NCBI RefSeq assembly: GCF_003581425.1
Contig: NZ_QXTG01000002.1
Location: forward strand, 682,001-746,000
Direction: 5' to 3'
DNA length: 64,000 nucleotides
Source of the DNA: Amnibacterium setariae
GTDB taxonomy: Bacteria; Actinomycetota; Actinomycetes; Actinomycetales; Microbacteriaceae
Shown here one piece after another: positions 1 through 64,000 of the stretch. A program made the translations under genes and the position numbers. Below the pieces are notes generated by a model. That model did no database searches. It worked only from the letters and a program-made list of their open reading frames with translations, and was not told where the DNA came from. The number at the start of each line of letters is the position of its first letter. Position 1 is the first letter of the stretch.

Positions 1-372
1 GAGCACCTCGGACTCGTCGATGTAGTCGACGCCGAGGTGCTGCAGCACCTGCGCCTCGACGAAGTGGCCGATGCGGGCCTTCGCCATCACCGGGATCGAG
101 ACGGCGTCGACGATGCCGGCGATGAGGTCCGGGTCGCTCATGCGGGCGACGCCGCCCTGCGCACGGATGTCTGCGGGGACGCGCTCGAGCGCCATCACGG
201 CGACGGCGCCGGCGTCCTCGGCGATCTTCGCCTGCTCGACGGTGACGACGTCCATGATCACGCCGCCCTTGAGCATCTCGGCGAGGCCGCGCTTGACGCG
301 GGCGGTGCCGGTGCCGGGCCCGGAGGAGTCGGCGCTGCCGGAGGCGGTGGACGGGGCGAGGGTGTCGGTCAT
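1..372 (-). CDS. pdxS: PdxS, pyridoxal 5'-phosphate synthase lyase subunit (partial, C-terminus off the left edge)
   Basis: Synthase subunit of the DXP-independent vitamin B6 route. It makes PLP from ribose 5-phosphate, glyceraldehyde 3-phosphate and the ammonia supplied by PdxT. The visible 124 residues start at ATG 372 with a Ser/Thr/Gly-rich leader and then the family's N-terminal segment: [16 protein letters not shown], then [21 protein letters not shown], where the Asp of MDV lines the ribose-phosphate site. [12 protein letters not shown] and the [11 protein letters not shown] strand follow before the window ends. The gene follows a 109-base gap after the HIT gene and runs the same way. 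pdxT would be expected beyond the edge. Identification is firm; only the truncation limits it. Confidence 0.95.
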
Positions 373-481
373 CTCGGGTTCCTGATCAGCGGTCGAAGTC
401 GAACTTCAAGCGTACTGCGGGGTGCAACCGCCCGCGGCTCGCGCGCCTTCCTGCGACGCGCCGGTGCACGCGATCGGGGCG

Positions 482-1036
482 TCAGGCGGGCCAGGCGTCG
501 TGGAGGGAGCGCCAGGTGTCGCCGAGCAGCACCGGCAGCGCCTTCGTCGACCCGATGATCGGGAAGAAGTTCGCGTCCGCCGCCCAGCGCGGCACGACGT
601 GCTGGTGGAGGTGCGCGGCGACGCCGGCGCCCGCGATGACGCCCTGGTTCATGCCGATGTTGAAGCCGTCGCAGCGGGAGTCCTCGCGCAGCACGCGCAT
701 CGCGGTCTGCGTCAGCTCGGCGATCTCCGTCGTCTCCTCCGGCGTCGCCTCGTCGTACAGCGGCACGTGCCGGTACGGGCACACGAGCAGGTGGCCGGAG
801 TTGTACGGGAACAGGTTGAGCAGCACGTAGGCGTGCTCGCCCCGGTGGACGATCAGCGCCTCCTCGTCGGTGCGCTTCGGCGCCTCGCAGAACGGGCAGG
901 ACCCGTCCGGTGACGAGCCCGCGTTCGGGCCCGTGTGGTTCGACGAGATGTAGGCCATGCGGTGCGGGACCCACAGGCGCTGATAGGCGTCCGGGATCCC
1001 GACCGCGGCGTCGACGGCCTCCGGCGCGTCGGTCAC
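482..1036 (-). CDS. HIT-family nucleotide hydrolase/phosphorylase
   Basis: A 184-residue histidine-triad protein that probably acts on dinucleoside polyphosphates such as Ap4A. A CPFC pair lies near residue 47, followed by the strand [19 protein letters not shown], and the triad [10 protein letters not shown] lies near residues 145-154. The GTG start at 1036 overlaps the thrS stop by four bases (GTGA), so translation is probably coupled to thrS. The thrS-HIT pairing is conserved in actinobacteria, and the mycobacterial homologue behind thrS has been reported as an Ap4A phosphorylase. Ap4A is a by-product of aminoacyl-tRNA synthetases, which fits the pairing, but the exact activity here is inferred. 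Confidence 0.9.
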
Positions 1037-3093
1037 ACCGCGCCCGCTGCCGCCGCGCCCGCGCCGCCCGCGGGCTCGAGGTCGTCGGCGGTGCCGACCT
1101 GCAGCTTCTGCGCGATCGCGCCGGTGATGAGGCCGATCGCCTCCTCGACGGGCACGCCGTTGCGGGTGGTGCCGTCGCGGAAGCGGAAGCTGATCGCGCC
1201 CGCGTCCCGGTCCTTCTCCCCCGCGATGAGCAGGAACGGCACGTGCTCGAGCGTGTGCGTGCGGATCTTCTTCTGCATCCGGTCGTCGGACGCGTCGAGC
1301 TCGACGCGCACGCCCGCGGCGCGGAGGCGGTCCAGCACGCCCGACAGGTAGTCCGCGTACTCGTCGGCGACGGGGATGCCGACGACCTGGACCGGCGACA
1401 GCCAGACGGGGAACGCGCCCGCGTAGTGCTCGAGCAGGATCGCGAAGAAGCGCTCGACGGACCCGAACAGCGCCCGGTGGATCATGACCGGCCGCTGCTT
1501 CGTGCCGTCCGCCGCCGTGTACTCGAGGCCGAACCGGTTCGGCTGGTCGAAGTCGAGCTGCACGGTCGACAGCTGCCACGTCCGCCCGATCGCGTCGCGC
1601 GCCTGGACGGAGATCTTCGGGCCGTAGAACGCGGCGCCGCCCGGGTCGGGCACGAGCTCGAGGCCCGTCTCGGCCGCGACCTCCGCGAGCGTCGCGGTCG
1701 CGGTCTCCCAGATCTCGTCGTTGCCGGCGAACTTGGGGCTGTCGTCGCGGGTGGAGAGCTCGAGGTAGAAGTCGTCGAGTCCGTAGTCGCGCAGCAGGTC
1801 GAAGACGAAGTTCAGGGTGCGGGTGAGCTCCTCCTTCACCTGGTCCTGCGCGACGTAGAGGTGCGCGTCGTCCTGCGTCATGCCGCGCACGCGGGTGAGG
1901 CCGGCGAGGGTGCCCGACTTCTCGTAGCGGTACACCGAGCCGAACTCGAAGAGCCGCAGCGGCAGCTCGCGGTAGCTGCGCCCGCGCGAGCGGTAGATCA
2001 GGTTGTGCATCGGGCAGTTCATGGGCTTCAGGTAGTAGTCCTGGCCCTGCCGGGTGACGTCGCCCTCCGCGTTGACCTCCTCGTCGAGGTGCATCGGCGG
2101 GAACATCCCGTCGGCGAACCACTGGAGGTGGCCGGAGGTCTGGAAGAGGTTCGCCTTCGTGATGTGCGGCGACCACACGAACGAGTACCCGCCGACCTCG
2201 TGGCGCTCGCGGGAGTAGTCCTCCATCTGCCGGCGGATGACGCCGCCCTTGGGGTGGAAGACGGCGAGGCCGGAGCCGATCTCGTCCGGGAAGCTGAACA
2301 GGTCGAGCTCCGCGCCGAGCTTGCGGTGGTCGCGCTTGGCGGCCTCCTCCACGCGGTGCTGGTACTCGCGCAGCTCGTCCTTCGACGGCCACGCGGTGCC
2401 GTAGATGCGCTGCAGCTGCGGGTTCTTCTCGGAGCCGCGCCAGTAGGCGGCGGCGACGCGGGTGAGCGCCCAGCCGTTCTTGATGACGCCGGTGTTCGGC
2501 AGGTGCGGGCCGCGGCAGAGGTCCTGCCAGATCACCTCGCCGGTCTGCCGGTCGACGTTCGCGTACACGGTGAGGTCCCCGGCGCCGACCTCGACGGCCT
2601 CGTCGGAGGACTCCGCGGCGCCGCCCTTCAGCCCGATGAGCTCGAGCTTGTAGGGCTCGGCGGCGAACAGCTCGCGCGCCTCCTCCTCGGTGACGACGCG
2701 GCGCTCGAAGCGCTGGCCGGCGCGCTGGATGCGCTCCATCTCCTTCGAGAGGGCCTTGAGGTCCTCCGGGGTGAAGGGCGAGGCGACGTCGAAGTCGTAG
2801 TAGAAGCCGTCGGTGACGGGCGGGCCGATGCCGAGCCGTGCCTCCGGGTTGATCCGCTGCACCGCCTGCGCGAGCACGTGCGCGGTCGAGTGCCGGAGGA
2901 TCGACAGGCCGTCGGGCGACCCGATCGTCACCGGCTCGGCGTGCGCGCCCGCCGGGATCGGGCGGTCGAGGTCCCAGAGCGCGCCGTCGACGCGGGCGGC
3001 GACGACCTCGCGGTCCTCGCCGAAGAGCGTGCGCCCCGTCGTCACCTGCACGCCTTCGCCGGGCTGCGGGACGGTGGGATCGGTGGCGCTCAC
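1033..3093 (-). CDS. thrS: Threonine--tRNA ligase
   Basis: Class II aminoacyl-tRNA synthetase charging tRNA-Thr in the cytoplasm. The 686 residues carry an N-terminal TGS domain (about 15-60), the second additional (editing) domain with HSTAH at 68-72 and the [10 protein letters not shown] strand, the class II core with MNCPMHN near 356 (zinc-binding Cys), and a C-terminal anticodon-binding domain. Start GTG 3093 is chosen because AGGAGG lies about 8 bases upstream; an open frame continues further upstream but through repeat DNA. It is the first gene of a leftward thrS-HIT unit. No T-box leader is visible upstream. Confidence 0.97.
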
Positions 3094-3194
3094 GGCGGCG
3101 TTCCTCCTGAGGATCGGACGGGCTCTCAGCCTACGGTCCACCCGCAGACCCCTCCGAACGCCCGCCCTGCCGGTCGGAATCGCCCCGCCCGCGA

Positions 3195-3283
3195 GGTGGT
3201 TTCGGCACGGGCGCGGAGCGCCCGGCTCAACCACCGTGCTCCCCGCTGGTCGAGGTGCGAGCGCAGCGAGCCGCGAGGCCACC
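3195..3283. repeat. Intergenic palindromic repeat, two units
   Basis: Two adjacent imperfect palindromes. Unit A (3195-3235) begins GGTGGTTTCGG and ends CTCAACCACC around a GC-rich stem. Unit B (3241-3283) reads CTGGTCGAGGTGCGAGCG and ends CGCGAGGCCACC. Unit B recurs inverted at 4863-4905 and direct at 9701-9743. The type resembles short dispersed elements I associate with Microbacteriaceae intergenic regions. A role as transcription terminator or REP-like element is inference. Confidence 0.75.
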
Positions 3284-3301
3284 CCGCAGGATCGAGCTCG
3301 G

Positions 3302-4678
3302 TCAGGCCGACAGGTTCACCGGTGGCACAGGCCCGCCCGGCCTGCGCCTGCCGCGTGGATCGACATGGGGCGGTGGGGTCCACCACCATCGCCCGTCCTC
3401 CCGGGTCACCTGCCATCCGTGCTCGTCGTGCAATCGGTGGCACCGCCAGCAGAGCAGGATCCCGTTCTCGATCGAGGTCGATCCGTACCCGGCAGGATCG
3501 ATGTGGGCGGCGTCGCACCAGGAGAGCGGGGCGTCGCAGTTCGGGCCCGCGCAGCCCTGATCGCGGACGGCCATCGCGCGGCGCTGGGCCTCGGAGAAGA
3601 ACCGACGTGCGGTCCCGAGGTCGAGGGGCTGGCTGTCACCGCCGAGCACGATCGGAATGATCTCCGCCTCAGCCGCGAGCATCCGCGCGGTGGCGGCCGA
3701 GATGGTCTCCATGCAGCCCGGCAGCAGCGCGTGGCCGACGCCGGTGCGCAGTGCCTCCTCGCTGATGGTCACGAGCATGGTCACCGCGGTGCCGGCGACG
3801 TGTCCGTCGTCGATCTTGAGGACCTTCTTCGCGATCCGCTGCACCCCGTCGACCCGCCTCTTGTTCAACGGACGGAGGTCCTTGTCGTCGAGCTTCGGAG
3901 CATCGTCAAGGACGAGCTGGAACCGCCGCTGCGACGTGTTGGCGTCGAGGGCGGTCTCGAAGAAGCCCGCTGTCAGCGGGTCGAGGTCGAGCACCCACCG
4001 GGTGAGACCGTTGTCGAGCTTGCGCTTCGACACGGTCGCCTGACCCGCGAGCTCGCCATCTTTCGGGCCGTTCCCTTCCGGGTGCGCGTAGGCGGGCACG
4101 AGGCGGAAGTGCTCGAGGAGTTCATCGGCGGTGTACCCCTCCTGCGTGCGCTCGACCAGCTGCCGCTCCAGCCCCTCCAGCTCGAGCTGGGTCAGGCCGT
4201 TCTCGACCTTCTTCAACGACCGCACGAGCGCGGCCGCGACCGACACGTCGAGGCAGCCGCCGTTCAGTGCTGCCGCGACGTGCGCCCGCTTGGCGGGCAG
4301 CGGCGTCCCGTCGATCGCCTCGCGCGGACGGACCGCTGTCGCGAGGGCCGTGATCGTGCCGGCCTCCTCGCGCGGGACGCCCGCGACCTGAGCGAGCAGC
4401 GCGGCGGGGCTCGCGGCACCCATGGTTCTTGCGAGGTTCGACTCGTCGCGGATCACGCTGCGCCGCGCGATCTCGCCCGCGAGCTTCGTCCGCTCCGCCG
4501 CCAGGAGCCGGATCGCGCGGCTCGCCGCGGCGGTCGCTTCCAGCAGCTCCCGATCGGACAGCAGCCGCACCGGACCGTCTGACGACGCGTCGTCGAAGCG
4601 GCCGCTCTCGGACACGCGATCGAACCCGCGGACGTACGCGTCGACCTGCTCCAGCAGGGCCTCCGCGTTCCGGTTCAC
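3302..4678 (-). CDS. DUF222 domain / HNH endonuclease family protein
   Basis: About 458 residues from GTG 4678. An alternative ATG at 4771 would add 31 residues; neither has a clear ribosome site. The N-terminal two-thirds is an Ala/Glu-rich helical DUF222 domain. The C-terminus has an HNH-type nuclease motif: [12 protein letters not shown], then [19 protein letters not shown] near residues 400-430, giving paired Cys and His ligands. Such proteins occur in many copies in actinobacterial genomes and are often regarded as selfish or mobile; their substrate is unknown. The gene sits alone between thrS and the sulfate operon and is bracketed by oppositely oriented palindromic repeats, which suggests insertion as a unit. 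Confidence 0.85.
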
Positions 4679-4799
4679 GCCCGTATTCGACCACGCGGCA
4701 CCGACACCGCATACCCGCTCGGGCCAGGGCTTTTCCGTTGAGCGGAACAGCGTGTCCTGATGCGGTGGCATCGGACGAATGCGGTGGAAACGGACCGAC

Positions 4800-4854
4800 T
4801 TGCTCCGGATTCCTGCCGCTTCACCGGCGCCGGAGCGGCACGAATCCGGAGCAA
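4800..4854. repeat. 21-bp inverted repeat upstream of the HNH gene
   Basis: Arms 4800-4820 (starting TTGCTCCGGATTC) and 4834-4854 are reverse complements with one mismatch, separated by 13 bases. The position, between the HNH gene start and the 3' end of the leftward 4924-5571 gene, suits a terminator for that operon. No T-run follows, as is usual for this GC-rich genome. Confidence 0.7.
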
Positions 4855-4862
4855 CTTCGAGG

Positions 4863-4905
4863 CGGTGGTCTCGAGGCTCGCGGCGCTCGCACCTCGACCA
4901 GCGGG
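4863..4905. repeat. Palindromic repeat, inverted copy of the 3241-3283 unit
   Basis: Read on the minus strand it gives CGCTGGTCGAGGTGCGAGCG followed by CGCGAGCCTCGAGACCACC, nearly identical to the units at 3241-3283 and 9701-9743. Together with the copy at 3241-3283 it flanks the HNH endonuclease gene in opposite orientation. Confidence 0.75.
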
Positions 4906-4923
4906 GGCGGGGCGCGTGACGGG

Positions 4924-5571
4924 TCAGCGGAGGCGGTCGAGCAGGCGGCGCCACCGCGAGCGCCGGCGCGGTGTCACGGGCACCGCGATCGGCACCGCGT
5001 CGCCGCGGACCGCGGCCTCGAGGGCCGGCAGGTCGACGGTCGCGATGAGCCGCAGGCGCTCCCGCAGCCGGTCCTCGTCCTCGACCTGCGCGATCGGGTC
5101 GCCGGTCATGGCGCGGGTGAGCGCGGCGTCGACCTCCTCCTGCGCGTCCGCCCTGGCGGCCTCGAGCAGGGCGGCGACCTGCCCGGGGTCGTTCTCCCAG
5201 CTCAGGAGCCGCCGCGCGACGAGGCGGTAGACCCGGCGCCGCCGGTCGAGGTTGTCGGCGTCGGGCGCGCGGTAGTCGTGCTCGTGCACGGCGCTGCCGC
5301 CCGTCGCGCGGGCGACCGAGCCCTCCTGCTCCATCCGGCGCGCGGACACCTCCGCCTCGAGCCGCAGGCCGCCGAGGACGAGGCGCACCTCGTCCGCCCA
5401 CGCCTCCGGGTCGATCGAGCCCTGCGCGGTCACCGTGTCGACGATGATCCGGTTCTTCACCCGCATGCGCGTCGCGTACTCCGCGAGCAGCAGGCCCTCG
5501 TCGGCCTCCTCCTCGATCGCCCGACGGACGCGGATCGGGCCGGTGACGTCGTCCGGGATGCGCTCGGCCAT
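4924..5571 (-). CDS. Hypothetical protein, last gene of the sulfate activation operon
   Basis: 215 residues from ATG 5571. An upstream in-frame ATG at 5586 is rejected because the stretch AGGGGAGGAG between the two would serve as the ribosome site for 5571. The protein is charged and predicted helical, with ELRLRE/DRRRRVYRL-type segments, a central HEHDYRAPDADN, and an Arg-rich C-terminal tail. No transmembrane segment, signal peptide or recognisable catalytic motif is seen. It starts 20 bases after cysN stops, so it is likely cotranscribed with cysCDN, but I do not recognise the family and assign no function. Confidence 0.75.
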   Translation of the reverse strand: MAERIPDDVTGPIRVRRAIEEEADEGLLLAEYATRMRVKNRIIVDTVTAQGSIDPEAWADEVRLVLGGLRLEAEVSARRMEQEGSVARATGGSAVHEHDYRAPDADNLDRRRRVYRLVARRLLSWENDPGQVAALLEAARADAQEEVDAALTRAMTGDPIAQVEDEDRLRERLRLIATVDLPALEAAVRGDAVPIAVPVTPRRRSRWRRLLDRLR

Positions 5572-5590
5572 GGCTCCTCCCCTCACGGCA

Positions 5591-6850
5591 TCAGGTGCCG
5601 TGCGAACCGGTCAGGAGCCCCGCGCCCACCGTCCGATTCGTCGCCTCGTCCACCAGGATGAACGATCCCGTCGTGCGGTTCTCCTGGTAGGGGTCGACGA
5701 ACAGCGGGGACGTGGTCCGGAGGCGCACCCGCCCGATGTCGTTCATCGCGAGCGCGGAGGCGCCGGGATCGCGGTGGAGCGTCTCGACGTCGAGCCGGTA
5801 CGCCACCTCCACCGCCTTCGCGCGCACCCACCGGGTCGTGTGCTTCAGGGCGTACACGCGGCCCTCGGTCAGCGAGGAGCCCGCGTCGAGCCAGCAGACC
5901 TGCGCGTCGAGGTCCTGCGTCGCGGTCGGCGCGTTGCCCGGGCGGCAGACCAGGTCGCCGCGCCCGACGTCGAGCTCGTCCGCCAGCCGCACCACGACCG
6001 CCATCGGCGGGTACGCCTCCTCGACGGGCCCCTCCGGCCCCTCGATCGCGGCGACCGTCGTCTCGAAGCCGCTCGGCAGCACCGCGACCCGGTCCCTCGG
6101 GCGGAGCACGCCCGACGCGACCGTGCCGGCGAGGCCCCGCGACGCGGAGCCGCCGGGCTGCGGCCGGATCACGGTCTGCACGGGGAACCGCAGGTCGACC
6201 AGGTTGCGGTCGGACGCGACGTGGAGGCGCTCGAGGTGCCCGAGGAGGGTGCCGCCGTCGTACCAGCCGAGGTGCTCGCCCCGCTCGACGACGCCGTCCC
6301 CGTGCAGGGCGGAGACGGGGATGAAGGCCAGGTCGTGCACCCGGAGGCGGGCGGCGAAGTCCGCGAACTCGTGCCGCACCGCCTCGAAGACGTCGCGGCT
6401 CCAGCCGACGAGGTCCATCTTGTTGACGACGAGCACGAGGTGCGGCACCCCGAGCAGGCTCGCGAGGAAGGCGTGGCGGCGGGTCTGCTCCGTCACGCCG
6501 CGCCGGGCGTCGACGAGGATCAGCGCGACGTCGGCGGTCGACGCGGCGGTGACCGCGTTCCGCGTGTACTGCACGTGCCCGGGCGCGTCGGCGAGCAGGA
6601 ACCGCCGCTCGGGCGTCGAGAACGAGCGGTACGCGACGTCGATCGTGATGCCCTGCTCGCGCTCGGCCCGCAGGCCGTCCGTCAGCAGCGCGAGGTCCAC
6701 GCGGTCGTCGCCGCGCTCGCGGCTGATCCGCTCGACGGTGGCGAGCTGGTCGTCGAGCAGGGACCGGGAGTCGTGGAGCAGGCGCCCCACGAGGGTGCTC
6801 TTCCCGTCGTCGACGCTGCCCGCGGTCGTGACGCGCACGAGGTCCGGCAT
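5591..6850 (-). CDS. cysN: Sulfate adenylyltransferase subunit 1 (GTPase)
   Basis: The GTP-hydrolysing subunit that drives formation of adenosine 5'-phosphosulfate (APS) from sulfate and ATP together with CysD. The 419 residues have an EF-Tu-like G domain: G1 GSVDDGKST at 11-19, G3 DAPGH, G4 NKMD, followed by beta-barrel domains ending LVDEATNRTVGAG. There is no C-terminal APS kinase fusion, consistent with a separate cysC upstream. The ATG at 6850 overlaps the cysD stop (TGATG), indicating tight translational coupling and fixing the start. Confidence 0.96.
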   Translation of the reverse strand: MPDLVRVTTAGSVDDGKSTLVGRLLHDSRSLLDDQLATVERISRERGDDRVDLALLTDGLRAEREQGITIDVAYRSFSTPERRFLLADAPGHVQYTRNAVTAASTADVALILVDARRGVTEQTRRHAFLASLLGVPHLVLVVNKMDLVGWSRDVFEAVRHEFADFAARLRVHDLAFIPVSALHGDGVVERGEHLGWYDGGTLLGHLERLHVASDRNLVDLRFPVQTVIRPQPGGSASRGLAGTVASGVLRPRDRVAVLPSGFETTVAAIEGPEGPVEEAYPPMAVVVRLADELDVGRGDLVCRPGNAPTATQDLDAQVCWLDAGSSLTEGRVYALKHTTRWVRAKAVEVAYRLDVETLHRDPGASALAMNDIGRVRLRTTSPLFVDPYQENRTTGSFILVDEATNRTVGAGLLTGSHGT

Positions 6851-7758
6851 CAGAAGTAGCCCTCCCGCTTCCGGTCCTCCATGGCGGTCTCGCTGCCGCG
6901 GTCGTCGCCCCGCGTCGCGCCGCGCTCGGTCACCCGCGCGGTCTCGAGCTCGGCCACGACCTCGGCGACGTCGCGGGCCCGCGACTCGACGGCCGCGGTG
7001 ATGTCGGCGTCCCCCATCGTGCGGTAGCGGACCGACCGCGTGCCGCTGGTCTCGCCATCTCGGAGCGGGACGGACGCGCCGACGGCCCACAGCATGCCGT
7101 CGCGCTCCACCACCTCGCGCTCCGCCGCGAAGTAGAGCGGCGGCACCGCGATCCCCTCGGCGGCGATGTAGCGCCAGACGTCGAGCTCGGTCCAGTTCGA
7201 GAGCGGGAAGACGCGGAGGGACTCCCCCGGCCGGACCCGGGTGTTGAAGAGCGACCAGAGCTCCGGCCGCTGGTCCTTCGGGTCCCACTGGCCGAACTCG
7301 TCCCGGAAGGAGACGATCCGCTCCTTCGCGCGCGACTTCTCCTCGTCCCGGCGCGCTCCCCCGAACAGCGCGTCGAAGCCGTGCTCCGCGGCGGCGGCGA
7401 GCAGCACGGGCGTCTGGATCCGGTTCCGGGACCCGCCCGGCTCGTCGTGCACGAGCCCGCGCTCGATCGCCTCCGGCACGGACGCCACCACGAGGCGGAG
7501 CCCGTTCGCCGCGACCCACCGGTCGCGGAAGGCGAGCACCTCCGGGAAGTTGCGGCCGGTGTCGACGTGCAGCAGGGGGAACGGGACCGAGCCGGGCGCG
7601 AACGCCTTCCGCGCGAGGTGGGAGAGGACGATCGAGTCCTTGCCCCCGGAGAAGAGCAGGCAGGGCCGCCGCGCCTCCGCCGCGACCTCGCGGAGGACGC
7701 CGATGCTCTCCGCCTCGAGCGCGCGCAGCGTCGAGAGGGTGTAGCGCCCGCCGGTCAT
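6850..7758 (-). CDS. cysD: Sulfate adenylyltransferase subunit 2
   Basis: Catalytic PP-loop ATP pyrophosphatase subunit of ATP sulfurylase, 302 residues. The PP-loop FSGGKDS is at residues 36-42. Downstream motifs include [12 protein letters not shown], the [15 protein letters not shown] segment and the C-terminal DRKREGYF typical of CysD. Start ATG 7758 overlaps the cysC stop (ATGA), and the end overlaps the cysN start. It acts with CysN in sulfate activation for cysteine synthesis. No reductase (cysH, sir) or transporter lies in this window. Confidence 0.97.
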
Positions 7759-8948
7759 CGGCGCACCGCCGCGAGGGCGGCGACCACCGCGTCCGCGGCC
7801 TCGTCGACCGCGGCGACGGCCGCGTCCACGGTCACGTCGGCGTCGAGGGGCGCCTCGTACGGCGAGGACACGCCCGTGAAGTCCGGCAGGCGGCCCTCGC
7901 GGGCGGCGGCGTAGAGCCCCTTCCGGTCGCGCGCCTCGCAGACCGCCAGCGGCGTGGCGACGTGGACCAGCAGGAAGCGGGCGCCCGCCGCCTCCGCCCG
8001 GCGCCGCGCCTGCGCCCGGCCCGCGGCGAACGGCGCGATGGGCGCCGCGATCGCCGTGCCGCCGACGCGTGCGATCTCGGCCGCGACCCAGGCGATGCGG
8101 GCGACGTTGCGCGCGCGGTCCTCGGCGTCGAAGCCGAGACCGGCGGACAGCACCTGCCGCACCTCGTCGCCGTCGAGGACGCTGACGAGGTCGCCCTGCT
8201 CGAGCAGCCGTGCGGCGACGGCGCGGGCGATCGTGGACTTGCCCGCGCCGGAGAGCCCCGTGAACAGCACGACCGCGCCGCCGGCGGCGGTGCCGCGGTG
8301 GAACGGCAGGACCTCGGCCGGCAGCAGGGCGCGGGCGGCCCCCGCCGCGTCCGCCTCGAGCGAGGCGAGCACGCGGTGCTCCTCGCTCTCGCCGAGCACC
8401 ACGACCTCCGCGGCGCCGAGGACGCCCGTGAGCCAGCGCGCGATCGCGTCGGCGCCGTCGAGCTCCGGAGGCAGCGGCAGGCGCGCGGTCCGCGCGGCGA
8501 GCGACCACGGCAGCGCCGCGACGAGCGCCCTCCGGCCGGTCCGCTCGGCCCAGGCGGTCGCGGCCGCGCGCACGGCGCCGAGCAGCGGCCCGGCCGCGGG
8601 CGCCGTGCGGTCGCGGCCGGTCAGCGCGATCCAGGCGACCGCGTCGCCGGGCAGGCCGTCCGCGACGGCGATCTGAGACCGGGAGGGCAGCGCGTCGAAG
8701 ACCACCGCGGAGGACGCCCCGCGCAGCGCGGGATCCGCGAGCGGCAGCACGCCGTCCGTCGGGAGGTCGGGCCGCGGCGCGATCGGCCGCAGCGCGGTCA
8801 CCGCGCCGTCGGCTGCGAGCTCGGCGACCGGGGTGCGTTCCGCGTCCTGCAGCACCGCGGCGAGCCCGGCGGCGAGGGCCGGACCTCCCACGGCGAGGTG
8901 CAGCTCGACGAGATCGAGGTCGGCGCCCGCCAGGGCGATCTCCGTCAC
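7755..8948 (-). CDS. cysC: Adenylyl-sulfate kinase with a divergent N-terminal extension
   Basis: Phosphorylates APS to PAPS. The C-terminal half (about 220-397) is a standard kinase: P-loop GLSGAGKST near 229-237, [40 protein letters not shown] and the YEAP signature. The first 210 or so residues are extra. The segment [12 protein letters not shown] and an LPLADP motif faintly recall the N-terminal PUA-like part of ATP sulfurylase (Sat), but no Sat catalytic histidine motifs are seen, so this would be a degenerate domain (inference). GTG 8948 is the start because AGGAGGAG lies about 5 bases upstream. First gene of the cysC-cysD-cysN unit. Confidence 0.9.
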
Positions 8949-9104
8949 GGACTCCTCCTCCGCCGCCGGGGCGTCCGACGTCCGGGTCGAGGTCGGGCTG
9001 CGCGTGCCGGCACGGCAACGCAACACGATCCGGTCGCCGCCCGCGTCCTCGACGCGCCGAGCGGCGCGGAAGACGGGTCGGGCCGAACGGGCCCGGACAT
9101 GCGA

Positions 9105-9128
9105 GAAGCCCCGGGCGACCAGGGCTTC
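9105..9128 (-). terminator. Terminator of the tRNA Gly-Cys-Val transcript
   Basis: A GAAGCCC stem pairs with GGGCTTC across a short GC-rich loop immediately after tRNA-Val(GAC), before the cysC operon. Confidence 0.65.
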
Positions 9129-9134
9129 TTCTCG

Positions 9135-9206
9135 TGGGCGATACTGGGTTCGAACCAGTGACCTCTTCCGTGTCAGGGAAGCGCGCTACCACTGCGCCAA
9201 TCGCCC
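9135..9206 (-). tRNA. tRNA-Val (anticodon GAC)
   Basis: Full cloverleaf on the minus strand. Acceptor GGGCGAT pairs with ATCGCCC, discriminator A73. The anticodon stem CTTCC/GGAAG encloses loop CTGACAC (anticodon GAC), and the T-arm is ACTGG-TTCGAAC-CCAGT. No CCA is encoded. Last of three leftward tRNAs. Confidence 0.95.
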
Positions 9207-9227
9207 GAGCGAGGCGGAGCCTCGTCG

Positions 9228-9298
9228 AGGTGGGGACGGGATTCGAACCCGCGTACACGGCTTTGCAGGCCGTTGCCTCGCCTCTCGGCCACCCCACC
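9228..9298 (-). tRNA. tRNA-Cys (anticodon GCA)
   Basis: Acceptor GGTGGGG pairs with CCCCACC with discriminator U73, the cysteine identity base. The anticodon stem ACGGC/GCCGT encloses CTGCAAA (anticodon GCA), and the T-arm is GCGGG-TTCGAAT-CCCGT. Middle member of the leftward tRNA set. Confidence 0.95.
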
Positions 9299-9345
9299 GT
9301 CGTGGGTGGACCGTTCGGCCCGCCGGGGTCCGGCTGGTCCCACCG

Positions 9346-9417
9346 AGCGGATGACGAGATTCGAACTCGCGACCCTCACCTTGGCAAGGTGATGCGCTAC
9401 CACTGCGCCACATCCGC
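9346..9417 (-). tRNA. tRNA-Gly (anticodon GCC)
   Basis: Acceptor GCGGATG pairs with CATCCGC, discriminator U73. The anticodon stem TCACC/GGTGA encloses TTGCCAA (anticodon GCC), and the T-arm is GCGAG-TTCGAAT-CTCGT. First of the three leftward tRNAs. Confidence 0.95.
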
Positions 9418-9546
9418 ATCGCCCCTCGCGGGGCGTCCACGACTGTAGCCGATCCCGGGACGTGGTGCGAACCGGCGACACGCCCCGGGCACGTCGCCCC
9501 GCAGCTTTCGAGTCGGCGCTGCGGCTGTGGCAGGATGGGACGCCGC

Positions 9547-9619
9547 GGGCGATTGGCGCAGTTGGTAGCGCGCTTCGTTCACACCGAAGAGGTCGTCAGT
9601 TCGAGTCTGGCATCGCCCA
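9547..9619 (+). tRNA. tRNA-Val (anticodon CAC)
   Basis: Acceptor GGGCGAT pairs with ATCGCCC, discriminator A73. The anticodon stem CTTCG/CGAAG encloses TTCACAC (anticodon CAC). It shares most of its acceptor and D-arm with tRNA-Val(GAC) on the other strand 340 bases away, suggesting duplication and inversion. A perfect 13-bp hairpin follows 7 bases after its end. Confidence 0.95.
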
Positions 9620-9626
9620 CCGCACG

Positions 9627-9655
9627 AAGGCCCTGCTCCCGTGGAGCAGGGCCTT
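9627..9655 (+). terminator. Terminator of tRNA-Val(CAC)
   Basis: Perfect 13-bp stem AAGGCCCTGCTCC / GGAGCAGGGCCTT with a 3-base loop, followed by TCTCCCGTT. Confidence 0.85.
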
Positions 9656-9700
9656 CTCCCGTTCCGGGGCGGTGATCTCGACGCTCGCCGGTCTCCCTCC

Positions 9701-9743
9701 CCCGCTGGTCGAGGTGCGAGCGGAGCGAGCCTCGAGACCACGC
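9701..9743. repeat. Palindromic repeat, direct copy of the 3241-3283 unit
   Basis: Reads CCGCTGGTCGAGGTGCGAGCG followed by GAGCGAGCCTCGAGACCACG. It is preceded at about 9670-9690 by a partial copy (GGTGATCTCGACGCTCG). It lies between tRNA-Val and the amt terminator. Confidence 0.75.
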
Positions 9744-9759
9744 GCCCGGGGACGCGGAA

Positions 9760-9787
9760 GGCCCGCTCCGCGGGTGCGGAGCGGGCC
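9760..9787 (-). terminator. Terminator downstream of amt
   Basis: 12-bp stem GGCCCGCTCCGC / GCGGAGCGGGCC with a 4-base loop, just past the amt stop codon. Confidence 0.75.
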
Positions 9788-9806
9788 CTCGTGCGGAGGC
9801 GGAGCG

Positions 9807-11087
9807 TCAGCTGCGGACGATCTCCGCGTCCTCGAACACGTAGCTCTCCTCGCCGTGCACCGTGGTGTCGACGCCGGCGACCTCGTCCTCGCTGTTCACG
9901 CGGAAGCCGATCGTCTTCTGGATGATCCAGCCGATCGCGGCGGCGCTGAAGAACGAGAACACGGTCACCGCGGCGGCGCCCACGAACTGCTGGCCGAGCG
10001 AGGCCGGGCCGAAGCCGAAGAACAGGCCGCGGCCGTTGCCGAAGAGGCCGATGAACAGCGTGCCGATCCAGCCGCCGACGAAGTGGATGCCCACGACGTC
10101 GAGCGAGTCGTCGAAGCCGAGGCGCCACTTCAGGTCGATCGCCAGGGCGCAGACCGCACCGGTGACGAGGCCGAGGACCATGCCCCAGCCCGGCGCCAGG
10201 ATGTTGCACGCGGGGGTGATCGCGACGAGGCCCGCGACCGCGCCGGAGGCGGCGCCGATCGAGGTCGGCTTGCCGTCCTTCAGCTTCTCCACGATCAGCC
10301 AGCCGAGCGTGGCCGCGGCGGGCGCCGCGAGCGTGTTGATCCAGGCGAGGGCGGCGATGCCGTCCACGGCGGCCTCGGAGCCGGCGTTGAAGCCGAACCA
10401 GCCGAACCACAGCAGCGCGGCGCCGAGCAGCGTCAGCGGCACGTTGTGCGGCTTGACCATGCCCTTCGCGAAGCCGACGCGGCGGCCGAGCACGATGGCG
10501 AGCGCGAGGCCCGCGGCGCCGGCGTTGATGTGCACCGCGGTGCCGCCCGCGAAGTCGTTCACGCCGAGCAGGTGGACGATCCAGCCGCCGTCCGTCGTGG
10601 TGCCGTCCTTGCCGAGGGTGAAGTTGAACACCCAGCTCGCGACGGGGAAGTAGACGAGCGTGACCCAGACGCCCGCGAAGACCATCCACGCGCCGAACTT
10701 GGCGCGGTCCGCGATGGCGCCGGAGATCAGCGCGACGGTGATGATCGCGAAGGTCGCCTGGAAGCCGGCGAACGCGAGCGCGTTCAGGTCCGGGCCGCCG
10801 TCCGACGCGGTCAGCTGCGGGATCATCAGGAAGTTCGTGAACGGGTTGCCGATCACGTGCGGGATGACCCAGTCGCTGCCCGAGGTGAACGAGAACGAGT
10901 AGCCGTACAGCACCCAGAGGACGGCGACGAGGGCGATGGCGCCGAAGCTCATCATCATCATGCTGATGACGCTCTTCGCCTTGACCATGCCGCCGTAGAA
11001 GAACGCCACACCGGGCGTCATCAGCAGGACGAGGGCTGCGGCGACCATCAGCCACAGCGAGTTCAAGTTGGTGGTGAGTTGCTCCAT
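9807..11087 (-). CDS. amt: Ammonium transporter (Amt/MEP family)
   Basis: Integral membrane channel for ammonium uptake, 426 residues and about 11 membrane segments. Signature stretches are LMTPGVAFFYGGMV near residue 20, FAGGTAVHINAGAAG with pore histidine H186, and GIHFVGGWIGT with the second pore histidine H335. The cytoplasmic tail ends EDAEIVRS. ATG 11087 is chosen because it starts at the family's usual N-terminus; an upstream in-frame start at 11177 would add an unlikely Arg-rich leader. A four-part GlnR-type operator lies about 120 bases upstream, so expression is probably induced on nitrogen limitation. No glnB or glnD follows; a terminator closes the unit. Confidence 0.97.
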   Translation of the reverse strand: MEQLTTNLNSLWLMVAAALVLLMTPGVAFFYGGMVKAKSVISMMMMSFGAIALVAVLWVLYGYSFSFTSGSDWVIPHVIGNPFTNFLMIPQLTASDGGPDLNALAFAGFQATFAIITVALISGAIADRAKFGAWMVFAGVWVTLVYFPVASWVFNFTLGKDGTTTDGGWIVHLLGVNDFAGGTAVHINAGAAGLALAIVLGRRVGFAKGMVKPHNVPLTLLGAALLWFGWFGFNAGSEAAVDGIAALAWINTLAAPAAATLGWLIVEKLKDGKPTSIGAASGAVAGLVAITPACNILAPGWGMVLGLVTGAVCALAIDLKWRLGFDDSLDVVGIHFVGGWIGTLFIGLFGNGRGLFFGFGPASLGQQFVGAAAVTVFSFFSAAAIGWIIQKTIGFRVNSEDEVAGVDTTVHGEESYVFEDAEIVRS

Positions 11088-11207
11088 AGGAGAGCCGGGG
11101 ACCTCTCTGTGCGTGCGGGAGGGAGGTTCCCGTGCCCGTTCCGCGGTGTGCCGGCCGAACCTGTTCCGCGCATGCACGGGAAGCCGATCAGAGTGTGGAG
11201 GGTCGAC

Positions 11208-11245
11208 GTTTCACCGCCCGACGCGCCGTGTTTCCCGCCGGTTAC
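11208..11245 (-). promoter_or_regulatory. GlnR-type operator upstream of amt
   Basis: Read on the minus strand: GTAAC-n6-GAAAC-n6-CGTCG-n6-GAAAC. Three of four half-elements match the actinobacterial GlnR consensus (gTnAC-n6-GaAAC repeated) exactly, with correct spacing; the third is degenerate. It lies 121 bases upstream of the amt start. A matching box precedes glnA. Confidence 0.85.
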
Positions 11246-11312
11246 GAAATGGGCCCCGGTGTGAACGTCGTGTTACGGCGCCCTCCGGAGGCGCCCTGAA
11301 CGGCCCTCGAGG

Positions 11313-12326
11313 TCAGGCGGCGCCCGCGTGCGTCATCGCCACGAGGCGCGAGATCGCCCGCAGGTACTTCTTCCGGTAGCCGCCGGCGAGCATGTCCTCG
11401 CCGAACACCCGGTCGAGCGGCGTCCCGCCCGCGACGATGCGCACCTGCGCGTCGTAGAGGCGGTCGACGAGCGCGACGAAGCGCAGCGCCTCCGTCTGCC
11501 CGGGCAGCGGCGCCACGTCGAGCAGCCCCGCGGTGCGCAGCCCGTCGACGAGGCCGACGTAGCGCGCGGGGTGCACGGAGGAGAGGTGCTCGACGAGCGC
11601 GCCGAACTCGTCGACCGTGGTGCCCGGCTCCTCCGACAGGGCCAGGACGGCGTCGTCCCCGGCGACGAGCGCGGACTCGGCGGCGTCGCGGCGCCGGTAG
11701 TCGAGCCCGCCGATGCGGACGGTGGTGAACCGGTCGGAGAGCCCCTGGATCTCGCGGAGGAAGTCCGCGGCGGCGAAGCGCCCCTCCCCCAGGGCGTTCG
11801 GCGGCGTGTTCGAGGTCGCGCCGATCCGGGTGCCGCCCTGCACGAGCTCGCCGAGCAGCCGCGACATGAGCATCGTGTCGCCCGGGTCGTCCAGCTCGAA
11901 CTCGTCGATCGCGATGAGGGTCGCGCCGGACAGCAGGCGCACCGCCTCCGCGTAGCCGAGCGCGCCGACGAGAGCCGTGTACTCGATGAAGGTGCCGAAG
12001 TACTTGCGGCCGGGCGCCAGGTGCCAGAGCGCCGCGAGCAGGTGCGTCTTGCCGACGCCGAACCCGCCGTCGAGGTAGAGGCCGGGCCGCTCGGGCGGCT
12101 TCGGCCCGCGGCGGAACAGGCCGCCGGTCCGGGGGCCCCAGCCGGCCGCGAAGACGCGGACCGACTCCACGGCCTCCGCCTGCGACGGGTGCTCCGGATC
12201 GGGCCGGTAGTTCTCGAGGCGCGCCTCCGCGAACTGCCGCGGCGGCACCAGCGAGGCGGCCATCCGGGCGGGGTCGACCTGCGGCACGAGGTCCGCGAGG
12301 CGCCGGTGGGCGGTCACGAGCGCCAT
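11313..12326 (-). CDS. zapE: ZapE/AFG1-like AAA+ ATPase
   Basis: 337-residue P-loop ATPase of the AFG1/ZapE family. In E. coli ZapE binds the divisome under stress; the role in actinobacteria is not established. The Walker A GGFGVGKTHLL lies near residues 90-100, the Walker B LIAIDEFELDD near 142-152, and a sensor-like ATSNTPP follows. The C-terminal VFGEDMLAGGYRKKYLRAISRL is typical of the family. Start ATG 12326. It faces a divergently transcribed rhodanese gene across 129 bases that must hold both promoters. Confidence 0.88.
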   Translation of the reverse strand: MALVTAHRRLADLVPQVDPARMAASLVPPRQFAEARLENYRPDPEHPSQAEAVESVRVFAAGWGPRTGGLFRRGPKPPERPGLYLDGGFGVGKTHLLAALWHLAPGRKYFGTFIEYTALVGALGYAEAVRLLSGATLIAIDEFELDDPGDTMLMSRLLGELVQGGTRIGATSNTPPNALGEGRFAAADFLREIQGLSDRFTTVRIGGLDYRRRDAAESALVAGDDAVLALSEEPGTTVDEFGALVEHLSSVHPARYVGLVDGLRTAGLLDVAPLPGQTEALRFVALVDRLYDAQVRIVAGGTPLDRVFGEDMLAGGYRKKYLRAISRLVAMTHAGAA

Positions 12327-12455
12327 GCGGCGTCACAGAAGCGGGCTCGCGGCACGGTCGTCACTCCTCGTGCATAGGGTCGGGACGTGCCGCTTCCACG
12401 GCGCAGGCAGCGTAGCGCCGGCGTCCCGAGCGGCCGGCGAGCACGAGGAGGACCC

Positions 12456-13352
12456 ATGGCAGACGACGACGGCGCGCGCTTCGCGGAGTACGCCCACCCG
12501 GAACGGCTCGTGTCGACCGACTGGCTGGCCGAGCACCTCGGCGACGAGGGCCTCGTCGTCATCGAGTCCGACGAGGACGTGCTGCTGTACGAGACCGGCC
12601 ACATCCCCGGCGCGGTCAAGGTCGACTGGCACACGGACCTCAACGACCCGGTGACCCGCGACTACGTCGACGGCGAGTCGTTCGCCGCGCTCTTCGGCCG
12701 GCTCGGCATCGGCCGCGACGACACGCTGGTCGTCTACGGCGACAAGAGCAACTGGTGGGCCGCCTACGCGCTCTGGGTCTTCACGCTCTTCGGCCACCGC
12801 GACGTGCGCCTCCTCGACGGCGGCCGGGCGAAGTGGATCGCGGAGGAGCGCCCGCTCACCCGCGACGCGACCGAGCGCCCCGCCACGGACTACCCGGTCG
12901 TCGAGCGCGACGACAGCGGCGTGCGCGCCTTCCGCGAGGACGTGCTCGAGCACTTCGGCTCGCCGCTCATCGACGTGCGCAGCCCCCTCGAGTACAGCGG
13001 CGAGCGCACGACCGCGCCCGAGTACCCGGAGGAGTCCGCGCTGCGCGCCGGCCACATCCCGACGGCGCAGAACGTGCCGTGGGCGAAGGCGGCGGCCGAG
13101 GACGGCACGTTCAAGGGCCGCGCCGACCTCGAGGCGATCTACCAGGACGGCGCGGGGCTCGCTCCGGGCGACGACGTGATCGCCTACTGCCGGATCGGCG
13201 AGCGCTCCAGCCACACCTGGTTCGTGCTGACCCACCTGCTCGGCTACGAGAAGGTGCGCAACTACGACGGCTCGTGGACCGAGTGGGGCAGCTCCGTGCG
13301 GGTCCCGATCGTCAGGGGCGAGCAGCCGGGCGGGGTACCGTCTCGGGCGTGA
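12456..13352 (+). CDS. sseA: Thiosulfate/3-mercaptopyruvate sulfurtransferase (two rhodanese domains)
   Basis: 298 residues with an inactive N-terminal rhodanese domain (about 15-130) and a catalytic C-terminal domain whose loop CRIGERSS carries the persulfide cysteine C245. It transfers sulfane sulfur from thiosulfate or 3-mercaptopyruvate to an acceptor. The start ATG 12456 follows GAGGAG by about 5 bases. The stop overlaps the sufE-like start by four bases (GTGA), which suggests the two proteins pass sulfur in one pathway. Whether the donor is thiosulfate or mercaptopyruvate cannot be read from the loop with certainty, so the symbol is tentative. Confidence 0.88.
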
Positions 13353-13768
13353 GCACCCCCGCAGGCCTCGAGGCCATCCGCGAGGAGTTCCTCGCCGTCG
13401 AGCCCCGCGACCGGCTCCTGCTGCTGCTCGAGTTCGCCGACGACCTGCCGCCGCTCCCGGAGCGGTACGGGGACGCGCCGGAGCTGCTCGAGCGCGTGCC
13501 GGAGTGCCAGGCGCCCGTCTTCGTGAAGGCGGAGGTCGCGGACGACGGCGTGCACGTGCACGCGACGGCGCCGGCGGAGGCGCCGACGACGCGCGGGTTC
13601 GCCTCCGTGCTCGCGCACGGGCTCGAAGGCCTCAGCCGCGAGGAGGCGCTCGCGGTGCCGGACGACTTCCCCGACACCCTGGGGCTGACCGCCGCGGTGT
13701 CGCCGCTGCGCCTGCGCGGGATGAGCGGCATGCTCGCCCGCATCAAGCGTCAGCTGCGCGAGGCGTAG
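13349..13768 (+). CDS. sufE: SufE-family sulfur acceptor
   Basis: 139-residue Fe-S assembly helper. In characterised systems SufE accepts persulfide sulfur from SufS on an exposed cysteine; here the likely residue is C53 in [11 protein letters not shown]. Other family features are the [18 protein letters not shown] helix and loop near the start, and the C-terminal [16 protein letters not shown]. The GTG start overlaps the upstream rhodanese stop. Pairing with a rhodanese rather than SufS is a common actinobacterial arrangement and suggests the rhodanese can load it, but that is inference. Confidence 0.88.
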
Positions 13769-13770
13769 GC

Positions 13771-14481
13771 GTGCCCGTCGTCGACGCGCTCCTCCCGGCG
13801 CCGACCGAGCGGGTCGACCTCGACCGCGAGGCGCTGCGCGCCTGGCTCGACGAGCGGTACGGCCTGGAGGGCGACGCGTGGGTCCGGGTGAACCTGGTGA
13901 CCGCGCTCGGCGGGCAGACGACCGCCTCCGACGGCACCTCGGACGGGCTGACCGGCGGGATCGACCGGCTGCTGCTCGCCGTGCTGCGGCGCAGCGCCGA
14001 CGTCGTGCTCGTGGGCGCGGGCACGCTGCGTGCAGAGCGCCTCGGCATGCCGCGGACCGCGGCCCTCGCCGTCGCGACGCGGCGGGGCGACCTCGACCCC
14101 GCGATCCTCCCGGAGCCGTCCGCCGACGGACGTCGCGCGCTCGTGGTGTGCCCGCACCGGGTGGCGCCCGCGCTGCGGGACCGCCTCGGCGACCGCGGCA
14201 GGGTGCTCGCCGTGAACGGCGACCCGAGCACGACGCCGGCGCTGCTCGTCGAGGCGCTCGCCTCGGAGGGGCTGCACCGGGTCGTCTGCGAGGGCGGGGC
14301 GGAGCTCGCGGGCCGGCTGGTCACCGCGGGGGTCGTCGACGAGCTCGACCTGACCTCGGCGCCGCTGCTCGCGGGCGGCGGTCCGTCGCTCAGAGCGCTG
14401 GGCGGGGCCTGGTCGCTCGTCGGCCTGCTGCACGACGAGACGGATCGGCTGTACGCGCGCTGGCGGGCTCCGGAGCGCTGA
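13771..14481 (+). CDS. RibD C-terminal-domain reductase (pyrimidine/dihydrofolate reductase fold)
   Basis: 236 residues from GTG 13771, two bases after sufE ends. It has the NADPH-dependent reductase fold of the RibD C-terminal domain: VNLVTALGGQTTASDGTS near the start, VLVGAGTLRAERLG in the middle, VVCEGGAELAGRLVTAGVVDELDLTSAPLLAGGG near the end. No deaminase domain is fused and no riboflavin genes are nearby, so the substrate is uncertain; lone copies are usually annotated as pyrimidine reductase family proteins. Its 3' end overlaps the convergent hydrolase gene by 92 bases. Confidence 0.85.
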   Translation: MPVVDALLPAPTERVDLDREALRAWLDERYGLEGDAWVRVNLVTALGGQTTASDGTSDGLTGGIDRLLLAVLRRSADVVLVGAGTLRAERLGMPRTAALAVATRRGDLDPAILPEPSADGRRALVVCPHRVAPALRDRLGDRGRVLAVNGDPSTTPALLVEALASEGLHRVVCEGGAELAGRLVTAGVVDELDLTSAPLLAGGGPSLRALGGAWSLVGLLHDETDRLYARWRAPER

Positions 14482-15625
14482 GCCGCTCGAGGCGGGGCCG
14501 GTCCCCGTCGAGCCAGGCGGCGAGCGCCCCCTCCCACCGGTCGGGGTCGAGGTTCCAGAGCCGGGTGTGCCGGGCGCCGACGAACGGCACGAGCCGCACG
14601 AGGTCGGGCCGGGCGGCCGCGAACCGGTGCGCGACCTCGGGCGGCGCGACGCCGTCGTCCTCGCTCTGCAGCACGAGCACCGGCACGGCCAGGTCCGCCG
14701 GGTCCGCGGCCTCCCCCGGCCGCACGTCGAGCCCGTCCGCGCCGAGCAGCCGGCCCATCGGACCGGTGAGCAGCGAGAGGGCGCCGCGGGCGACCGGCTC
14801 GGGCACGCCCTCCCCGCGGGCGAGCAGCGCGCGGGCGCCGTCGAGCACCGGCGAGTCGAGCACGACGCCCGTGATCACCTCCCGCACCCGCGAGCGCTGC
14901 GCCGTCGCGAGCACGATCGAGGCCCCGGAGGACCAGCCGACGAGCAGCACCTCGTTCGCGCCGGCTTCGAGCGCGTGGAGGATGGCCGACTCGACGTCGA
15001 CCCACTCCGCGTCGGTCACCGCGTACCGGGCCGAGTCGCCGACCGGCGCCTCGCCGTCGCCGCGGTAGGCGGGCACGAGCACCGTCCGCCCCGCGGCGAG
15101 CAGCGCCGGCACGGCGCGGAGCGCCTCCTGCCGGACCGAGGACCGGCCGTGCACGAGCACCGCCCAGCGCGAGCCGTCGCCGCCGGGGACCACCCAGGCG
15201 GGCACGGCGCCCTGCGTCGTCTGCACGCGCTCCGAGCGGTACGGGACGCCGAACGACTCCGGGCTCAGCCACATCCACCCGTTGAAGCGGCCCTCCCGCG
15301 CCTCGGTGAGGTCGCCCGCGTCCACGCCGAGCAGCTCGCGCAGCACCCCGTCGTCGTCGACGCCGAGCACCGCGCCGACCCGCGCGTGCCCGCGGCCCTC
15401 CGCGAACCAGAAGCTGTACCGGCCGGGCAGCAGCGCGTCCCGGGTCGGCGCGAACCGGATCGTGCCCCCGGCGAGGTCCACGCCGAGCACCGCGGTCGCG
15501 CGCTGCTTCCTCGGCGACGCCATGCGGCGCGCCGTCCTGGCGGTGAGCGCCCCGGTGACGAGCGCGCCCGCGGCGAGCACCGCCGCCGCCGCGACCCCGC
15601 GGGCGGGGTCGACGCGTGCCGCCAT
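14390..15625 (-). CDS. Alpha/beta hydrolase, membrane-anchored
   Basis: 411 residues from ATG 15625. A hydrophobic N-terminal segment, AAAVLAAGALVTGAL, could anchor it in the membrane. A domain of unknown function covers about 40-130. The hydrolase domain follows, with nucleophile elbow VGWSSGAS (Ser), an acid in the DDGVAPPE loop, and a His in GARHTRLW. The C-terminal 40 residues are Arg/Ala-rich, lie over the end of the convergent RibD-like gene, and may not be conserved. Substrate unknown; peptidase, esterase or lipase roles are all possible. Confidence 0.82.
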   Translation of the reverse strand: MAARVDPARGVAAAAVLAAGALVTGALTARTARRMASPRKQRATAVLGVDLAGGTIRFAPTRDALLPGRYSFWFAEGRGHARVGAVLGVDDDGVLRELLGVDAGDLTEAREGRFNGWMWLSPESFGVPYRSERVQTTQGAVPAWVVPGGDGSRWAVLVHGRSSVRQEALRAVPALLAAGRTVLVPAYRGDGEAPVGDSARYAVTDAEWVDVESAILHALEAGANEVLLVGWSSGASIVLATAQRSRVREVITGVVLDSPVLDGARALLARGEGVPEPVARGALSLLTGPMGRLLGADGLDVRPGEAADPADLAVPVLVLQSEDDGVAPPEVAHRFAAARPDLVRLVPFVGARHTRLWNLDPDRWEGALAAWLDGDRPRLERLSAPEPASARTADPSRRAAGRRATRPRPAL

Positions 15626-15730
15626 CGCCCCTCCCGCCTCCGGACCCGTCAGCGCATCGTATTGGTGCGGAGTCCGGCCGTGCGCCGCGTGCCGACGGGC
15701 CTCGCGGGAGGGCCGTCGTACACTCCCCCC

Positions 15731-16318
15731 GTGCCCGGACCGAGCGGAACGTCGGCGCCGTTCGAGCAGGCGCGGGCCTCCGTCGCGGGCGCGCGGCTCC
15801 GGAACGACCTCGTCGTGACCGAGATCCCCTCGCCCACCCGCGTCGCGCCGTTCTCGCTCGCCCTCGCGGGCGACGTCCGCCAACGGATCCACGGCGAGGA
15901 CTCCGAGCTCGGCACCGGCCGCTTCATCCTCCTCCACGACCCCGCGGGTCAGGAGGCGTGGGACGGCGACTTCCGCGTGGTCTGCTTCGCGCAGGCGCCG
16001 CTCGAGACCGACATCGGCACCGACCCGTTCCTCGCGGAGGTGACCTGGTCGTGGCTCACCGACGCGCTCGAGGTGCGCGGCGCCGAGTACACGGCCGCGT
16101 CCGGCACGGCCACCACGATCGTCTCCTCCGGCTTCGGCGAGCTGGCCGACCAGGGCACCGGCGCGAAGGTCGAGCTGCGCGCCTCCTGGACGCCGACCGA
16201 CCTCGACCTCGGCAAGCATGTGGAAGGGTGGGGCGAGTTGCTGTGCATGCTCGCCGGCCTCCCGCCGGCGGCAGAGGGAGTGAGTGTGCTGTCCGCACGA
16301 CGAGCAGGGCGTGACTGA
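15731..16318 (+). CDS. DUF3000 family protein
   Basis: 195 residues from GTG 15731. It matches the actinobacterial DUF3000 pattern: an N-terminal helix FEQARASVAGARLR, a mixed beta core with GRFILLHDPAGQEAWDG, an acidic strand LAEVTWSWLTDAL, and a C-terminal GWGELLCMLAGLPP. Function is unknown. DUF3000 genes are regularly found directly upstream of an RNase D gene in actinobacteria, as here, where the two reading frames overlap, suggesting coupling. No signal peptide, membrane segment or catalytic motif is apparent. Confidence 0.85.
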   Translation: MPGPSGTSAPFEQARASVAGARLRNDLVVTEIPSPTRVAPFSLALAGDVRQRIHGEDSELGTGRFILLHDPAGQEAWDGDFRVVCFAQAPLETDIGTDPFLAEVTWSWLTDALEVRGAEYTAASGTATTIVSSGFGELADQGTGAKVELRASWTPTDLDLGKHVEGWGELLCMLAGLPPAAEGVSVLSARRAGRD

Positions 16319-17552
16319 CGCCGCCGAGGGGCCCACGCTGCCGGACGCGAAGCCGGCCGAGCCGGTCCGGGTCGTCGACGACCCCGAAGGCTACGCGGAC
16401 GCCGTGCGCCGCATCGCCGCCGGGACCGGTCCCATCGCCGTCGATGCGGAGCGCGCCAGCGGCTTCCGCTATTCGCAGCGCGCCTACCTGATCCAGCTCT
16501 TCCGCCGCGGCTCCGGCACGGTGCTGCTCGACCCGATCGCGTTCGACGACCTGTCCGAGCTCGCCGACGCGATGCGCGACGCCGAGTGGGTGCTGCACGC
16601 GGCGAGCCAGGACCTCCCCTGCCTCCGCGAGGTCGGCCTCGAGCCGGAGCGGATCTTCGACACGGAGCTCGGCGCGCGGCTCCTCGGCTTCGAGCGGGTC
16701 GGTCTCGGCGCGGTCGTCGAGCGCCTCCTCGGCCTCCACCTCGCCAAGGAGCACTCCGCCGCCGACTGGTCGACGCGGCCGCTGCCCACGCCCTGGCTCG
16801 TCTACGCCGCGCTCGACGTCGAGCTGCTGCTCGACGTCCGCGACGCGGAGGAGGAGCTGCTCGCGGCGGCCGGCAAGGCCGAGATCGCCGAGCAGGAGTT
16901 CGAGGCGGTCCGCACGAAGGAGGCGCGGCCCGCTCCCGCCGAGCCCTGGCGCCGCCTCTCCGGGCTGCACACCGTGCGCGGGGCCCGGAACCTCGCGGTC
17001 GCCCGCGCGCTCTGGCAGGCGCGGGACGCCTACGCGCGCGAGATCGACTCGGCCCCGGGTCGCCTCGTGCCGGACGCGTCGCTCGTCGCCGCGTCGAAGA
17101 CGCCGCCCGCCAGCAAGCGGGAGCTCGCCGCGATGCGCAGCTTCAGCGGCCGCGCGAGCCGGTCGGAGATCGACCGCTGGTGGTCCGCCGTGGAGGCCGG
17201 GCTCGCGAGCGCCGACCTGCCCGCGACGCGCGTGCCGTCGGAGGCGCTGCCGCCGCCCCGGGCATGGGCGGACCGCAACCCGGAGGCGGATCGGCGGCTG
17301 AAGGCCGCGCGCCCGGCGGTCGCGGCCATCGCCGAGACCATGTCGCTGCCGGCCGAGAACCTCCTCCCGCCCGAGGCGCTGCGGCGCACCGCGTGGGAGC
17401 CGCCGGAGTCGTTCGACGCGCGCTCGATCGGCGACGCGCTCGCCGCGCACGGCGCCAGGCCCTGGCAGATCGTGGCGACGGCACAAGCGATCGGCGAAGC
17501 CTTTGTGGCAGCCGCACAAGAGGTCCCGGATCCCGCAGGATCGCCCTCGTAG
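16284..17552 (+). CDS. rnd: Ribonuclease D (HRDC domain)
   Basis: 3'-5' exoribonuclease for RNA maturation and decay, about 422 residues. DEDD exonuclease motifs are visible: IAVDAERASG (Exo I, about 54-62), LHAASQDLPCL (Exo II), and the TPWLVYAALDVELL segment (Exo III). An HRDC nucleic-acid-binding domain lies around 225-305 and a second helical repeat toward the end. Start is GTG 16284, with AGAGGGAG just upstream; GTG 16311, nine codons on, is the alternative. Either start overlaps the DUF3000 gene end. Neighbours downstream are beta-oxidation genes, with a 92-base gap. Confidence 0.9.
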   Translation: MCCPHDEQGVTDAAEGPTLPDAKPAEPVRVVDDPEGYADAVRRIAAGTGPIAVDAERASGFRYSQRAYLIQLFRRGSGTVLLDPIAFDDLSELADAMRDAEWVLHAASQDLPCLREVGLEPERIFDTELGARLLGFERVGLGAVVERLLGLHLAKEHSAADWSTRPLPTPWLVYAALDVELLLDVRDAEEELLAAAGKAEIAEQEFEAVRTKEARPAPAEPWRRLSGLHTVRGARNLAVARALWQARDAYAREIDSAPGRLVPDASLVAASKTPPASKRELAAMRSFSGRASRSEIDRWWSAVEAGLASADLPATRVPSEALPPPRAWADRNPEADRRLKAARPAVAAIAETMSLPAENLLPPEALRRTAWEPPESFDARSIGDALAAHGARPWQIVATAQAIGEAFVAAAQEVPDPAGSPS

Positions 17553-17644
17553 GTGTCCTGCAGCCGATTCGGCCGCGCCGCGGCCGGACGGCAGGATCCT
17601 CCAGGCCCGTTTCCCGGGTCGGAGACGCGAGGAGTGCGAACAGC

Positions 17645-18871
17645 GTGACGGAGCGCAGCGAGGTCGTGTTCGTCGACGGGGTGCGGACCCCGTTCGGCCG
17701 GGCCGGCGAGAAGGGCATGTACTGGGGGACGCGGGCGGACGACCTCGTCGTGAAGGCGATGGTCGGGCTCCTCGACCGCAACCCGCAGCTGCCGAAGGAC
17801 CGGGTGGACGACGTCGCGATCGCCGCGACCACGCAGCAGGGCGACCAGGGCCTCACCCTCGGCCGCACCACGGCGCTGCTGGCGGGCCTCCCCCGGACCG
17901 TGCCCGGCTACGCGATCGACCGCATGTGCGCGGGCGCGATGACGAGCGTCACCACGGTCGCCGGCGCCATCGCGTTCGGCGCCTACGACGTCGCGATCGC
18001 CGGCGGCGTCGAGCACATGGGCCACCACCCGATGGGCTTCGACGCCGACCCGAACCCGCGGTTCGTCAGCGAGCGCCTCGTCGGCTCCGACGCCCTCGTC
18101 ATGGGCCGCACCGCGGAGCGCATCCACGACCGCTTCCCGCAGCTGACGAAGGAGCGCTCCGACCGGTTCGCGATGCGCTCGCAGCACAAGGCCGCCAAGG
18201 CCTACGAGGACGGGAACATCCAGCCCGACCTCGTGCCGGTCGCGACCCGCGGCCCCGAGGGCTGGGGCCTCGCCGTCCGGGACGAGCTGATGCGGCCCGA
18301 GACGACGATGGAGGGCCTCGCGGCGCTCCGGACCCCGTTCCGCCCGCACGGCAACGTGACCGCCGGCAACGCCTCCGGTCTCAACGACGGCGCGACCGCC
18401 TCCCTCATCGCGAGCGAGGAGGCCGCGAACGCGCTCGGGCTGCCCGTGAAGATGAAGCTCGTCAGCTTCGCGTTCGCGGGCGTGGAGCCCGAGATCATGG
18501 GCATCGGCCCCGTGCCGAGCACCGAGAAGGCGCTCGTCAAGGCCGGGCTCACGATCGACGACATCGGCCTGTTCGAGCTGAACGAGGCCTACGCGGTGCA
18601 GGTGCTGAGCCTGCTCGACCACTTCGGCATCGACGACGAGGACCCGCGCGTCAACCCGTGGGGCGGCGCGATCGCCTTCGGGCACCCGCTCGCCTCCTCC
18701 GGCGTGCGGCTGATGATCCAGCTCGCCCGCCAGTTCGAGCAGCACCCCGAGGTCCGCTACGGCCTCACCGCCATGTGCATCGGGCTCGGGCAGGGCGGCA
18801 GCGTCATCTGGGAGAACCCGCACTTCGACCGCAAGGCGGCCAAGAAGGCCGCGAAGGGGGCCGGCAAGTGA
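17645..18871 (+). CDS. fadA: Acetyl-CoA acetyltransferase / 3-ketoacyl-CoA thiolase
   Basis: Thiolase that cleaves 3-ketoacyl-CoA with CoA in beta-oxidation. The 408 residues carry all three catalytic motifs: nucleophilic Cys C95 in RMCAGAMTS, His in GGAIAFGHPLASSG, and the second Cys in TAMCIGLGQGG. The C-terminal Lys/Ala tail (KAAKKAAKGAGK) is an extension. GTG 17645 is chosen with GAGGAG about 10 bases upstream. The stop overlaps the start of the fadB-like gene by four bases, so the two form the usual trifunctional fatty-acid oxidation pair. Confidence 0.94.
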   Translation: MTERSEVVFVDGVRTPFGRAGEKGMYWGTRADDLVVKAMVGLLDRNPQLPKDRVDDVAIAATTQQGDQGLTLGRTTALLAGLPRTVPGYAIDRMCAGAMTSVTTVAGAIAFGAYDVAIAGGVEHMGHHPMGFDADPNPRFVSERLVGSDALVMGRTAERIHDRFPQLTKERSDRFAMRSQHKAAKAYEDGNIQPDLVPVATRGPEGWGLAVRDELMRPETTMEGLAALRTPFRPHGNVTAGNASGLNDGATASLIASEEAANALGLPVKMKLVSFAFAGVEPEIMGIGPVPSTEKALVKAGLTIDDIGLFELNEAYAVQVLSLLDHFGIDDEDPRVNPWGGAIAFGHPLASSGVRLMIQLARQFEQHPEVRYGLTAMCIGLGQGGSVIWENPHFDRKAAKKAAKGAGK

Positions 18872-21030
18872 CCGACGTCCAGGAGGCGCCCGTCGACCTC
18901 GTCGCCCTGTCGGCGGACGAGGTCGTGACCGAGGCCTACGCCCGCGACCTGCCGCTGCCGGACGGCGGCGTGCTCGTGCTCGTCACGCTCGACAACGGGC
19001 GCGACCACACGCGGCCGAACACGTTCGGGCCGAAGAGCCTCCTCGCGCTCGAGGCCGTGCTCGTCGCCCAGAAGGAGCGCGCGGCGCGCGGCGAGATCGC
19101 CGGCCTCGCCGTCACCGGCAAGCCGTTCATCCTCGCCGCCGGCGCGGACCTGAGCCAGGCGAGCCGGATCCCCTCCCGCGCCGCGGCGCTCGAGCTCGCG
19201 CGGCTCGGCCACCGGGCCCTCGGCCGCCTCGGCGAGTTCGCCGTGCCGACGTTCGTGTTCATCAACGGGCTCGCGCTCGGCGGCGGCCTGGAGCTGCCGC
19301 TGAACGCCGACTACCGCACGATCGACGCGAGCGCGCCGGCGGTCGCGTTCCCCGAGGTGTTCCTCGGCATCGTCCCCGGCTGGGGCGGGTCCACGATCCT
19401 CCCGAACCTCATCGGCATCGAGGCGGCCCTCAAGGTCATCGTCGAGAACCCGCTGAAGCAGAACCGGACGCTGACCGCCCAGCAGGCGTTCGACCTCGGC
19501 ATCGCCGACGCGATCTTCCCGTCCGCGGTGTTCCTCGAGCGGTCCGTGGCGTGGGCCGCCGACGTGATCGCGGGGCGGACGAAGGTCGAGCGCCCGCACG
19601 CGCCCGGGCGCCTCGAGCGCGCGGTCAAGTGGGACGTGGCGATCCGCATCGCGCGGAAGAGCCTCGAGTCGAAGATCGGCACCGTCCCGAAGTCGCCGTA
19701 CGCCGCGCTCGAGCTGCTCGCCGGCGCGAAGAAGGCGACGAACCGGGCCGGCGTGCTCGCGGGGTTCGCGGCCGAGGACGAGGCGCTCGCCGACCTCCTC
19801 GCCGGCGACCAGGCCGCCGCCTCCCTCTACGCGTTCGACCTCGTGCAGCGGCGCGCCAAGCGGCCCGCCGGGGCGCCCGACCGGTCGCTCGCGAAGAAGG
19901 TGACGAAGGTCGGCGTGATCGGCGCGGGCCTGATGGCGAGCCAGTTCGCCCTCCTGTTCGCCCGGCGGCTCAAGGTGCCCGTGCTCATCACGGACCTCGA
20001 CCAGGCGCGGGTCGACGCGGGCGTCGCGCGCATCCACGGGGAGATCGCGAAGCTCGCGGAGCGCGGGCGCGTGAATCCGGACGAGGCGAACCGCCTCCGC
20101 GCGACCATCACCGGCACGACGGACCTCGCCGACTACGCGGACTGCGACTGGGTCATCGAGGCGGTCTTCGAGGACCTCGGCGTCAAGAAGCAGGTGTTCG
20201 CGAACGTCGAGCCGCACCTCTCCCCCGAGGCCGTGCTCGCCACGAACACGTCGTCGCTGTCGGTCGACGCGATCGGCGCGGACCTGGCGCACCCCGAGCG
20301 GCTCGTCGGCTTCCACTTCTTCAACCCGGTCGCGGTGATGCCGCTGATCGAGGTCGTGAAGGCGTCGAGGACGGACGACCCCTCGCTCGCCACCGCGATG
20401 TCGATCGCGAAGGACCTGAAGAAGAACGCGGTCATCACGAAGGACGCCCCGGGCTTCGTCGTGAACCGCGTGCTCGCGAAGGTGCTGGGCGAGGCCATGC
20501 ACGCCGTCGACACGGGCACCCCGTTCGAGGTCGTCGACCACGCGCTCGACCCGTTCGGGCTGCCGATGACGCCGTTCGAGCTGCTCGACCTCGTCGGGCT
20601 GCAGGTCGGCGCGCACGTGCTCGACACGCACCACGCCGCCTTCCCGGACCGGTTCTTCGACTCCGCGAACCTGCACGCGCTCGCCGACGCGGGCGTGCTG
20701 CTGGAGAAGGACGACAAGGGCGAGGTGAAGGGCTTCGACAAGCGCGCCCTCGCGATCGTGAAGAAGTCGCTCCCGAAGCAGACCACCCCGATGACGGCGG
20801 AGGAGTTCCGCCGCCGGGTCGAGGACGGCCTCGCCGACGAGATCCACCGGATGCTCGAGGACGGCGTCGTGGCGGCGCCGGAGGACATCGACCTCTGCCT
20901 GATCCTCGGCGCGGGCTACCCCTTCCAGGCGGGCGGCATCACGCCGTACCTGGACCGGGTCGGCGCCTCGGAGCGCCTCTTCGGCGCGACCTTCCACACC
21001 CCGCGGATCGCAGGCCCCGCCTCCCGCTGA
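18868..21030 (+). CDS. fadB: Enoyl-CoA hydratase / 3-hydroxyacyl-CoA dehydrogenase (FadB-like)
   Basis: Multifunctional beta-oxidation subunit, 720 residues. The N-terminal crotonase domain (about 20-250) includes FILAAGADLSQ and GLALGGGLELPLNADYR, which form the CoA oxyanion hole, and VAFPEVFLGIVPGWGGS with the catalytic Glu. The NAD-binding domain begins at VGVIGAGLMASQFA (about 350) and includes ATNTSSLSVDAI and FHFFNPVAVMPLIEVV (His). The C-terminal 3HCDH domain ends near 720. The GTG start overlaps the thiolase stop (GTGA). The downstream palindrome at 21041-21094 probably terminates transcription. Confidence 0.94.
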   Translation: MTDVQEAPVDLVALSADEVVTEAYARDLPLPDGGVLVLVTLDNGRDHTRPNTFGPKSLLALEAVLVAQKERAARGEIAGLAVTGKPFILAAGADLSQASRIPSRAAALELARLGHRALGRLGEFAVPTFVFINGLALGGGLELPLNADYRTIDASAPAVAFPEVFLGIVPGWGGSTILPNLIGIEAALKVIVENPLKQNRTLTAQQAFDLGIADAIFPSAVFLERSVAWAADVIAGRTKVERPHAPGRLERAVKWDVAIRIARKSLESKIGTVPKSPYAALELLAGAKKATNRAGVLAGFAAEDEALADLLAGDQAAASLYAFDLVQRRAKRPAGAPDRSLAKKVTKVGVIGAGLMASQFALLFARRLKVPVLITDLDQARVDAGVARIHGEIAKLAERGRVNPDEANRLRATITGTTDLADYADCDWVIEAVFEDLGVKKQVFANVEPHLSPEAVLATNTSSLSVDAIGADLAHPERLVGFHFFNPVAVMPLIEVVKASRTDDPSLATAMSIAKDLKKNAVITKDAPGFVVNRVLAKVLGEAMHAVDTGTPFEVVDHALDPFGLPMTPFELLDLVGLQVGAHVLDTHHAAFPDRFFDSANLHALADAGVLLEKDDKGEVKGFDKRALAIVKKSLPKQTTPMTAEEFRRRVEDGLADEIHRMLEDGVVAAPEDIDLCLILGAGYPFQAGGITPYLDRVGASERLFGATFHTPRIAGPASR

Positions 21031-21040
21031 TCGGTTCTGC

Positions 21041-21094
21041 CCAGATTCCGGTGGTCTGCCCTCTCGCGCGTCGGGGCAGACCACCGGGATCTGG
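21041..21094. terminator. Bidirectional hairpin between fadB and the AbiEi-like gene
   Basis: 20-bp arms (21041-21060 and 21075-21094) with one mismatch and a 14-base loop. The right arm ends immediately at the stop codon of the leftward gene. It shares ACCGGGATCTGGTCA with the palindrome at 22181-22230 on the other side of that gene. Confidence 0.8.
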
Positions 21095-22063
21095 TCACAG
21101 CCGCGTGACGCGGAACTCGGTGGAGTAGTCGGCGATGGTCACGCGACGAGCTTCGGGCACGACGCCGATCCGGGCGAGGATCGGCGCGAGCAGTCGCGGG
21201 CTGCGGGACTCCCGGTAGCCCCATCGGCCGAGCCGCGGCACCTCGAGCCGCACTCGGTCCTCCCGTCGCTTCTCCTTGATCACGGCGTCGGCAGCGCCGT
21301 TGGGCGCCATCGAGGCGTCGCGGTACTTCTGCTCGCCGTCGGTCTCTCCACCGGCGGGCACCCAGGGGTAGCCGAAGTCCAGGCGACCTGCCAGGCCGTT
21401 CCGGTCGAACACCCGCCATTGCAGGATCGGGCGACGGATGCCGATGCGCAGCATCGTGACCCTCGAGGTCGACTCGGCCGGCGACTCCGCGTCGCCGTCC
21501 GCGAACGCCACCACCGCCTGCGCACGCCTCCAACCCTTCCGAGACGTCGCTGCGGCGACCGCTCCCTCGAGTGCGACTCGCGGCACACCGAGATGCAGGG
21601 CGCCGTCGGCGGTCACGACGCCGCTCTCGAACGTCGAGATGCGCGCGATGTCGACCACCGTCCTCGCCGGCGTCGTGACCTGCAGCCCGCGCACCTCGGC
21701 TCGTTCGCCGGCGTCGACGGCGGCCACGCGCGCGGCCACACCGACGAGTCCTCGGTCCGAGGCGTCCTCGACGCTCACGTGCACGCGCTCGAGGTGCTCG
21801 CGGCCGAGTACCGGCAGCCCCAGCAGGACTGCCGCGGACCAGTGGGAGAAGAGCGGCGGCCGCGATGCGACCGCTGCGAGGGCTCGCATGGAGACCACGT
21901 GCCGCTGCTCCGGCGAGAGCGCGTCATGGACACCGCGCTCGACGTAGACACCGGGACGGACCCGGCGCAGCAGACCGCGCTGCACATCCTTCGCCAGCGT
22001 CCGGCGGTGGTCCTCGAACGCCTGCTCGCGCACGATGAGCAGCTCGACGATCCACGGGTCCAC
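21095..22063 (-). CDS. AbiEi-like / DUF559-type protein with N-terminal winged helix
   Basis: 322 residues from GTG 22063; the start is uncertain because no ribosome site is seen. The N-terminus resembles the AbiEi antitoxin winged helix (DVQRGLLRRVRPGVYV near 30-45). A central part has FSHWSAAVLLGLP and TPARTVVDIAR. The C-terminal part GRLDFGYPWVPAGGETDGEQKYRD resembles the Vsr/DUF559 PD-(D/E)XK nuclease fold, with Asp, Glu and Lys appropriately spaced. Such solitary proteins are numerous in actinobacteria and are labelled type IV antitoxin-like, but no AbiEii-type toxin gene is adjacent. The gene is alone, leftward, between two related palindromes, which suggests independent mobility. Confidence 0.75.
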   Translation of the reverse strand: MDPWIVELLIVREQAFEDHRRTLAKDVQRGLLRRVRPGVYVERGVHDALSPEQRHVVSMRALAAVASRPPLFSHWSAAVLLGLPVLGREHLERVHVSVEDASDRGLVGVAARVAAVDAGERAEVRGLQVTTPARTVVDIARISTFESGVVTADGALHLGVPRVALEGAVAAATSRKGWRRAQAVVAFADGDAESPAESTSRVTMLRIGIRRPILQWRVFDRNGLAGRLDFGYPWVPAGGETDGEQKYRDASMAPNGAADAVIKEKRREDRVRLEVPRLGRWGYRESRSPRLLAPILARIGVVPEARRVTIADYSTEFRVTRL

Positions 22064-22180
22064 GCGGACAGGGTGCCCGCTCAGCGAGCCGTCGGCGCGG
22101 CGAGGCCGCGTCTGTGGAGCGATCCGGCCTGGGGAGGGGGATGTTGCGGTCCGCTGCGACTTCAAAGGACCGTCCTGACG

Positions 22181-22230
22181 AGATCCCGGTCGTCCGACCC
22201 CGCGCGCGCGTGGTCGGACGACCGGGATCT
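22181..22230. terminator. Perfect 19-bp palindrome downstream of dxs
   Basis: Arms AGATCCCGGTCGTCCGACC (22181-22199) and its exact reverse complement (22212-22230), 12-base loop of CG repeats. It lies 18 bases past the dxs stop and resembles the hairpin at 21041-21094. Confidence 0.8.
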
Positions 22231-22248
22231 GGTCAGAAGGCGGAGGGG

Positions 22249-24171
22249 TCAGTCGGAGACGCGGGTGCGGGCCGGCTTCGCCGCGGGCTGCTTCGTGCCC
22301 GCGAGCTGGCCCACGATGTCGGCCGCGATCGCCGGGGCGGACAGGCCGCTCTCCGCGAGGATCTCGCCGCGCTCCGCGTGCGGGAGGAACGCGTCGGGCA
22401 GGCCGACCTCGTTCAGCGCCGTGTCGACGCCCGCCGCGCGCATGTCCTGGCGGAGGCGCGTGCCGACGCCGCCGACGCGCACGCCGTCCTCGATCGTGAC
22501 GACGAGGCGGTGCTTCGCGGCGAGGTCGATGAGGCTCGGCGCGATCGGGACCGCCCACCGCGGGTCGACGACGGTGACGTGGATGCCCTCGTCCGCGAGC
22601 AGCCGCGCCACCTCGAGGCCCTGCGCCGCCATCACGCCGATCGCGACCACGAGCACGTCGGACTCCGAACCGCGAGCGAGCACGTCCACGCCGTCCTCGA
22701 GCCGCTCGAGCGCCGGGATGTCCGCCGGCACGGTGCCCTTCGGCAGGCGGAGCACGGTGGGCGCGTCCTGGACCGAGACGGCCTCCGCGAGCTCCTCCGC
22801 CAGCGTCGCGCCGTCGCGCGGCGACGCGAGCCGCATGCCCGGCACGATCTGCAGCATCGCCAGGTCCCACATGCCGTGATGGCTCGCGCCGTCCGGGCCC
22901 GTGATCCCCGCACGGTGGAGCACGAACGTGACGCCGGCCCGGTGCAGCGCGACGTCCATCAGCACCTGGTCGAGGGCGCGGCCGAGGAAGGTCGCGTAGA
23001 CCGCGAACACCGGGTGCAGGCCGCCGAAGGCGAGCCCGGCGGCGGAGGTGACGGCGTGCTGCTCGGCGATGCCGACGTCGATCACCCGCTCGGGGTGCCG
23101 CCTCGCCAGCGGCTCGAGCCCGACGGGCCGCAGCATCGCCGCGGTCATCCCGATGATCCGGCGGTCGTCCTCCGCGAGCGCGACGAGGTCCTCGCCGAAC
23201 GCGTCCGCCCAGTCGCGGGCGGGCGACGCCGGCGCGAGGGGCGCGCCGGTCTCCGGATCGATGACGCCGACGGCGTGGAACCGGTCCGCCTCGTCCGCGC
23301 GTGCGGGCGCGTAGCCGCGGCCCTTCTGCGTGATCACGTGGACGAGCACGGGCAGCTCGTAGTTCTTCGCCTGCTCGAGCGCGTTCTCGACGGCCACCTC
23401 GTCGTGCCCGTCGACCGGGCCGAGGTACTTGATGTCGAGGTTCGAGTACATCCGCTCGTAGTTGACGAAGCGGGCGAGGAAGCCGTGCAGCGCCCCGCGC
23501 GTGCCGCGGTAGACGGCGCGGCCGGGCGGGCCGAAGCGGTCGAACAGCCGCTGCGACCCCTTCTGCATGTCGCGGTACGTCCGCCGCGTCCGCACCTCGT
23601 TGAGGTAGCGCGCCATCCCGCCGATCGTGGGGGCGTAGGAGCGGCCGTTGTCGTTGACGACGATGACGAGGCGGCGGTTGTTGTCGTCGCTGATGTTGTT
23701 CAGCGCCTCCCACGTCATGCCGCCGGTGAGCGCGCCGTCGCCGACCACCGCGACGACGTGCCGGTCGGTCTCACCCCGCACCTGGAACGCGCGGGAGATG
23801 CCGTCCGCCCAGGAGAGGGAGCTCGAGGCGTGCGAGCTCTCGACGATGTCGTGCCTGCTCTCCGCCCGGTCCGGGTAGCCGGAGAGGCCGCCGCGCTTCC
23901 GGAGGCGGGAGAAGTCCTGCCTGCCCGTCAGCAGCTTGTGGACGTAGGTCTGGTGCCCCGTGTCCCACACGATGGCGTCGTGCGGCGAGTGGAAGACGCG
24001 GTGGATCGCGATCGTCAGCTCGACGACGCCGAGGTTCGGGCCGAGGTGACCGCCGGTCCGCGACACGTTCTCGATCAGGAACGCCCGGATCTCCGCGGCC
24101 AGCGTCGTGAGCTGGTCCTGGGTCAGCCGGTCGAGGTCCCGCGGGCTCCGGATGGTCTCGAGCACGCTCAT
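22249..24171 (-). CDS. dxs: 1-Deoxy-D-xylulose-5-phosphate synthase
   Basis: Thiamine-dependent first enzyme of the MEP isoprenoid pathway, condensing pyruvate and glyceraldehyde 3-phosphate. The 640 residues have the N-terminal SGGHLGPNLGVVELT-like stretch (here TGGHLGPNLGVVELT), the TPP-binding GDGALTGGMTWEALNNI motif with its Asn, an EHY/ERF-type central domain with DVGIAEQHAVTSAAGLA containing the catalytic Glu, and RAGITGPDGASHHGMWD. ATG 24171 gives the standard N-terminus MSVLETIRSPRDL. It is downstream of acnA on the same strand, but an acnA terminator hairpin separates them. Confidence 0.97.
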   Translation of the reverse strand: MSVLETIRSPRDLDRLTQDQLTTLAAEIRAFLIENVSRTGGHLGPNLGVVELTIAIHRVFHSPHDAIVWDTGHQTYVHKLLTGRQDFSRLRKRGGLSGYPDRAESRHDIVESSHASSSLSWADGISRAFQVRGETDRHVVAVVGDGALTGGMTWEALNNISDDNNRRLVIVVNDNGRSYAPTIGGMARYLNEVRTRRTYRDMQKGSQRLFDRFGPPGRAVYRGTRGALHGFLARFVNYERMYSNLDIKYLGPVDGHDEVAVENALEQAKNYELPVLVHVITQKGRGYAPARADEADRFHAVGVIDPETGAPLAPASPARDWADAFGEDLVALAEDDRRIIGMTAAMLRPVGLEPLARRHPERVIDVGIAEQHAVTSAAGLAFGGLHPVFAVYATFLGRALDQVLMDVALHRAGVTFVLHRAGITGPDGASHHGMWDLAMLQIVPGMRLASPRDGATLAEELAEAVSVQDAPTVLRLPKGTVPADIPALERLEDGVDVLARGSESDVLVVAIGVMAAQGLEVARLLADEGIHVTVVDPRWAVPIAPSLIDLAAKHRLVVTIEDGVRVGGVGTRLRQDMRAAGVDTALNEVGLPDAFLPHAERGEILAESGLSAPAIAADIVGQLAGTKQPAAKPARTRVSD

Positions 24172-24229
24172 CCGTTCACCTTATGAGCAGTGCTCCGAAC
24201 TGCCTGACCACCTGCGGAGCATCGGAGGG

Positions 24230-24262
24230 ACCGGGGGCTCCGGCCGTGCCGGAGCCCCCGGT
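24230..24262 (-). terminator. Terminator downstream of acnA
   Basis: Perfect 14-bp stem ACCGGGGGCTCCGG / CCGGAGCCCCCGGT with a 5-base loop, between the acnA stop and the dxs start. Confidence 0.85.
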
Positions 24263-24280
24263 CCGCACCCGTCATCGCGG

Positions 24281-27133
<2,853 letters not shown>

Positions 27134-27218
27134 GTCGCTCCTCCACACCTCCAGGGCCGCGACGGTCGGCCGCGACGCCTCCAGCACGATACCGCCCGAC
27201 GGCCGGGCGCCCCGGCCG

Positions 27219-27920
27219 TCAGGCGGCGTCGCGGCGCCGCAGCGCCTGCACCGCGAGCACGGTGACGATCAGCACGATCGAGTAGAGGGGCAGGCCGAGG
27301 ACGATCCGCGCGATGCCGAGCTCGACGACCTTGTCGCCCGCCGCGTAGAGCGGCACCTCGACCGCGAGCCGGACCGCGAAGAGCAGCACCCAGAGCAGGC
27401 TGAGCCAGGTGGCGGCGCGGCGCCGGCGCGGCTCGCTCCCCCACGCCCGGTCCGAGGTGATGAGCCCCGTGACGACGCCCACGAGCGGGCGCCGCACCAG
27501 CACGGAGACGAGGAACGCCAGGCCGTAGGCGGCGTTGATGAAGAACCCGGGCAGGAAGTTCGTGTTCGCGTCGCCGGTGACGAGCACGAGCGCCGCCGAC
27601 ACCGCGACGAGCACCGCGCCGCTGATGGCGCCGCCCGCGCGCTGCCGCCGCACCAGGCGGATCAGCACGAAGAGCGCCGACAGCACCAGCGGGGCGACGA
27701 CGATCGGGATCAGCGTCGGCCGGTCCACCGGCGTCGGCGCCTGCCGGATCGCGACGACCTGGTAGGCGACGACGAAGACGAGCGGCGGCAGGACGCTCTC
27801 GACGATCCCGAGCGGGCCGCCGATCGCCGCGACGACGCCCCGGCCGGTCAGCGGCGAGTCGTCGGCCGCGCGGGCGAGCCCGGACCGGGGCCGCTCCGGC
27901 TCCTGCGGGTCGCCGGTCAC
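27219..27920 (-). CDS. DUF3159 family membrane protein
   Basis: 233 residues with about five or six membrane segments, beginning [13 protein letters not shown] and entering the membrane near residue 35. Landmarks are the [20 protein letters not shown] segment, [18 protein letters not shown] and the C-terminal [19 protein letters not shown]. The family is actinobacterial and its function is unknown. GTG 27920 overlaps the DUF3710 stop (GTGA), making dut-DUF3710-DUF3159 a coupled leftward unit. No transporter signature can be named. Confidence 0.88.
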
Positions 27921-28546
27921 GCGCCGAGGCGCGGGCGCTGCGTCGCGTCCGGCTCCGCGCCCTGCGGCATGTGGAGCGGGATGAGGTCGCGGGGCGGCAT
28001 CGGCGCGGAGCCGCGCACGACGACGACGCTGCGGAACAGCTCCTCCATCGCCGCGCCGACCTGCGGGTCGAGCGCGCCGTCGCCGGAGATGACGCCGCGG
28101 AGGAACCAGCGCGGGCCGTCGACCCCGATGAAGCGGGCGATGCGGTTCACCGTGGGCTGCCCCGGCGCCTGCTGCGCCGGGATCTGGGCGAGCAGCTCCG
28201 GGCCGAGCCGGCCGTCGACGACGCGCGTCGTGCCGCCCTGCGAGAGGATCTGCTGCTCGATCTGCTCGCGGATCTCGTGCCAGAGCCCGCTCGAGCGCGG
28301 CGCCGCGAACGGCTGCACCTGGAGGCTGGAGCTCGCGAAGTCGAGCCCGACGGCGACGACGCGGCCGGTGCCCTCCTCGACCTCGAGGCGGAGGCCGAGG
28401 CCCTCGCGCGGCGGGATCTTCACGCCTCCGAGGTCCACGTAGGGCCGGACGGCGTTCGCCTCCTGCACGTCGAGCGGACCGAGGACCTCCCGATCGGCCG
28501 GGGCCGACTTCGGCCTGGGCTCCGGGCCGTTCTCCTCGTCGGTCAC
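27917..28546 (-). CDS. DUF3710 family protein
   Basis: 209 residues, soluble, actinobacterial DUF3710. The protein has an acidic Pro-rich N-terminus, VRPYVDLGGVKIP, a beta-rich core with ASSSLQVQPFAAPRSSGLW, then RFIGVDGPRWFLRGVISG and a C-terminal MPPRDLIPLHMPQG. No catalytic residues are recognisable. GTG 28546 overlaps the dut stop and the end overlaps the DUF3159 start, so all three are probably translated in a coupled fashion. The same neighbours (dut, DUF3710) occur in mycobacteria. Confidence 0.88.
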   Translation of the reverse strand: MTDEENGPEPRPKSAPADREVLGPLDVQEANAVRPYVDLGGVKIPPREGLGLRLEVEEGTGRVVAVGLDFASSSLQVQPFAAPRSSGLWHEIREQIEQQILSQGGTTRVVDGRLGPELLAQIPAQQAPGQPTVNRIARFIGVDGPRWFLRGVISGDGALDPQVGAAMEELFRSVVVVRGSAPMPPRDLIPLHMPQGAEPDATQRPRLGA

Positions 28547-28995
28547 GGCGCCTCCTCTCCTGGTGCCGGGACGTCGCCCGACCCGGTCGATCCGAATCCC
28601 CGCTCCGCGCGGTGGCTCCCGGGCAGACGGACGACGGGGACGAACGCGATCTCCGGCAGCGGCAGCACGAGCAGCTGCGCGATGCGGTCCCCGACCGCGA
28701 CATCGTACGAGGTGGTGCTGTCCGTGTTCAGGAGCGTGACGCGGATCTCGCCGCGGTAGCCGGCGTCGACGAGGCCGGGGGCGTTCACGATCGTGATGCC
28801 GTGCTTCGCCGCGAGCCCGCTGCGCGGCAGCACCAGCGCGGCCGTGCCGGCCGGCAGGGCGATCCGCAGCCCGGTGCCGACGGTCGCGCGCTGCTGCGGC
28901 CCGAGCGTCACCGCCTCCGCGCTGCGGAGGTCGGCCGCCGCGTCGCCCGGCACCGCCCGCTCCGGCACGGGCCCGTCCACGAGCACCTCGATCAC
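28543..28995 (-). CDS. dut: dUTP diphosphatase
   Basis: Hydrolyses dUTP to dUMP, keeping uracil out of DNA and feeding dTMP synthesis. The 150 residues show the trimeric dUTPase motifs: GDAAADLRSAE (motif 1), PRSGLAAKHGIT (motif 2), NAPGLVDAGYRGEIRV with the catalytic Asp (motif 3), VGDRIAQLLVLP (motif 4), and the flexible C-terminal ERGFGSTGSG (motif 5). GTG 28995 gives a family-length protein. It is divergent from the DUF3093 gene across only 54 bases. Confidence 0.96.
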   Translation of the reverse strand: MIEVLVDGPVPERAVPGDAAADLRSAEAVTLGPQQRATVGTGLRIALPAGTAALVLPRSGLAAKHGITIVNAPGLVDAGYRGEIRVTLLNTDSTTSYDVAVGDRIAQLLVLPLPEIAFVPVVRLPGSHRAERGFGSTGSGDVPAPGEEAP

Positions 28996-29049
28996 GAGGG
29001 GCGAGGCTACCGGCGCGCGTCCCGGCGGGCGCGGTGGTGGAATGGGGCC

Positions 29050-29502
29050 GTGCAGCGCTTCCGCGAACGCCTCGTGCCTGGTCCGGGCACGCTCATCGCG
29101 GTGCTCCTGCTCGTGCCCGCGATCTTCGTCGTCCTCCTCCCCCTGTCGCCGACGATCGGGATCATCGCCGCGATCGTGCTGACCGCCGCGGTCGAGCTGC
29201 TGCTCGTCGTGCTGTCGCCCGTCGTGGCGGTGCAGGACGGGATGCTGCACGCCGGCGCCGCCCGCATCCCGGTCGGCCTCACGGGCGAGACGGCGCTCTA
29301 CCGGCGGGCGGACGCGACCCAGGCCCGCGGGCCGGGGCTCGACGCCCGCGCCTTCACGCTCTTCCGCGGCTGGGTCGACCCGGTCGTCCGCGTCGACGTC
29401 GAGGACCCGGACGACCCGGTGCCCTACTGGCTGATCTCCACCCGGCGGCCGGAGGAGCTGCGCGCGGCCCTCGCCGCCGAGCGGGGCGCGCGCACGTCCT
29501 GA
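29050..29502 (+). CDS. DUF3093 family membrane protein
   Basis: 150 residues from GTG 29050. Two closely spaced membrane segments lie at about 15-55 (LIAVLLLVPAIFVVLL and a second hydrophobic run). A cytoplasmic domain with LYRRADATQARGPGLDARAFTLFRGWVDPVV and a C-terminal WLISTRRPEELRAAL follows; the RPEEL ending is characteristic of DUF3093. Function unknown. The arrangement dut (leftward), DUF3093 (rightward), DUF4193 (leftward) matches the mycobacterial order. Confidence 0.85.
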   Translation: MQRFRERLVPGPGTLIAVLLLVPAIFVVLLPLSPTIGIIAAIVLTAAVELLLVVLSPVVAVQDGMLHAGAARIPVGLTGETALYRRADATQARGPGLDARAFTLFRGWVDPVVRVDVEDPDDPVPYWLISTRRPEELRAALAAERGARTS

Positions 29503-29510
29503 GACGGGAA

Positions 29511-29542
29511 CGGGCCCGCCGGCGGTTCGCCGGACGGGCCCG
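29511..29542. terminator. Bidirectional terminator between DUF3093 and DUF4193 genes
   Basis: CGGGCCCGCCGG pairs with CCGGACGGGCCCG (one bulge) between two convergent genes. Confidence 0.75.
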
Positions 29543-29587
29543 TGGTCGTCGATCGGGGCGGGCGCCCCGGTGCTCGGAGTGCGCGGC

Positions 29588-29881
29588 TCAGGCCTCGCAC
29601 TCGCGGCAGATGGGGCCGAGCTTCGTCTCGTGGTCGAGCTGCGAGCGGTGCTTCACGAGGAAGCAGCTCACGCAGGTGAACTCGTCCGCCTGCGGCGGGA
29701 GCACGACCACGTCGAGGTCCAGGTCGGAGAGGTCCGCGCCGGGCAGCTCGAAGCCGCCCGGGTTGTCCGCGTCCTCCACGTCCACGACCCCGGACATCTT
29801 GTCCGGGACTCGCTCCTTCAGCGCTTCGATCGAGTCGGAGTCGTCGTCCGTCTTGCGGGGGGCGTCGTAATCGGTCGCCAT
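29588..29881 (-). CDS. DUF4193 family small zinc-ribbon protein
   Basis: 97 residues from ATG 29881. An acidic N-terminal half (MATDYDAPRKTDDD) leads into FTCVSCFLVKHRSQL and ends CRECEA; the two CxxC pairs form a probable zinc ribbon. DUF4193 proteins are small, highly conserved and actinobacterial, and sit next to dut/DUF3093 in several genera. Function is unknown; acidic tail plus zinc ribbon would fit a nucleic-acid or polymerase partner, but that is inference. It diverges from sepH. Confidence 0.9.
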   Translation of the reverse strand: MATDYDAPRKTDDDSDSIEALKERVPDKMSGVVDVEDADNPGGFELPGADLSDLDLDVVVLPPQADEFTCVSCFLVKHRSQLDHETKLGPICRECEA

Positions 29882-30108
29882 GAAATCCGTGCCTCTCTCA
29901 AGCGTCGCGCGGGCTGTTCGCCCGGGGGTCTCGGGCGGAAAGCGGCGACAGTATGCACGAGGCGGAATGCGGATGCAAACGCCTCGCCGCGGCCGTCGTC
30001 CCGCGGTCGCAGGCGCATCAACATCCGGGACTCGCCCGGTATTTCCGGGGCGGGCGGCGTGGCGCGTGCGATCCTCGACGCGCCGGAGGGCAGGAGGTGG
30101 ATCGGACG

Positions 30109-31437
30109 ATGCAGACGCTGAGCGTGCTGACGGTCGAGGACGACGCGATCGTCGTCGCCACCCCGACCGGCGACCGCTTCCGCCTGCCGCTCGACGCGGC
30201 CCTCCGCGCGCGCATCGCGAGCACCTCCGGGCCCGCCTCGGAGAAGCGCCTGTCGCCGCGCGAGATCCAGGCGCACATCCGCGCCGGGCTGACGAGCGAG
30301 CAGGTCGCGGCCATGACCGGCGTCCCCGTCGCCTTCATCGAGCGCTTCACCGGCCCGGTGCTGGCCGAGCGCTCCTACATCGTCGAGTCCGCGCTCGCCG
30401 TGCGGCTGCCGCCGGAGACCGAGGGCGCCCGCTCCCGCACCTTCGGCGCGGTCATGGGCGAGCGCCTCGACGCCCTCGCGGCGAAGGACGTGCGCTGGAC
30501 GAGCGCCAAGGAGCCGTCCGGCTGGGTGCTCGCCGTCGCCTTCACCGCCGACGACATCCAGCACGCCGCCAGCTGGCGGTTCGACCCGAAGCACATGCGG
30601 CTCGACCCGGACAACGTGGAGGCGTCGACGCTGTCGCAGCAGGGCGTGCCCGCCGCGCTGACCCCGCGCCTGCGCGCGATCGAGCCGACCGCGCCCGTGA
30701 CGATCGTCCGGCCCGCCGAGCCGGACGCGGCCGCACCCGCGCCGGCGCCCGCCACCGGCCCCGGTCCGCGGCTCCCCCACGGGGCGCGGGTCGCCGCCGT
30801 GCCCGCGGAGGAGCCGGACCGCAGCCGCTTCGACAGCGCGGCCTTCCGCTTCCCGCCGATGGAGCGGGCGCCGAAGGAGGCGCAGCCCGCCGCGGAGACG
30901 GACACCGGCACGACCGCGACGCCGGAGCGGCCGAAGCCGCGGGACGTGCGTCGCGCCCCCGCCGACCGCCCGGCGCCGGGCCAGCGCGCGCAGCCCCGGC
31001 GCATCGACCGCACGGACCGGACCGACCGGCCGGAGCGGATCGACGAGCCCGAGCGGCGTCGCCCGACCGGGCGCCAGGAGCAGATCCAGGACACCGACGA
31101 GCTGCCGCCCACCGCGGCGATCGACGTGGTCGGCGACGTCTTCGCGCCGCGGCCCGCGGCCGATCGCGCCGCACCCGCGCCGCGCCGCGAGCCCGCTCCC
31201 GTGCACCGCCTGCCGGTCCGCGACGCCGCGACGCCCGTTCAGGAGCGCCCGACGGAGCCCATCCGGCGTCGCCGGGACCGGGGCCGCCCGGGCCTCGCCC
31301 CCGTCGAGCCGGCACCCGCGACGCCCGAGGACGCGGAGGAGCCCGCCGAGCGGCCGGCTCCCGCCGTCCGACCCCGGCGCGGCCGCACCTCGATGCCGAG
31401 CTGGGACGAGATCGTCTTCGGCCGCGACGAGCCCTGA
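30109..31437 (+). CDS. sepH: Septation protein SepH
   Basis: 442-residue cell-division protein. In Streptomyces, SepH binds FtsZ and promotes its assembly. The N-terminal DUF3071 domain (about 1-165) has a helix-turn-helix-like stretch, LSPREIQAHIRAGLTSEQVAAMTG, followed by ERFTGPVLAERSYIVESAL. From about 200 to 410 it is Pro/Ala/Arg-rich and disordered, with ERIDEPERRRPTGRQ repeats of charge. It ends RTSMPSWDEIVFGRD, a conserved tail. ATG 30109 is chosen, with AGGAGG about 11 bases upstream. Confidence 0.92.
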   Translation: MQTLSVLTVEDDAIVVATPTGDRFRLPLDAALRARIASTSGPASEKRLSPREIQAHIRAGLTSEQVAAMTGVPVAFIERFTGPVLAERSYIVESALAVRLPPETEGARSRTFGAVMGERLDALAAKDVRWTSAKEPSGWVLAVAFTADDIQHAASWRFDPKHMRLDPDNVEASTLSQQGVPAALTPRLRAIEPTAPVTIVRPAEPDAAAPAPAPATGPGPRLPHGARVAAVPAEEPDRSRFDSAAFRFPPMERAPKEAQPAAETDTGTTATPERPKPRDVRRAPADRPAPGQRAQPRRIDRTDRTDRPERIDEPERRRPTGRQEQIQDTDELPPTAAIDVVGDVFAPRPAADRAAPAPRREPAPVHRLPVRDAATPVQERPTEPIRRRRDRGRPGLAPVEPAPATPEDAEEPAERPAPAVRPRRGRTSMPSWDEIVFGRDEP

Positions 31438-31471
31438 TCCCGCAGCGGATCGGGCCGACCGGGCGGCGCCC

Positions 31472-32584
31472 TCAGCCGTCGAGCCGGACCAGGGGCACGA
31501 ACCGCTCCGCCGGCGTCCACGCGCCGTGCTGGCCGACCATGCCCCGCGCCGGCGCGTCCTCGGTCGCGTAGAACGCCGCGCCGCCGCGCGCAGCGACGAG
31601 CAGGTCCCCGATGCGCGGCAGCACCTCGGGGACCACGGCGCCGAAGCGTCCCGCGGCGACCGCCTCGTCGCGCGTCGCGACCTCGGCCGCGCCGCCCAGC
31701 GCCGCCGTCCAGCGGGCCGCGGCCTCCGCCGGGTCGACACCGGGTCGCAGGTGCACGTGCAGCAGGCGCGGCTCGCCCGCGAGGTGCCGCACGTCGTCGT
31801 CGAGCCCGAGGCCCTCCAGGATCACGTGCGCGGACGGCGACACGTCGACCATGCCGTGGTCGGCGGTCACGAGCAGCGTCTCGCCGCCGCGCGGCGCCGC
31901 GTCGCGCACGGCGCCGTCCACGCGCTCGAGCAGGCCCGTCCACTCCCCCGACCGCCAGCCCTCCCGGTGGGCGGCGACGTCGAGCTCCGGCACGTAGCAG
32001 TAGGCGATGCCGCGTCCCGCGCCGCGGAGGGCGGAGAACGCGGCCTCCAGGCGGTCCTCGATCGTCCGGGCGCCGACGTAGCGCGCACCCCTGAGCACCT
32101 CCCGCGTGAACCCGGAGGTCGCGTAGTGGCGCGGCCCGACCGCGAAGGCGGCCAGCCCCTCCGCGGTCGCCCGCTCGAAGACCGTCGTCGAGCGCTGCCA
32201 TCCGGGCGGCAGGTCGGCGTCGAAGCCGCGGAGCTGGTTGACGACCCGATCCGTCGCCGGGTCGAGCGCCGCGTAGGCGACGACCCCGTGCACGCCGGGG
32301 TCGGTGCCGGTCGTGAGCGTCGTCAGCGCGGCTGCGGTGGTCGTCGGGCCCCCGGTCGCGATCCGCCGCCGCCCGGCGCCCGCGAGCGTGCGAGCGTGCC
32401 CGGCGCGCGCCGAGAGCGCCTCGTCGCCGAGCCCGTCGACCACGAGCACGACCACCCGGCGGCGCGATCCGAGCCGCAGGGCGTCCGGCCTCCCCTGCAC
32501 CGCGTCGAGGGAGGCGGTGAGCACGTCGCGGAGCACGGGCGCGCCGCTCGCTACGATGGGGGCCACGATCAGGCAGTGTGCCAT
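31472..32584 (-). CDS. Alkaline phosphatase family protein (type I phosphodiesterase / nucleotide pyrophosphatase)
   Basis: 370 residues from ATG 32584. The alkaline-phosphatase-superfamily metal sites are all present: VVLVVDGLGDEAL (Asp), GGPTTTAAALTTLTTG (Thr nucleophile), YVPELDVAAHREGW (Asp and His), TADHGMVDV (Asp-His), and GQHGAWTP (His). It probably hydrolyses a phosphodiester or nucleotide substrate that cannot be named. No signal peptide is seen, so it is likely cytoplasmic. It diverges from the topoisomerase subunit gene and converges on sepH. Confidence 0.87.
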   Translation of the reverse strand: MAHCLIVAPIVASGAPVLRDVLTASLDAVQGRPDALRLGSRRRVVVLVVDGLGDEALSARAGHARTLAGAGRRRIATGGPTTTAAALTTLTTGTDPGVHGVVAYAALDPATDRVVNQLRGFDADLPPGWQRSTTVFERATAEGLAAFAVGPRHYATSGFTREVLRGARYVGARTIEDRLEAAFSALRGAGRGIAYCYVPELDVAAHREGWRSGEWTGLLERVDGAVRDAAPRGGETLLVTADHGMVDVSPSAHVILEGLGLDDDVRHLAGEPRLLHVHLRPGVDPAEAAARWTAALGGAAEVATRDEAVAAGRFGAVVPEVLPRIGDLLVAARGGAAFYATEDAPARGMVGQHGAWTPAERFVPLVRLDG

Positions 32585-32692
32585 TCGGGCGCACGCGCGC
32601 CGCTCGTGCGGGAGCGGCTGAGCGGCTGACGTCTCCGCGCCGTCCGTGCGACGTCGACCGCGGCGGGCGTCGTCGCGGAGGGGACTTGTCGC

Positions 32693-35119
32693 ATGAGCAC
32701 CACCGAACCCAACCTGGCCGGCGAGCGCATCGAGGACGTCGACGTCTCGAGCGAGATGCAGGGCTCGTTCCTCGAGTACGCGTACTCCGTCATCTACTCC
32801 CGGGCCCTGCCCGACGCGCGCGACGGCCTGAAGCCGGTGCAGCGCCGGATCCTCTACCAGATGGCCGACATGGGCCTCCGGCCCGACCGCGGGCACGTGA
32901 AGTGCGCCCGCGTCGTCGGCGACGTGATGGGCAAGCTGCACCCCCACGGCGACGGCGCCATCTACGACGCGCTCGTGCGCATGGCGCAGCCGTTCTCGAT
33001 GCGGCTGCCGCTGCTCGACGGGCACGGCAACTTCGGCTCGCTCGACGACGGGCCCGCCGCCTACCGGTACACCGAGGTCCGGCTCGCGCCCGCCGCGATG
33101 GCGATGGTCGCCGACCTCGACGAGGACGTCGTCGACTTCGTGCCGAACTTTGACGCGCAGCTCGACCAGCCCGAGGTGCTGCCCGCGAGCTTCCCGAACC
33201 TGCTCGTGAACGGCGCCTCCGGCATCGCGGTCGGGATGGCGACGAACATGGCGCCCCACAACCTGGTGGAGGTCGTCGCGGGCGTGCGGCACCTGATCGC
33301 CCACCCCGACGCGACGCTCGACGACGTCATGCGGTTCGTGCCGGGACCCGACCTGCCCTCCGGCGGCACGATCGTCGGTCTCGCCGGCGTGCGCGACGCC
33401 TACGCGACGGGCCGCGGCGCCTTCAAGACGCGCGCCAAGGTGCAGGTCGAGCCGGTCACGGCCCGAAAGGCCGGGCTCGTCGTGACCGAGCTGCCCTACC
33501 TCGTCGGCCCCGAGCGGGTGATCGAGAAGATCAAGGACGGCGTGCAGGCGAAGAAGCTCGCCGGCATCGCGAACGTCAGCGACCTCTCCGACCAGCACAA
33601 CCAGCTCCGGCTCGTCATCGAGATCAAGACCGGCTTCGACCCGATGGCCGTGCTCGAGCAGCTCTACCGGTACACCCCGCTGGAGGAGTCCTTCAGCATC
33701 AACAACGTCGCGCTCGTCGACGGCGGCCCCCGCACGCTCGGCCTGCTCGAGCTGATGCAGGTCTACGTCGACCACCGCATCGACGTCGTCACGCGGCGGA
33801 CGCGGTACCGGCTCGCCCGGCGCGAGGAGCGCCTGCACCTCGTCGAGGGCCTGCTCGTCGCGATCCTCGACATCGACCGCGTCATCGCGATCATCCGCGG
33901 CAGCGACGACACGGACGCGGCGCGCACGGGCCTGATGGACGCCTTCCGGCTGAGCCAGGCCCAGGCGGACTACATCCTCGAGCTGCGCCTCCGCCGCCTC
34001 ACCCGGTTCTCGACCATCGAGCTCGAGACGGAGGCGCAGGAGCTGCGCGACGACATCGAGGCGCTGCGGGCGCTGCTCGCCGAGCCCGGACGCCTGCGGA
34101 AGGTCGTCTCCGACGAGCTCGGCCAGGCCGCCGAGCTGTTCGGCACGCCGCGCCGCACGCTGCTCACCGAGGCCGTGGCGGCGCCGCCGAAGTCGTCGAA
34201 GGCCCCCGCCCTCGAGATCCAGGACGTCGCCTGCCGCGTGCTGCTGTCGACCAGCGGCCGCGCGGTGCGCGTCGACCTGCCCGAGGGCGCCCGCATCGAG
34301 CCGCAGCGGCGCCGGTCGCGGCACGACGCGATCGCGTCGGAGGTCGACGGGACGAGCCGCGGGGAGCTCGGCGCCGTCACCAGCCGCGGCCGCCTCGTCC
34401 GGTTCACGCCGGTCGACCTGCCCGTCGTCCCGCCGGCGTCCGCGCAGCCGGCGGCGGGCACGCCGATCGGCGCCTACCTCGGCCTCGAGCCCGCGGAGCG
34501 CGTCCTCGCGCTCGTGCGCCTCGACGGCGACCCGATCGCCCTCGGCACCGCCTCCGGCGTCGTCAAGCGCGTCGCGACCGGGGCCTGGCCGAACAAGCCC
34601 GCCTTCGAGGTCATCGCGCTGAAGCCGGGCGACGAGGTCGTCGGCGCCGCCCAGGCCCCGGAGGAGGCGGCGCTCGTGTTCGTGGCCTCCGACGCGCAGC
34701 TGCTGCGCTTCCCCGCCTCCGCGGTCCGGCCGCAGGGCCTCGGCGCCGGCGGCATGGCCGGCATCTCGCTGAGCGGCGCGGCGAAGGTCGTCTCGTTCAC
34801 GGCGGCCGACCCCGAGTCGGCCGTCGTCGCCACCGTCTCGGCGACCGACGGCACCATCGAGGGCCTCGAGGCGGGCCGCGGGAAGGTCACCCCCCTCGCC
34901 GACTTCCCCGCGAAGGGACGCGCCACCGGCGGCGTGCGTGCGCAGACGCTCGGCCGCGGCGAGACCGGGCTGCGGATCGCGTGGATCGGGACGGCGCCGG
35001 TGCTCGCCGCCGGCCCCGACGGCGTGACGCGCCCGTTCCCGGACGACGCGGTGCGCCGCGACGCGCCGGGACTTCCGCTCGAGGGCAAGGTGACCGCGTT
35101 CGGGACCGCGCCGCGCTGA
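32693..35119 (+). CDS. parC: Type IIA DNA topoisomerase subunit A (topoisomerase IV / ParC-type)
   Basis: 808 residues. The breakage-reunion domain includes [42 protein letters not shown] and catalytic tyrosine Y126 in [10 protein letters not shown], followed by [14 protein letters not shown]. The C-terminal blades (about 500-800) are Ala/Gly-rich, and no canonical GyrA box (QxRGGKG) is seen, which favours topoisomerase IV over gyrase. The partner subunit gene lies 2.2 kb away on the opposite strand. GGAGGGG lies about 9 bases before ATG 32693. Assignment as ParC rather than a second GyrA is inferred from the missing GyrA box and the distant pairing. Confidence 0.88.
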
Positions 35120-35140
35120 CGCGGCTGAGCGCGATCTCGG

Positions 35141-35159
35141 GGCCCGCTGGGAGCGGGCC
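35141..35159 (+). terminator. Terminator downstream of parC
   Basis: GGCCCGCT / AGCGGGCC hairpin with a 3-base loop, 21 bases after the stop; a second small hairpin (GCCCGTgtgaACGGGC) follows at about 35181-35197. Confidence 0.65.
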
Positions 35160-35231
35160 GCAATCCAGGCTGGACACGCCGCCCGTGTGAACGGGCTGTT
35201 TCACTTCCTGAACCGAACATGACGGCGACTG

Positions 35232-35259
35232 CTGACACGCCCGAGGTCCTACGTAGGTT
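35232..35259 (+). promoter_or_regulatory. Probable sigma-A promoter of the sedolisin gene
   Basis: CTGACA (35232-35237), 16-base spacer, TAGGTT (35254-35259). It would start RNA near 35266 and leave a leader of about 40 bases before GTG 35306, which argues against the upstream in-frame ATG at 35219. Confidence 0.5.
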
Positions 35260-35305
35260 CGGCTGCGGCGCCACCCCCGACGCCGTGGATCAGTCAGGAC
35301 GAACC

Positions 35306-37231
35306 GTGCCCACTCCATCCCGACGACGCGCACTCGAGCGCCGTCTCCTGTCCATCGGTGTCGGTCTCGCCACCGCGACCGCCCTCTCGCTCACCGCGAC
35401 CGCGGCGCAGGCCGACACGCCGTCGACGCCCGTCCCCCACTCGAAGCCGACCTGGCTCTCGAAGGCGAAGCACCTCGGCGACGCGTCCTCCGGCGCGAAG
35501 ACGACCGCCAAGGTCTACCTCGCCCCGAAGGGCGGGGTCGACGCGTTGAAGGCCGCCGCGCTCGCCGTCTCGACGCCCGGCTCCGCGAGCTACGGGAAGT
35601 TCCTCACGCCGGCGCAGTACCGCAGCCGCTTCGCGCCCTCCGCCCAGGCGGTGCGGACGGTCGAGCACTACCTGCGCGCCGCGGGGCTCACGGTCACGGG
35701 CGTCGAGTCCAGCAACCGGTACATCTCGGTCTCCGGCGACGTCGCCGCCGCGAAGAAGGCGTTCGCCGCCCCGATCGGCCGGTACACGCACGGCGGCCGG
35801 ACGGTGCAGGCGCCGACCACGACGCTGAAGCTGCCCACCGGGATCGCCGGGCTCGTCTCCACGATCACCGGCCTCGACACCACGCCGAACCTCGCGCACC
35901 CCGCCGCGGCGACGCCGACGCCGCCGGACGCCGGCTTCCGGAACGCCCGCCCCGCCTCGACGGGCTACGGCTCGCTCGACGCGAAGTACGAGGCGGACTT
36001 CAAGACGCCGCTGCCGAAGTTCCAGGGCAAGACGCTGCCCTACGCGGTGTCCGGCTACACCGGTCCGCTCCTCCGCGCCGCCTACGAGGGCACCAAGAAC
36101 ACGCTCACCGGCTCCGGCGTCACGATCGGCATCGTGGACGCCTACGCCTCGCCCTACATCGCGCAGGACGCGTCGCGGTACGCGGCCGCGCACGGCGACG
36201 CGGCCTACCGCTCGGGCCAGCTCACGCAGGTGACCCCGGCCGCCTCCAAGTACGACCTGCTCGACGAGTGCGACGCGGGCGGCTGGTACGGCGAGGAGAC
36301 GCTGGACGTCGAGATCGCGCACGCGATGGCGCCGGCGTCGAACATCCGCTACTACGGCGCCACCGACTGCGACCAGGGCCTGCTCGACTCCCTCGCGCAG
36401 GTGGTGGACCAGGACAAGGTCGACGTCGTGTCCAACAGCTGGGGCGAGCTCGGCGAGCAGGACTCCGCCGACGCCGTCGCGGCGTACGAGCAGGTGTTCC
36501 TGCAGGCCTCCCTCGAGGGCATCTCGTTCCTCTTCTCCTCCGGTGACGACGGCGACGACGTCGTGGCGAGCGGCCTGAAGCAGGTCGACTACCCGTCGAG
36601 CGACCCGTACGTCACGGCGGTCGGCGGCACCTCGGACGCCATCGACTCGAGCGGCGCGCTGCTCGGCCGCACCGGCTGGGGCACCGTCAAGGAGAGCCTG
36701 TCGACCGACGGCCGCTCCTGGACCTCCGTCGGCTTCACCTCCGGCGCGGGCGGCGGCTCCTCGTCGCTGTTCAACAAGCCCGCCTACCAGAACGGCACGG
36801 TCGGCGGCGGCGCCCGCCAGACGCCGGACGTCGGCGCCCTCGCGGACCCGACCACCGGCTTCCTCGTCGGCCAGACGCAGACGTTCACGGACGGCGTGTA
36901 CTACGACGAGTACCGGATCGGCGGCACGAGCCTCGCGTCGCCGCTGTTCGCCGGCCTCACGGCCCTGTCGATCCAGAAGGCGAAGCACGACGTCGGTCTG
37001 CTGAACCCGACGATCTACGCGTCGAAGGGCGCCTTCACGGACGTCACGGCCAAGTTCCCCGACGCCGGCAACGTCCGAGCCGACTACGCGAACTCGGAGA
37101 ACGCCGCCAAGGGCATCCTCTACTCCGTGCGGCTCTTCGACCAGGACAGCTCGCTGCCCGTGACCGCCGGCTACGACAACGTGACCGGCATCGGTGCGCC
37201 GAACACGGCCTGGTTCTCCGCGATCAAGTGA
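35306..37231 (+). CDS. Secreted S53 family peptidase (sedolisin)
   Basis: 641-residue acid serine-carboxyl protease. A signal peptide (RRRALERRLLSIGVG, hydrophobic core, cleavage after ATAAQA) is followed by a pro-kumamolisin activation domain (about 50-200). The peptidase domain follows, with Glu E330 and Asp D334 in GEETLDVE, the SSGDDGDD oxyanion region, and nucleophile S542 in GGTSLASPLFAG. The usual calcium site would be in the Asp-rich C-terminus (DNVTGIG). The GTG 35306 start has GGA 6 bases upstream and lies downstream of the likely promoter; ATG 35219 is rejected. It is exported and probably used for extracellular protein digestion. Confidence 0.92.
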   Translation: MPTPSRRRALERRLLSIGVGLATATALSLTATAAQADTPSTPVPHSKPTWLSKAKHLGDASSGAKTTAKVYLAPKGGVDALKAAALAVSTPGSASYGKFLTPAQYRSRFAPSAQAVRTVEHYLRAAGLTVTGVESSNRYISVSGDVAAAKKAFAAPIGRYTHGGRTVQAPTTTLKLPTGIAGLVSTITGLDTTPNLAHPAAATPTPPDAGFRNARPASTGYGSLDAKYEADFKTPLPKFQGKTLPYAVSGYTGPLLRAAYEGTKNTLTGSGVTIGIVDAYASPYIAQDASRYAAAHGDAAYRSGQLTQVTPAASKYDLLDECDAGGWYGEETLDVEIAHAMAPASNIRYYGATDCDQGLLDSLAQVVDQDKVDVVSNSWGELGEQDSADAVAAYEQVFLQASLEGISFLFSSGDDGDDVVASGLKQVDYPSSDPYVTAVGGTSDAIDSSGALLGRTGWGTVKESLSTDGRSWTSVGFTSGAGGGSSSLFNKPAYQNGTVGGGARQTPDVGALADPTTGFLVGQTQTFTDGVYYDEYRIGGTSLASPLFAGLTALSIQKAKHDVGLLNPTIYASKGAFTDVTAKFPDAGNVRADYANSENAAKGILYSVRLFDQDSSLPVTAGYDNVTGIGAPNTAWFSAIK

Positions 37232-37246
37232 CGCGCTGAACGCGAG

Positions 37247-37280
37247 GAGGGGGCCGGGTGGTGATCCACCCGGCCCCCTC
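37247..37280. terminator. Bidirectional terminator between the sedolisin gene and parE
   Basis: Perfect 15-bp stem GAGGGGGCCGGGTGG / CCACCCGGCCCCCTC, loop TGAT, followed by TTCGT, between convergent genes. Confidence 0.9.
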
Positions 37281-37321
37281 TTCGTCGCCAGTGGGCGCGT
37301 CCGGCTCCCGCCGGCGCCCGC

Positions 37322-39406
37322 TCAGGCGTCGATGCGGTCGCGGTCCAGCGACGCCGAGTTCTGCGTGATGAAGTCCTTGCGGGGCGCCACGTCGTTGCCC
37401 ATGAGCAGCTCGAACGTCCGCTCCGCGGCCGCGGCGTCCGTCACGCGGACCCGGCGCAGCGTGCGGTGCCGGCGGTCCATGGTGGTGCTGGACAGCTGGT
37501 CCGCGTCCATCTCGCCGAGGCCCTTGTAGCGCTGGATCGGCTCCTGCCAGCGCTTCCGCTCCTTCTTCAGCTGCGCGAGCACGCCCGTGAGCTCCTGCTC
37601 GCTGTAGGTGTAGATCGGCTCGTTCTTCCGGTTGCCCATCACGATCACCCGGTGCAGCGGCGGGACGGCCGCGAACACGCGCCCCTCCTCGACCATCGGC
37701 CGCATGTACCGGAAGAAGAGCGTCAGCAGCAGCGTGCGGATGTGGGCGCCGTCGACGTCGGCGTCGCTCATCAGGATGACCTTGCCGTAGCGCGTCGCCT
37801 CGAGGTCGAAGGTCCTGCCGGAGCCGCCGCCGAGCGCCGTGATGATCGCGGCGCACTCGGCGTTGCCGAGCATGTCGCTGATCGAGGCCTTCTGGACGTT
37901 CAGGATCTTGCCGCGGATCGGCATGAGGGCCTGGTACTCGGAGTTGCGGGCGAGCTTCGCGGTGCCGAGCGCCGAGTCGCCCTCGACGATGAACAGCTCG
38001 GTGTCGGCCACGTTCGTCGAGCGGCAGTCCTTGAGCTTCGCCGGCAGCGACGAGGACTCGAGCGCGTTCTTGCGCCGCTGCGTCTCCTTGTGCGCGCGGG
38101 CCGAGATGCGGGTCTTCATCTCGCTGACGACCTTCTCGAGCAGGACGCCGGTCTGGGCCTTGTCCTCGCGCTTCGGGGAGTCGAACCGCTCCGTGAGCGC
38201 CTTGCTCAGCACCTGCCGCACGATGGCGCGGACGGCGGGGGTGCCGAGCACCTCCTTCGTCTGGCCCTCGAACTGCGGCTCGGGGAGGCGCACGGTCAGG
38301 ACCGCGGTGAGCCCCGCGAGCACGTCGTCCTTCTCGAGCTTCTCGTTGGCACCGACCTTGAGCCGGCGCGCGGCGGCCTCGACCTGGCCCTTCAGCACCG
38401 CGAACAGGCCGGCCTCGAAGCCCTGCGCGTGGGTGCCGCCCTTCGGGGTCGTGATGATGTTCACGAAGCTGCGGGTCGTGGTCTCGTACCCCGTGCCCCA
38501 GCGCAGGGCGATGTCGACCTCGCAGGTCCGCGCGACCTCGGTCGCCTCCATGTGCCCGTTGGCCTGCAGGACCGGGATCGTCTCGGTGAAGTCGCCGGAG
38601 CCCTGGATGCGCCACGTGTCCGTGAGCGGCGCGTCCGGGGCGAGGAAGTCGACGAACTCGGCGATGCCGCCGTCGTACTTGAACGACTCCACGACCGGCT
38701 CCCCCTCGCGGAGGTCCTCGACGGTGATGCCGAGCCCCGGCACGAGGAAGGCGGTCTGCCGGGCCCGCCCGGTGAGGTCCGCGAGCGAGAACGTCGCGTC
38801 GCGCACGAAGATCTGCCGGTCGGCCCAGTAGCGCACGCGGGTACCGGTGCTGCCCTTGGCCGCGCGGCCGACGACCCGCAGCGAGCTGCCCGAGACGAAC
38901 GGCTCGAACGGCGCGTCGGGCGAGGGGTGCTTCGGGTCGGCGTCCTTGAACGTGCCGGGCTCGCCGCGGTGGAACGACATGGCCCAGGTCTTGCCGCCGC
39001 GGTCGACCTCGACGTCGAGCCGCTCGGACAGCGCGTTGACGACGGAGGCGCCGACGCCGTGCAGGCCGCCGGAGGCCGCGTACGAGCCGGACCCGAACTT
39101 GCCGCCGGCGTGCAGCTTCGTGAAGACGACCTCCACACCGGTCAGGCCGGTCTTCGGCTCGATGTCGACGGGGATGCCGCGGGCGCGGTCCCGCACCTCG
39201 ACGCTCGAATCGGGGTGGAGCAGCACCTCGATGGTGTCGCCGTGACCGGCGAGGGCCTCGTCGACCGCGTTGTCGATGATCTCCCACAGGCAGTGCATGA
39301 GCCCGCGGGAATCCGTCGAGCCGATGTACATGCCCGGCCGCTTCCGCACCGCCTCCAGGCCCTCGAGGACGGAGAGATGCCGGGCGGAGTAGTCGTTCGC
39401 AGCCAT
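37322..39406 (-). CDS. parE: Type IIA DNA topoisomerase subunit B (ParE-type ATPase)
   Basis: 694-residue ATPase subunit. GHKL ATP-binding motifs: LEAVRKRPGMYIGSTD, EIIDNAVDEALAG (Mg-binding Glu/Asn), RGIPVDIEPKTG, GGLHGVGASVVNALS. The TOPRIM domain has LFIVEGDSALG and the metal-binding ILMSDADVDGAHIRTLL. It ends with the QRYKGLGEMDADQL motif. ATG 39406 gives the standard N-terminus. It works with the ParC-type subunit encoded at 32693; the intervening sedolisin gene is unrelated in function, and the two subunit genes lie on opposite strands. Confidence 0.92.
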   Translation of the reverse strand: MAANDYSARHLSVLEGLEAVRKRPGMYIGSTDSRGLMHCLWEIIDNAVDEALAGHGDTIEVLLHPDSSVEVRDRARGIPVDIEPKTGLTGVEVVFTKLHAGGKFGSGSYAASGGLHGVGASVVNALSERLDVEVDRGGKTWAMSFHRGEPGTFKDADPKHPSPDAPFEPFVSGSSLRVVGRAAKGSTGTRVRYWADRQIFVRDATFSLADLTGRARQTAFLVPGLGITVEDLREGEPVVESFKYDGGIAEFVDFLAPDAPLTDTWRIQGSGDFTETIPVLQANGHMEATEVARTCEVDIALRWGTGYETTTRSFVNIITTPKGGTHAQGFEAGLFAVLKGQVEAAARRLKVGANEKLEKDDVLAGLTAVLTVRLPEPQFEGQTKEVLGTPAVRAIVRQVLSKALTERFDSPKREDKAQTGVLLEKVVSEMKTRISARAHKETQRRKNALESSSLPAKLKDCRSTNVADTELFIVEGDSALGTAKLARNSEYQALMPIRGKILNVQKASISDMLGNAECAAIITALGGGSGRTFDLEATRYGKVILMSDADVDGAHIRTLLLTLFFRYMRPMVEEGRVFAAVPPLHRVIVMGNRKNEPIYTYSEQELTGVLAQLKKERKRWQEPIQRYKGLGEMDADQLSSTTMDRRHRTLRRVRVTDAAAAERTFELLMGNDVAPRKDFITQNSASLDRDRIDA

Positions 39407-39580
39407 GTCGCCCTCACGCTAGCCGCGGGCTGCGACACACCGGCGCGGCCCGCCGGGCGAGCGGCGAGCCCCTCGGAGCGGGGGTACGCGCACAGCGAAC
39501 TCGGCGGGAGGACGGCGCACCGTTGAAACATCCCCGTGCGACCATGGTGTACCGGCACGGCAAGCCAAGAGGAGGTCATC

Positions 39581-39814
39581 ATGACCCGCGCGAACGACCA
39601 CAGCGGCCTCGACTCCCTGGAGTCGCAGTTCTCGCTCACCGCGCTGGACCGCTGCGACAGCTGCGGTGCTCAGGCGTACATCCGCGTGCAGCTCGACAGC
39701 GGCGAGCTGCTGTTCTGCGCCCACCACGGCAAGAAGTACGAGGAGAAGCTCTCGGGCATCGCCCAGAGCTGGCACGACGAGTCCAGCCGGCTCCTGCAGG
39801 AGTCGAAGGCCTGA
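39581..39814 (+). CDS. DUF7455 small zinc-ribbon protein
   Basis: 77 residues from ATG 39581, preceded by AGAGGAGG at the right distance. The core RCDSCGAQAYIRVQLDSGELLFCAHH has two Cys of a CxxC and a C-x2-H pair, a probable zinc site. It matches the actinobacterial DUF7455 family, which is often found near sigA or a topoisomerase gene; no function is known. A candidate TTGAAA -35 lies at 39523-39528 with a poor -10. It is divergent from parE and ends before a strong hairpin shared with the convergent gatD-like gene. Confidence 0.88.
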   Translation: MTRANDHSGLDSLESQFSLTALDRCDSCGAQAYIRVQLDSGELLFCAHHGKKYEEKLSGIAQSWHDESSRLLQESKA

Positions 39815-39834
39815 GGCCTTCCCACCCGCTCCAC

Positions 39835-39872
39835 GAAGGGCCCGGGACCGCGTTCGCGCGCCCGGGCCCTTC
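39835..39872. terminator. Bidirectional terminator between the DUF7455 and gatD-like genes
   Basis: GAAGGGCCCGGG pairs with CCCGGGCCCTTC around a 14-base loop between convergent genes. Confidence 0.85.
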
Positions 39873-39884
39873 GCGTCCCCGCGA

Positions 39885-40610
39885 TCAGGCGGAGGCGAGG
39901 AGCGCGGTGCGGATGCGCGCCGCGGCCGCGTCGGCGGCTGCGGCGGTCTCCCCGCGCACCGAGACCGTTCCGCCGAGGGCGCCGGCGAGGATCGCGTCCG
40001 CGAGCGCCGGGTTCTTCGCGAGCACCGGGCCGTGCATCCGCGTGCCGACGATGGAGCCGTGGCGCACGCCGTCCGCGCCCCGCCCGTCGCCGATCCCCCG
40101 CCACACGGCGCCGAGCGCCTCGACGCCCGCGTCGAGCACGAGCCCCCGCGAGTGGTTCTCGTAGCCGACGAGGTCGCCCTCCGCCGCCCGGACGACGAGG
40201 TCCCCCGCCGCACGGGAGGGCAGGGGCTCCGCGACCGCGGGCACCAGCCCGAGGCCGTCGAGCCGGCCCTCGGGCAGCACGATGCCGCGGCTCAGCGCCT
40301 CGAGGCCGGTCCCGACCGCGAGCACCGGCACGCCGTCCTCGATCCAGCCCTCGAGGTCGTCCTGCACCTCGCGCAGCGCCTCGAGGAGCCGCGGCAGCAC
40401 CGGGTCGGTCGTCGAGCCGAGCACGACGGCGATCGGCGTCGAGGTCGGCGCCTCCCCCGCCGCGAGCCGCTCCACGGCGACGTCGAGGTGGCCGGCCCAG
40501 CCCGCCCGACGCGCGAGCACGAGCGCGTTCTGGGCGTCGCCGTTCACGTCGGTGAGCTCCGGGAAGAGCGCCAGCACCCCGCGCGGCCCCGAGGTCGTCG
40601 ACGGGGTCAT
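39885..40610 (-). CDS. GatD-like glutamine amidotransferase family protein lacking the catalytic cysteine
   Basis: 241 residues in the class I (CobB/CobQ-like) amidotransferase fold, paired with a MurT-like ligase. In the known MurT/GatD complex, GatD releases ammonia from glutamine using a Cys (C94 in S. aureus, in an AxCGGYQ-type elbow) and a His. Here the elbow is LAVGTGLEALSRG: glycine G100 replaces Cys, and the whole protein contains no cysteine. The His is kept in TRMHGPVLAKNP (H193). ATG 40610 overlaps the murT-like stop (ATGA). It is therefore unlikely to be a glutaminase. It could be a structural partner, or it could bind another amine donor. The family call is firm; loss of activity is inferred from the residue. 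Confidence 0.85.
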   Translation of the reverse strand: MTPSTTSGPRGVLALFPELTDVNGDAQNALVLARRAGWAGHLDVAVERLAAGEAPTSTPIAVVLGSTTDPVLPRLLEALREVQDDLEGWIEDGVPVLAVGTGLEALSRGIVLPEGRLDGLGLVPAVAEPLPSRAAGDLVVRAAEGDLVGYENHSRGLVLDAGVEALGAVWRGIGDGRGADGVRHGSIVGTRMHGPVLAKNPALADAILAGALGGTVSVRGETAAAADAAAARIRTALLASA

Positions 40611-41844
40611 CCGGCGAGCCCCAGGTGGCTGCGGGTGCGGCGCATGGAATCGGCAGTGAACACGATCGTCTTGATCCCCCGGTCGGGCTCGGGCAGGGCG
40701 AGGAAGTCGTCGAGGGCGCGCCCGAGGTCGGGCTCGATCCGGTCGACCGCGACGCCCTGGTAGAGCAGCTGCAGGGCGACCTCGTCGGCCTTCGAGCCGG
40801 ACACGATGCGGGCGCGACCGATCCGCGCGGTGTCGGCCGGCCAGAAGTAGGAGGGGTCCCGCACGTCGGACCCCATGGCGACGAGCACCTGGTCGAGCCC
40901 CTCGTCGAGCTCGTCGACGTTGAGCTGGAGGCTCGCGGTGTTCTGCACGAGCACGAACTCCACCTGCCGGCCCCGCACGGTGACGACCTCGCCGCGGCCG
41001 AACACGGGCGACATCGCGTCGAGCGCGGCGACGGCGGTCCGGGCGTCGAAGGCCGTGCCGAGCAGCTGCTCCGCCGCGGCGAGCGCGCCGGCGGCGTCGA
41101 CCGCGTAGTGGACGCCCTTCGCGGGCAGCCGGACGGCCAGCGCCTCCCCGCGCACCTCGATCCGCGCCTGCCGGCCCCGGACGTCGACGACGCGGGTGCC
41201 GGTCTCGAGCCGCTCCGGCGCCGTCGCGGCGTAGCCGAGCCCGCGCGGCGCGGCCGCGAGGACGTCGACGCTCACGCCGAACGGCACCACCGCCGCCTTC
41301 GGCGCCAGCGCCGTCAGCAGCGCGTCGTCGCCGTTCAGCACCACCGCGTCCGAGGCGCGCGCCGCGATGCGAGCGAGCATCGCCTGCACCTGCTGCGCGT
41401 CGTGGAAGCGGTCGATCTGGTCCGTCATCACGTTGGTCAGGAGCACGAGGCGGGCGCGGAAGCGCTCGGCGAGGCGGGCGCCGTGGCCCTCGTCCATCTC
41501 GAGCACCGCGAGGTCCGCGTCGATGCGGCCGGTGATCGAGGCGCGCTCGAGCAGCGCGGACGTCAGCCCCTGGGTGATGTTCGCGGTCGACGGGTTCGTG
41601 AAGACCCGCTTCCCGTGCGCCGCGAGGATCGCGACGAGCATCTTCGTCGTCGTCGACTTGCCGGCCGACCCCGAGACGACGACGAGCCCCTCCGGGAAGG
41701 AGGAGAGCACGTCGCCGAGGAAGCCGGGCGCGACGCGGTTGACCACGAGGCCCGGCACCGCCGAGCCGCCGCCCGCCTTCCGCAGGCGGGCGGCAAGCCG
41801 AACGCCCCGGCCGAGGAGCACGGCCGGGGCGTAACGGGGAGAAC

Positions 41845-41848
<4 letters not shown>
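40607..41848 (-). CDS. MurT-like Mur ligase family protein without the zinc ribbon
   Basis: 413 residues. The Mur ligase central domain has the P-loop [12 protein letters not shown] (60-70), [17 protein letters not shown] and [13 protein letters not shown]-terminal DUF1727 (MurT_C) region covers about 295-410, including [13 protein letters not shown] with the conserved Asp. Known MurT proteins have a Cys4 zinc ribbon inserted in the central domain; here that stretch (about 190-240) has none, and the protein has no cysteine at all. The usual KNPxG in the C-terminal domain reads QNTAS (302-306). GTG 41848 overlaps the sigA stop (GTGA). Canonical MurT amidates lipid II D-Glu; whether this one does is doubtful. 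Confidence 0.85.
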
Positions 41849-43167
<1,319 letters not shown>

Positions 43168-43306
43168 GTGGCCCCCTCAGGACGGTGCGCCGGTGTCGGC
43201 GCCGGGCGGTGATGTTCGGGTTCGGGCCGCCCTCCCCGACGGGCGACAGCGTGCTCAACGGCGGCGGGACCACCGGCATTCCCGCTCGCGCCCCGGCAGA
43301 CCTACA

Positions 43307-43312
43307 ATTGTA
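43307..43312 (-). promoter_or_regulatory. Candidate -10 element for sigA
   Basis: TACAAT with an upstream TGT on the minus strand, within a short AT-rich palindrome (TACAATTGTA), the only AT-rich patch in the gap between sigA and the MFS gene. The -35 is not clear. The leader would be about 135 bases long. Confidence 0.45.
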
Positions 43313-43318
43313 CACGCC

Positions 43319-44662
43319 TCACGGCGTGTCGGAGGAACCCGTCCCCGTCCTGCGCGCGGCGGACCTCGAGCGGACCGCCCGCCAGAGCGGGCCGACGCGC
43401 ACGCCCTCGTCCCGCAGCAGGTCGCGGCGGGCCAGCCGACGGGTCAGCAGGAACGCGATCGTGCCGCCGCCGACGATCGCGTACTGCACCGAGAGCGCCG
43501 TCTTGAAGGCCGCGAGCGAGTAGAGCGGCGCCCCGGTGGAGCCGTGCTGGGCGTCGAGCAGCACCCCGATCAGGAACATCATCGTGAAGCTCGCGGTGAA
43601 GCCGCCGACGTTGACGAAGCCGCTCGCGCCGCCCAGGCCCTCGGGCGCGTTGTAGGTGCGGGCGTAGTCGAAGCCGATCTGCGACCCGGGGCCGCCGACG
43701 CCGAGCGCGACGACGAGCAGCACGAGCAGGACCAGCGGCGGGCGCCCCGGCCAGGCGAGCACGAGCGTCCAGGCGACGCCGAGCCCGAGCACGATCGTCA
43801 GCACGAGGTTCGAGCGGCGCAGGGGGAACCGGCCGGTCAGGCTGCCGAGCAGCGGCCCGATCAGGAAGCCGGCGAGCACCTGCACGGTCAGCAGCGCCGA
43901 CGCCTCCTGCCGCGGCAGCCCGACCGCGGAGACGAGGAAGGGGTAGCCCCAGAGCAGCGCGAAGACGACGCCGCTCGACTGCGTCACGAAGTGCGCCCAG
44001 AACCCGAGGCGGGTGCCCCGCGTCCCGATCGCCGTACGCAGGCCGCGGAGCGCGCTCCGGAGGTCGACGGGGCCCACGCGCGCACCCGCGGGCGAGTCGA
44101 CGAGGAGCACGAGCACGACGACGAGCGCCAGGCCGGAGAGGCCGGCGGCGCCGAGGAATGCGCCGGTCCAACCCGCGACGCCGAGGACGGCCGCGAAGGG
44201 CACGGCGGACAGCACCTGGCCGAGCTGCCCGAGGTTGCCGAGCCACTGGCTCAGCACGGGCACCCGGCGGGGCGGGAACCAGGCGTTGACGAGCCGCAGC
44301 GCGGCGACGAACGTCGTGGCGTCGCCCGCGCCGACGAGCATGCGGCCGAGGACCGCGGCCGGCAGCGTCGCCGACGCGGCGACGGTGAGCTGCCCGGCGA
44401 TCATGAGCGCGGCGCCGACGGCGATCACCGCCTTCGGACCGAAGCGGTCGACGAGCACCCCGACGGGGATCTGCAGGAGCGCGTAGACGAGCAGCTGGAC
44501 GACGCCGAGGCTCGACAGCGCCGCCGCGGAGACGTCGAAGCGGTCGGCGGCCGCGACGGCGGCGACGCCGAGGGTGCTCCGCTGCGTGACGGCGCAGAGG
44601 TACGCGAAGACCGCGCCCGCGAGGACGAGCCGGGCGCGACGGCCGGGTGCGGCCGCGCTCAC
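43319..44662 (-). CDS. MFS transporter
   Basis: 447 residues with about 12 membrane segments. The loop 2-3 signature reads GVLVDRFGPKAVIAVG, and the central cytoplasmic loop around 200-215 includes RGLRTAIGTRGTRLG. The motif GRMLVGAGDATTFVAALRLVNAWFPPRR resembles the antiporter-type MFS group. Substrate unknown. GTG 44662 overlaps the PAC2 gene stop by four bases, so the two are cotranscribed. It ends just before the sigA promoter region. Confidence 0.88.
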   Translation of the reverse strand: MSAAAPGRRARLVLAGAVFAYLCAVTQRSTLGVAAVAAADRFDVSAAALSSLGVVQLLVYALLQIPVGVLVDRFGPKAVIAVGAALMIAGQLTVAASATLPAAVLGRMLVGAGDATTFVAALRLVNAWFPPRRVPVLSQWLGNLGQLGQVLSAVPFAAVLGVAGWTGAFLGAAGLSGLALVVVLVLLVDSPAGARVGPVDLRSALRGLRTAIGTRGTRLGFWAHFVTQSSGVVFALLWGYPFLVSAVGLPRQEASALLTVQVLAGFLIGPLLGSLTGRFPLRRSNLVLTIVLGLGVAWTLVLAWPGRPPLVLLVLLVVALGVGGPGSQIGFDYARTYNAPEGLGGASGFVNVGGFTASFTMMFLIGVLLDAQHGSTGAPLYSLAAFKTALSVQYAIVGGGTIAFLLTRRLARRDLLRDEGVRVGPLWRAVRSRSAARRTGTGSSDTP

Positions 44663-45576
44663 GCCTCGTCGTCGTCGGCGCGCCGGATGGCGAGGAACTT
44701 CTCCAGCTCCGCGGCGAGCTCGTCCGCGGTGGGGACCTCGCCCTCGTCGTCCGTCAGCGGCGACCGCACGGGGTTGCCCTGCATGTAGGCGTCGTGCCGC
44801 TGCTCGAGCGTGCGCACGAGGTTCGCGAGCTCCTCGTTGCCGGCGACCTGCTCGTCGACCCGGGCGAGGAAGTCGCGCGCGCGGTCCCGCACCGGGTCGA
44901 TCGGGAACAGCAGGCCGGTCGCCGCGGATACGGCCTCCAGCCCCTTCGAGACCGCGGTCGGCAGCTCGGTGTCCGCGAGGTAGTGGGGCACGAGGAGGAC
45001 GAACTCCGCGACGTCGCGCCCGAGCTCCGCGAGGCGGAACTCGACGAGGTGCAGCACGTTCGATGGCGCCCGGGTCGTCGGCCGCCAGGCGCTCATCGTG
45101 TCGATGAGGTCCTGGCGCGTGCCGCCCACCGTGACCTGCATGGGCCGGGTGTGCGGCACCGGCATCGGGATGCCCTGCAGCCAGACGGTCGTCGTGACGC
45201 CGAAGCGGTCGATCAGGCCGAGGACCGCGGCCGCGAAGCGGTTCCACTGGAAGTCCGGCTCGTACCCGGTCAGCAGCAGGAACGGCCGCCCGATCTCGTC
45301 GCGGCAGAGGCTGAGCACGAGGGAGGCGGGCGTGTACGAGGCGATGTGGTCCTCGTGGAACTCGATGACCGGGCGGCGGGCGCGGTAGTCGAGCAGCTCG
45401 TCGTCGTCGAAGACCGCGACGGGGACCGGCGACACGGTGTCCGAGAAGTACTCCCCGAGCTGCTGCACGGCCGCCCCGGCGTCCGCGAAGCCGGTCAGCC
45501 CGGCGACGAGCGGCAGGCCCTGCGGCACGTCCGCCGCCTCCGGCGTGAGCTCGTACAGGTCCTCCGGCTCGCGCAT
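44659..45576 (-). CDS. PAC2 family protein (proteasome assembly chaperone-like)
   Basis: 305 residues. The PAC2 fold is recognisable from LPLVAGLTGFADAGAAVQQLGEYF near the start, VIEFHEDHIASYTPASLVLSLC, RPFLLLTGYEPDFQWNRFA, the GIPMPVPHTRP loop, and a C-terminal coiled helix (ELANLVRTLEQRHDAYMQ) ending in an acidic tail. Actinobacterial PAC2 proteins are related to archaeal and eukaryotic proteasome chaperones, but the direct role here is unknown. No proteasome genes are in the window. It diverges from the hypothetical gene at 45670 across about 90 bases. Confidence 0.9.
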   Translation of the reverse strand: MREPEDLYELTPEAADVPQGLPLVAGLTGFADAGAAVQQLGEYFSDTVSPVPVAVFDDDELLDYRARRPVIEFHEDHIASYTPASLVLSLCRDEIGRPFLLLTGYEPDFQWNRFAAAVLGLIDRFGVTTTVWLQGIPMPVPHTRPMQVTVGGTRQDLIDTMSAWRPTTRAPSNVLHLVEFRLAELGRDVAEFVLLVPHYLADTELPTAVSKGLEAVSAATGLLFPIDPVRDRARDFLARVDEQVAGNEELANLVRTLEQRHDAYMQGNPVRSPLTDDEGEVPTADELAAELEKFLAIRRADDDEA

Positions 45577-45669
45577 CGGTCGATCCTACCGAGCCGGGGG
45601 GACGCCGCCGGGCGATGCCGACCCCCGCTCGACCGGCGTCCCGGCGGCCGCCGGTGCCAGGGTGTGCGG

Positions 45670-46542
45670 ATGGTGCAGCACGCCGACGCGGCGGCCGTCG
45701 CGGGACGGCTCCGGCAGGCCTGGAGCCGATCCGGCGCCGTGACCGAGGGCTTCCGCTTCCGCGACGCCGAGGTCGAGGTCGACGGGGTGATCCGGGTCGC
45801 GTTCGACTGGCGCCGCGACCCGCAGCGCTACGCCGTGCGCATCCCCTTCCCCGGCTGGATCCGCGACGCGATCGGTGACGGGTTCACGGCGCGCGAGGCC
45901 GTCGACGAGCTCTCCCTCCGGCTGATGGAGGAGCTCGACACGGGCTTCGTGTCCCGGGCCGCGCGCACGCCCGACGGCGACGTCGTGCTGCTCGAGGACC
46001 GCGCCCCGCGACGCACCGGGTGGTGCGTCGGCGACGTGCCGCTCGAGCAGTCGGCCTCGGCACGGGAGCGCGCGCTCGAGCAGGCGCGTCGGACGGGCCG
46101 CTCGACCGTCGTCGTGGCCGGTCGCGACGCCGACGACCTCGAGCCGGTCGCGGACCCGGGTCGGCACCTCGACGACGACGGTCTCGACGGGAGCGCCGGT
46201 CGCGCGGCGGTGCGGGCCGGGGACCTGATCGCGTGGCTGCAGCTCGACCGCGGCGACCTCGCGTCGCGGTTCGTCGGGCAGGCGGTGGTGACGCGGCTCG
46301 ACGGCTCGACGGCCCGCGTGGCGCTGCTGGAGCTGCGGACGTCGGACCCCGCAGCGGCCGAGGACCTCGCGATCGCGGCGTGCCGCCGCGCCGTCGAGGC
46401 GGGAGCGCAGCGCATCGAGGCGCCGCGCGACCTCGACCTGCTCCTCGACCTCGGCTTCCGCGCCGAGGGCGAGGTGCTCGCTGCCCGGTACGACGAGGTG
46501 CGCCCGCCGGAGCCGTGCGGGCGCTCGGGCGCGCCTGCCTAG
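45670..46542 (+). CDS. Hypothetical protein with a GNAT-like C-terminal region
   Basis: 290 residues from ATG 45670. The N-terminal half (RFRDAEVEVDGVIRVAFDW, YAVRIPFPGWIRDAIG, MEELDTGFVSRAART) reads as a beta-rich domain I do not recognise. The C-terminal half (about 200-280), VGQAVVTRLDGSTARVALLELRTSDPAAAEDLAIAACRRAVEAGAQRIEAP and DLGFRAEGEVLAARY, resembles the alpha/beta pattern of an N-acetyltransferase ending in the GFR-type motif. It is 9 bases upstream of pepA and may be cotranscribed. No function is assigned. Confidence 0.75.
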   Translation: MVQHADAAAVAGRLRQAWSRSGAVTEGFRFRDAEVEVDGVIRVAFDWRRDPQRYAVRIPFPGWIRDAIGDGFTAREAVDELSLRLMEELDTGFVSRAARTPDGDVVLLEDRAPRRTGWCVGDVPLEQSASARERALEQARRTGRSTVVVAGRDADDLEPVADPGRHLDDDGLDGSAGRAAVRAGDLIAWLQLDRGDLASRFVGQAVVTRLDGSTARVALLELRTSDPAAAEDLAIAACRRAVEAGAQRIEAPRDLDLLLDLGFRAEGEVLAARYDEVRPPEPCGRSGAPA

Positions 46543-46551
46543 GCTCCCCGC

Positions 46552-48054
46552 ATGGCCTCCCCCGAACTCCTCGTCTCCGCCGCCGCGCCCGCCGACGCGG
46601 CGGCCGACGTCCTCGTCGTGCCGGTCCGCAGCGCGGAGGGCGGCGCCGAGACCGTCGGCGTCGACCTCGGGCTCGACCTCGCCGCGATCGGCGTGATGGG
46701 CGCCGTGGGCGACGCGGTGCGCCTGCCGGGCACCGGCGTCGCCGCCGGCTCGGTCCTGCTGATCGGCGTCGGCAAGGCCCTCGACGCCGACGGGCTCCGC
46801 GCCGCCGCCGCGAACGCGGTCCGTCGCCTCGCCGGGGTCGGGACCGTCGCGCTGGCCCTCCCGACCGAGGACGACGAGGGGCTCGCCGCGGTGCTCGAGG
46901 GCGCGGCCCTCGGCGCGTACGCCTACACCGCCTACCGCGAGAAGAGCCTCGCCGGCCAGAAGCCGCCGGTGGAGCGCGTGATCGTGCTCGGCGCCGCCGA
47001 GGCGGAGGCCGCCGTCCGCCGCGCGACCGTGCTGGCCGACGCCGTCGCGCTCGTCAAGGACCTCGTGAACGCGCCGCCGAACGACCAGCCGCCGGCCGTG
47101 CTCGCGGACCGCGCCGTGCAGGCCGCCGAGGAGGCCGGCGCGATCGCCCGGGTCTGGGACGAGGCCGCGCTGGAGGAGGGCGGCTTCGGCGGCATCCTCG
47201 GCGTCGGCGCCGGCTCGGTGCGCCCGCCGCGCCTGGTCCGCGTCGGGTGGGAGCCCGACTCCCCCGCCGCCTCGGTCGCGCTCGTCGGCAAGGGCATCAC
47301 CTTCGACTCGGGCGGCCTGTCGCTGAAGCCCGGCGCGTCCATGGTCGGCATGAAGTACGACATGACCGGCGCCGCGACCGTGCTCGCCGTCGTGACCGCG
47401 GCCGCTCGCCTGCGCCTCCCGATCGCGGTGACGGCGTGGCTGTGCATCGCCGAGAACCTCCCGTCCGGCAGCGCGATCCGCCCGAACGACGTGCTGCGCA
47501 TCCGCGGCGGCCGCACCGTCGAGGTGCTGAACACCGACGCGGAGGGGCGACTCGTCATGGCGGACGGTCTCGTGATCGCCGGCGAGGAGCACCCCGACGC
47601 GATCCTCGACGTCGCGACGCTCACCGGCGCCGTCATCAGCGCGCTCGGCACCCGGTACTCGGGGGCGATGGGCGACGACGACCTCGTCGCCCGCACCCGG
47701 GCCGCCGCCGAGCGCGCCGGCGAGCTGCTCTGGCACCTCCCGCTGCCCGAGGAGCTGCGGGCCGTCCTCAGCTCCGACGTCGCCGACATCGCGAACGTGA
47801 AGATCGGCAGCACCGCGGGCGGCGCGCTCGTCGCGGGTCAGTTCCTCAAGGAGTTCGTGCCCGAGCGCGAGGACGGCTCGCCCGTCCCGTGGGTGCACCT
47901 CGACATCGCCGGCACGGCCGAGAACAAGGGCGCCGCCTACGGCGCGACAGGCTCGGGCCCCACCGGCGTGATGGTCCGGACGCTGCTCGCGCTGCTCGAG
48001 GACATGGCCTCGACGGGGGCGGCGCCGAGCCTTCCCCGACGCGGCGGGGAGTAG
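46552..48054 (+). CDS. pepA: Leucyl aminopeptidase (M17)
   Basis: 500 residues, cytosolic metallo-exopeptidase removing N-terminal residues. After a variable N-terminal domain (1-160) comes DLVNAPPNDQPP. The two-metal active site follows: VGKGITFDSGGLSLKPG (Lys and Asp), MKYDMTGAATVL (Asp), and the M17 signature NTDAEGRLVMADGL (Asp and Glu). The C-terminal VPWVHLDIAGTAENKG and TGVMVRTLLALLED complete the domain. ATG 46552. It lies directly upstream of lpdA with a 101-base gap. Confidence 0.96.
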   Translation: MASPELLVSAAAPADAAADVLVVPVRSAEGGAETVGVDLGLDLAAIGVMGAVGDAVRLPGTGVAAGSVLLIGVGKALDADGLRAAAANAVRRLAGVGTVALALPTEDDEGLAAVLEGAALGAYAYTAYREKSLAGQKPPVERVIVLGAAEAEAAVRRATVLADAVALVKDLVNAPPNDQPPAVLADRAVQAAEEAGAIARVWDEAALEEGGFGGILGVGAGSVRPPRLVRVGWEPDSPAASVALVGKGITFDSGGLSLKPGASMVGMKYDMTGAATVLAVVTAAARLRLPIAVTAWLCIAENLPSGSAIRPNDVLRIRGGRTVEVLNTDAEGRLVMADGLVIAGEEHPDAILDVATLTGAVISALGTRYSGAMGDDDLVARTRAAAERAGELLWHLPLPEELRAVLSSDVADIANVKIGSTAGGALVAGQFLKEFVPEREDGSPVPWVHLDIAGTAENKGAAYGATGSGPTGVMVRTLLALLEDMASTGAAPSLPRRGGE

Positions 48055-48155
48055 GGTTCCAGGGGCGCTCCGGGCGGGGCTCCGCTGCCTCCGACACGAT
48101 CGGCGGGGCGGTCCTGCGCGGTCGTCCGAACGACCAGAACGGGAGAACCGACGAC

Positions 48156-49529
48156 GTGCCTGACCAGTCCTTCGACCTCGTCATCCTCGGCGGCGGGAGC
48201 GGCGGCTACGCCGCCGCGCTGCGGGCAGCGGAACTCGGCATGTCGGTCGCGGTGATCGAGAAGGACAAGGTCGGCGGGACCTGCCTCCACCGCGGCTGCA
48301 TCCCGACCAAGGCCCTCCTCCACGCCGCGGAGGTCGCCGACGCGGCGCACGACGCCGAGCACTACGGCATCCGCGCGACCTTCGACTCCGTCGACATCGC
48401 GGGCGTCACCGCCTACCGCACCGGCATCGTCGCCAAGAAGTTCAAGGGCCTGCAGTCGCTGCTCAAGGCGCGCGGCGTGACCACGATCGACGGGTACGGC
48501 CACCTCGCCTCCGCGACGCAGGTGCACGTCGGCGACTCGACGATCACCGGCAAGAAGATCGTCCTCGCGACCGGGTCCTACTCCCGCTCCCTGCCGGGCC
48601 TCGAGCTCGGCGGCCGGGTCATCGACTCGGAGAAGGCGCTCGACCTCGACTTCGTGCCGAAGAAGGTCGCCGTGCTCGGCGGCGGCGTCATCGGCGTCGA
48701 GTTCGCGAGCGTCTGGAAGTCCTTCGGCGCCGACGTCACGATCATCGAGGCGCTGCCCCACCTCATCCCGAACGAGGAGGAGGTGCTGTCGAAGGCGCTC
48801 GAGCGCGCGTTCCGCCGCCGCGGCATCCAGTACTCCCTCGGCGTGCGGTTCCAGTCGGTCACGCAGAACGACTCCGGCGTCGTCGTGACGCTCGAGGACG
48901 GCAAGACGATCGAGGCCGAGCTGCTGCTCGTCGCCGTCGGCCGCGGCCCGGCCACGGCCGGCAACGGGTTCGAGGAGGCCGGCGTCGCGATCGACCGCGG
49001 CTTCGTCACCGTGAACGACCGGCTCGAGACCTCGCTGCCCGGCGTCTACGCGGTCGGCGACATCGTCTTCGGCCTGCAGCTCGCGCACCGCAGCTTCCAG
49101 CAGGGCATCTTCGTCGCGGAGGAGATCGCGGGCCTCAACCCGGCGATCGTCTCCGACGTGAACATCCCGCGCATCACGTACTCGGAGCCGGAGGTCGCGT
49201 CGGTCGGCCTCACCGAGGCGAAGGCGGTCGAGCAGTACGGCCGCGACGCGGTCGTCGCCTACGACTACAGCCTCGCCGGCAACGCCCGCAGCGAGATCAT
49301 CGGCACCACGGGCTCGATCAAGGTCGTCCGCGTGAAGGACGGGCCCGTCGTCGGCGTGCACGGGATCGGCTCCCGCGTCGGCGAGCTGATCGGCGAGGCG
49401 CAGCTCGTCGTGAACTGGGAGGCGTACCCCGAGGACGTCGCGCCCTACCTCCACGGGCACCCGACGCAGTACGAGGCCCTCGGCGAGGCGTTCCTCGCGC
49501 TCGCCGGCAAGCCGCTCCACGCCCTCTGA
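48156..49529 (+). CDS. lpdA: Dihydrolipoyl dehydrogenase (E3)
   Basis: Flavoprotein that reoxidises lipoamide in 2-oxo acid dehydrogenase complexes, 457 residues. The FAD-binding motif is ILGGGSGGYAAALRAAELG. The redox disulfide is GGTCLHRGCIPTKAL (Cys pair near 44 and 49). The NAD-binding motif is VLGGGVIGVEFASVW, the second FAD contact is GVYAVGDI, and the active-site dimer motif HGHPTQYEALGEAF is near the C-terminus. GTG 48156 gives the family N-terminus. It is followed 51 bases later by sucB on the same strand. Confidence 0.96.
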   Translation: MPDQSFDLVILGGGSGGYAAALRAAELGMSVAVIEKDKVGGTCLHRGCIPTKALLHAAEVADAAHDAEHYGIRATFDSVDIAGVTAYRTGIVAKKFKGLQSLLKARGVTTIDGYGHLASATQVHVGDSTITGKKIVLATGSYSRSLPGLELGGRVIDSEKALDLDFVPKKVAVLGGGVIGVEFASVWKSFGADVTIIEALPHLIPNEEEVLSKALERAFRRRGIQYSLGVRFQSVTQNDSGVVVTLEDGKTIEAELLLVAVGRGPATAGNGFEEAGVAIDRGFVTVNDRLETSLPGVYAVGDIVFGLQLAHRSFQQGIFVAEEIAGLNPAIVSDVNIPRITYSEPEVASVGLTEAKAVEQYGRDAVVAYDYSLAGNARSEIIGTTGSIKVVRVKDGPVVGVHGIGSRVGELIGEAQLVVNWEAYPEDVAPYLHGHPTQYEALGEAFLALAGKPLHAL

Positions 49530-49580
49530 CCGCACGCACCACGTCCGACGGCACCGCCGCCGCCCGAAAGGAACCATCCG

Positions 49581-51173
49581 ATGAGTGAGTCCGTCACCCT
49601 TCCGGCGCTCGGGGAGAGCGTCACCGAGGGCACGGTGACCCGCTGGCTGAAGCAGGTCGGCGACTCGGTCGAGGTCGACGAGCCCCTGCTCGAGGTCTCC
49701 ACCGACAAGGTCGACACCGAGATCCCGTCGCCCATCGCGGGCGTGATCGAGGAGATCCTCGTCCAGGAGGACGAGACGGTGGAGGTCGGCGCCGCGCTCG
49801 TGCGCATCGGCGACGGCTCCGGTTCGGGGTCGACCGGCAGCGAGGCCGCGCCGGAGCCCGAGGAGGCCGACCAGGCCCCGATCGAGTCGAACCCCGCTCC
49901 CGCGCCCGTGCAGGTCTCGGACGCGCAGCCGGAGGAGGACGCCGACGCCGGCACCTCCTACACGGAGCCCACGCCGGAGCAGGAGGTGGCCCAGCCCGCC
50001 GCCTCGTCCGAGCCGGCCCCCTCCCAGCAGGCGAGCGGCTCGCAGCCGCCGCTCGCCCAGGAGGCGACGAGCTCCACGGACGTCGAGCCGGGCCGGGACG
50101 CCGCGCCCGCCGCCGCGCCGAGCGCGCCGCCGACGCCCGCCCAGCCCGCAGCCGCCCCGGCACCGAGCGCGCCGGCGCAGAGCGCGCCCGCCCCGACCCC
50201 GGCGCCGAGCGCTCCCGCCGCCGCGCCGAGCACCCCGGCGGAGACCGCGGGCGCCCACGCCGCCGCGCCCTACGTCACGCCGATCGTCCGCAAGCTCGCG
50301 AACGACCGCGGGGTCGACCTGTCGAAGCTCCAGGGCTCCGGGGTCGGCGGCCGCATCCGCAAGGAGGACGTGCTCGCCGCCGCCGAGGCGCAGGCCCCGG
50401 CCGCCGCCGAGTCGGCGCCCGCCGCGACTCCGGCGAAGCCCGTCGAGCCGTCGCCGCTGCGCGGCACGACCGTCAAGATGTCGCGGCTCCGCAAGGTCGT
50501 CGCCGAGCGCGCGGTCGTCTCGATGCAGTCGACGGCACAGCTCACGACGGTCGTGGAGGCCGACGTGACGGCGGTCGCCAGGCTCCGCGCCTCGGTGAAG
50601 GACGAGTTCCTCGCCAAGACCGGGCAGAAGCTGTCGTTCCTGCCGTTCTTCGCCCTCGCGGCGGTCGAGGCGCTGCAGCAGCACCCGATCATCAACGCGA
50701 CCGTCGACGGCGACTCGATCGTCTACCCGGACACGGAGAACGTCTCGATCGCGGTCGACACCGAGCGCGGCCTGCTCACCCCGGTCATCCGGAACGCGGG
50801 CGGCCGCTCGATCGCCGACCTCGCGGGCCAGATCGCCGACCTCGCGAGCCGCACGCGCGACAACAAGCTGAAGCCGGACGAGCTGGCCGGCGGCACGTTC
50901 ACGCTGACCAACACGGGGTCGCGCGGCGCGCTGTTCGACACCCCGCTCGTGTTCCTGCCGCAGGTCGCGATCCTCGGCACCGGCGCGGTCGTGAAGAAGC
51001 CGGCGATCGTCCCGACGGCCGACGGCGGCGAGTCGATCGCGATCCGCTCCACGGTCTACCTCGCGCTCAGCTACGACCACCGCATCGTGGACGGCGCCGA
51101 CGCGGCCCGCTTCCTCACCGCGGTGAAGCAGCGCCTCGAGGGCGGCGACTTCCGGGGCTCGCTCGGCATCTGA
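49581..51173 (+). CDS. sucB: 2-Oxoglutarate dehydrogenase E2 (dihydrolipoamide succinyltransferase)
   Basis: 530 residues. A single lipoyl domain spans 1-78, with the lipoylated lysine K43 in STDKVDTE. A long Pro/Ala/Ser/Glu linker follows (about 80-230), then a peripheral-subunit-binding domain (VTPIVRKLANDRGVDLSKLQ, about 233-272), a second short linker, and the catalytic acyltransferase domain ending SYDHRIVDGADAARF with His/Asp. Substrate choice between succinyl and branched or pyruvate E2 is inferred from the family and actinobacterial context with lpdA, so the symbol is likely but not certain. A hairpin follows at 51203. Confidence 0.9.
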   Translation: MSESVTLPALGESVTEGTVTRWLKQVGDSVEVDEPLLEVSTDKVDTEIPSPIAGVIEEILVQEDETVEVGAALVRIGDGSGSGSTGSEAAPEPEEADQAPIESNPAPAPVQVSDAQPEEDADAGTSYTEPTPEQEVAQPAASSEPAPSQQASGSQPPLAQEATSSTDVEPGRDAAPAAAPSAPPTPAQPAAAPAPSAPAQSAPAPTPAPSAPAAAPSTPAETAGAHAAAPYVTPIVRKLANDRGVDLSKLQGSGVGGRIRKEDVLAAAEAQAPAAAESAPAATPAKPVEPSPLRGTTVKMSRLRKVVAERAVVSMQSTAQLTTVVEADVTAVARLRASVKDEFLAKTGQKLSFLPFFALAAVEALQQHPIINATVDGDSIVYPDTENVSIAVDTERGLLTPVIRNAGGRSIADLAGQIADLASRTRDNKLKPDELAGGTFTLTNTGSRGALFDTPLVFLPQVAILGTGAVVKKPAIVPTADGGESIAIRSTVYLALSYDHRIVDGADAARFLTAVKQRLEGGDFRGSLGI

Positions 51174-51197
51174 CCCGCACCCGGCCTCGGTCCGAGG

Positions 51198-52394
51198 TCA
51201 CCCTGGAGGCTCCGCGACGACGTCGCGGAGCCTCCAGCCGTTCGGCAGCCGGACGGCCAGCGCGGTGCCGTCCCCGGACGTGCCGAGCGCCGTGCCGCCG
51301 CCCTCGGTCACCCGCAGCCCCCGCCGCTCGATCCGGGCGGCCGCGGTGCCCGCCCGCACCGCCGCGAGGTCGGCCGCGAGGACCGGCGAGCCCGGGGCGT
51401 CGACCGCGTCGAGGCACGCCTCGCTCCCCCGCGCCAGGCAGTCGTCGCGCGCGGCGAGCAGCCGGTCGAGCGCCGCGGCCGGCTCGACCTCGCGACCGAC
51501 GTCGGCCGACCGCGGAGCGGCGGCGCGGGTCGTCCCGGCGCGGGGCGTCGCCGTCGGCCGGACCGCCGTGCCGGACGGCGCCGGACGCGCCGAGAGCGGG
51601 GACGACGCGGCCGGAGCAGCCGGCGCCGCACCCGCCGGCAGGAGGACCACCGCGACGACCAGCAGGACCGCGGCGCCGCCGAGCGCGAGCCAGGCCCTGG
51701 GGCGCACGGCCCCGAGCGCGCGACGGACGCGCAGGGCGGCGGACTCCCCCGGACCGCCCGGCGGATGCTGCCCGGGCGACGCCGGGACCAGCCGCGCGGG
51801 CAGCGCCGCACCGATCGGCAGGACCGGCTCGACGGGCCGCCGCAGCCGCACGGGCACCGCGGGCGCGAGGGCGTAGAGCGCTGCCGCGAGGGCGAGGAGG
51901 TCGTCCCCCTCCGGGAAGGGCGCACCCGTCGGGGCGAGCAGCGCCGTCCCGAGCAGCCGGAACGCGGCCACGTCGTCCCTGCGCCGTGCGGCGAACGCCT
52001 CCGGTCCGACGCGCCGCAGCAGCGCGGGCGCGAGCGGTGCGGACCAGGACGGGCTCCCCTCCGCGTCGAGCAGCACGGCGTCGGCCCGGACCCCGCCGTG
52101 CGCGACGCCGGCGCCGTGCAGGCGCGCGAGCGACTGGGCCAGCGGGACGAGGACCGTCACCGCCTCCCCCGTCGGCAGCCCGCCCGGGGCGGCGAGCAGC
52201 TCCGGCAGCCGCGCCGCCGGTGCCGGCACGAGCACGACGAGGTCGCCGTTCGGCGCGGTGCCGACGTCGAGGACCGGGGTCAGGTGCGCTCCGGCGCCCA
52301 CGAGCAGCGCCTCGAGGCGGTCGGTGCGGTCGGGGCGGAGCCGGAGCTCGACGGCGGCGACGTCGGTCGCGGTGTCGGTCACGGCGGGGAGCAT
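51198..52394 (-). CDS. Pseudokinase-like membrane protein
   Basis: 398 residues from ATG 52394; GTG 52382 is an alternative, as the AGGAG lies very close to the ATG. The first 190 or so residues look like a degenerate Ser/Thr kinase fold: LVPLAQSLARLHGAGVAHGGVRADAVLLD occupies the catalytic loop position but HGG replaces the HRD/HxD Asp, and no P-loop is visible. A membrane segment (AWLALGGAAVLLVVAVVLL) lies near 230-250. A Pro/Ala/Thr-rich outer segment and a beta-rich tail follow. It is probably a sensor or scaffold. The gene converges on sucB, and its last 13 codons carry the sucB hairpin. Confidence 0.72.
   Translation of the reverse strand: MLPAVTDTATDVAAVELRLRPDRTDRLEALLVGAGAHLTPVLDVGTAPNGDLVVLVPAPAARLPELLAAPGGLPTGEAVTVLVPLAQSLARLHGAGVAHGGVRADAVLLDAEGSPSWSAPLAPALLRRVGPEAFAARRRDDVAAFRLLGTALLAPTGAPFPEGDDLLALAAALYALAPAVPVRLRRPVEPVLPIGAALPARLVPASPGQHPPGGPGESAALRVRRALGAVRPRAWLALGGAAVLLVVAVVLLPAGAAPAAPAASSPLSARPAPSGTAVRPTATPRAGTTRAAAPRSADVGREVEPAAALDRLLAARDDCLARGSEACLDAVDAPGSPVLAADLAAVRAGTAAARIERRGLRVTEGGGTALGTSGDGTALAVRLPNGWRLRDVVAEPPG
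51203..51237. terminator. Perfect 17-bp hairpin shared by the sucB and pseudokinase genes
   Basis: Arms CTGGAGGCTCCGCGACG and its exact complement with a single base between them. It lies 30 bases after the sucB stop and inside the 3' coding end of the convergent pseudokinase gene. Confidence 0.85.
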
Positions 52395-52454
52395 GCTCCT
52401 CCGCCACGCCCCTCCGCCCGCCTCGGCCTGGGGAGGAGCGGATACGCTGCTCTC

Positions 52455-53150
52455 ATGGCCCGATCCACCGGTCGCCCGGCCCGGGAGCCGGGTCGAGTCC
52501 GACAGCTCCTCGACGTCTTCACGATGACCCGGAAGGTCGACCCCACCCTCGTCTGGTGGATGCTGCTCGCCTTCCTCGTGCCCGTCCTCGTCGGGATCGT
52601 GCTCGCGTTCGTCGCGGCCGGCTCGGTGCTCGGCGCGATCCTCTGGGTCGTCGTGGGCGTCGCCGCGGGCTTCCTCGCCGCGCTCATCGTGATGAACCGT
52701 CGCGCAGAGCGCGCCGCCTACGCCCGCATGGAGGGCCAGCAGGGCGCGGTGGGCGCGGTGCTGCGTGCCACGCTCCGCCGCGGCTGGCGCGGCAGCGAGA
52801 TCCCCGTCGCGGTCAGCCCGCGGTCCCGCGACGCGGTCTACCGCGCGGTCGGCCGCCCCGGCGTCGTGCTGATCGCGGAGGGGCCGAAGGGCCGTACGCA
52901 GCGCCTCGTCGACGAGGAGCGCCGGAAGGTCCTCCGGGTCGCCCCGAACACGCCGATCTCCGTGCTCCGCGTCGGCGGCGACGAGGGGTCGATCCGTCTC
53001 GGGCAGATCAACCGCAGCCTCGCCCGCCTGAAGCCCAAGCTGACGCGCGCGGAGGTGCTGGCCGTCAGCAACCGGCTCGAGTCCCTCGCCGGCGGCGTGC
53101 CGGTGCCGAAGGGCATCGACCCGACGAGGACGCGCCCCGTCCGTCGGTGA
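52455..53150 (+). CDS. DUF4191 family membrane protein
   Basis: 231 residues from ATG 52455. Two membrane segments lie at about 33-80 (LVWWMLLAFLVPVLVGIVLAF and the following hydrophobic run). A cytoplasmic domain follows with RRGWRGSEIPVAVSPRSRDAVYRAVGRPGVVLIAEGP and PNTPISVLRVGGDEGSIRL, typical of DUF4191. Function unknown. The family is regularly found close upstream of glnA in actinobacteria. The stop overlaps the J-domain gene start (GTGA), so the two are coupled. Confidence 0.88.
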   Translation: MARSTGRPAREPGRVRQLLDVFTMTRKVDPTLVWWMLLAFLVPVLVGIVLAFVAAGSVLGAILWVVVGVAAGFLAALIVMNRRAERAAYARMEGQQGAVGAVLRATLRRGWRGSEIPVAVSPRSRDAVYRAVGRPGVVLIAEGPKGRTQRLVDEERRKVLRVAPNTPISVLRVGGDEGSIRLGQINRSLARLKPKLTRAEVLAVSNRLESLAGGVPVPKGIDPTRTRPVRR

Positions 53151-53581
53151 CCGCCGCCGGTCCCGCATCGCGCTCGGCGGCGGCCGAGCTGCTCGGCGTG
53201 CCGGAGGGCGCGTCGGCGCAGGAGGTGCAGCGCGCCTTCCTCCGCGCCGCACGACGCACCCATCCCGACCTGCAGGGCGAGGCCGACGAGGAGACCCGCC
53301 GCGCCGCCGGGGAGGCGTTCGCCGCGCTGACCGACGCGCGGGACGTGCTGCTCGCGGCGCTGCCGATGGACCCGCTCGAGCGCGCGGGGCTCGCCGCGCC
53401 GCCGCCCGGTGCCGTCGCGCCCGCCTCCTACCGGGCCCCCGCCCGCGGGCTCGGCGGGTCGCTCGTCGTGCTCGCGCTGCTCGGCTTCCTGCTGATCGGC
53501 ATCGTCGCGGCCGAGTACGCGCTGCTCGGCCAGGGCGATCCCGGGGCGCCCGTCGACCCGTCGGTGACCCTCGCGCCCTGA
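53147..53581 (+). CDS. J-domain (DnaJ-like) membrane protein
   Basis: 144 residues from GTG 53147. An N-terminal J domain (about 10-70) has the helix II basic patch RAFLRAARRT and the HPD motif at residues 39-41, the residues needed to stimulate Hsp70. A single C-terminal membrane segment (SLVVLALLGFLLIGIVAAEYALL) anchors it, leaving a short tail. It may recruit DnaK to the membrane, possibly for the DUF4191 partner with which it is translationally coupled; that is inference. No zinc-finger or substrate-binding DnaJ domains are present. Confidence 0.82.
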   Translation: MTAAGPASRSAAAELLGVPEGASAQEVQRAFLRAARRTHPDLQGEADEETRRAAGEAFAALTDARDVLLAALPMDPLERAGLAAPPPGAVAPASYRAPARGLGGSLVVLALLGFLLIGIVAAEYALLGQGDPGAPVDPSVTLAP

Positions 53582-53596
53582 CGGACCGCGACCGCC

Positions 53597-53634
53597 GTAA
53601 CGTCCGCGAAACGAACCGGTGACCTCGCCGAAAC
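53597..53634 (+). promoter_or_regulatory. GlnR-type operator upstream of glnA
   Basis: GTAAC-n6-GAAAC-n6-GTGAC-n6-GAAAC, all four half-elements and all three spacings matching the actinobacterial GlnR consensus. A candidate -10 TAGGGT lies at 53646-53651, so the box would overlap or cover the -35 region. The glnA start is 77 bases downstream. Confidence 0.92.
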
Positions 53635-53710
53635 GACGCCCCCCGTAGGGTCGTCACCGACTGCATCTGCAGTCGCCTCCCCGGACCACGCGCAGGAGAT
53701 CGACAGCCGC

Positions 53711-55147
53711 ATGCCCACCCCCACGTTCACGGACTCGTCCGAGGTCATCAAGTTCATCAAGGACACGGACGTCAAGTTCCTCGACATCCGGTTCACCGAC
53801 CTCCCGGGTGTGCAGCAGCACTTCAACATCCCGGCGTCGACCGTCGACGAGGAGTTCTTCTCGGTCGGCCAGCTGTTCGACGGCTCCTCCATCCGGGGCT
53901 TCGCGAACATCCACGAGTCGGACATGCAGCTGATTCCGGACATCTCGACGGCCTACGTCGACCCGTTCCGCGTCGAGCGCACGCTGATCCTCGTCTTCGA
54001 CATCTACAACCCGCGCAACGGCGAGATCTACGCGAAGGACCCGCGCCAGATCGCGCACAAGGCCGAGAACTACCTCGCCACGACGGGCATCGCGGACACC
54101 GCCTTCTTCGCGCCCGAGGCCGAGTTCTACATCTTCGACGACGTGCGCTACGAGGTCTCGCAGGGCTCGAGCTTCTACAAGGTCGACTCGAGCGAGGCGG
54201 CCTGGAACTCCGGCCGCGAGGAGATCGGCGGCAACCTCGCGAACAAGACGCCCTACAAGGGCGGCTACTTCCCGGTGTCGCCGGTCGACCAGCACGCGGA
54301 CCTCCGCGACGACATCTCGCTGAAGCTCATCGAGGCCGGCCTGATCCTCGAGCGCGCCCACCACGAGGTCGGCACCGCCGGCCAGGGCGAGATCAACTAC
54401 CGCTTCGACACGCTCGTGCACGCGGCCGACGACATCCTGAAGTTCAAGTACATCGTCAAGAACACGGCCCGCCAGTGGGGCAAGACGGCGACCTTCATGC
54501 CGAAGCCGCTGTTCGGCGACAACGGCTCGGGCATGCACACCCACCAGTCGCTCTGGAACGGCGGCCAGCCGCTGTTCTACGACGAGGCCGGCTACGGCGG
54601 GCTCTCGGACATCGCGCGCTGGTACATCGGCGGCATCCTGAAGCACGCGCCGTCGCTGCTCGCCTTCACGAACCCGACGACGAACAGCTACCACCGCCTC
54701 GTCCCGGGCTACGAGGCCCCGGTGAACCTGGTGTACTCGGCCGGCAACCGCTCCGCCGCGATCCGCATCCCGATCACGGGCACGAACCCGAAGGCGAAGC
54801 GCATCGAGTTCCGCGCGCCCGACGCCTCCGGCAACCCGTACCTCGCGTTCGCCGCGCAGCTGATGGCGGGCATCGACGGCATCCAGAACCGCATCGAGCC
54901 GCACGAGCCGGTCGACAAGGACCTGTACGAGCTGCCCCCGGAGGAGGCGAAGCTCATCCCGCAGGTGCCGGGCTCGCTCGACCTGGTGCTCGATGCGCTC
55001 GAGGCCGACCACGACTACCTGACCGCGGGGAACGTGTTCACGCCCGAGGTCATCGAGACGTGGATCGACTACAAGCGGGAGAAGGAGATCAAGCCGCTCG
55101 CGGCCCGTCCGCACCCGTTCGAGTACGAGCTGTACTTCGGCGTCTGA
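53711..55147 (+). CDS. glnA: Glutamine synthetase, type I
   Basis: Main ammonia-assimilating enzyme, 478 residues. Seen: [25 protein letters not shown] near the N-terminus, the metal-binding AEAEFYIF, the latch [19 protein letters not shown], the ATP-site [24 protein letters not shown], and the adenylylation site [10 protein letters not shown] with Y406. The sequence class is the adenylylated GSI-beta form, and the modifying enzyme GlnE is encoded just downstream in the opposite direction. Regulation by GlnR is supported by the box at 53597-53634. The start ATG 53711 has AGGAG upstream. Confidence 0.97.
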
Positions 55148-55165
55148 TCCGAGCCGCACGCACGC

Positions 55166-55195
55166 GAGGCCGTCGCCCTTCGGGGCGGCGGCCTC
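55166..55195 (+). terminator. Terminator of glnA
   Basis: GAGGCCGTCGCCC pairs with GGGGCGGCGGCCTC around a short loop, followed by CGTCGTTCC. Confidence 0.75.
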
Positions 55196-55214
55196 CGTCG
55201 TTCCCGGCCCTGGC

Positions 55215-55272
55215 GGGGCGCTCCGCTGCAATCCGCCTCGAGCGCTCGGCCGGATCTGCAGCGGAGGGCCCC
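55215..55272. terminator. Second hairpin between glnA and glnE
   Basis: Arms of about 21 bases (55215-55235 and 55251-55272), one bulge and one mismatch, ending just before the glnE stop. Probable terminator for leftward glnE transcription. Confidence 0.7.
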
Positions 55273-55285
55273 ACCACCGGCCGGG

Positions 55286-58200
55286 TCAGGTGAAGAGGCG
55301 CTCGAAGATCGTGCGGGCGCGGCGCGTGGCCTTCAGCAGGTCGTCCTCGAGCTGCGCGGCGGAGCCGGGCGGGTACTCGAGGATGCGGGCGATGCCCTCG
55401 AGGGCGCCGCGGTCGGTCGGCAGCAGGTCGGACGTGCGGTTCGTCCAGAGCGTGATCGCGCTGCGGAGGCGCGACGCGAGCACCCATGCGGCGCGGAGCT
55501 GCGCGGCGTCGTCCCGGTCGATCAGGCCGGCTCCGACGGCGGCGTCGAGCGCGTCCAGCGTGCTCTGCGTGCGGAGCCCCGGGACGGTCGCGCCGGCCTG
55601 GAGCTGCAGCAGCTGCACGATCCACTCGACGTCCGACAGGCCGCCGGGCCCGAGCTTCAGGTGGCGCTCCCGGTCGACGCCGCGCGGGAGGCGCTCGGTC
55701 TCCATCCGCGCCTTGATGCGGCGGATCTCCCGGACCGCGCCGTCGTCGAGCGACGCCGGGTAGCGCATGCGGTCCGCGAGGGCCTCGAAGTCCTCCACGA
55801 GCGTCCGGTCCCCCGCGACGCCGCGCGCGCGCAGCAGCGCCTGCGACTCCCACGTCAGCGACCAGCGGGCGTAGTACGCCTCGTAGGACCGGAACGAGCG
55901 GACGACCGGGCCGTTGCGGCCCTCGGGCCGCAGGTCGAAGTCGAGGTCGAGCGGCAGCCGCGGGTCGGTGGTGAGCCGCTTCACCTCGGCCACGAGCGTC
56001 GCCGCCTGCTTCTGCGCGACGTCGTCCGGCATCCCCGCGATCGGCCGGTAGACGGCGAGGACGTCGGCGTCGGAGCCGAACCCGAGCTCGGCTCCCCCGT
56101 ACCGGCCCATCGCGATGATCGCGAACTCCGGCCACGGCCCGTCGTCACGGCGGACGGACCGGACGGCGCCCGCGAGCACCGCGGTGGTGACGTCGGCGAG
56201 CGCGGGCCCGAGCTCCTGGACGGAGATCGTGCCGAGCAGCGCTCCGAGGGCGAGCCGCAGCACCTCCCTCCGCCGCGCCTGACGCAGCGCCGCCGCCGCG
56301 TCGTCCCGGACCGGGTGCCGGAGGACGGTGGCCGTCGTCTCCGACCGCAGCGCGGACCGCGGGCGGGGCTTCAGGTCGGCGTCGCGCTCGAGCCAGACCG
56401 CGGCCTCCGGGTTCGTCTCGAGCAGGCCGACGACGAACCGCGACTCGGAGAGGACGGTCGCGAGGCGCCGCGCCGCGGTCGGCGAGTCGCGGAGCATCCG
56501 CAGGTACCAGGCGGTGTCGCCGAGGCGCTCGGAGAGGCGGCGGAACGCGAGCAGGCCCATGTCGGGCGCGGGCCCCTCCGCGAACCACTGGAGCAGGACG
56601 GGCAGCAGCGTGCGCTGGATCGACGCCCGCCGGGAGACGCCGGAGGTGAGCGCCGCGATGTGGGCGAGCGCGCCGCGCGCGTCGAGGAAGCCGATCCCCG
56701 CCAGGCGGTCGGTCGCGGCCTCCGGCGTGAGCATCAGCTCGTCCTCCGGCAGCCGGCTCACGGCGGTGAGCAGCGGCCGGTAGAAGAGCCGCTGGTGCAG
56801 CCCGCGCACCCGGCCGCGGACCCGCGCGATGCGCTCCACGAGGTCGGGCCCGTCGGGCGCGAGCCCGCTCGTCCGCGCGACGACGCGCAGCTCGGCGTCG
56901 TCCGTGGGCAGGAGGTGGGTGCGCTGCAGCCGCCGCAGCTGGATCCGGTGCTCGACGAGCCGGAGCACCCGGTAGTCCTCGCCGAACTCCGCCGCCTCGA
57001 CCCGCCCGACGTACCCGCGCTCGGTGAGGGCCCGGAGCGCGGGCAGCGTCGCGCGCGCGTGCACCCGGTCGTCGGTCCGGCCGTGGACCAGCTGCAGCAG
57101 CTGCACGGTGAACTCGACGTCCCGGAGGCCGCCGGGGCCGAGCTTCAGCTGCCGGTCGGTCTGCCCGGCCGGGATGTGCTGCTCGACCCGCTGCCGCATC
57201 CGCTGCACGTCCTGCACGAAGTCGCCCCGGCCGGACGCCTGCCACACCTTCGGCCGCACCGCCTCGAGGTACCGGCGGCCGAGGTCGAGGTCGCCCGCGA
57301 GCGGCCACGCCTTCAGCAGCGCCTGGAACTCCCATCCCGACGCCCAGCGCTCGTAGTAGCCGACGTGGGAGGCGAGCGTGCGCACGAGGGCGCCGTTGCG
57401 GCCCTCCGGTCGGAGGTTCGCGTCCACCTGCCAGAGCGACGGCTCGACGTCCGTGTCGTCGATGACGCGCATCATCGCGATCGCGAGCCGGGTCGCGAGC
57501 GGCACCGGGTCGACGTCCGACTCGGGGTCGACCCGGTCGGTGACGAAGATCACGTCGACGTCGCTGACGTAGTTCAGCTCGCGGGCCCCCGCCTTGCCCA
57601 TGCCGATCACCGCGAGCGGGACGGCGCGCACGCGGTCGGCGCCGCCGGTCGCGGCGACCTCCGCCCGGGCGACCGCGAGCGCCGCCTCCAGCGCCGCGGC
57701 CGCGAGGTCGGACAGCGCGGCGGCGACCCGCTCGAACACGGCCGTGCCGGAGCGCTGCTCGAGGTCCCACGCGGCGAGCCGGGTCAGCTCGCGCCGGTAC
57801 GCGGCGCGGAGCGCGCGCCGCGCCTCGTGCGCGGTGACCGCCGCGACGCCGTCGACCGCGCCGACGGAGGCGAGCAGCGCCTCCCGCAGCGCCTCGGGCG
57901 CCTGCGGCCCGGGCACGGCCTGCTGCAGGACCTCGAGCGCGTCCGGCCGGCGGAGGAGGAAGTCGGCGATGCCGCTCGACGCCCCGAGCACCAGCGCGGT
58001 GCGGCGGGCGGCGGCGGGCTCGGCGAGCAGCGCGCCGACCGCCTCCGGGGCCTTCTCGACGAGGCGGTCGAGCGCCTGCAGCGCCTCGTCCGGTGCGCCG
58101 ACCGGGCGGTCGAACGCGGCGAGGACGGTCGTCCGCGGCAGGCCGACGCGGTCCGCGAGGTCCTCGATCGCGGCCCGCGCGCAGGTCAGGTCGCTGAACC

Positions 58201-58312
58201 CCGCCCGGGCCAGGTCGGTCAGGCGGAGCTCGTCGCCGCCGATCGCGCGGCCGGTGCGGTCGCGGCGCGGCGGCGCCGCGTCAGAGGAGCTCGAGGTTGC
58301 TGGCGAGCTCAT
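55286..58312 (-). CDS. glnE: Bifunctional glutamine synthetase adenylyltransferase / deadenylase
   Basis: Adds and removes AMP on GlnA Tyr to switch it off or on with nitrogen status. The 1008 residues have two nucleotidyltransferase domains separated by helical linkers: the first with GMGKAGARELNYVSDVDVIFV (about 240-265), the second with YGGAELGFGSDADVLAVY near 740. Each is followed by LDLDFDLRPEGRNG-type sequence. ATG 58312 lies 32 bases inside the end of the upstream glutamine synthetase gene, giving coupled translation. The order glnA, glnE, second glnA is the mycobacterial one too. Confidence 0.95.
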   Translation of the reverse strand: MSSPATSSSSDAAPPRRDRTGRAIGGDELRLTDLARAGFSDLTCARAAIEDLADRVGLPRTTVLAAFDRPVGAPDEALQALDRLVEKAPEAVGALLAEPAAARRTALVLGASSGIADFLLRRPDALEVLQQAVPGPQAPEALREALLASVGAVDGVAAVTAHEARRALRAAYRRELTRLAAWDLEQRSGTAVFERVAAALSDLAAAALEAALAVARAEVAATGGADRVRAVPLAVIGMGKAGARELNYVSDVDVIFVTDRVDPESDVDPVPLATRLAIAMMRVIDDTDVEPSLWQVDANLRPEGRNGALVRTLASHVGYYERWASGWEFQALLKAWPLAGDLDLGRRYLEAVRPKVWQASGRGDFVQDVQRMRQRVEQHIPAGQTDRQLKLGPGGLRDVEFTVQLLQLVHGRTDDRVHARATLPALRALTERGYVGRVEAAEFGEDYRVLRLVEHRIQLRRLQRTHLLPTDDAELRVVARTSGLAPDGPDLVERIARVRGRVRGLHQRLFYRPLLTAVSRLPEDELMLTPEAATDRLAGIGFLDARGALAHIAALTSGVSRRASIQRTLLPVLLQWFAEGPAPDMGLLAFRRLSERLGDTAWYLRMLRDSPTAARRLATVLSESRFVVGLLETNPEAAVWLERDADLKPRPRSALRSETTATVLRHPVRDDAAAALRQARRREVLRLALGALLGTISVQELGPALADVTTAVLAGAVRSVRRDDGPWPEFAIIAMGRYGGAELGFGSDADVLAVYRPIAGMPDDVAQKQAATLVAEVKRLTTDPRLPLDLDFDLRPEGRNGPVVRSFRSYEAYYARWSLTWESQALLRARGVAGDRTLVEDFEALADRMRYPASLDDGAVREIRRIKARMETERLPRGVDRERHLKLGPGGLSDVEWIVQLLQLQAGATVPGLRTQSTLDALDAAVGAGLIDRDDAAQLRAAWVLASRLRSAITLWTNRTSDLLPTDRGALEGIARILEYPPGSAAQLEDDLLKATRRARTIFERLFT

Positions 58313-59621
58313 ACGGGGTCACCTGCGCCCGGTACGCCTCCCACTCGCGCCGCTTGTTCGCGAGCACGTAGCGGAAGACGCGCTCGCCGAGCGTGTCGGC
58401 GACGAGCTCGGAGTCCTCCATCAGGCGGATCGCGGCGTCGAGGTTCGTCGGCAGCGGGTCGTAGCCGAGCGCGCGGCGCTCGCCGTCGGACAGCGACCAG
58501 ACGTCGTCCTCCGCCTCCGGCGGCAGCTCGTAGCCCTCCTCGATGCCCTTCAGCCCGGCGGCGAGCATCAGGGCGTACGCGAGGTAGGGGTTCGCGGCGG
58601 AGTCGATGGCGCGGTACTCGACGCGGGACGACTGCCCCTTCGTCGGCTTGTACAGCGGCACGCGGACGAGCGCGGAGCGGTTGTTGTGGCCCCAGCAGAC
58701 GTAGCTGGGCGCCTCGTCGCCGCCCCAGAGCCGCTTGTAGGAGTTCACGAACTGGTTCGTCACGGCGGTGATCTCCGGCGCGTGGCGGAGGAGGCCCGCG
58801 ATGAAGCGGCGGCCGATCGTCGACAGGTGGTACTCGCCGCTCGCGGAGAAGAAGGCGTTCGCGTCCCCCTCGAACAGCGACATGTGCGTGTGCATGCCGC
58901 TGCCGGGCCGGCCGGAGAGGGGCTTCGGCATGAACGTCGCGTAGACGCCCTGCTCGATCGCCACCTCCTTGATGACCGTGCGGAAGGTCATGATGTTGTC
59001 CGCCGTCGTCAGCGCGTCGGCGTAGCGGAGGTCGATCTCGTTCTGGCCCGGGCCCGCCTCGTGGTGGCTGAACTCGACCGAGATGCCGAGGTCCTCCAGC
59101 ATCCGCACGCTGCGGCGACGGAAGTCGTGCGCGGTCCCGCCGGGCACGTTGTCGAAGTAGCCCGCCGAGTCGACCGGCTCGGGCCCGTCCGGCCCGATCG
59201 CGCTCGACTTCAGCAGGTAGAACTCGATCTCGGGGTGCGTGTAGAAGGTGAAGCCGGCGTCGTTCGCCTTCGCGAGCGCCCGCTTCAGCACGTTGCGCGG
59301 ATCGGCGGCGGCGGGCTGCCCGTCCGGCGTCAGGATGTCGCAGAACATGCGGGCGGTCGGGTCGATCTCCCCGCGCCAGGGCAGCACCTGGAACGTGCCC
59401 GGGTCCGGCATCGCGAGCACGTCCGCCTCGTAGGAGCGGGTGTAGCCCTCGATGGCGGAGCCGTCGAAGCCGATCCCCTCCGCGAAGGCGCCCTCCACCT
59501 CCGCCGGCGCGATGGCGACCGACTTCAGGGTGCCGACGACGTCGGTGAACCAGAGGCGGACGAACTTGATGCCGCGCTCCTCGATCGTGCGGAGCACGAA
59601 ATCGCGCTGCTTGTCGACCAC
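58281..59621 (-). CDS. glnA2: Glutamine synthetase, second copy (GlnA2-type)
   Basis: 446-residue GSI-type enzyme from GTG 59621, with AAGGAG about 10 bases upstream. Typical motifs are [68 protein letters not shown] and [19 protein letters not shown]-like (here [19 protein letters not shown]). The C-terminus lacks the DLYxLPPE adenylylation tyrosine of GlnA1 (it reads [12 protein letters not shown]), so it is probably not regulated by GlnE in the same way. In Mycobacterium and Streptomyces GlnA2 is not the main assimilator; a role with polyamines or other substrates has been described for Streptomyces relatives. No GlnR box is seen upstream. Confidence 0.92.
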
Positions 59622-59744
59622 GGCGGGATGTCTCCTTCTGGACGGCGGCCCGGCCGGTGCCGACGGGGCTCCGCCTAAACTACCGACCGTGTCCGACCCC
59701 CGCAGCGCCACGGGCCGCTCGCCCGGCGCAGCGCCGGCGGGCGG

Positions 59745-60419
59745 GTGACCGACCTCGAGCTCGTGACCGTGCCGGGCGGCCTGCTCCGCTCCCCCGGCTC
59801 CGTCCGCCCCGTGGAGCTGGAGCCGTTCGAGCTCGCGCCGGTACCGGTCACCGAGGGCGTGCTCGCCGAGCTGCTCGGCCTGCCGGCGACGGTCCGCGAC
59901 CGCCCGGCGACCGCGATCAGCTGGCTGCGCGCGATCCGCGCCTGCAACGCGGCGTCGGAGTGGGAGGGGCTCGAGCCCGCCTACCGGATGGACGGCGACG
60001 AGGTCGCCTGGGACGTCGAGTCCGACGGCTACCGGCTGCCCACGGAGGCGGAGTGGGAGCTCGCGTGCCGCGCCGGCACGACCGGGCCGACGTACGCCCC
60101 GCTCGGCGAGATCGCCTGGACCGCGGCCGACGGGCTGGCCGCGCCGCAGCCGGTCGGCCGGAAGCGGCCGAACGCGTTCGGCCTCCACGACCTGCTCGGC
60201 GGCGTCTGGGAGTGGTGCTGGGACCTCGCGGACCCGGAGGAGGACGACCGGTTCCGCGTGCTGCGCGGCGGGAGCTTCGCCGACGACCCGCGGGTCGTGC
60301 GCGCCACGGCGCGCCGTGCCGCCCCGCCGCGGCTGCAGCTCGAGGACGTCGGGTTCCGCTTCGCCCGCGGCGAGCTCGAGCCGGCGCGGGTCGTGCAGGG
60401 CGCCGCCGTCCGCGGCTGA
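59745..60419 (+). CDS. SUMF1/formylglycine-generating-enzyme-fold protein
   Basis: 224 residues from GTG 59745. The fold is recognisable: [56 protein letters not shown] and a C-terminal GFRFARG. The copper-binding cysteine pair of true formylglycine-generating enzymes, expected just after the RGGS motif, is absent; only Ala, Asp and Arg follow. It is also shorter than real FGE. It therefore probably uses the fold for binding or another reaction. No sulfatase gene is nearby. It runs divergently from glnA2 and precedes panB by 35 bases. Confidence 0.82.
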
Positions 60420-60454
60420 CCGGGCGCCTCGGCGGCGCGGTTACGCTCGCGGCC

Positions 60455-61267
60455 ATGGCGGATCCTCGGGCGAAGGTACGGACGCGGCACTTCCTGGAGG
60501 CGAAGCAGCGCGGCATCCGCATCACCGGCCTCACCAGCTACGACACGAACACCGCCGCGATCTTCGACGAGGCGGGCATCGACTTCCTCCTCGTCGGCGA
60601 CTCCGCCGGCAACACCGTGCTCGGCTACGACACGACGGTGCCGGTGACGACGGAGGAGCTGCTCCCCCTCGCCCGCGCCGTCGCGTCCTCCGTGCGACGC
60701 GCCTTCGTCGTCGCGGACCTGCCGTTCGGCTCCTACGAGATCGGCGCGGAGCAGGCGCTCGGCACCGCGATCCGGTTCATGAAGGAGACGGGCGCGCACG
60801 CCGTCAAGCTCGAGGGCGGCCGCCGCAGCGCGGCGCAGATCGCCCGCGTCGTGGAGGCGGGCATCCCCGTCATGGCCCACATCGGCTTCACGCCGCAGAG
60901 CGAGCACCGGCTCGGCGGCCACCGCGTGCAGGGGCGCGGCGCCGGGGCGGACGAGCTGCTCGCCGACGCGCTCGCCGTCGAGGACGCGGGCGCCTTCGCC
61001 GTCGTGCTCGAGATGGTGCCGTCGGAGGCCGCGCGCCGCGTCACCGAGGCGCTGACCATCCCCACGATCGGCGTGGGCGCCGGGCCGCACGTCGACGGGC
61101 AGCTGATGGTGTGGACCGACTTCGCCGGCCTCAGCGGCGGCCGGGTGCCGCGCTTCGTCAAGCAGTACGCGGACCTGCGCGGCGTGCTCGGCCGGGCGGT
61201 CGCCGACTTCCGCGCCGACGTGGAGTCCGGCGGCTACCCGGGCCCGGAGCACGAGTACCCCGAGTGA
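60455..61267 (+). CDS. panB: 3-Methyl-2-oxobutanoate hydroxymethyltransferase
   Basis: First committed enzyme of pantothenate biosynthesis, making ketopantoate from 2-oxoisovalerate and methylene-THF. The 270 residues form a TIM barrel with [35 protein letters not shown] (Mg-binding Asp), [16 protein letters not shown] (Glu/His region), LEMVPSEAA, and [22 protein letters not shown] 60455. A perfect palindrome follows 12 bases after the stop. No panC or panD is in the window. Confidence 0.96.
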
Positions 61268-61278
61268 CCGTGCAGCAC

Positions 61279-61335
61279 ATTCCGTTCTGAAGGAGTTCTC
61301 GCGCGGATCGCGCGAGAACTCCTTCAGAACGGAAT
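61279..61335. terminator. Perfect 26-bp palindromic hairpin between panB and the small SPOR-like gene
   Basis: Arms 61279-61304 and 61310-61335 are exact reverse complements, starting ATTCCGTTCTGAAGG, with a 5-base loop GGATC. It abuts the stop codon of the leftward gene. Likely a two-way terminator. Confidence 0.9.
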
Positions 61336-61511
61336 CAGTAGTTCGCGTCCTCCTCGGCGATGCGCCGGCTGTTCTCCGCGATGCGGGCGGGCGCGCCCTC
61401 GGCCTCCTCGCGCGTCGCGTAGGGGCCCGCGCGGTCCGACCACGGCGACTGCGCGCCCTGCTCGACCTCGCCGGTCTTCGTGTTGAACCACCACTGCTCG
61501 TCGTCGGCCAC
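61335..61511 (-). CDS. Small SPOR-domain-like protein
   Basis: 58 residues from GTG 61511, with AGAGGAGG 6 bases upstream. The sequence EQWWFNTKTGEVEQG, then SPWSDRAGPYATREEAEGAPARI and EEDANY, matches the small actinobacterial proteins annotated as SPOR domain-containing. No function is known; the YATREEA segment resembles one repeat of the peptidoglycan-binding SPOR fold. It diverges from ppgK across 70 bases and ends exactly at the 26-bp palindrome. Confidence 0.82.
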   Translation of the reverse strand: MADDEQWWFNTKTGEVEQGAQSPWSDRAGPYATREEAEGAPARIAENSRRIAEEDANY

Positions 61512-61581
61512 GACGCCTCCTCTCGGGCAGCGGCGGGGCCGCCCCAGGGCCGATGCTAACGCGGGCGCTACTGTCGTCGTC

Positions 61582-62397
61582 GTGACGCAGGCGATCGGCA
61601 TCGACATCGGCGGGACGGGCATCAAGGGCGGTCTGGTCGACCTCGAGACCGGAGAGCTGATCAGCGACCGCGTGAAGCGGCCGACCCCCGAGGGCGGCGA
61701 GCCCGACGACGTGGTGAAGGTCGTCAAGTCGATCCTCGCCGACCTCTCCGACGCGGAGGACACCGCGCCCATCGGCGTCTGCTTCCCCGCCGTGGTGCGG
61801 AACGGCCGGACCATGTCCGCGGCGAACGTGTCGAAGAAGTGGATCGGCCTCGCCGCCGAGCAGCTGTTCGAGCACTCCCTCGGGCACGACATCACGTTCG
61901 TCAACGACGCCGACGCCGCCGGCTACGCCGAGAGCGAGTACGGCGCCGCGAAGGACGTCGACGGCCTCGTCATCATGACGACCCTCGGCACCGGCATCGG
62001 CAGCGCGATCATCTACCGCAACCTGCTCGTGCCGAACGCCGAGCTCGGCCACATCGACATCGGTCCGCACCGCGACTACGAGAAGTACGCGTCCAACCTG
62101 ATCCGCGAGAACAAGGAGCTCAGCTGGAAGCGCTGGGCCGAGCGGCTCCAGACCTACTACGCGACCCTCGAGAAGCTGTTCTCCCCCGACCTCTTCATCG
62201 TCGGCGGCGGCGTCAGCAAGCACAGCGACGAGTTCCTGCCCCTCCTCGAGCTCGACACCCCGATCGTCCCGGCGACCCTCCGCAACAACGCCGGCATCCT
62301 CGGCGCCGCCTCGCTCGCCGCGCACGGCTCCGGCGACCGGCCGAGCACCGGCGCCGAGCAGCTCGTCCGCGCCGCGAACGAGAACGCACCCGCCTGA
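61582..62397 (+). CDS. ppgK: Polyphosphate glucokinase
   Basis: Phosphorylates glucose using polyphosphate or ATP; 271 residues, ROK family. IGIDIGGTGIKGGLVDLETGEL gives the phosphate-binding site, VNDADAAGYAESEYGA contains the catalytic Asp, TLGTGIGSAIIY the second phosphate motif, and NAELGHIDIG the C-terminal metal region. GTG 61582 is chosen for the family's N-terminus VTQAIGIDIG. Polyphosphate use is established for the actinobacterial family. rnpB begins about 20 bases after its stop. Confidence 0.94.
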   Translation: MTQAIGIDIGGTGIKGGLVDLETGELISDRVKRPTPEGGEPDDVVKVVKSILADLSDAEDTAPIGVCFPAVVRNGRTMSAANVSKKWIGLAAEQLFEHSLGHDITFVNDADAAGYAESEYGAAKDVDGLVIMTTLGTGIGSAIIYRNLLVPNAELGHIDIGPHRDYEKYASNLIRENKELSWKRWAERLQTYYATLEKLFSPDLFIVGGGVSKHSDEFLPLLELDTPIVPATLRNNAGILGAASLAAHGSGDRPSTGAEQLVRAANENAPA

Positions 62398-62419
62398 CCG
62401 GCCGGTAGGCTCGTCCGCG

Positions 62420-62803
62420 GGAACGGGCCGGCAGACGGTCGCGTCGCCGCTCCGCGAGGAGCGGCGCCGAGGAACGTCCGGGCTCCGCAGAGCAGGGCGG
62501 TGGGCAACACCCACCCGGGGAGACCCGAGAGCAAGTGCAACAGAGAGCAGACCGCCTCCGAGGACCTTCGGGGCCTCGGCGGTAAGGGTGAAACGGTGGT
62601 GTAAGAGACCACCAGGGGCCCGTGCGAGCGGGCTCGCTGGGTAAACCTCGCCCGGAGCAAGGTCGAACAGGGACCGATTCGGCTGCTCGCCGATGGTCCC
62701 GGGTGGACCGCTGGAGGGCCGTGGCAACACGTCCCCGAGACAGATGGCCGTCACCGGCGCCTCGGCGCCGGTACAGAACCCGGCGTATCGCCGGCCCGTT
62801 CTC
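62420..62803 (+). ncRNA. rnpB: RNase P RNA, bacterial type A
   Basis: Catalytic RNA of RNase P. The 5' end GGAACGGGCCGGCAGACGGTCGCG pairs through GAACGGGCCGGC with GCCGGCCCGTTC at the 3' end (P1). Conserved regions are visible: GAGGAACGTCCGGGCTCC, GCAGGGCGGTGGGCAACACCCACC-type P7-P10, GTAAGGGTGAAACGGTG and AGAGACCACC, and CRV ACAGAACCCGGCGTATCGCC. A -10-like TAGGCT lies at 62406-62411. About 384 bases, normal for actinobacteria. End points are good to a few bases. Confidence 0.93.
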
Positions 62804-62816
62804 CGCAGTGCTCATG

Positions 62817-62843
62817 GCTGCGCCGCCGCCTCTGCGGCGCAGC
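62817..62843 (+). terminator. Terminator of rnpB
   Basis: Perfect 10-bp stem GCTGCGCCGC / GCGGCGCAGC with a 7-base loop, about 14 bases after the RNA; a second 9-bp hairpin (CCGCAGCCC / GGGCTGCGG) follows at 62853-62875. Confidence 0.8.
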
Positions 62844-63010
62844 TGTGCGCTGCCGCAGCCCTGAACGGGCTGCGGGGTCGCGCCGGGTGGTGTCGTCCGT
62901 CGACCGGGGTGCGCGGGGTCAGCCGTGCCCGGCCCAGTGCTTCAGCACGGTCGGCCGCGGCTGTGTCCGATGCCGGCTGCGCTCGGCGACTCCTCCGGGC
63001 GGTGCCTTCG

Positions 63011-63649
63011 TCAGCCGAGGAGGGCGATCACCAGGTTGACCGTCGTCGCGATCACCACCGCGCCCAGCAGGTAGGCGATCAGGGACTGACGCAGCACCAT
63101 CCGGCGGATCACGCCGTCGCTGATCGTCGTGTCCGACACCTGATACGTCATGCCGAGCGTGAACGCGACGTAGGCGAAGTCGAGGTACGCCGGCGGCTCC
63201 TGCTGGTTGAAGTCGATCCCGCCCGGCTTCCCCGAGTAGTAGGCCGCGGCGTAGCCGAGCGTGTAGACGGTGTGGATCGTCGTCCAGGAGGCGACGACGC
63301 TCAGCACCCCGAGCACGCCCGCCAGCAGGTCCTGGTGGTGGTTGCTCGCCACCATCAGCAGGGCGACGCCGACGAGGCTCGCGACCGCCGCGATGATGAG
63401 GACGAGGTGGGAGGTGCCCACCGTCGGGTCCTCCCGCGTGGCCCTGCGCCGCGTGGTCGCCGCGTCCATCGGGCCGATCGCGATCCACGTCCACGAGAGG
63501 TAGAGGACCGACCCGACCAGCCACGTCACCACCGGGCCGAACTGCCAGCCGAGCGGCACCGCGGCCAGCACGCCCGCCAGGAGCCCGAGCACGCCGGCGA
63601 CGACGAGCCGGCGGCCCGCCAGCCCGTGGGGGTCGCGGGAGGCGCTCAT
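63011..63649 (-). CDS. DUF1345 family membrane protein
   Basis: 212 residues with five membrane segments, beginning MSASRDPHGLAGRRLVVAG. DUF1345 landmarks are the YLSWTWIAIGPMDA region, SWTTIHTVYTLGYAAAYYSG, DFAYVAFTLGMTYQVSDTTIS and VLRQSLIAYLLGAVVIATTVN. Function unknown. ATG 63649. It ends 10 bases downstream of the next leftward gene and is likely cotranscribed with it. No enzymatic motif is apparent. Confidence 0.88.
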   Translation of the reverse strand: MSASRDPHGLAGRRLVVAGVLGLLAGVLAAVPLGWQFGPVVTWLVGSVLYLSWTWIAIGPMDAATTRRRATREDPTVGTSHLVLIIAAVASLVGVALLMVASNHHQDLLAGVLGVLSVVASWTTIHTVYTLGYAAAYYSGKPGGIDFNQQEPPAYLDFAYVAFTLGMTYQVSDTTISDGVIRRMVLRQSLIAYLLGAVVIATTVNLVIALLG

Positions 63650-63659
63650 CGGACCCGCG

Positions 63660-64000
63660 TCAGGCGCGGTCGACGCGGACGAGGATGCAGTTGCTCTCCG
63701 GGTCGAGAACGATCGCGTCGGCGGGCGCGGAACGGACCGCGGCGAGGTCGGCGCCCGTCAGCGCCATGTTGCTGCCCTCGGACACCGCCCCGACCAGCCG
63801 GGCCGCGCCGACGCCGTAGCGCGTCCGCTGGCGGTCGTAGAGCTCCACCAGATCGGCCGGCAGCTCGGCCACCAGCGCTGCGCGGCGCGCCTCCGCGTCC
63901 GCGCGCTGCTCGACGAGCCCGGCGAGGGCGTCGTCCCGGTCGGTGCGCAGCGCGGCGATCCGCTCGTCGACCGCTGCCAGCGCGGTCCCCACCTCGGCCG
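63660..64000 (-). CDS. CdsZ/C4-type zinc ribbon family protein with degenerate ribbon (partial, 5' end off the right edge)
   Basis: The visible 110 C-terminal residues are a long coiled coil (VDERIAALRTDRDDALAGLVEQ) followed by LPADLVELYDRQRTRYGVGAARLVG and a tail with GADLAAVRSAPADAIVL and NCILVRV. This is the architecture of the C4-type zinc ribbon proteins, whose ribbon normally reads CxGC ... CxxC around ADLxxIRxAP. Here the first pair is replaced (SEGSN) and the second has only one Cys (ESNC). The zinc site is therefore probably lost. The N-terminus and start are outside the window. Confidence 0.82.
   Translation of the reverse strand, partial: AEVGTALAAVDERIAALRTDRDDALAGLVEQRADAEARRAALVAELPADLVELYDRQRTRYGVGAARLVGAVSEGSNMALTGADLAAVRSAPADAIVLDPESNCILVRVDRA

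Follow-up and report, generated by a model that had tools for sequence, protein, structure and literature searches.

The closest described relatives of the gene pair analysed here are the MurT/GatD isoglutaminyl synthases of Staphylococcus aureus, Streptococcus pneumoniae and Mycobacterium tuberculosis, which share with it a two-gene unit, the GatD fold and a Mur-ligase middle domain. Two further groups offer points of comparison, namely MurE and MurF, where the attack on an acyl phosphate comes from the amino group of a dipeptide or single amino acid, and the pseudoenzyme amidotransferase subunits, in which a catalytically dead class I GATase fold is kept for structure. Group B peptidoglycan is cross-linked through the alpha-carboxyl of D-Glu and is a long-established marker in the taxonomy of the Microbacteriaceae. 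In the available text of two studies, the D-Glu alpha-carboxyl is taken to be the group that canonical MurT/GatD activates (PMC6113224, PMC6085368), and changing Cys94 of S. aureus GatD to Gly or Ser abolished amidation (PMC6113224). As far as the available text of the second study goes, the S. aureus complex uses ammonia directly at pH 8.5, and this ammonia-driven amidation still needs GatD (PMC6085368). Among the matches listed from the open-access literature, we found no report of a Cys-less GatD in Microbacteriaceae and no enzyme named for the B-type linkage; a qim operon with an F420-0 ligase gene is described, with no tie to this linkage in the part of the source available.

In Microbacteriaceae, the MurT/GatD-like pair with a dead glutaminase site (hereafter, dead pair) probably acts as a ligase joining an amino acid, likely a D-diamino acid, to the D-Glu alpha-carboxyl as the B-type bridge; we give this reading a probability of about 0.68. 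We infer the reaction because the Cys-to-Gly change is natural, the active site of MurT is kept, and a supply of D-amino acid is linked to the pair in relatives.

The window, that is, the whole stretch of 64,000 nucleotides of Amnibacterium setariae DNA that was analysed, encodes a GatD-like pseudo-glutaminase of 241 aa on the reverse strand (39885..40610), with an intact frame running from an ATG start to a TGA stop. The protein matches S. aureus GatD in phmmer (5n9m, 4e-17); in our own alignment, the Cys column of S. aureus GatD coincides with Gly100, in the elbow VLAVGTGLEAL, and the equivalent of the catalytic Cys94 is absent. The equivalent of His189 is present as His193 in the motif GTRMHGPVLA. 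The predicted fold (pLDDT 95.3) has S. aureus GatD 6gs2 as its top PDB match (TM 0.83), and Pfam GATase_3 gives 50.1 bits; the NCBIfam equivalog cut-offs for GatD are not reached (66.4 vs 450 and 45.6 vs 400 bits). ORF, alignment and elbow thus bear out the original prediction of a GatD-like protein with Gly at the glutaminase Cys and a retained His193. Its remark that the protein has no cysteine anywhere is true of the 241 residues and uninformative by itself, because about half of the 241-aa proteins here would be Cys-free by chance (0.54, from 4 Cys among the 1547 residues of rpoD, murT and parE). We dropped whole-protein Cys absence as evidence; judging by the alignment, the informative feature is the missing conserved elbow Cys.

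The partner is a MurT-like ligase of 413 aa with a GTG start (40607..41848, reverse strand). Its stop overlaps the GatD start in ATGA (40607-40610), and its own start is overlapped in GTGA (41845-41848) by the stop of an rpoD-type sigma factor gene (41845..43167, reverse strand, named by sight), so that rpoD, MurT and GatD look like one unit by their arrangement. The dN/dS ratio against genome G001 is 0.15 for GatD and for MurT; against G004 it is 0.34 for GatD and 0.29 for MurT. Since the ratio is 0.15 and relatives carry the same glycine, a pseudogene and a sequencing error both fit poorly, and we ruled them out. The claim of an intact frame, coupled to its partner and encoding a maintained protein, agrees with the ATGA overlap, this ratio and the shared glycine.

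In Pfam, the window MurT matches Mur_ligase_M at 50.6 bits (cut-off 24) and MurT_C at 21.2 (cut-off 25), and among curated models the two for MurT score best (98 and 69 bits vs 22-60 for MurC/D/E/F). Like the canonical complex, the window pair combines the GatD fold with a co-encoded MurT and has the P-loop Lys (in GSAGKSTTT), the MurT triad Asp (Asp349-equivalent, RDPSYF aligned to GRDxSW) and the HGP motif of GatD. Unlike it, the pair has Gly for the GatD nucleophile, a Cys-free MurT, GSAGKS rather than GTNGKT in the P-loop and a 12-residue motif other than KNPxG, and it scores 45.6-98 bits against NCBIfam cut-offs of 400-800 (98 vs 800 for the MurT equivalog). With no Cys in 413 aa, the Cys4 zinc ribbon is absent from the window MurT. 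This is not diagnostic, because the ribbon is also absent from most of the aligned MurT partners of Cys-bearing GatDs, and zinc-ribbon loss was dropped as a correlate of GatD Cys loss. As a class I GATase fold without its Cys, the window GatD resembles the pseudoenzyme amidotransferase subunits; it differs from them in that here the amine donor of the entire complex seems to have changed. The window genome carries a second dead pair (L204, G000:C1:1143000-1157000), with Ala in the GatD elbow and a MurT without Cys; by sight, it adjoins a fumarase-like gene, outside the slot described below.

Scanning of named genomes yielded 79 loci, the majority titled as Microbacteriaceae genera, with GatD readable in 77. 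The elbow Cys occurs in none of the 77 (63 Gly, 8 Ala, 4 Ser, 2 Asn), and the triad His is present in 49, the other 28 having something else, in one case an alignment gap. In locus L146 the sequence ends inside MurT, and in L121, from Naasia lichenicola, no GatD was found in the 3 kb after a type I MurT, which means that some loci have GatD elsewhere or can do without it. The region 3028-5704 of L121 holds a transporter-like gene after MurT, and an extra gene for 301 aa lies between rpoD and MurT. Of 22 GatDs in a first set (which includes the two of the window genome and omits four duplicate loci as well as L003 and L024/L025), 14 were without the Cys and 8 had it, three of the 8 belonging to families of the order other than this one. 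A second set numbered 50, ten rows of which are genomes already in the first; here the Cys was absent in 45 and present in 5. All four GatDs read outside the family within the order retain it. Among the matches listed in the order scan, whose split into 16 family and 202 non-family genomes was taken from the order of listing, the type I MurT profile exceeded 540 bits in 9 of the 16, and none of the 202 exceeded 404 bits. The family label of the host, f1, includes genomes with loci 100% identical to those of named Microbacteriaceae. The Cys-less GatD is thus a family-wide trait in Microbacteriaceae, and the suggested taxonomic link is supported: at the C94 position the alignment of homologues has G, A, S or N in 77 of 77 named relatives and Cys in 4 of 4 outside the family, and elsewhere in the order no Cys-less GatD was seen. 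Microbacteriaceae-type loci also turn up in records titled Acidobacteria, Planococcus and Auritidibacter (L152, L177, L151), which are possibly mislabelled or contaminated. In a family genome of 0.93 Mb (G032, locus L302), the pair follows rpoD and the elbow of its GatD contains Ser. The MurT matches of G064, G116, G063, G084, G030 and G111 have one in-frame stop or come in pieces, possibly through local decay or frame errors.

Dead pairs fall into several types. Type I, to which the window belongs, has G, A, S or N for the GatD Cys, and its MurT (set A1) has the P-loop GSxGKST in 13 of 13, followed by (S/T)xQxN(L/V)D. In type II, the GatD elbow reads LFTHNALEVLG, the triad His is replaced by Ile or Leu, and the position of the MurT triad Asp is occupied by Asn, or in one case by Met; the dead site seems to be under constraint, since nine type II GatDs have a mean column identity of 75% despite the lost residues. 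Type III comprises two genomes (G138, G069; loci L083, L084 and L252), in which a third, very divergent dead pair with the elbow FGTSIALFAR and a CofE-like gene lie in one locus. Families f56 and f35, which lie outside the class, have type II-like pairs beside carbamate kinase, the elbow containing Gly (for example LFTGNAVELLG; L115-L120, L200-L203). In a tree of 77 MurT sequences, type I forms a single clade (100/100), which midpoint rooting places within the canonical set, and a second clade (100/99) holds types II and III, the Asn variant and the f35/f56 relatives. Because the MurTs of dead GatDs fall in two clades, the GatD Cys would most simply have been lost twice.

Across 150 family genomes, typed by MurT profile scores, 107 have a dead pair, 21 a CofE-like gene without a pair, 14 only a canonical pair and 8 none of these. 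The 107 were called as 94 type I, 9 type II, 2 type III, one Asn variant (G011, dead by its Asn elbow) and one GatD alone (G114, dead by GatD alone); the GatD elbow was legible for 42 of the genomes called type I (94), for 9 of 9 type II and for 13 of the 14 canonical-only genomes, with Cys in the 13. Four genomes scoring within or below the canonical range (322-395 bits; G032, G097, G159, G111) were placed in type I, by elbow for G032 and G097 and otherwise by genus or position after rpoD, and MurT of G054 and G084 matched in pieces. Candidates scored per genome were the best 10-11 in the family scans, the best 8 in the order scan and the best 6 in the wider scan, so that an absence from these scans falls short of proof. 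With 43 of 150 family genomes lacking a dead pair, a single universal B-type ligase is ruled out; if the 8 candidate-free genomes are B-type, another enzyme must exist, because they have neither a dead nor a canonical pair nor a CofE-like gene. Cys-bearing and dead pairs occur together in five genomes (G003, G004, G070, G082, G139), three of them type I with a canonical-type pair besides (G070, G082 and G139, the second pair of G139 by score only). No MurT/GatD pair was found in 29 of the 150; murTgatD is called universal in Actinobacteria in the available text of PMC6085368. A Mur_ligase_M search of 15 genomes gave five places in the 12 without a pair and six in the 3 with one.

Among the 77 named loci that show rpoD, this gene precedes MurT by no more than 600 bases in 73. 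In the window, the slot (39407..41844, given without strand) is bordered by rpoD on the left and, on the right, by a topoisomerase subunit B gene (parE/gyrB-like, 37322..39406, reverse strand, named by sight only); it also contains a small ORF (39536..39814, forward strand), with kin called at 16 of the 21 slot loci mapped. Beyond parE, at 35219-37231 on the forward strand, is a 670-aa secreted serine protease of S53/kumamolisin look (by sight). The gene maps share the frame rpoD, module, often a racemase pair, small ORF and parE-like gene, and across the family the module is the type I pair, a second dead-GatD type or a CofE-like protein. The latter is often present where the pair is absent, usually with an ATP-grasp gene. 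It matches F420_ligase at 47.9 bits (cut-off 25), falls far short of the CofE equivalog cut-off (30 vs 181 bits) and gave zero matches in a PDB sequence search. CofE/F420_ligase (PF01996) is an amide ligase family and takes the same slot in relatives; unlike it, the window MurT belongs to another Pfam family.

In the 150 family genomes, a strong CofE-like match occurs in 0 of 105 genomes with a type I or type II-like dead pair vs 23 of 45 others (Fisher 6e-15, kinship not corrected), a weak match of G162 (141 bits, another contig) being excluded from the strong class. Pair and CofE-like states are both found within nine genus labels (g7, g9, g13, g68, g69, g87, g90, g95, g96), g90 being Agromyces and g96 Microbacterium judging by the named loci closest to them (78-85% identity). 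Another four labels (g48, g53, g59, g78) contain both type I and type II. Microbacterium slots alone may hold type I, or CofE and ATP-grasp genes with or without racemases. Inserts in the slot include a diaminobutyrate transaminase EctB in G073 (603 bits, cut-off 552) and MurJ in G100 (238.9 bits, cut-off 235.6). Among the canonical-only genomes, none of the 12 that show both slot borders (a count that omits G075 and G077, where they are not both visible) has a ligase-sized gene in the slot, and no ligase lies there in G035, G067, G136 and G161, which lack a canonical pair; the slots of G038/G078 did not come into view. The slot of G065 and G134 (L287, L290) is, by sight, an amino-acid ABC transporter-like set with no ligase.

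Within the order, CofE-like matches above 360 bits are confined to the family (7 of 16, among the matches listed). Weaker ones (153-193 bits) occur inside long frames in 17 genomes of f6, f12 and f18. In other families of the order we observed AsnB-type amidotransferases of about 900 aa with a CofE-like tail (L327:4737-7472, L328:1804-4467, L326:3859-6465), the tail reaching 24.1 bits in Pfam (cut-off 25) in one of the three; that of L326 starts MSGISG, and its glutaminase Cys may be Ser. Judging by these fusions, the CofE line may have had the same two alternatives.

Many type I and CofE modules are adjoined by two alanine-racemase-like genes with complementary losses. The first half has a K-x-x-A-Y-x-H-G site and no SYG motif in 15 of 15 loci; the second has SYG and no such Lys in 14 of 14, only the first half having been called in one locus. 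We take the Lys site and SYG to be functional motifs of racemases. Of 8 full-length racemases, our patterns found both motifs in just 5, while 2 showed only the Lys site and 1 showed neither motif, so that a missing motif is weak evidence; even so, by sequence the gene pairs of L242-L256 (for example L242:7793-9396) look like an obligate two-subunit racemase. In 47 hand-chosen genomes, more than one Ala_racemase_C match was found in 16 of 19 with type I, 8 of 10 with CofE only and 2 of 2 with type III (26 of 31 pooled), vs 1 of 8 with type II, 1 of 5 canonical-only, 0 of 2 with none and 0 of 1 with the Asn variant (2 of 16). A D-amino acid is thus not the common denominator, because 7 of 8 type II genomes are without an extra racemase. 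The window slot has no racemase, and a second full-length racemase lies elsewhere in the genome (G000:C1:863850).

Taking the pair as an amino-acid ligase, the MurT-like subunit would bind ATP and activate the alpha-carboxyl of D-Glu at position 2 of a peptidoglycan precursor, and the acyl phosphate would be attacked by the amino group of a cytoplasmic amino acid in place of ammonia. That amine would most likely be a D-diamino acid (D-DAB, D-Orn or D-Lys), supplied by the racemase where needed, and the product would be the B-type bridge residue. By analogy the proposed chemistry is that of MurE and MurF; unlike them, the window ligase scores best with MurT models and has a GatD partner. GatD, without hydrolysing glutamine, would be retained at almost every locus for its structural role or to position the substrate, and such a kept dead subunit is plausible because S. 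aureus GatD is still needed with free ammonia. Between rpoD and parE, the type I module, the second dead MurT/GatD type and the CofE-like ligase take one another's place. A wider scheme, to which we give an even chance, is a modular bridge locus in which amidating complexes became amino-acid ligases through at least two losses of the glutaminase, a CofE-like protein took the same place, and the split racemase supplies the D-amino acid; swaps of modules at this single slot would then account for the variation in B-type wall chemistry inside genera.

The behaviour of the S. aureus complex at pH 8.5 (PMC6085368, in its available text) also fits another reading, which we regard as improbable: the pair might still make D-isoglutamine from free ammonia, with GatD as a scaffold only, as the retained P-loop and triad Asp of the window MurT would allow. 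It leaves unexplained the exchange with CofE-like genes, the linkage to racemases and EctB, the canonical pair found alongside in some genomes and the loss of Cys in two clades.

The nature of the amine bears on a further alternative. B1 walls have glycine bridges, and the pair might add glycine, or a small L or achiral amino acid, to the D-Glu alpha-carboxyl, with a second enzyme, for instance the ATP-grasp protein, adding the diamino acid; the frequent ATP-grasp gene in type II and CofE slots and the type II genomes without an extra racemase speak for it. The published wall types, as given in the available text of the sources, are B2 for all five type I genera for which we have them, a comparison of slot and wall type that lies wholly on one side of the contrast: Herbiconiux is B2gamma with D- and L-DAB (PMC10011130), Subtercola B2gamma with DAB, Agreia B2gamma with L-DAB and D-Orn, Frondihabitans B2beta with D-Orn (PMC5945732), and Rhodoluna lacicola B2beta with D-Ala-D-Dab (PMC4156110), the Rhodoluna type I loci being from metagenome-assembled genomes. 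The diamino acid of Microbacterium is L-Lys, D-Orn or DAB by strain in the available text of PMC10757982. Because the B2 walls of type I genera carry a D-diamino acid, glycine is a less likely amine for type I, and the extra racemases in 16 of 19 type I genomes also weigh against this alternative, which we consider unlikely. The earlier idea of a repurposed complex handling a different amine is accordingly kept in part: the neighbourhood (racemases, EctB, MurJ and an interchangeable ligase) fits it, and glycine, one of its examples, is the less likely amine for the window type. Likewise, a simple equation of B-type peptidoglycan with Cys-less GatD agrees with the family distribution and the five B2 genera, and is weakened by the 21 CofE-only, 14 canonical-only and 8 candidate-free genomes and by dead pairs outside the class.

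It is very unlikely that the pair acts on a non-peptidoglycan carboxylate, such as a glutamylated metabolite, beside neighbours that are coincidental: CofE-type ligases elsewhere do act on F420 and the slot borders are housekeeping genes, but MurJ, EctB and racemases lie inside the slot, and genomes with a canonical GatD have no ligase there. A decaying, functionless paralogue, to which the lost active-site residues, the in-frame stops in the six MurT matches named above and the L121 MurT with no GatD found beside it might point, is scarcely credible given a dN/dS of 0.15, family-wide retention and the keeping of the pair in 1.4-Mb genomes.

For the bridge ligase reading, the slot between rpoD and parE gives concrete candidate enzymes for the B-type linkage. 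If it is true, a glutamine amidotransferase complex has apparently changed its amine donor through loss of its glutaminase, more than once. The content of the slot may then offer a predictor of wall type that can be read from the genome.
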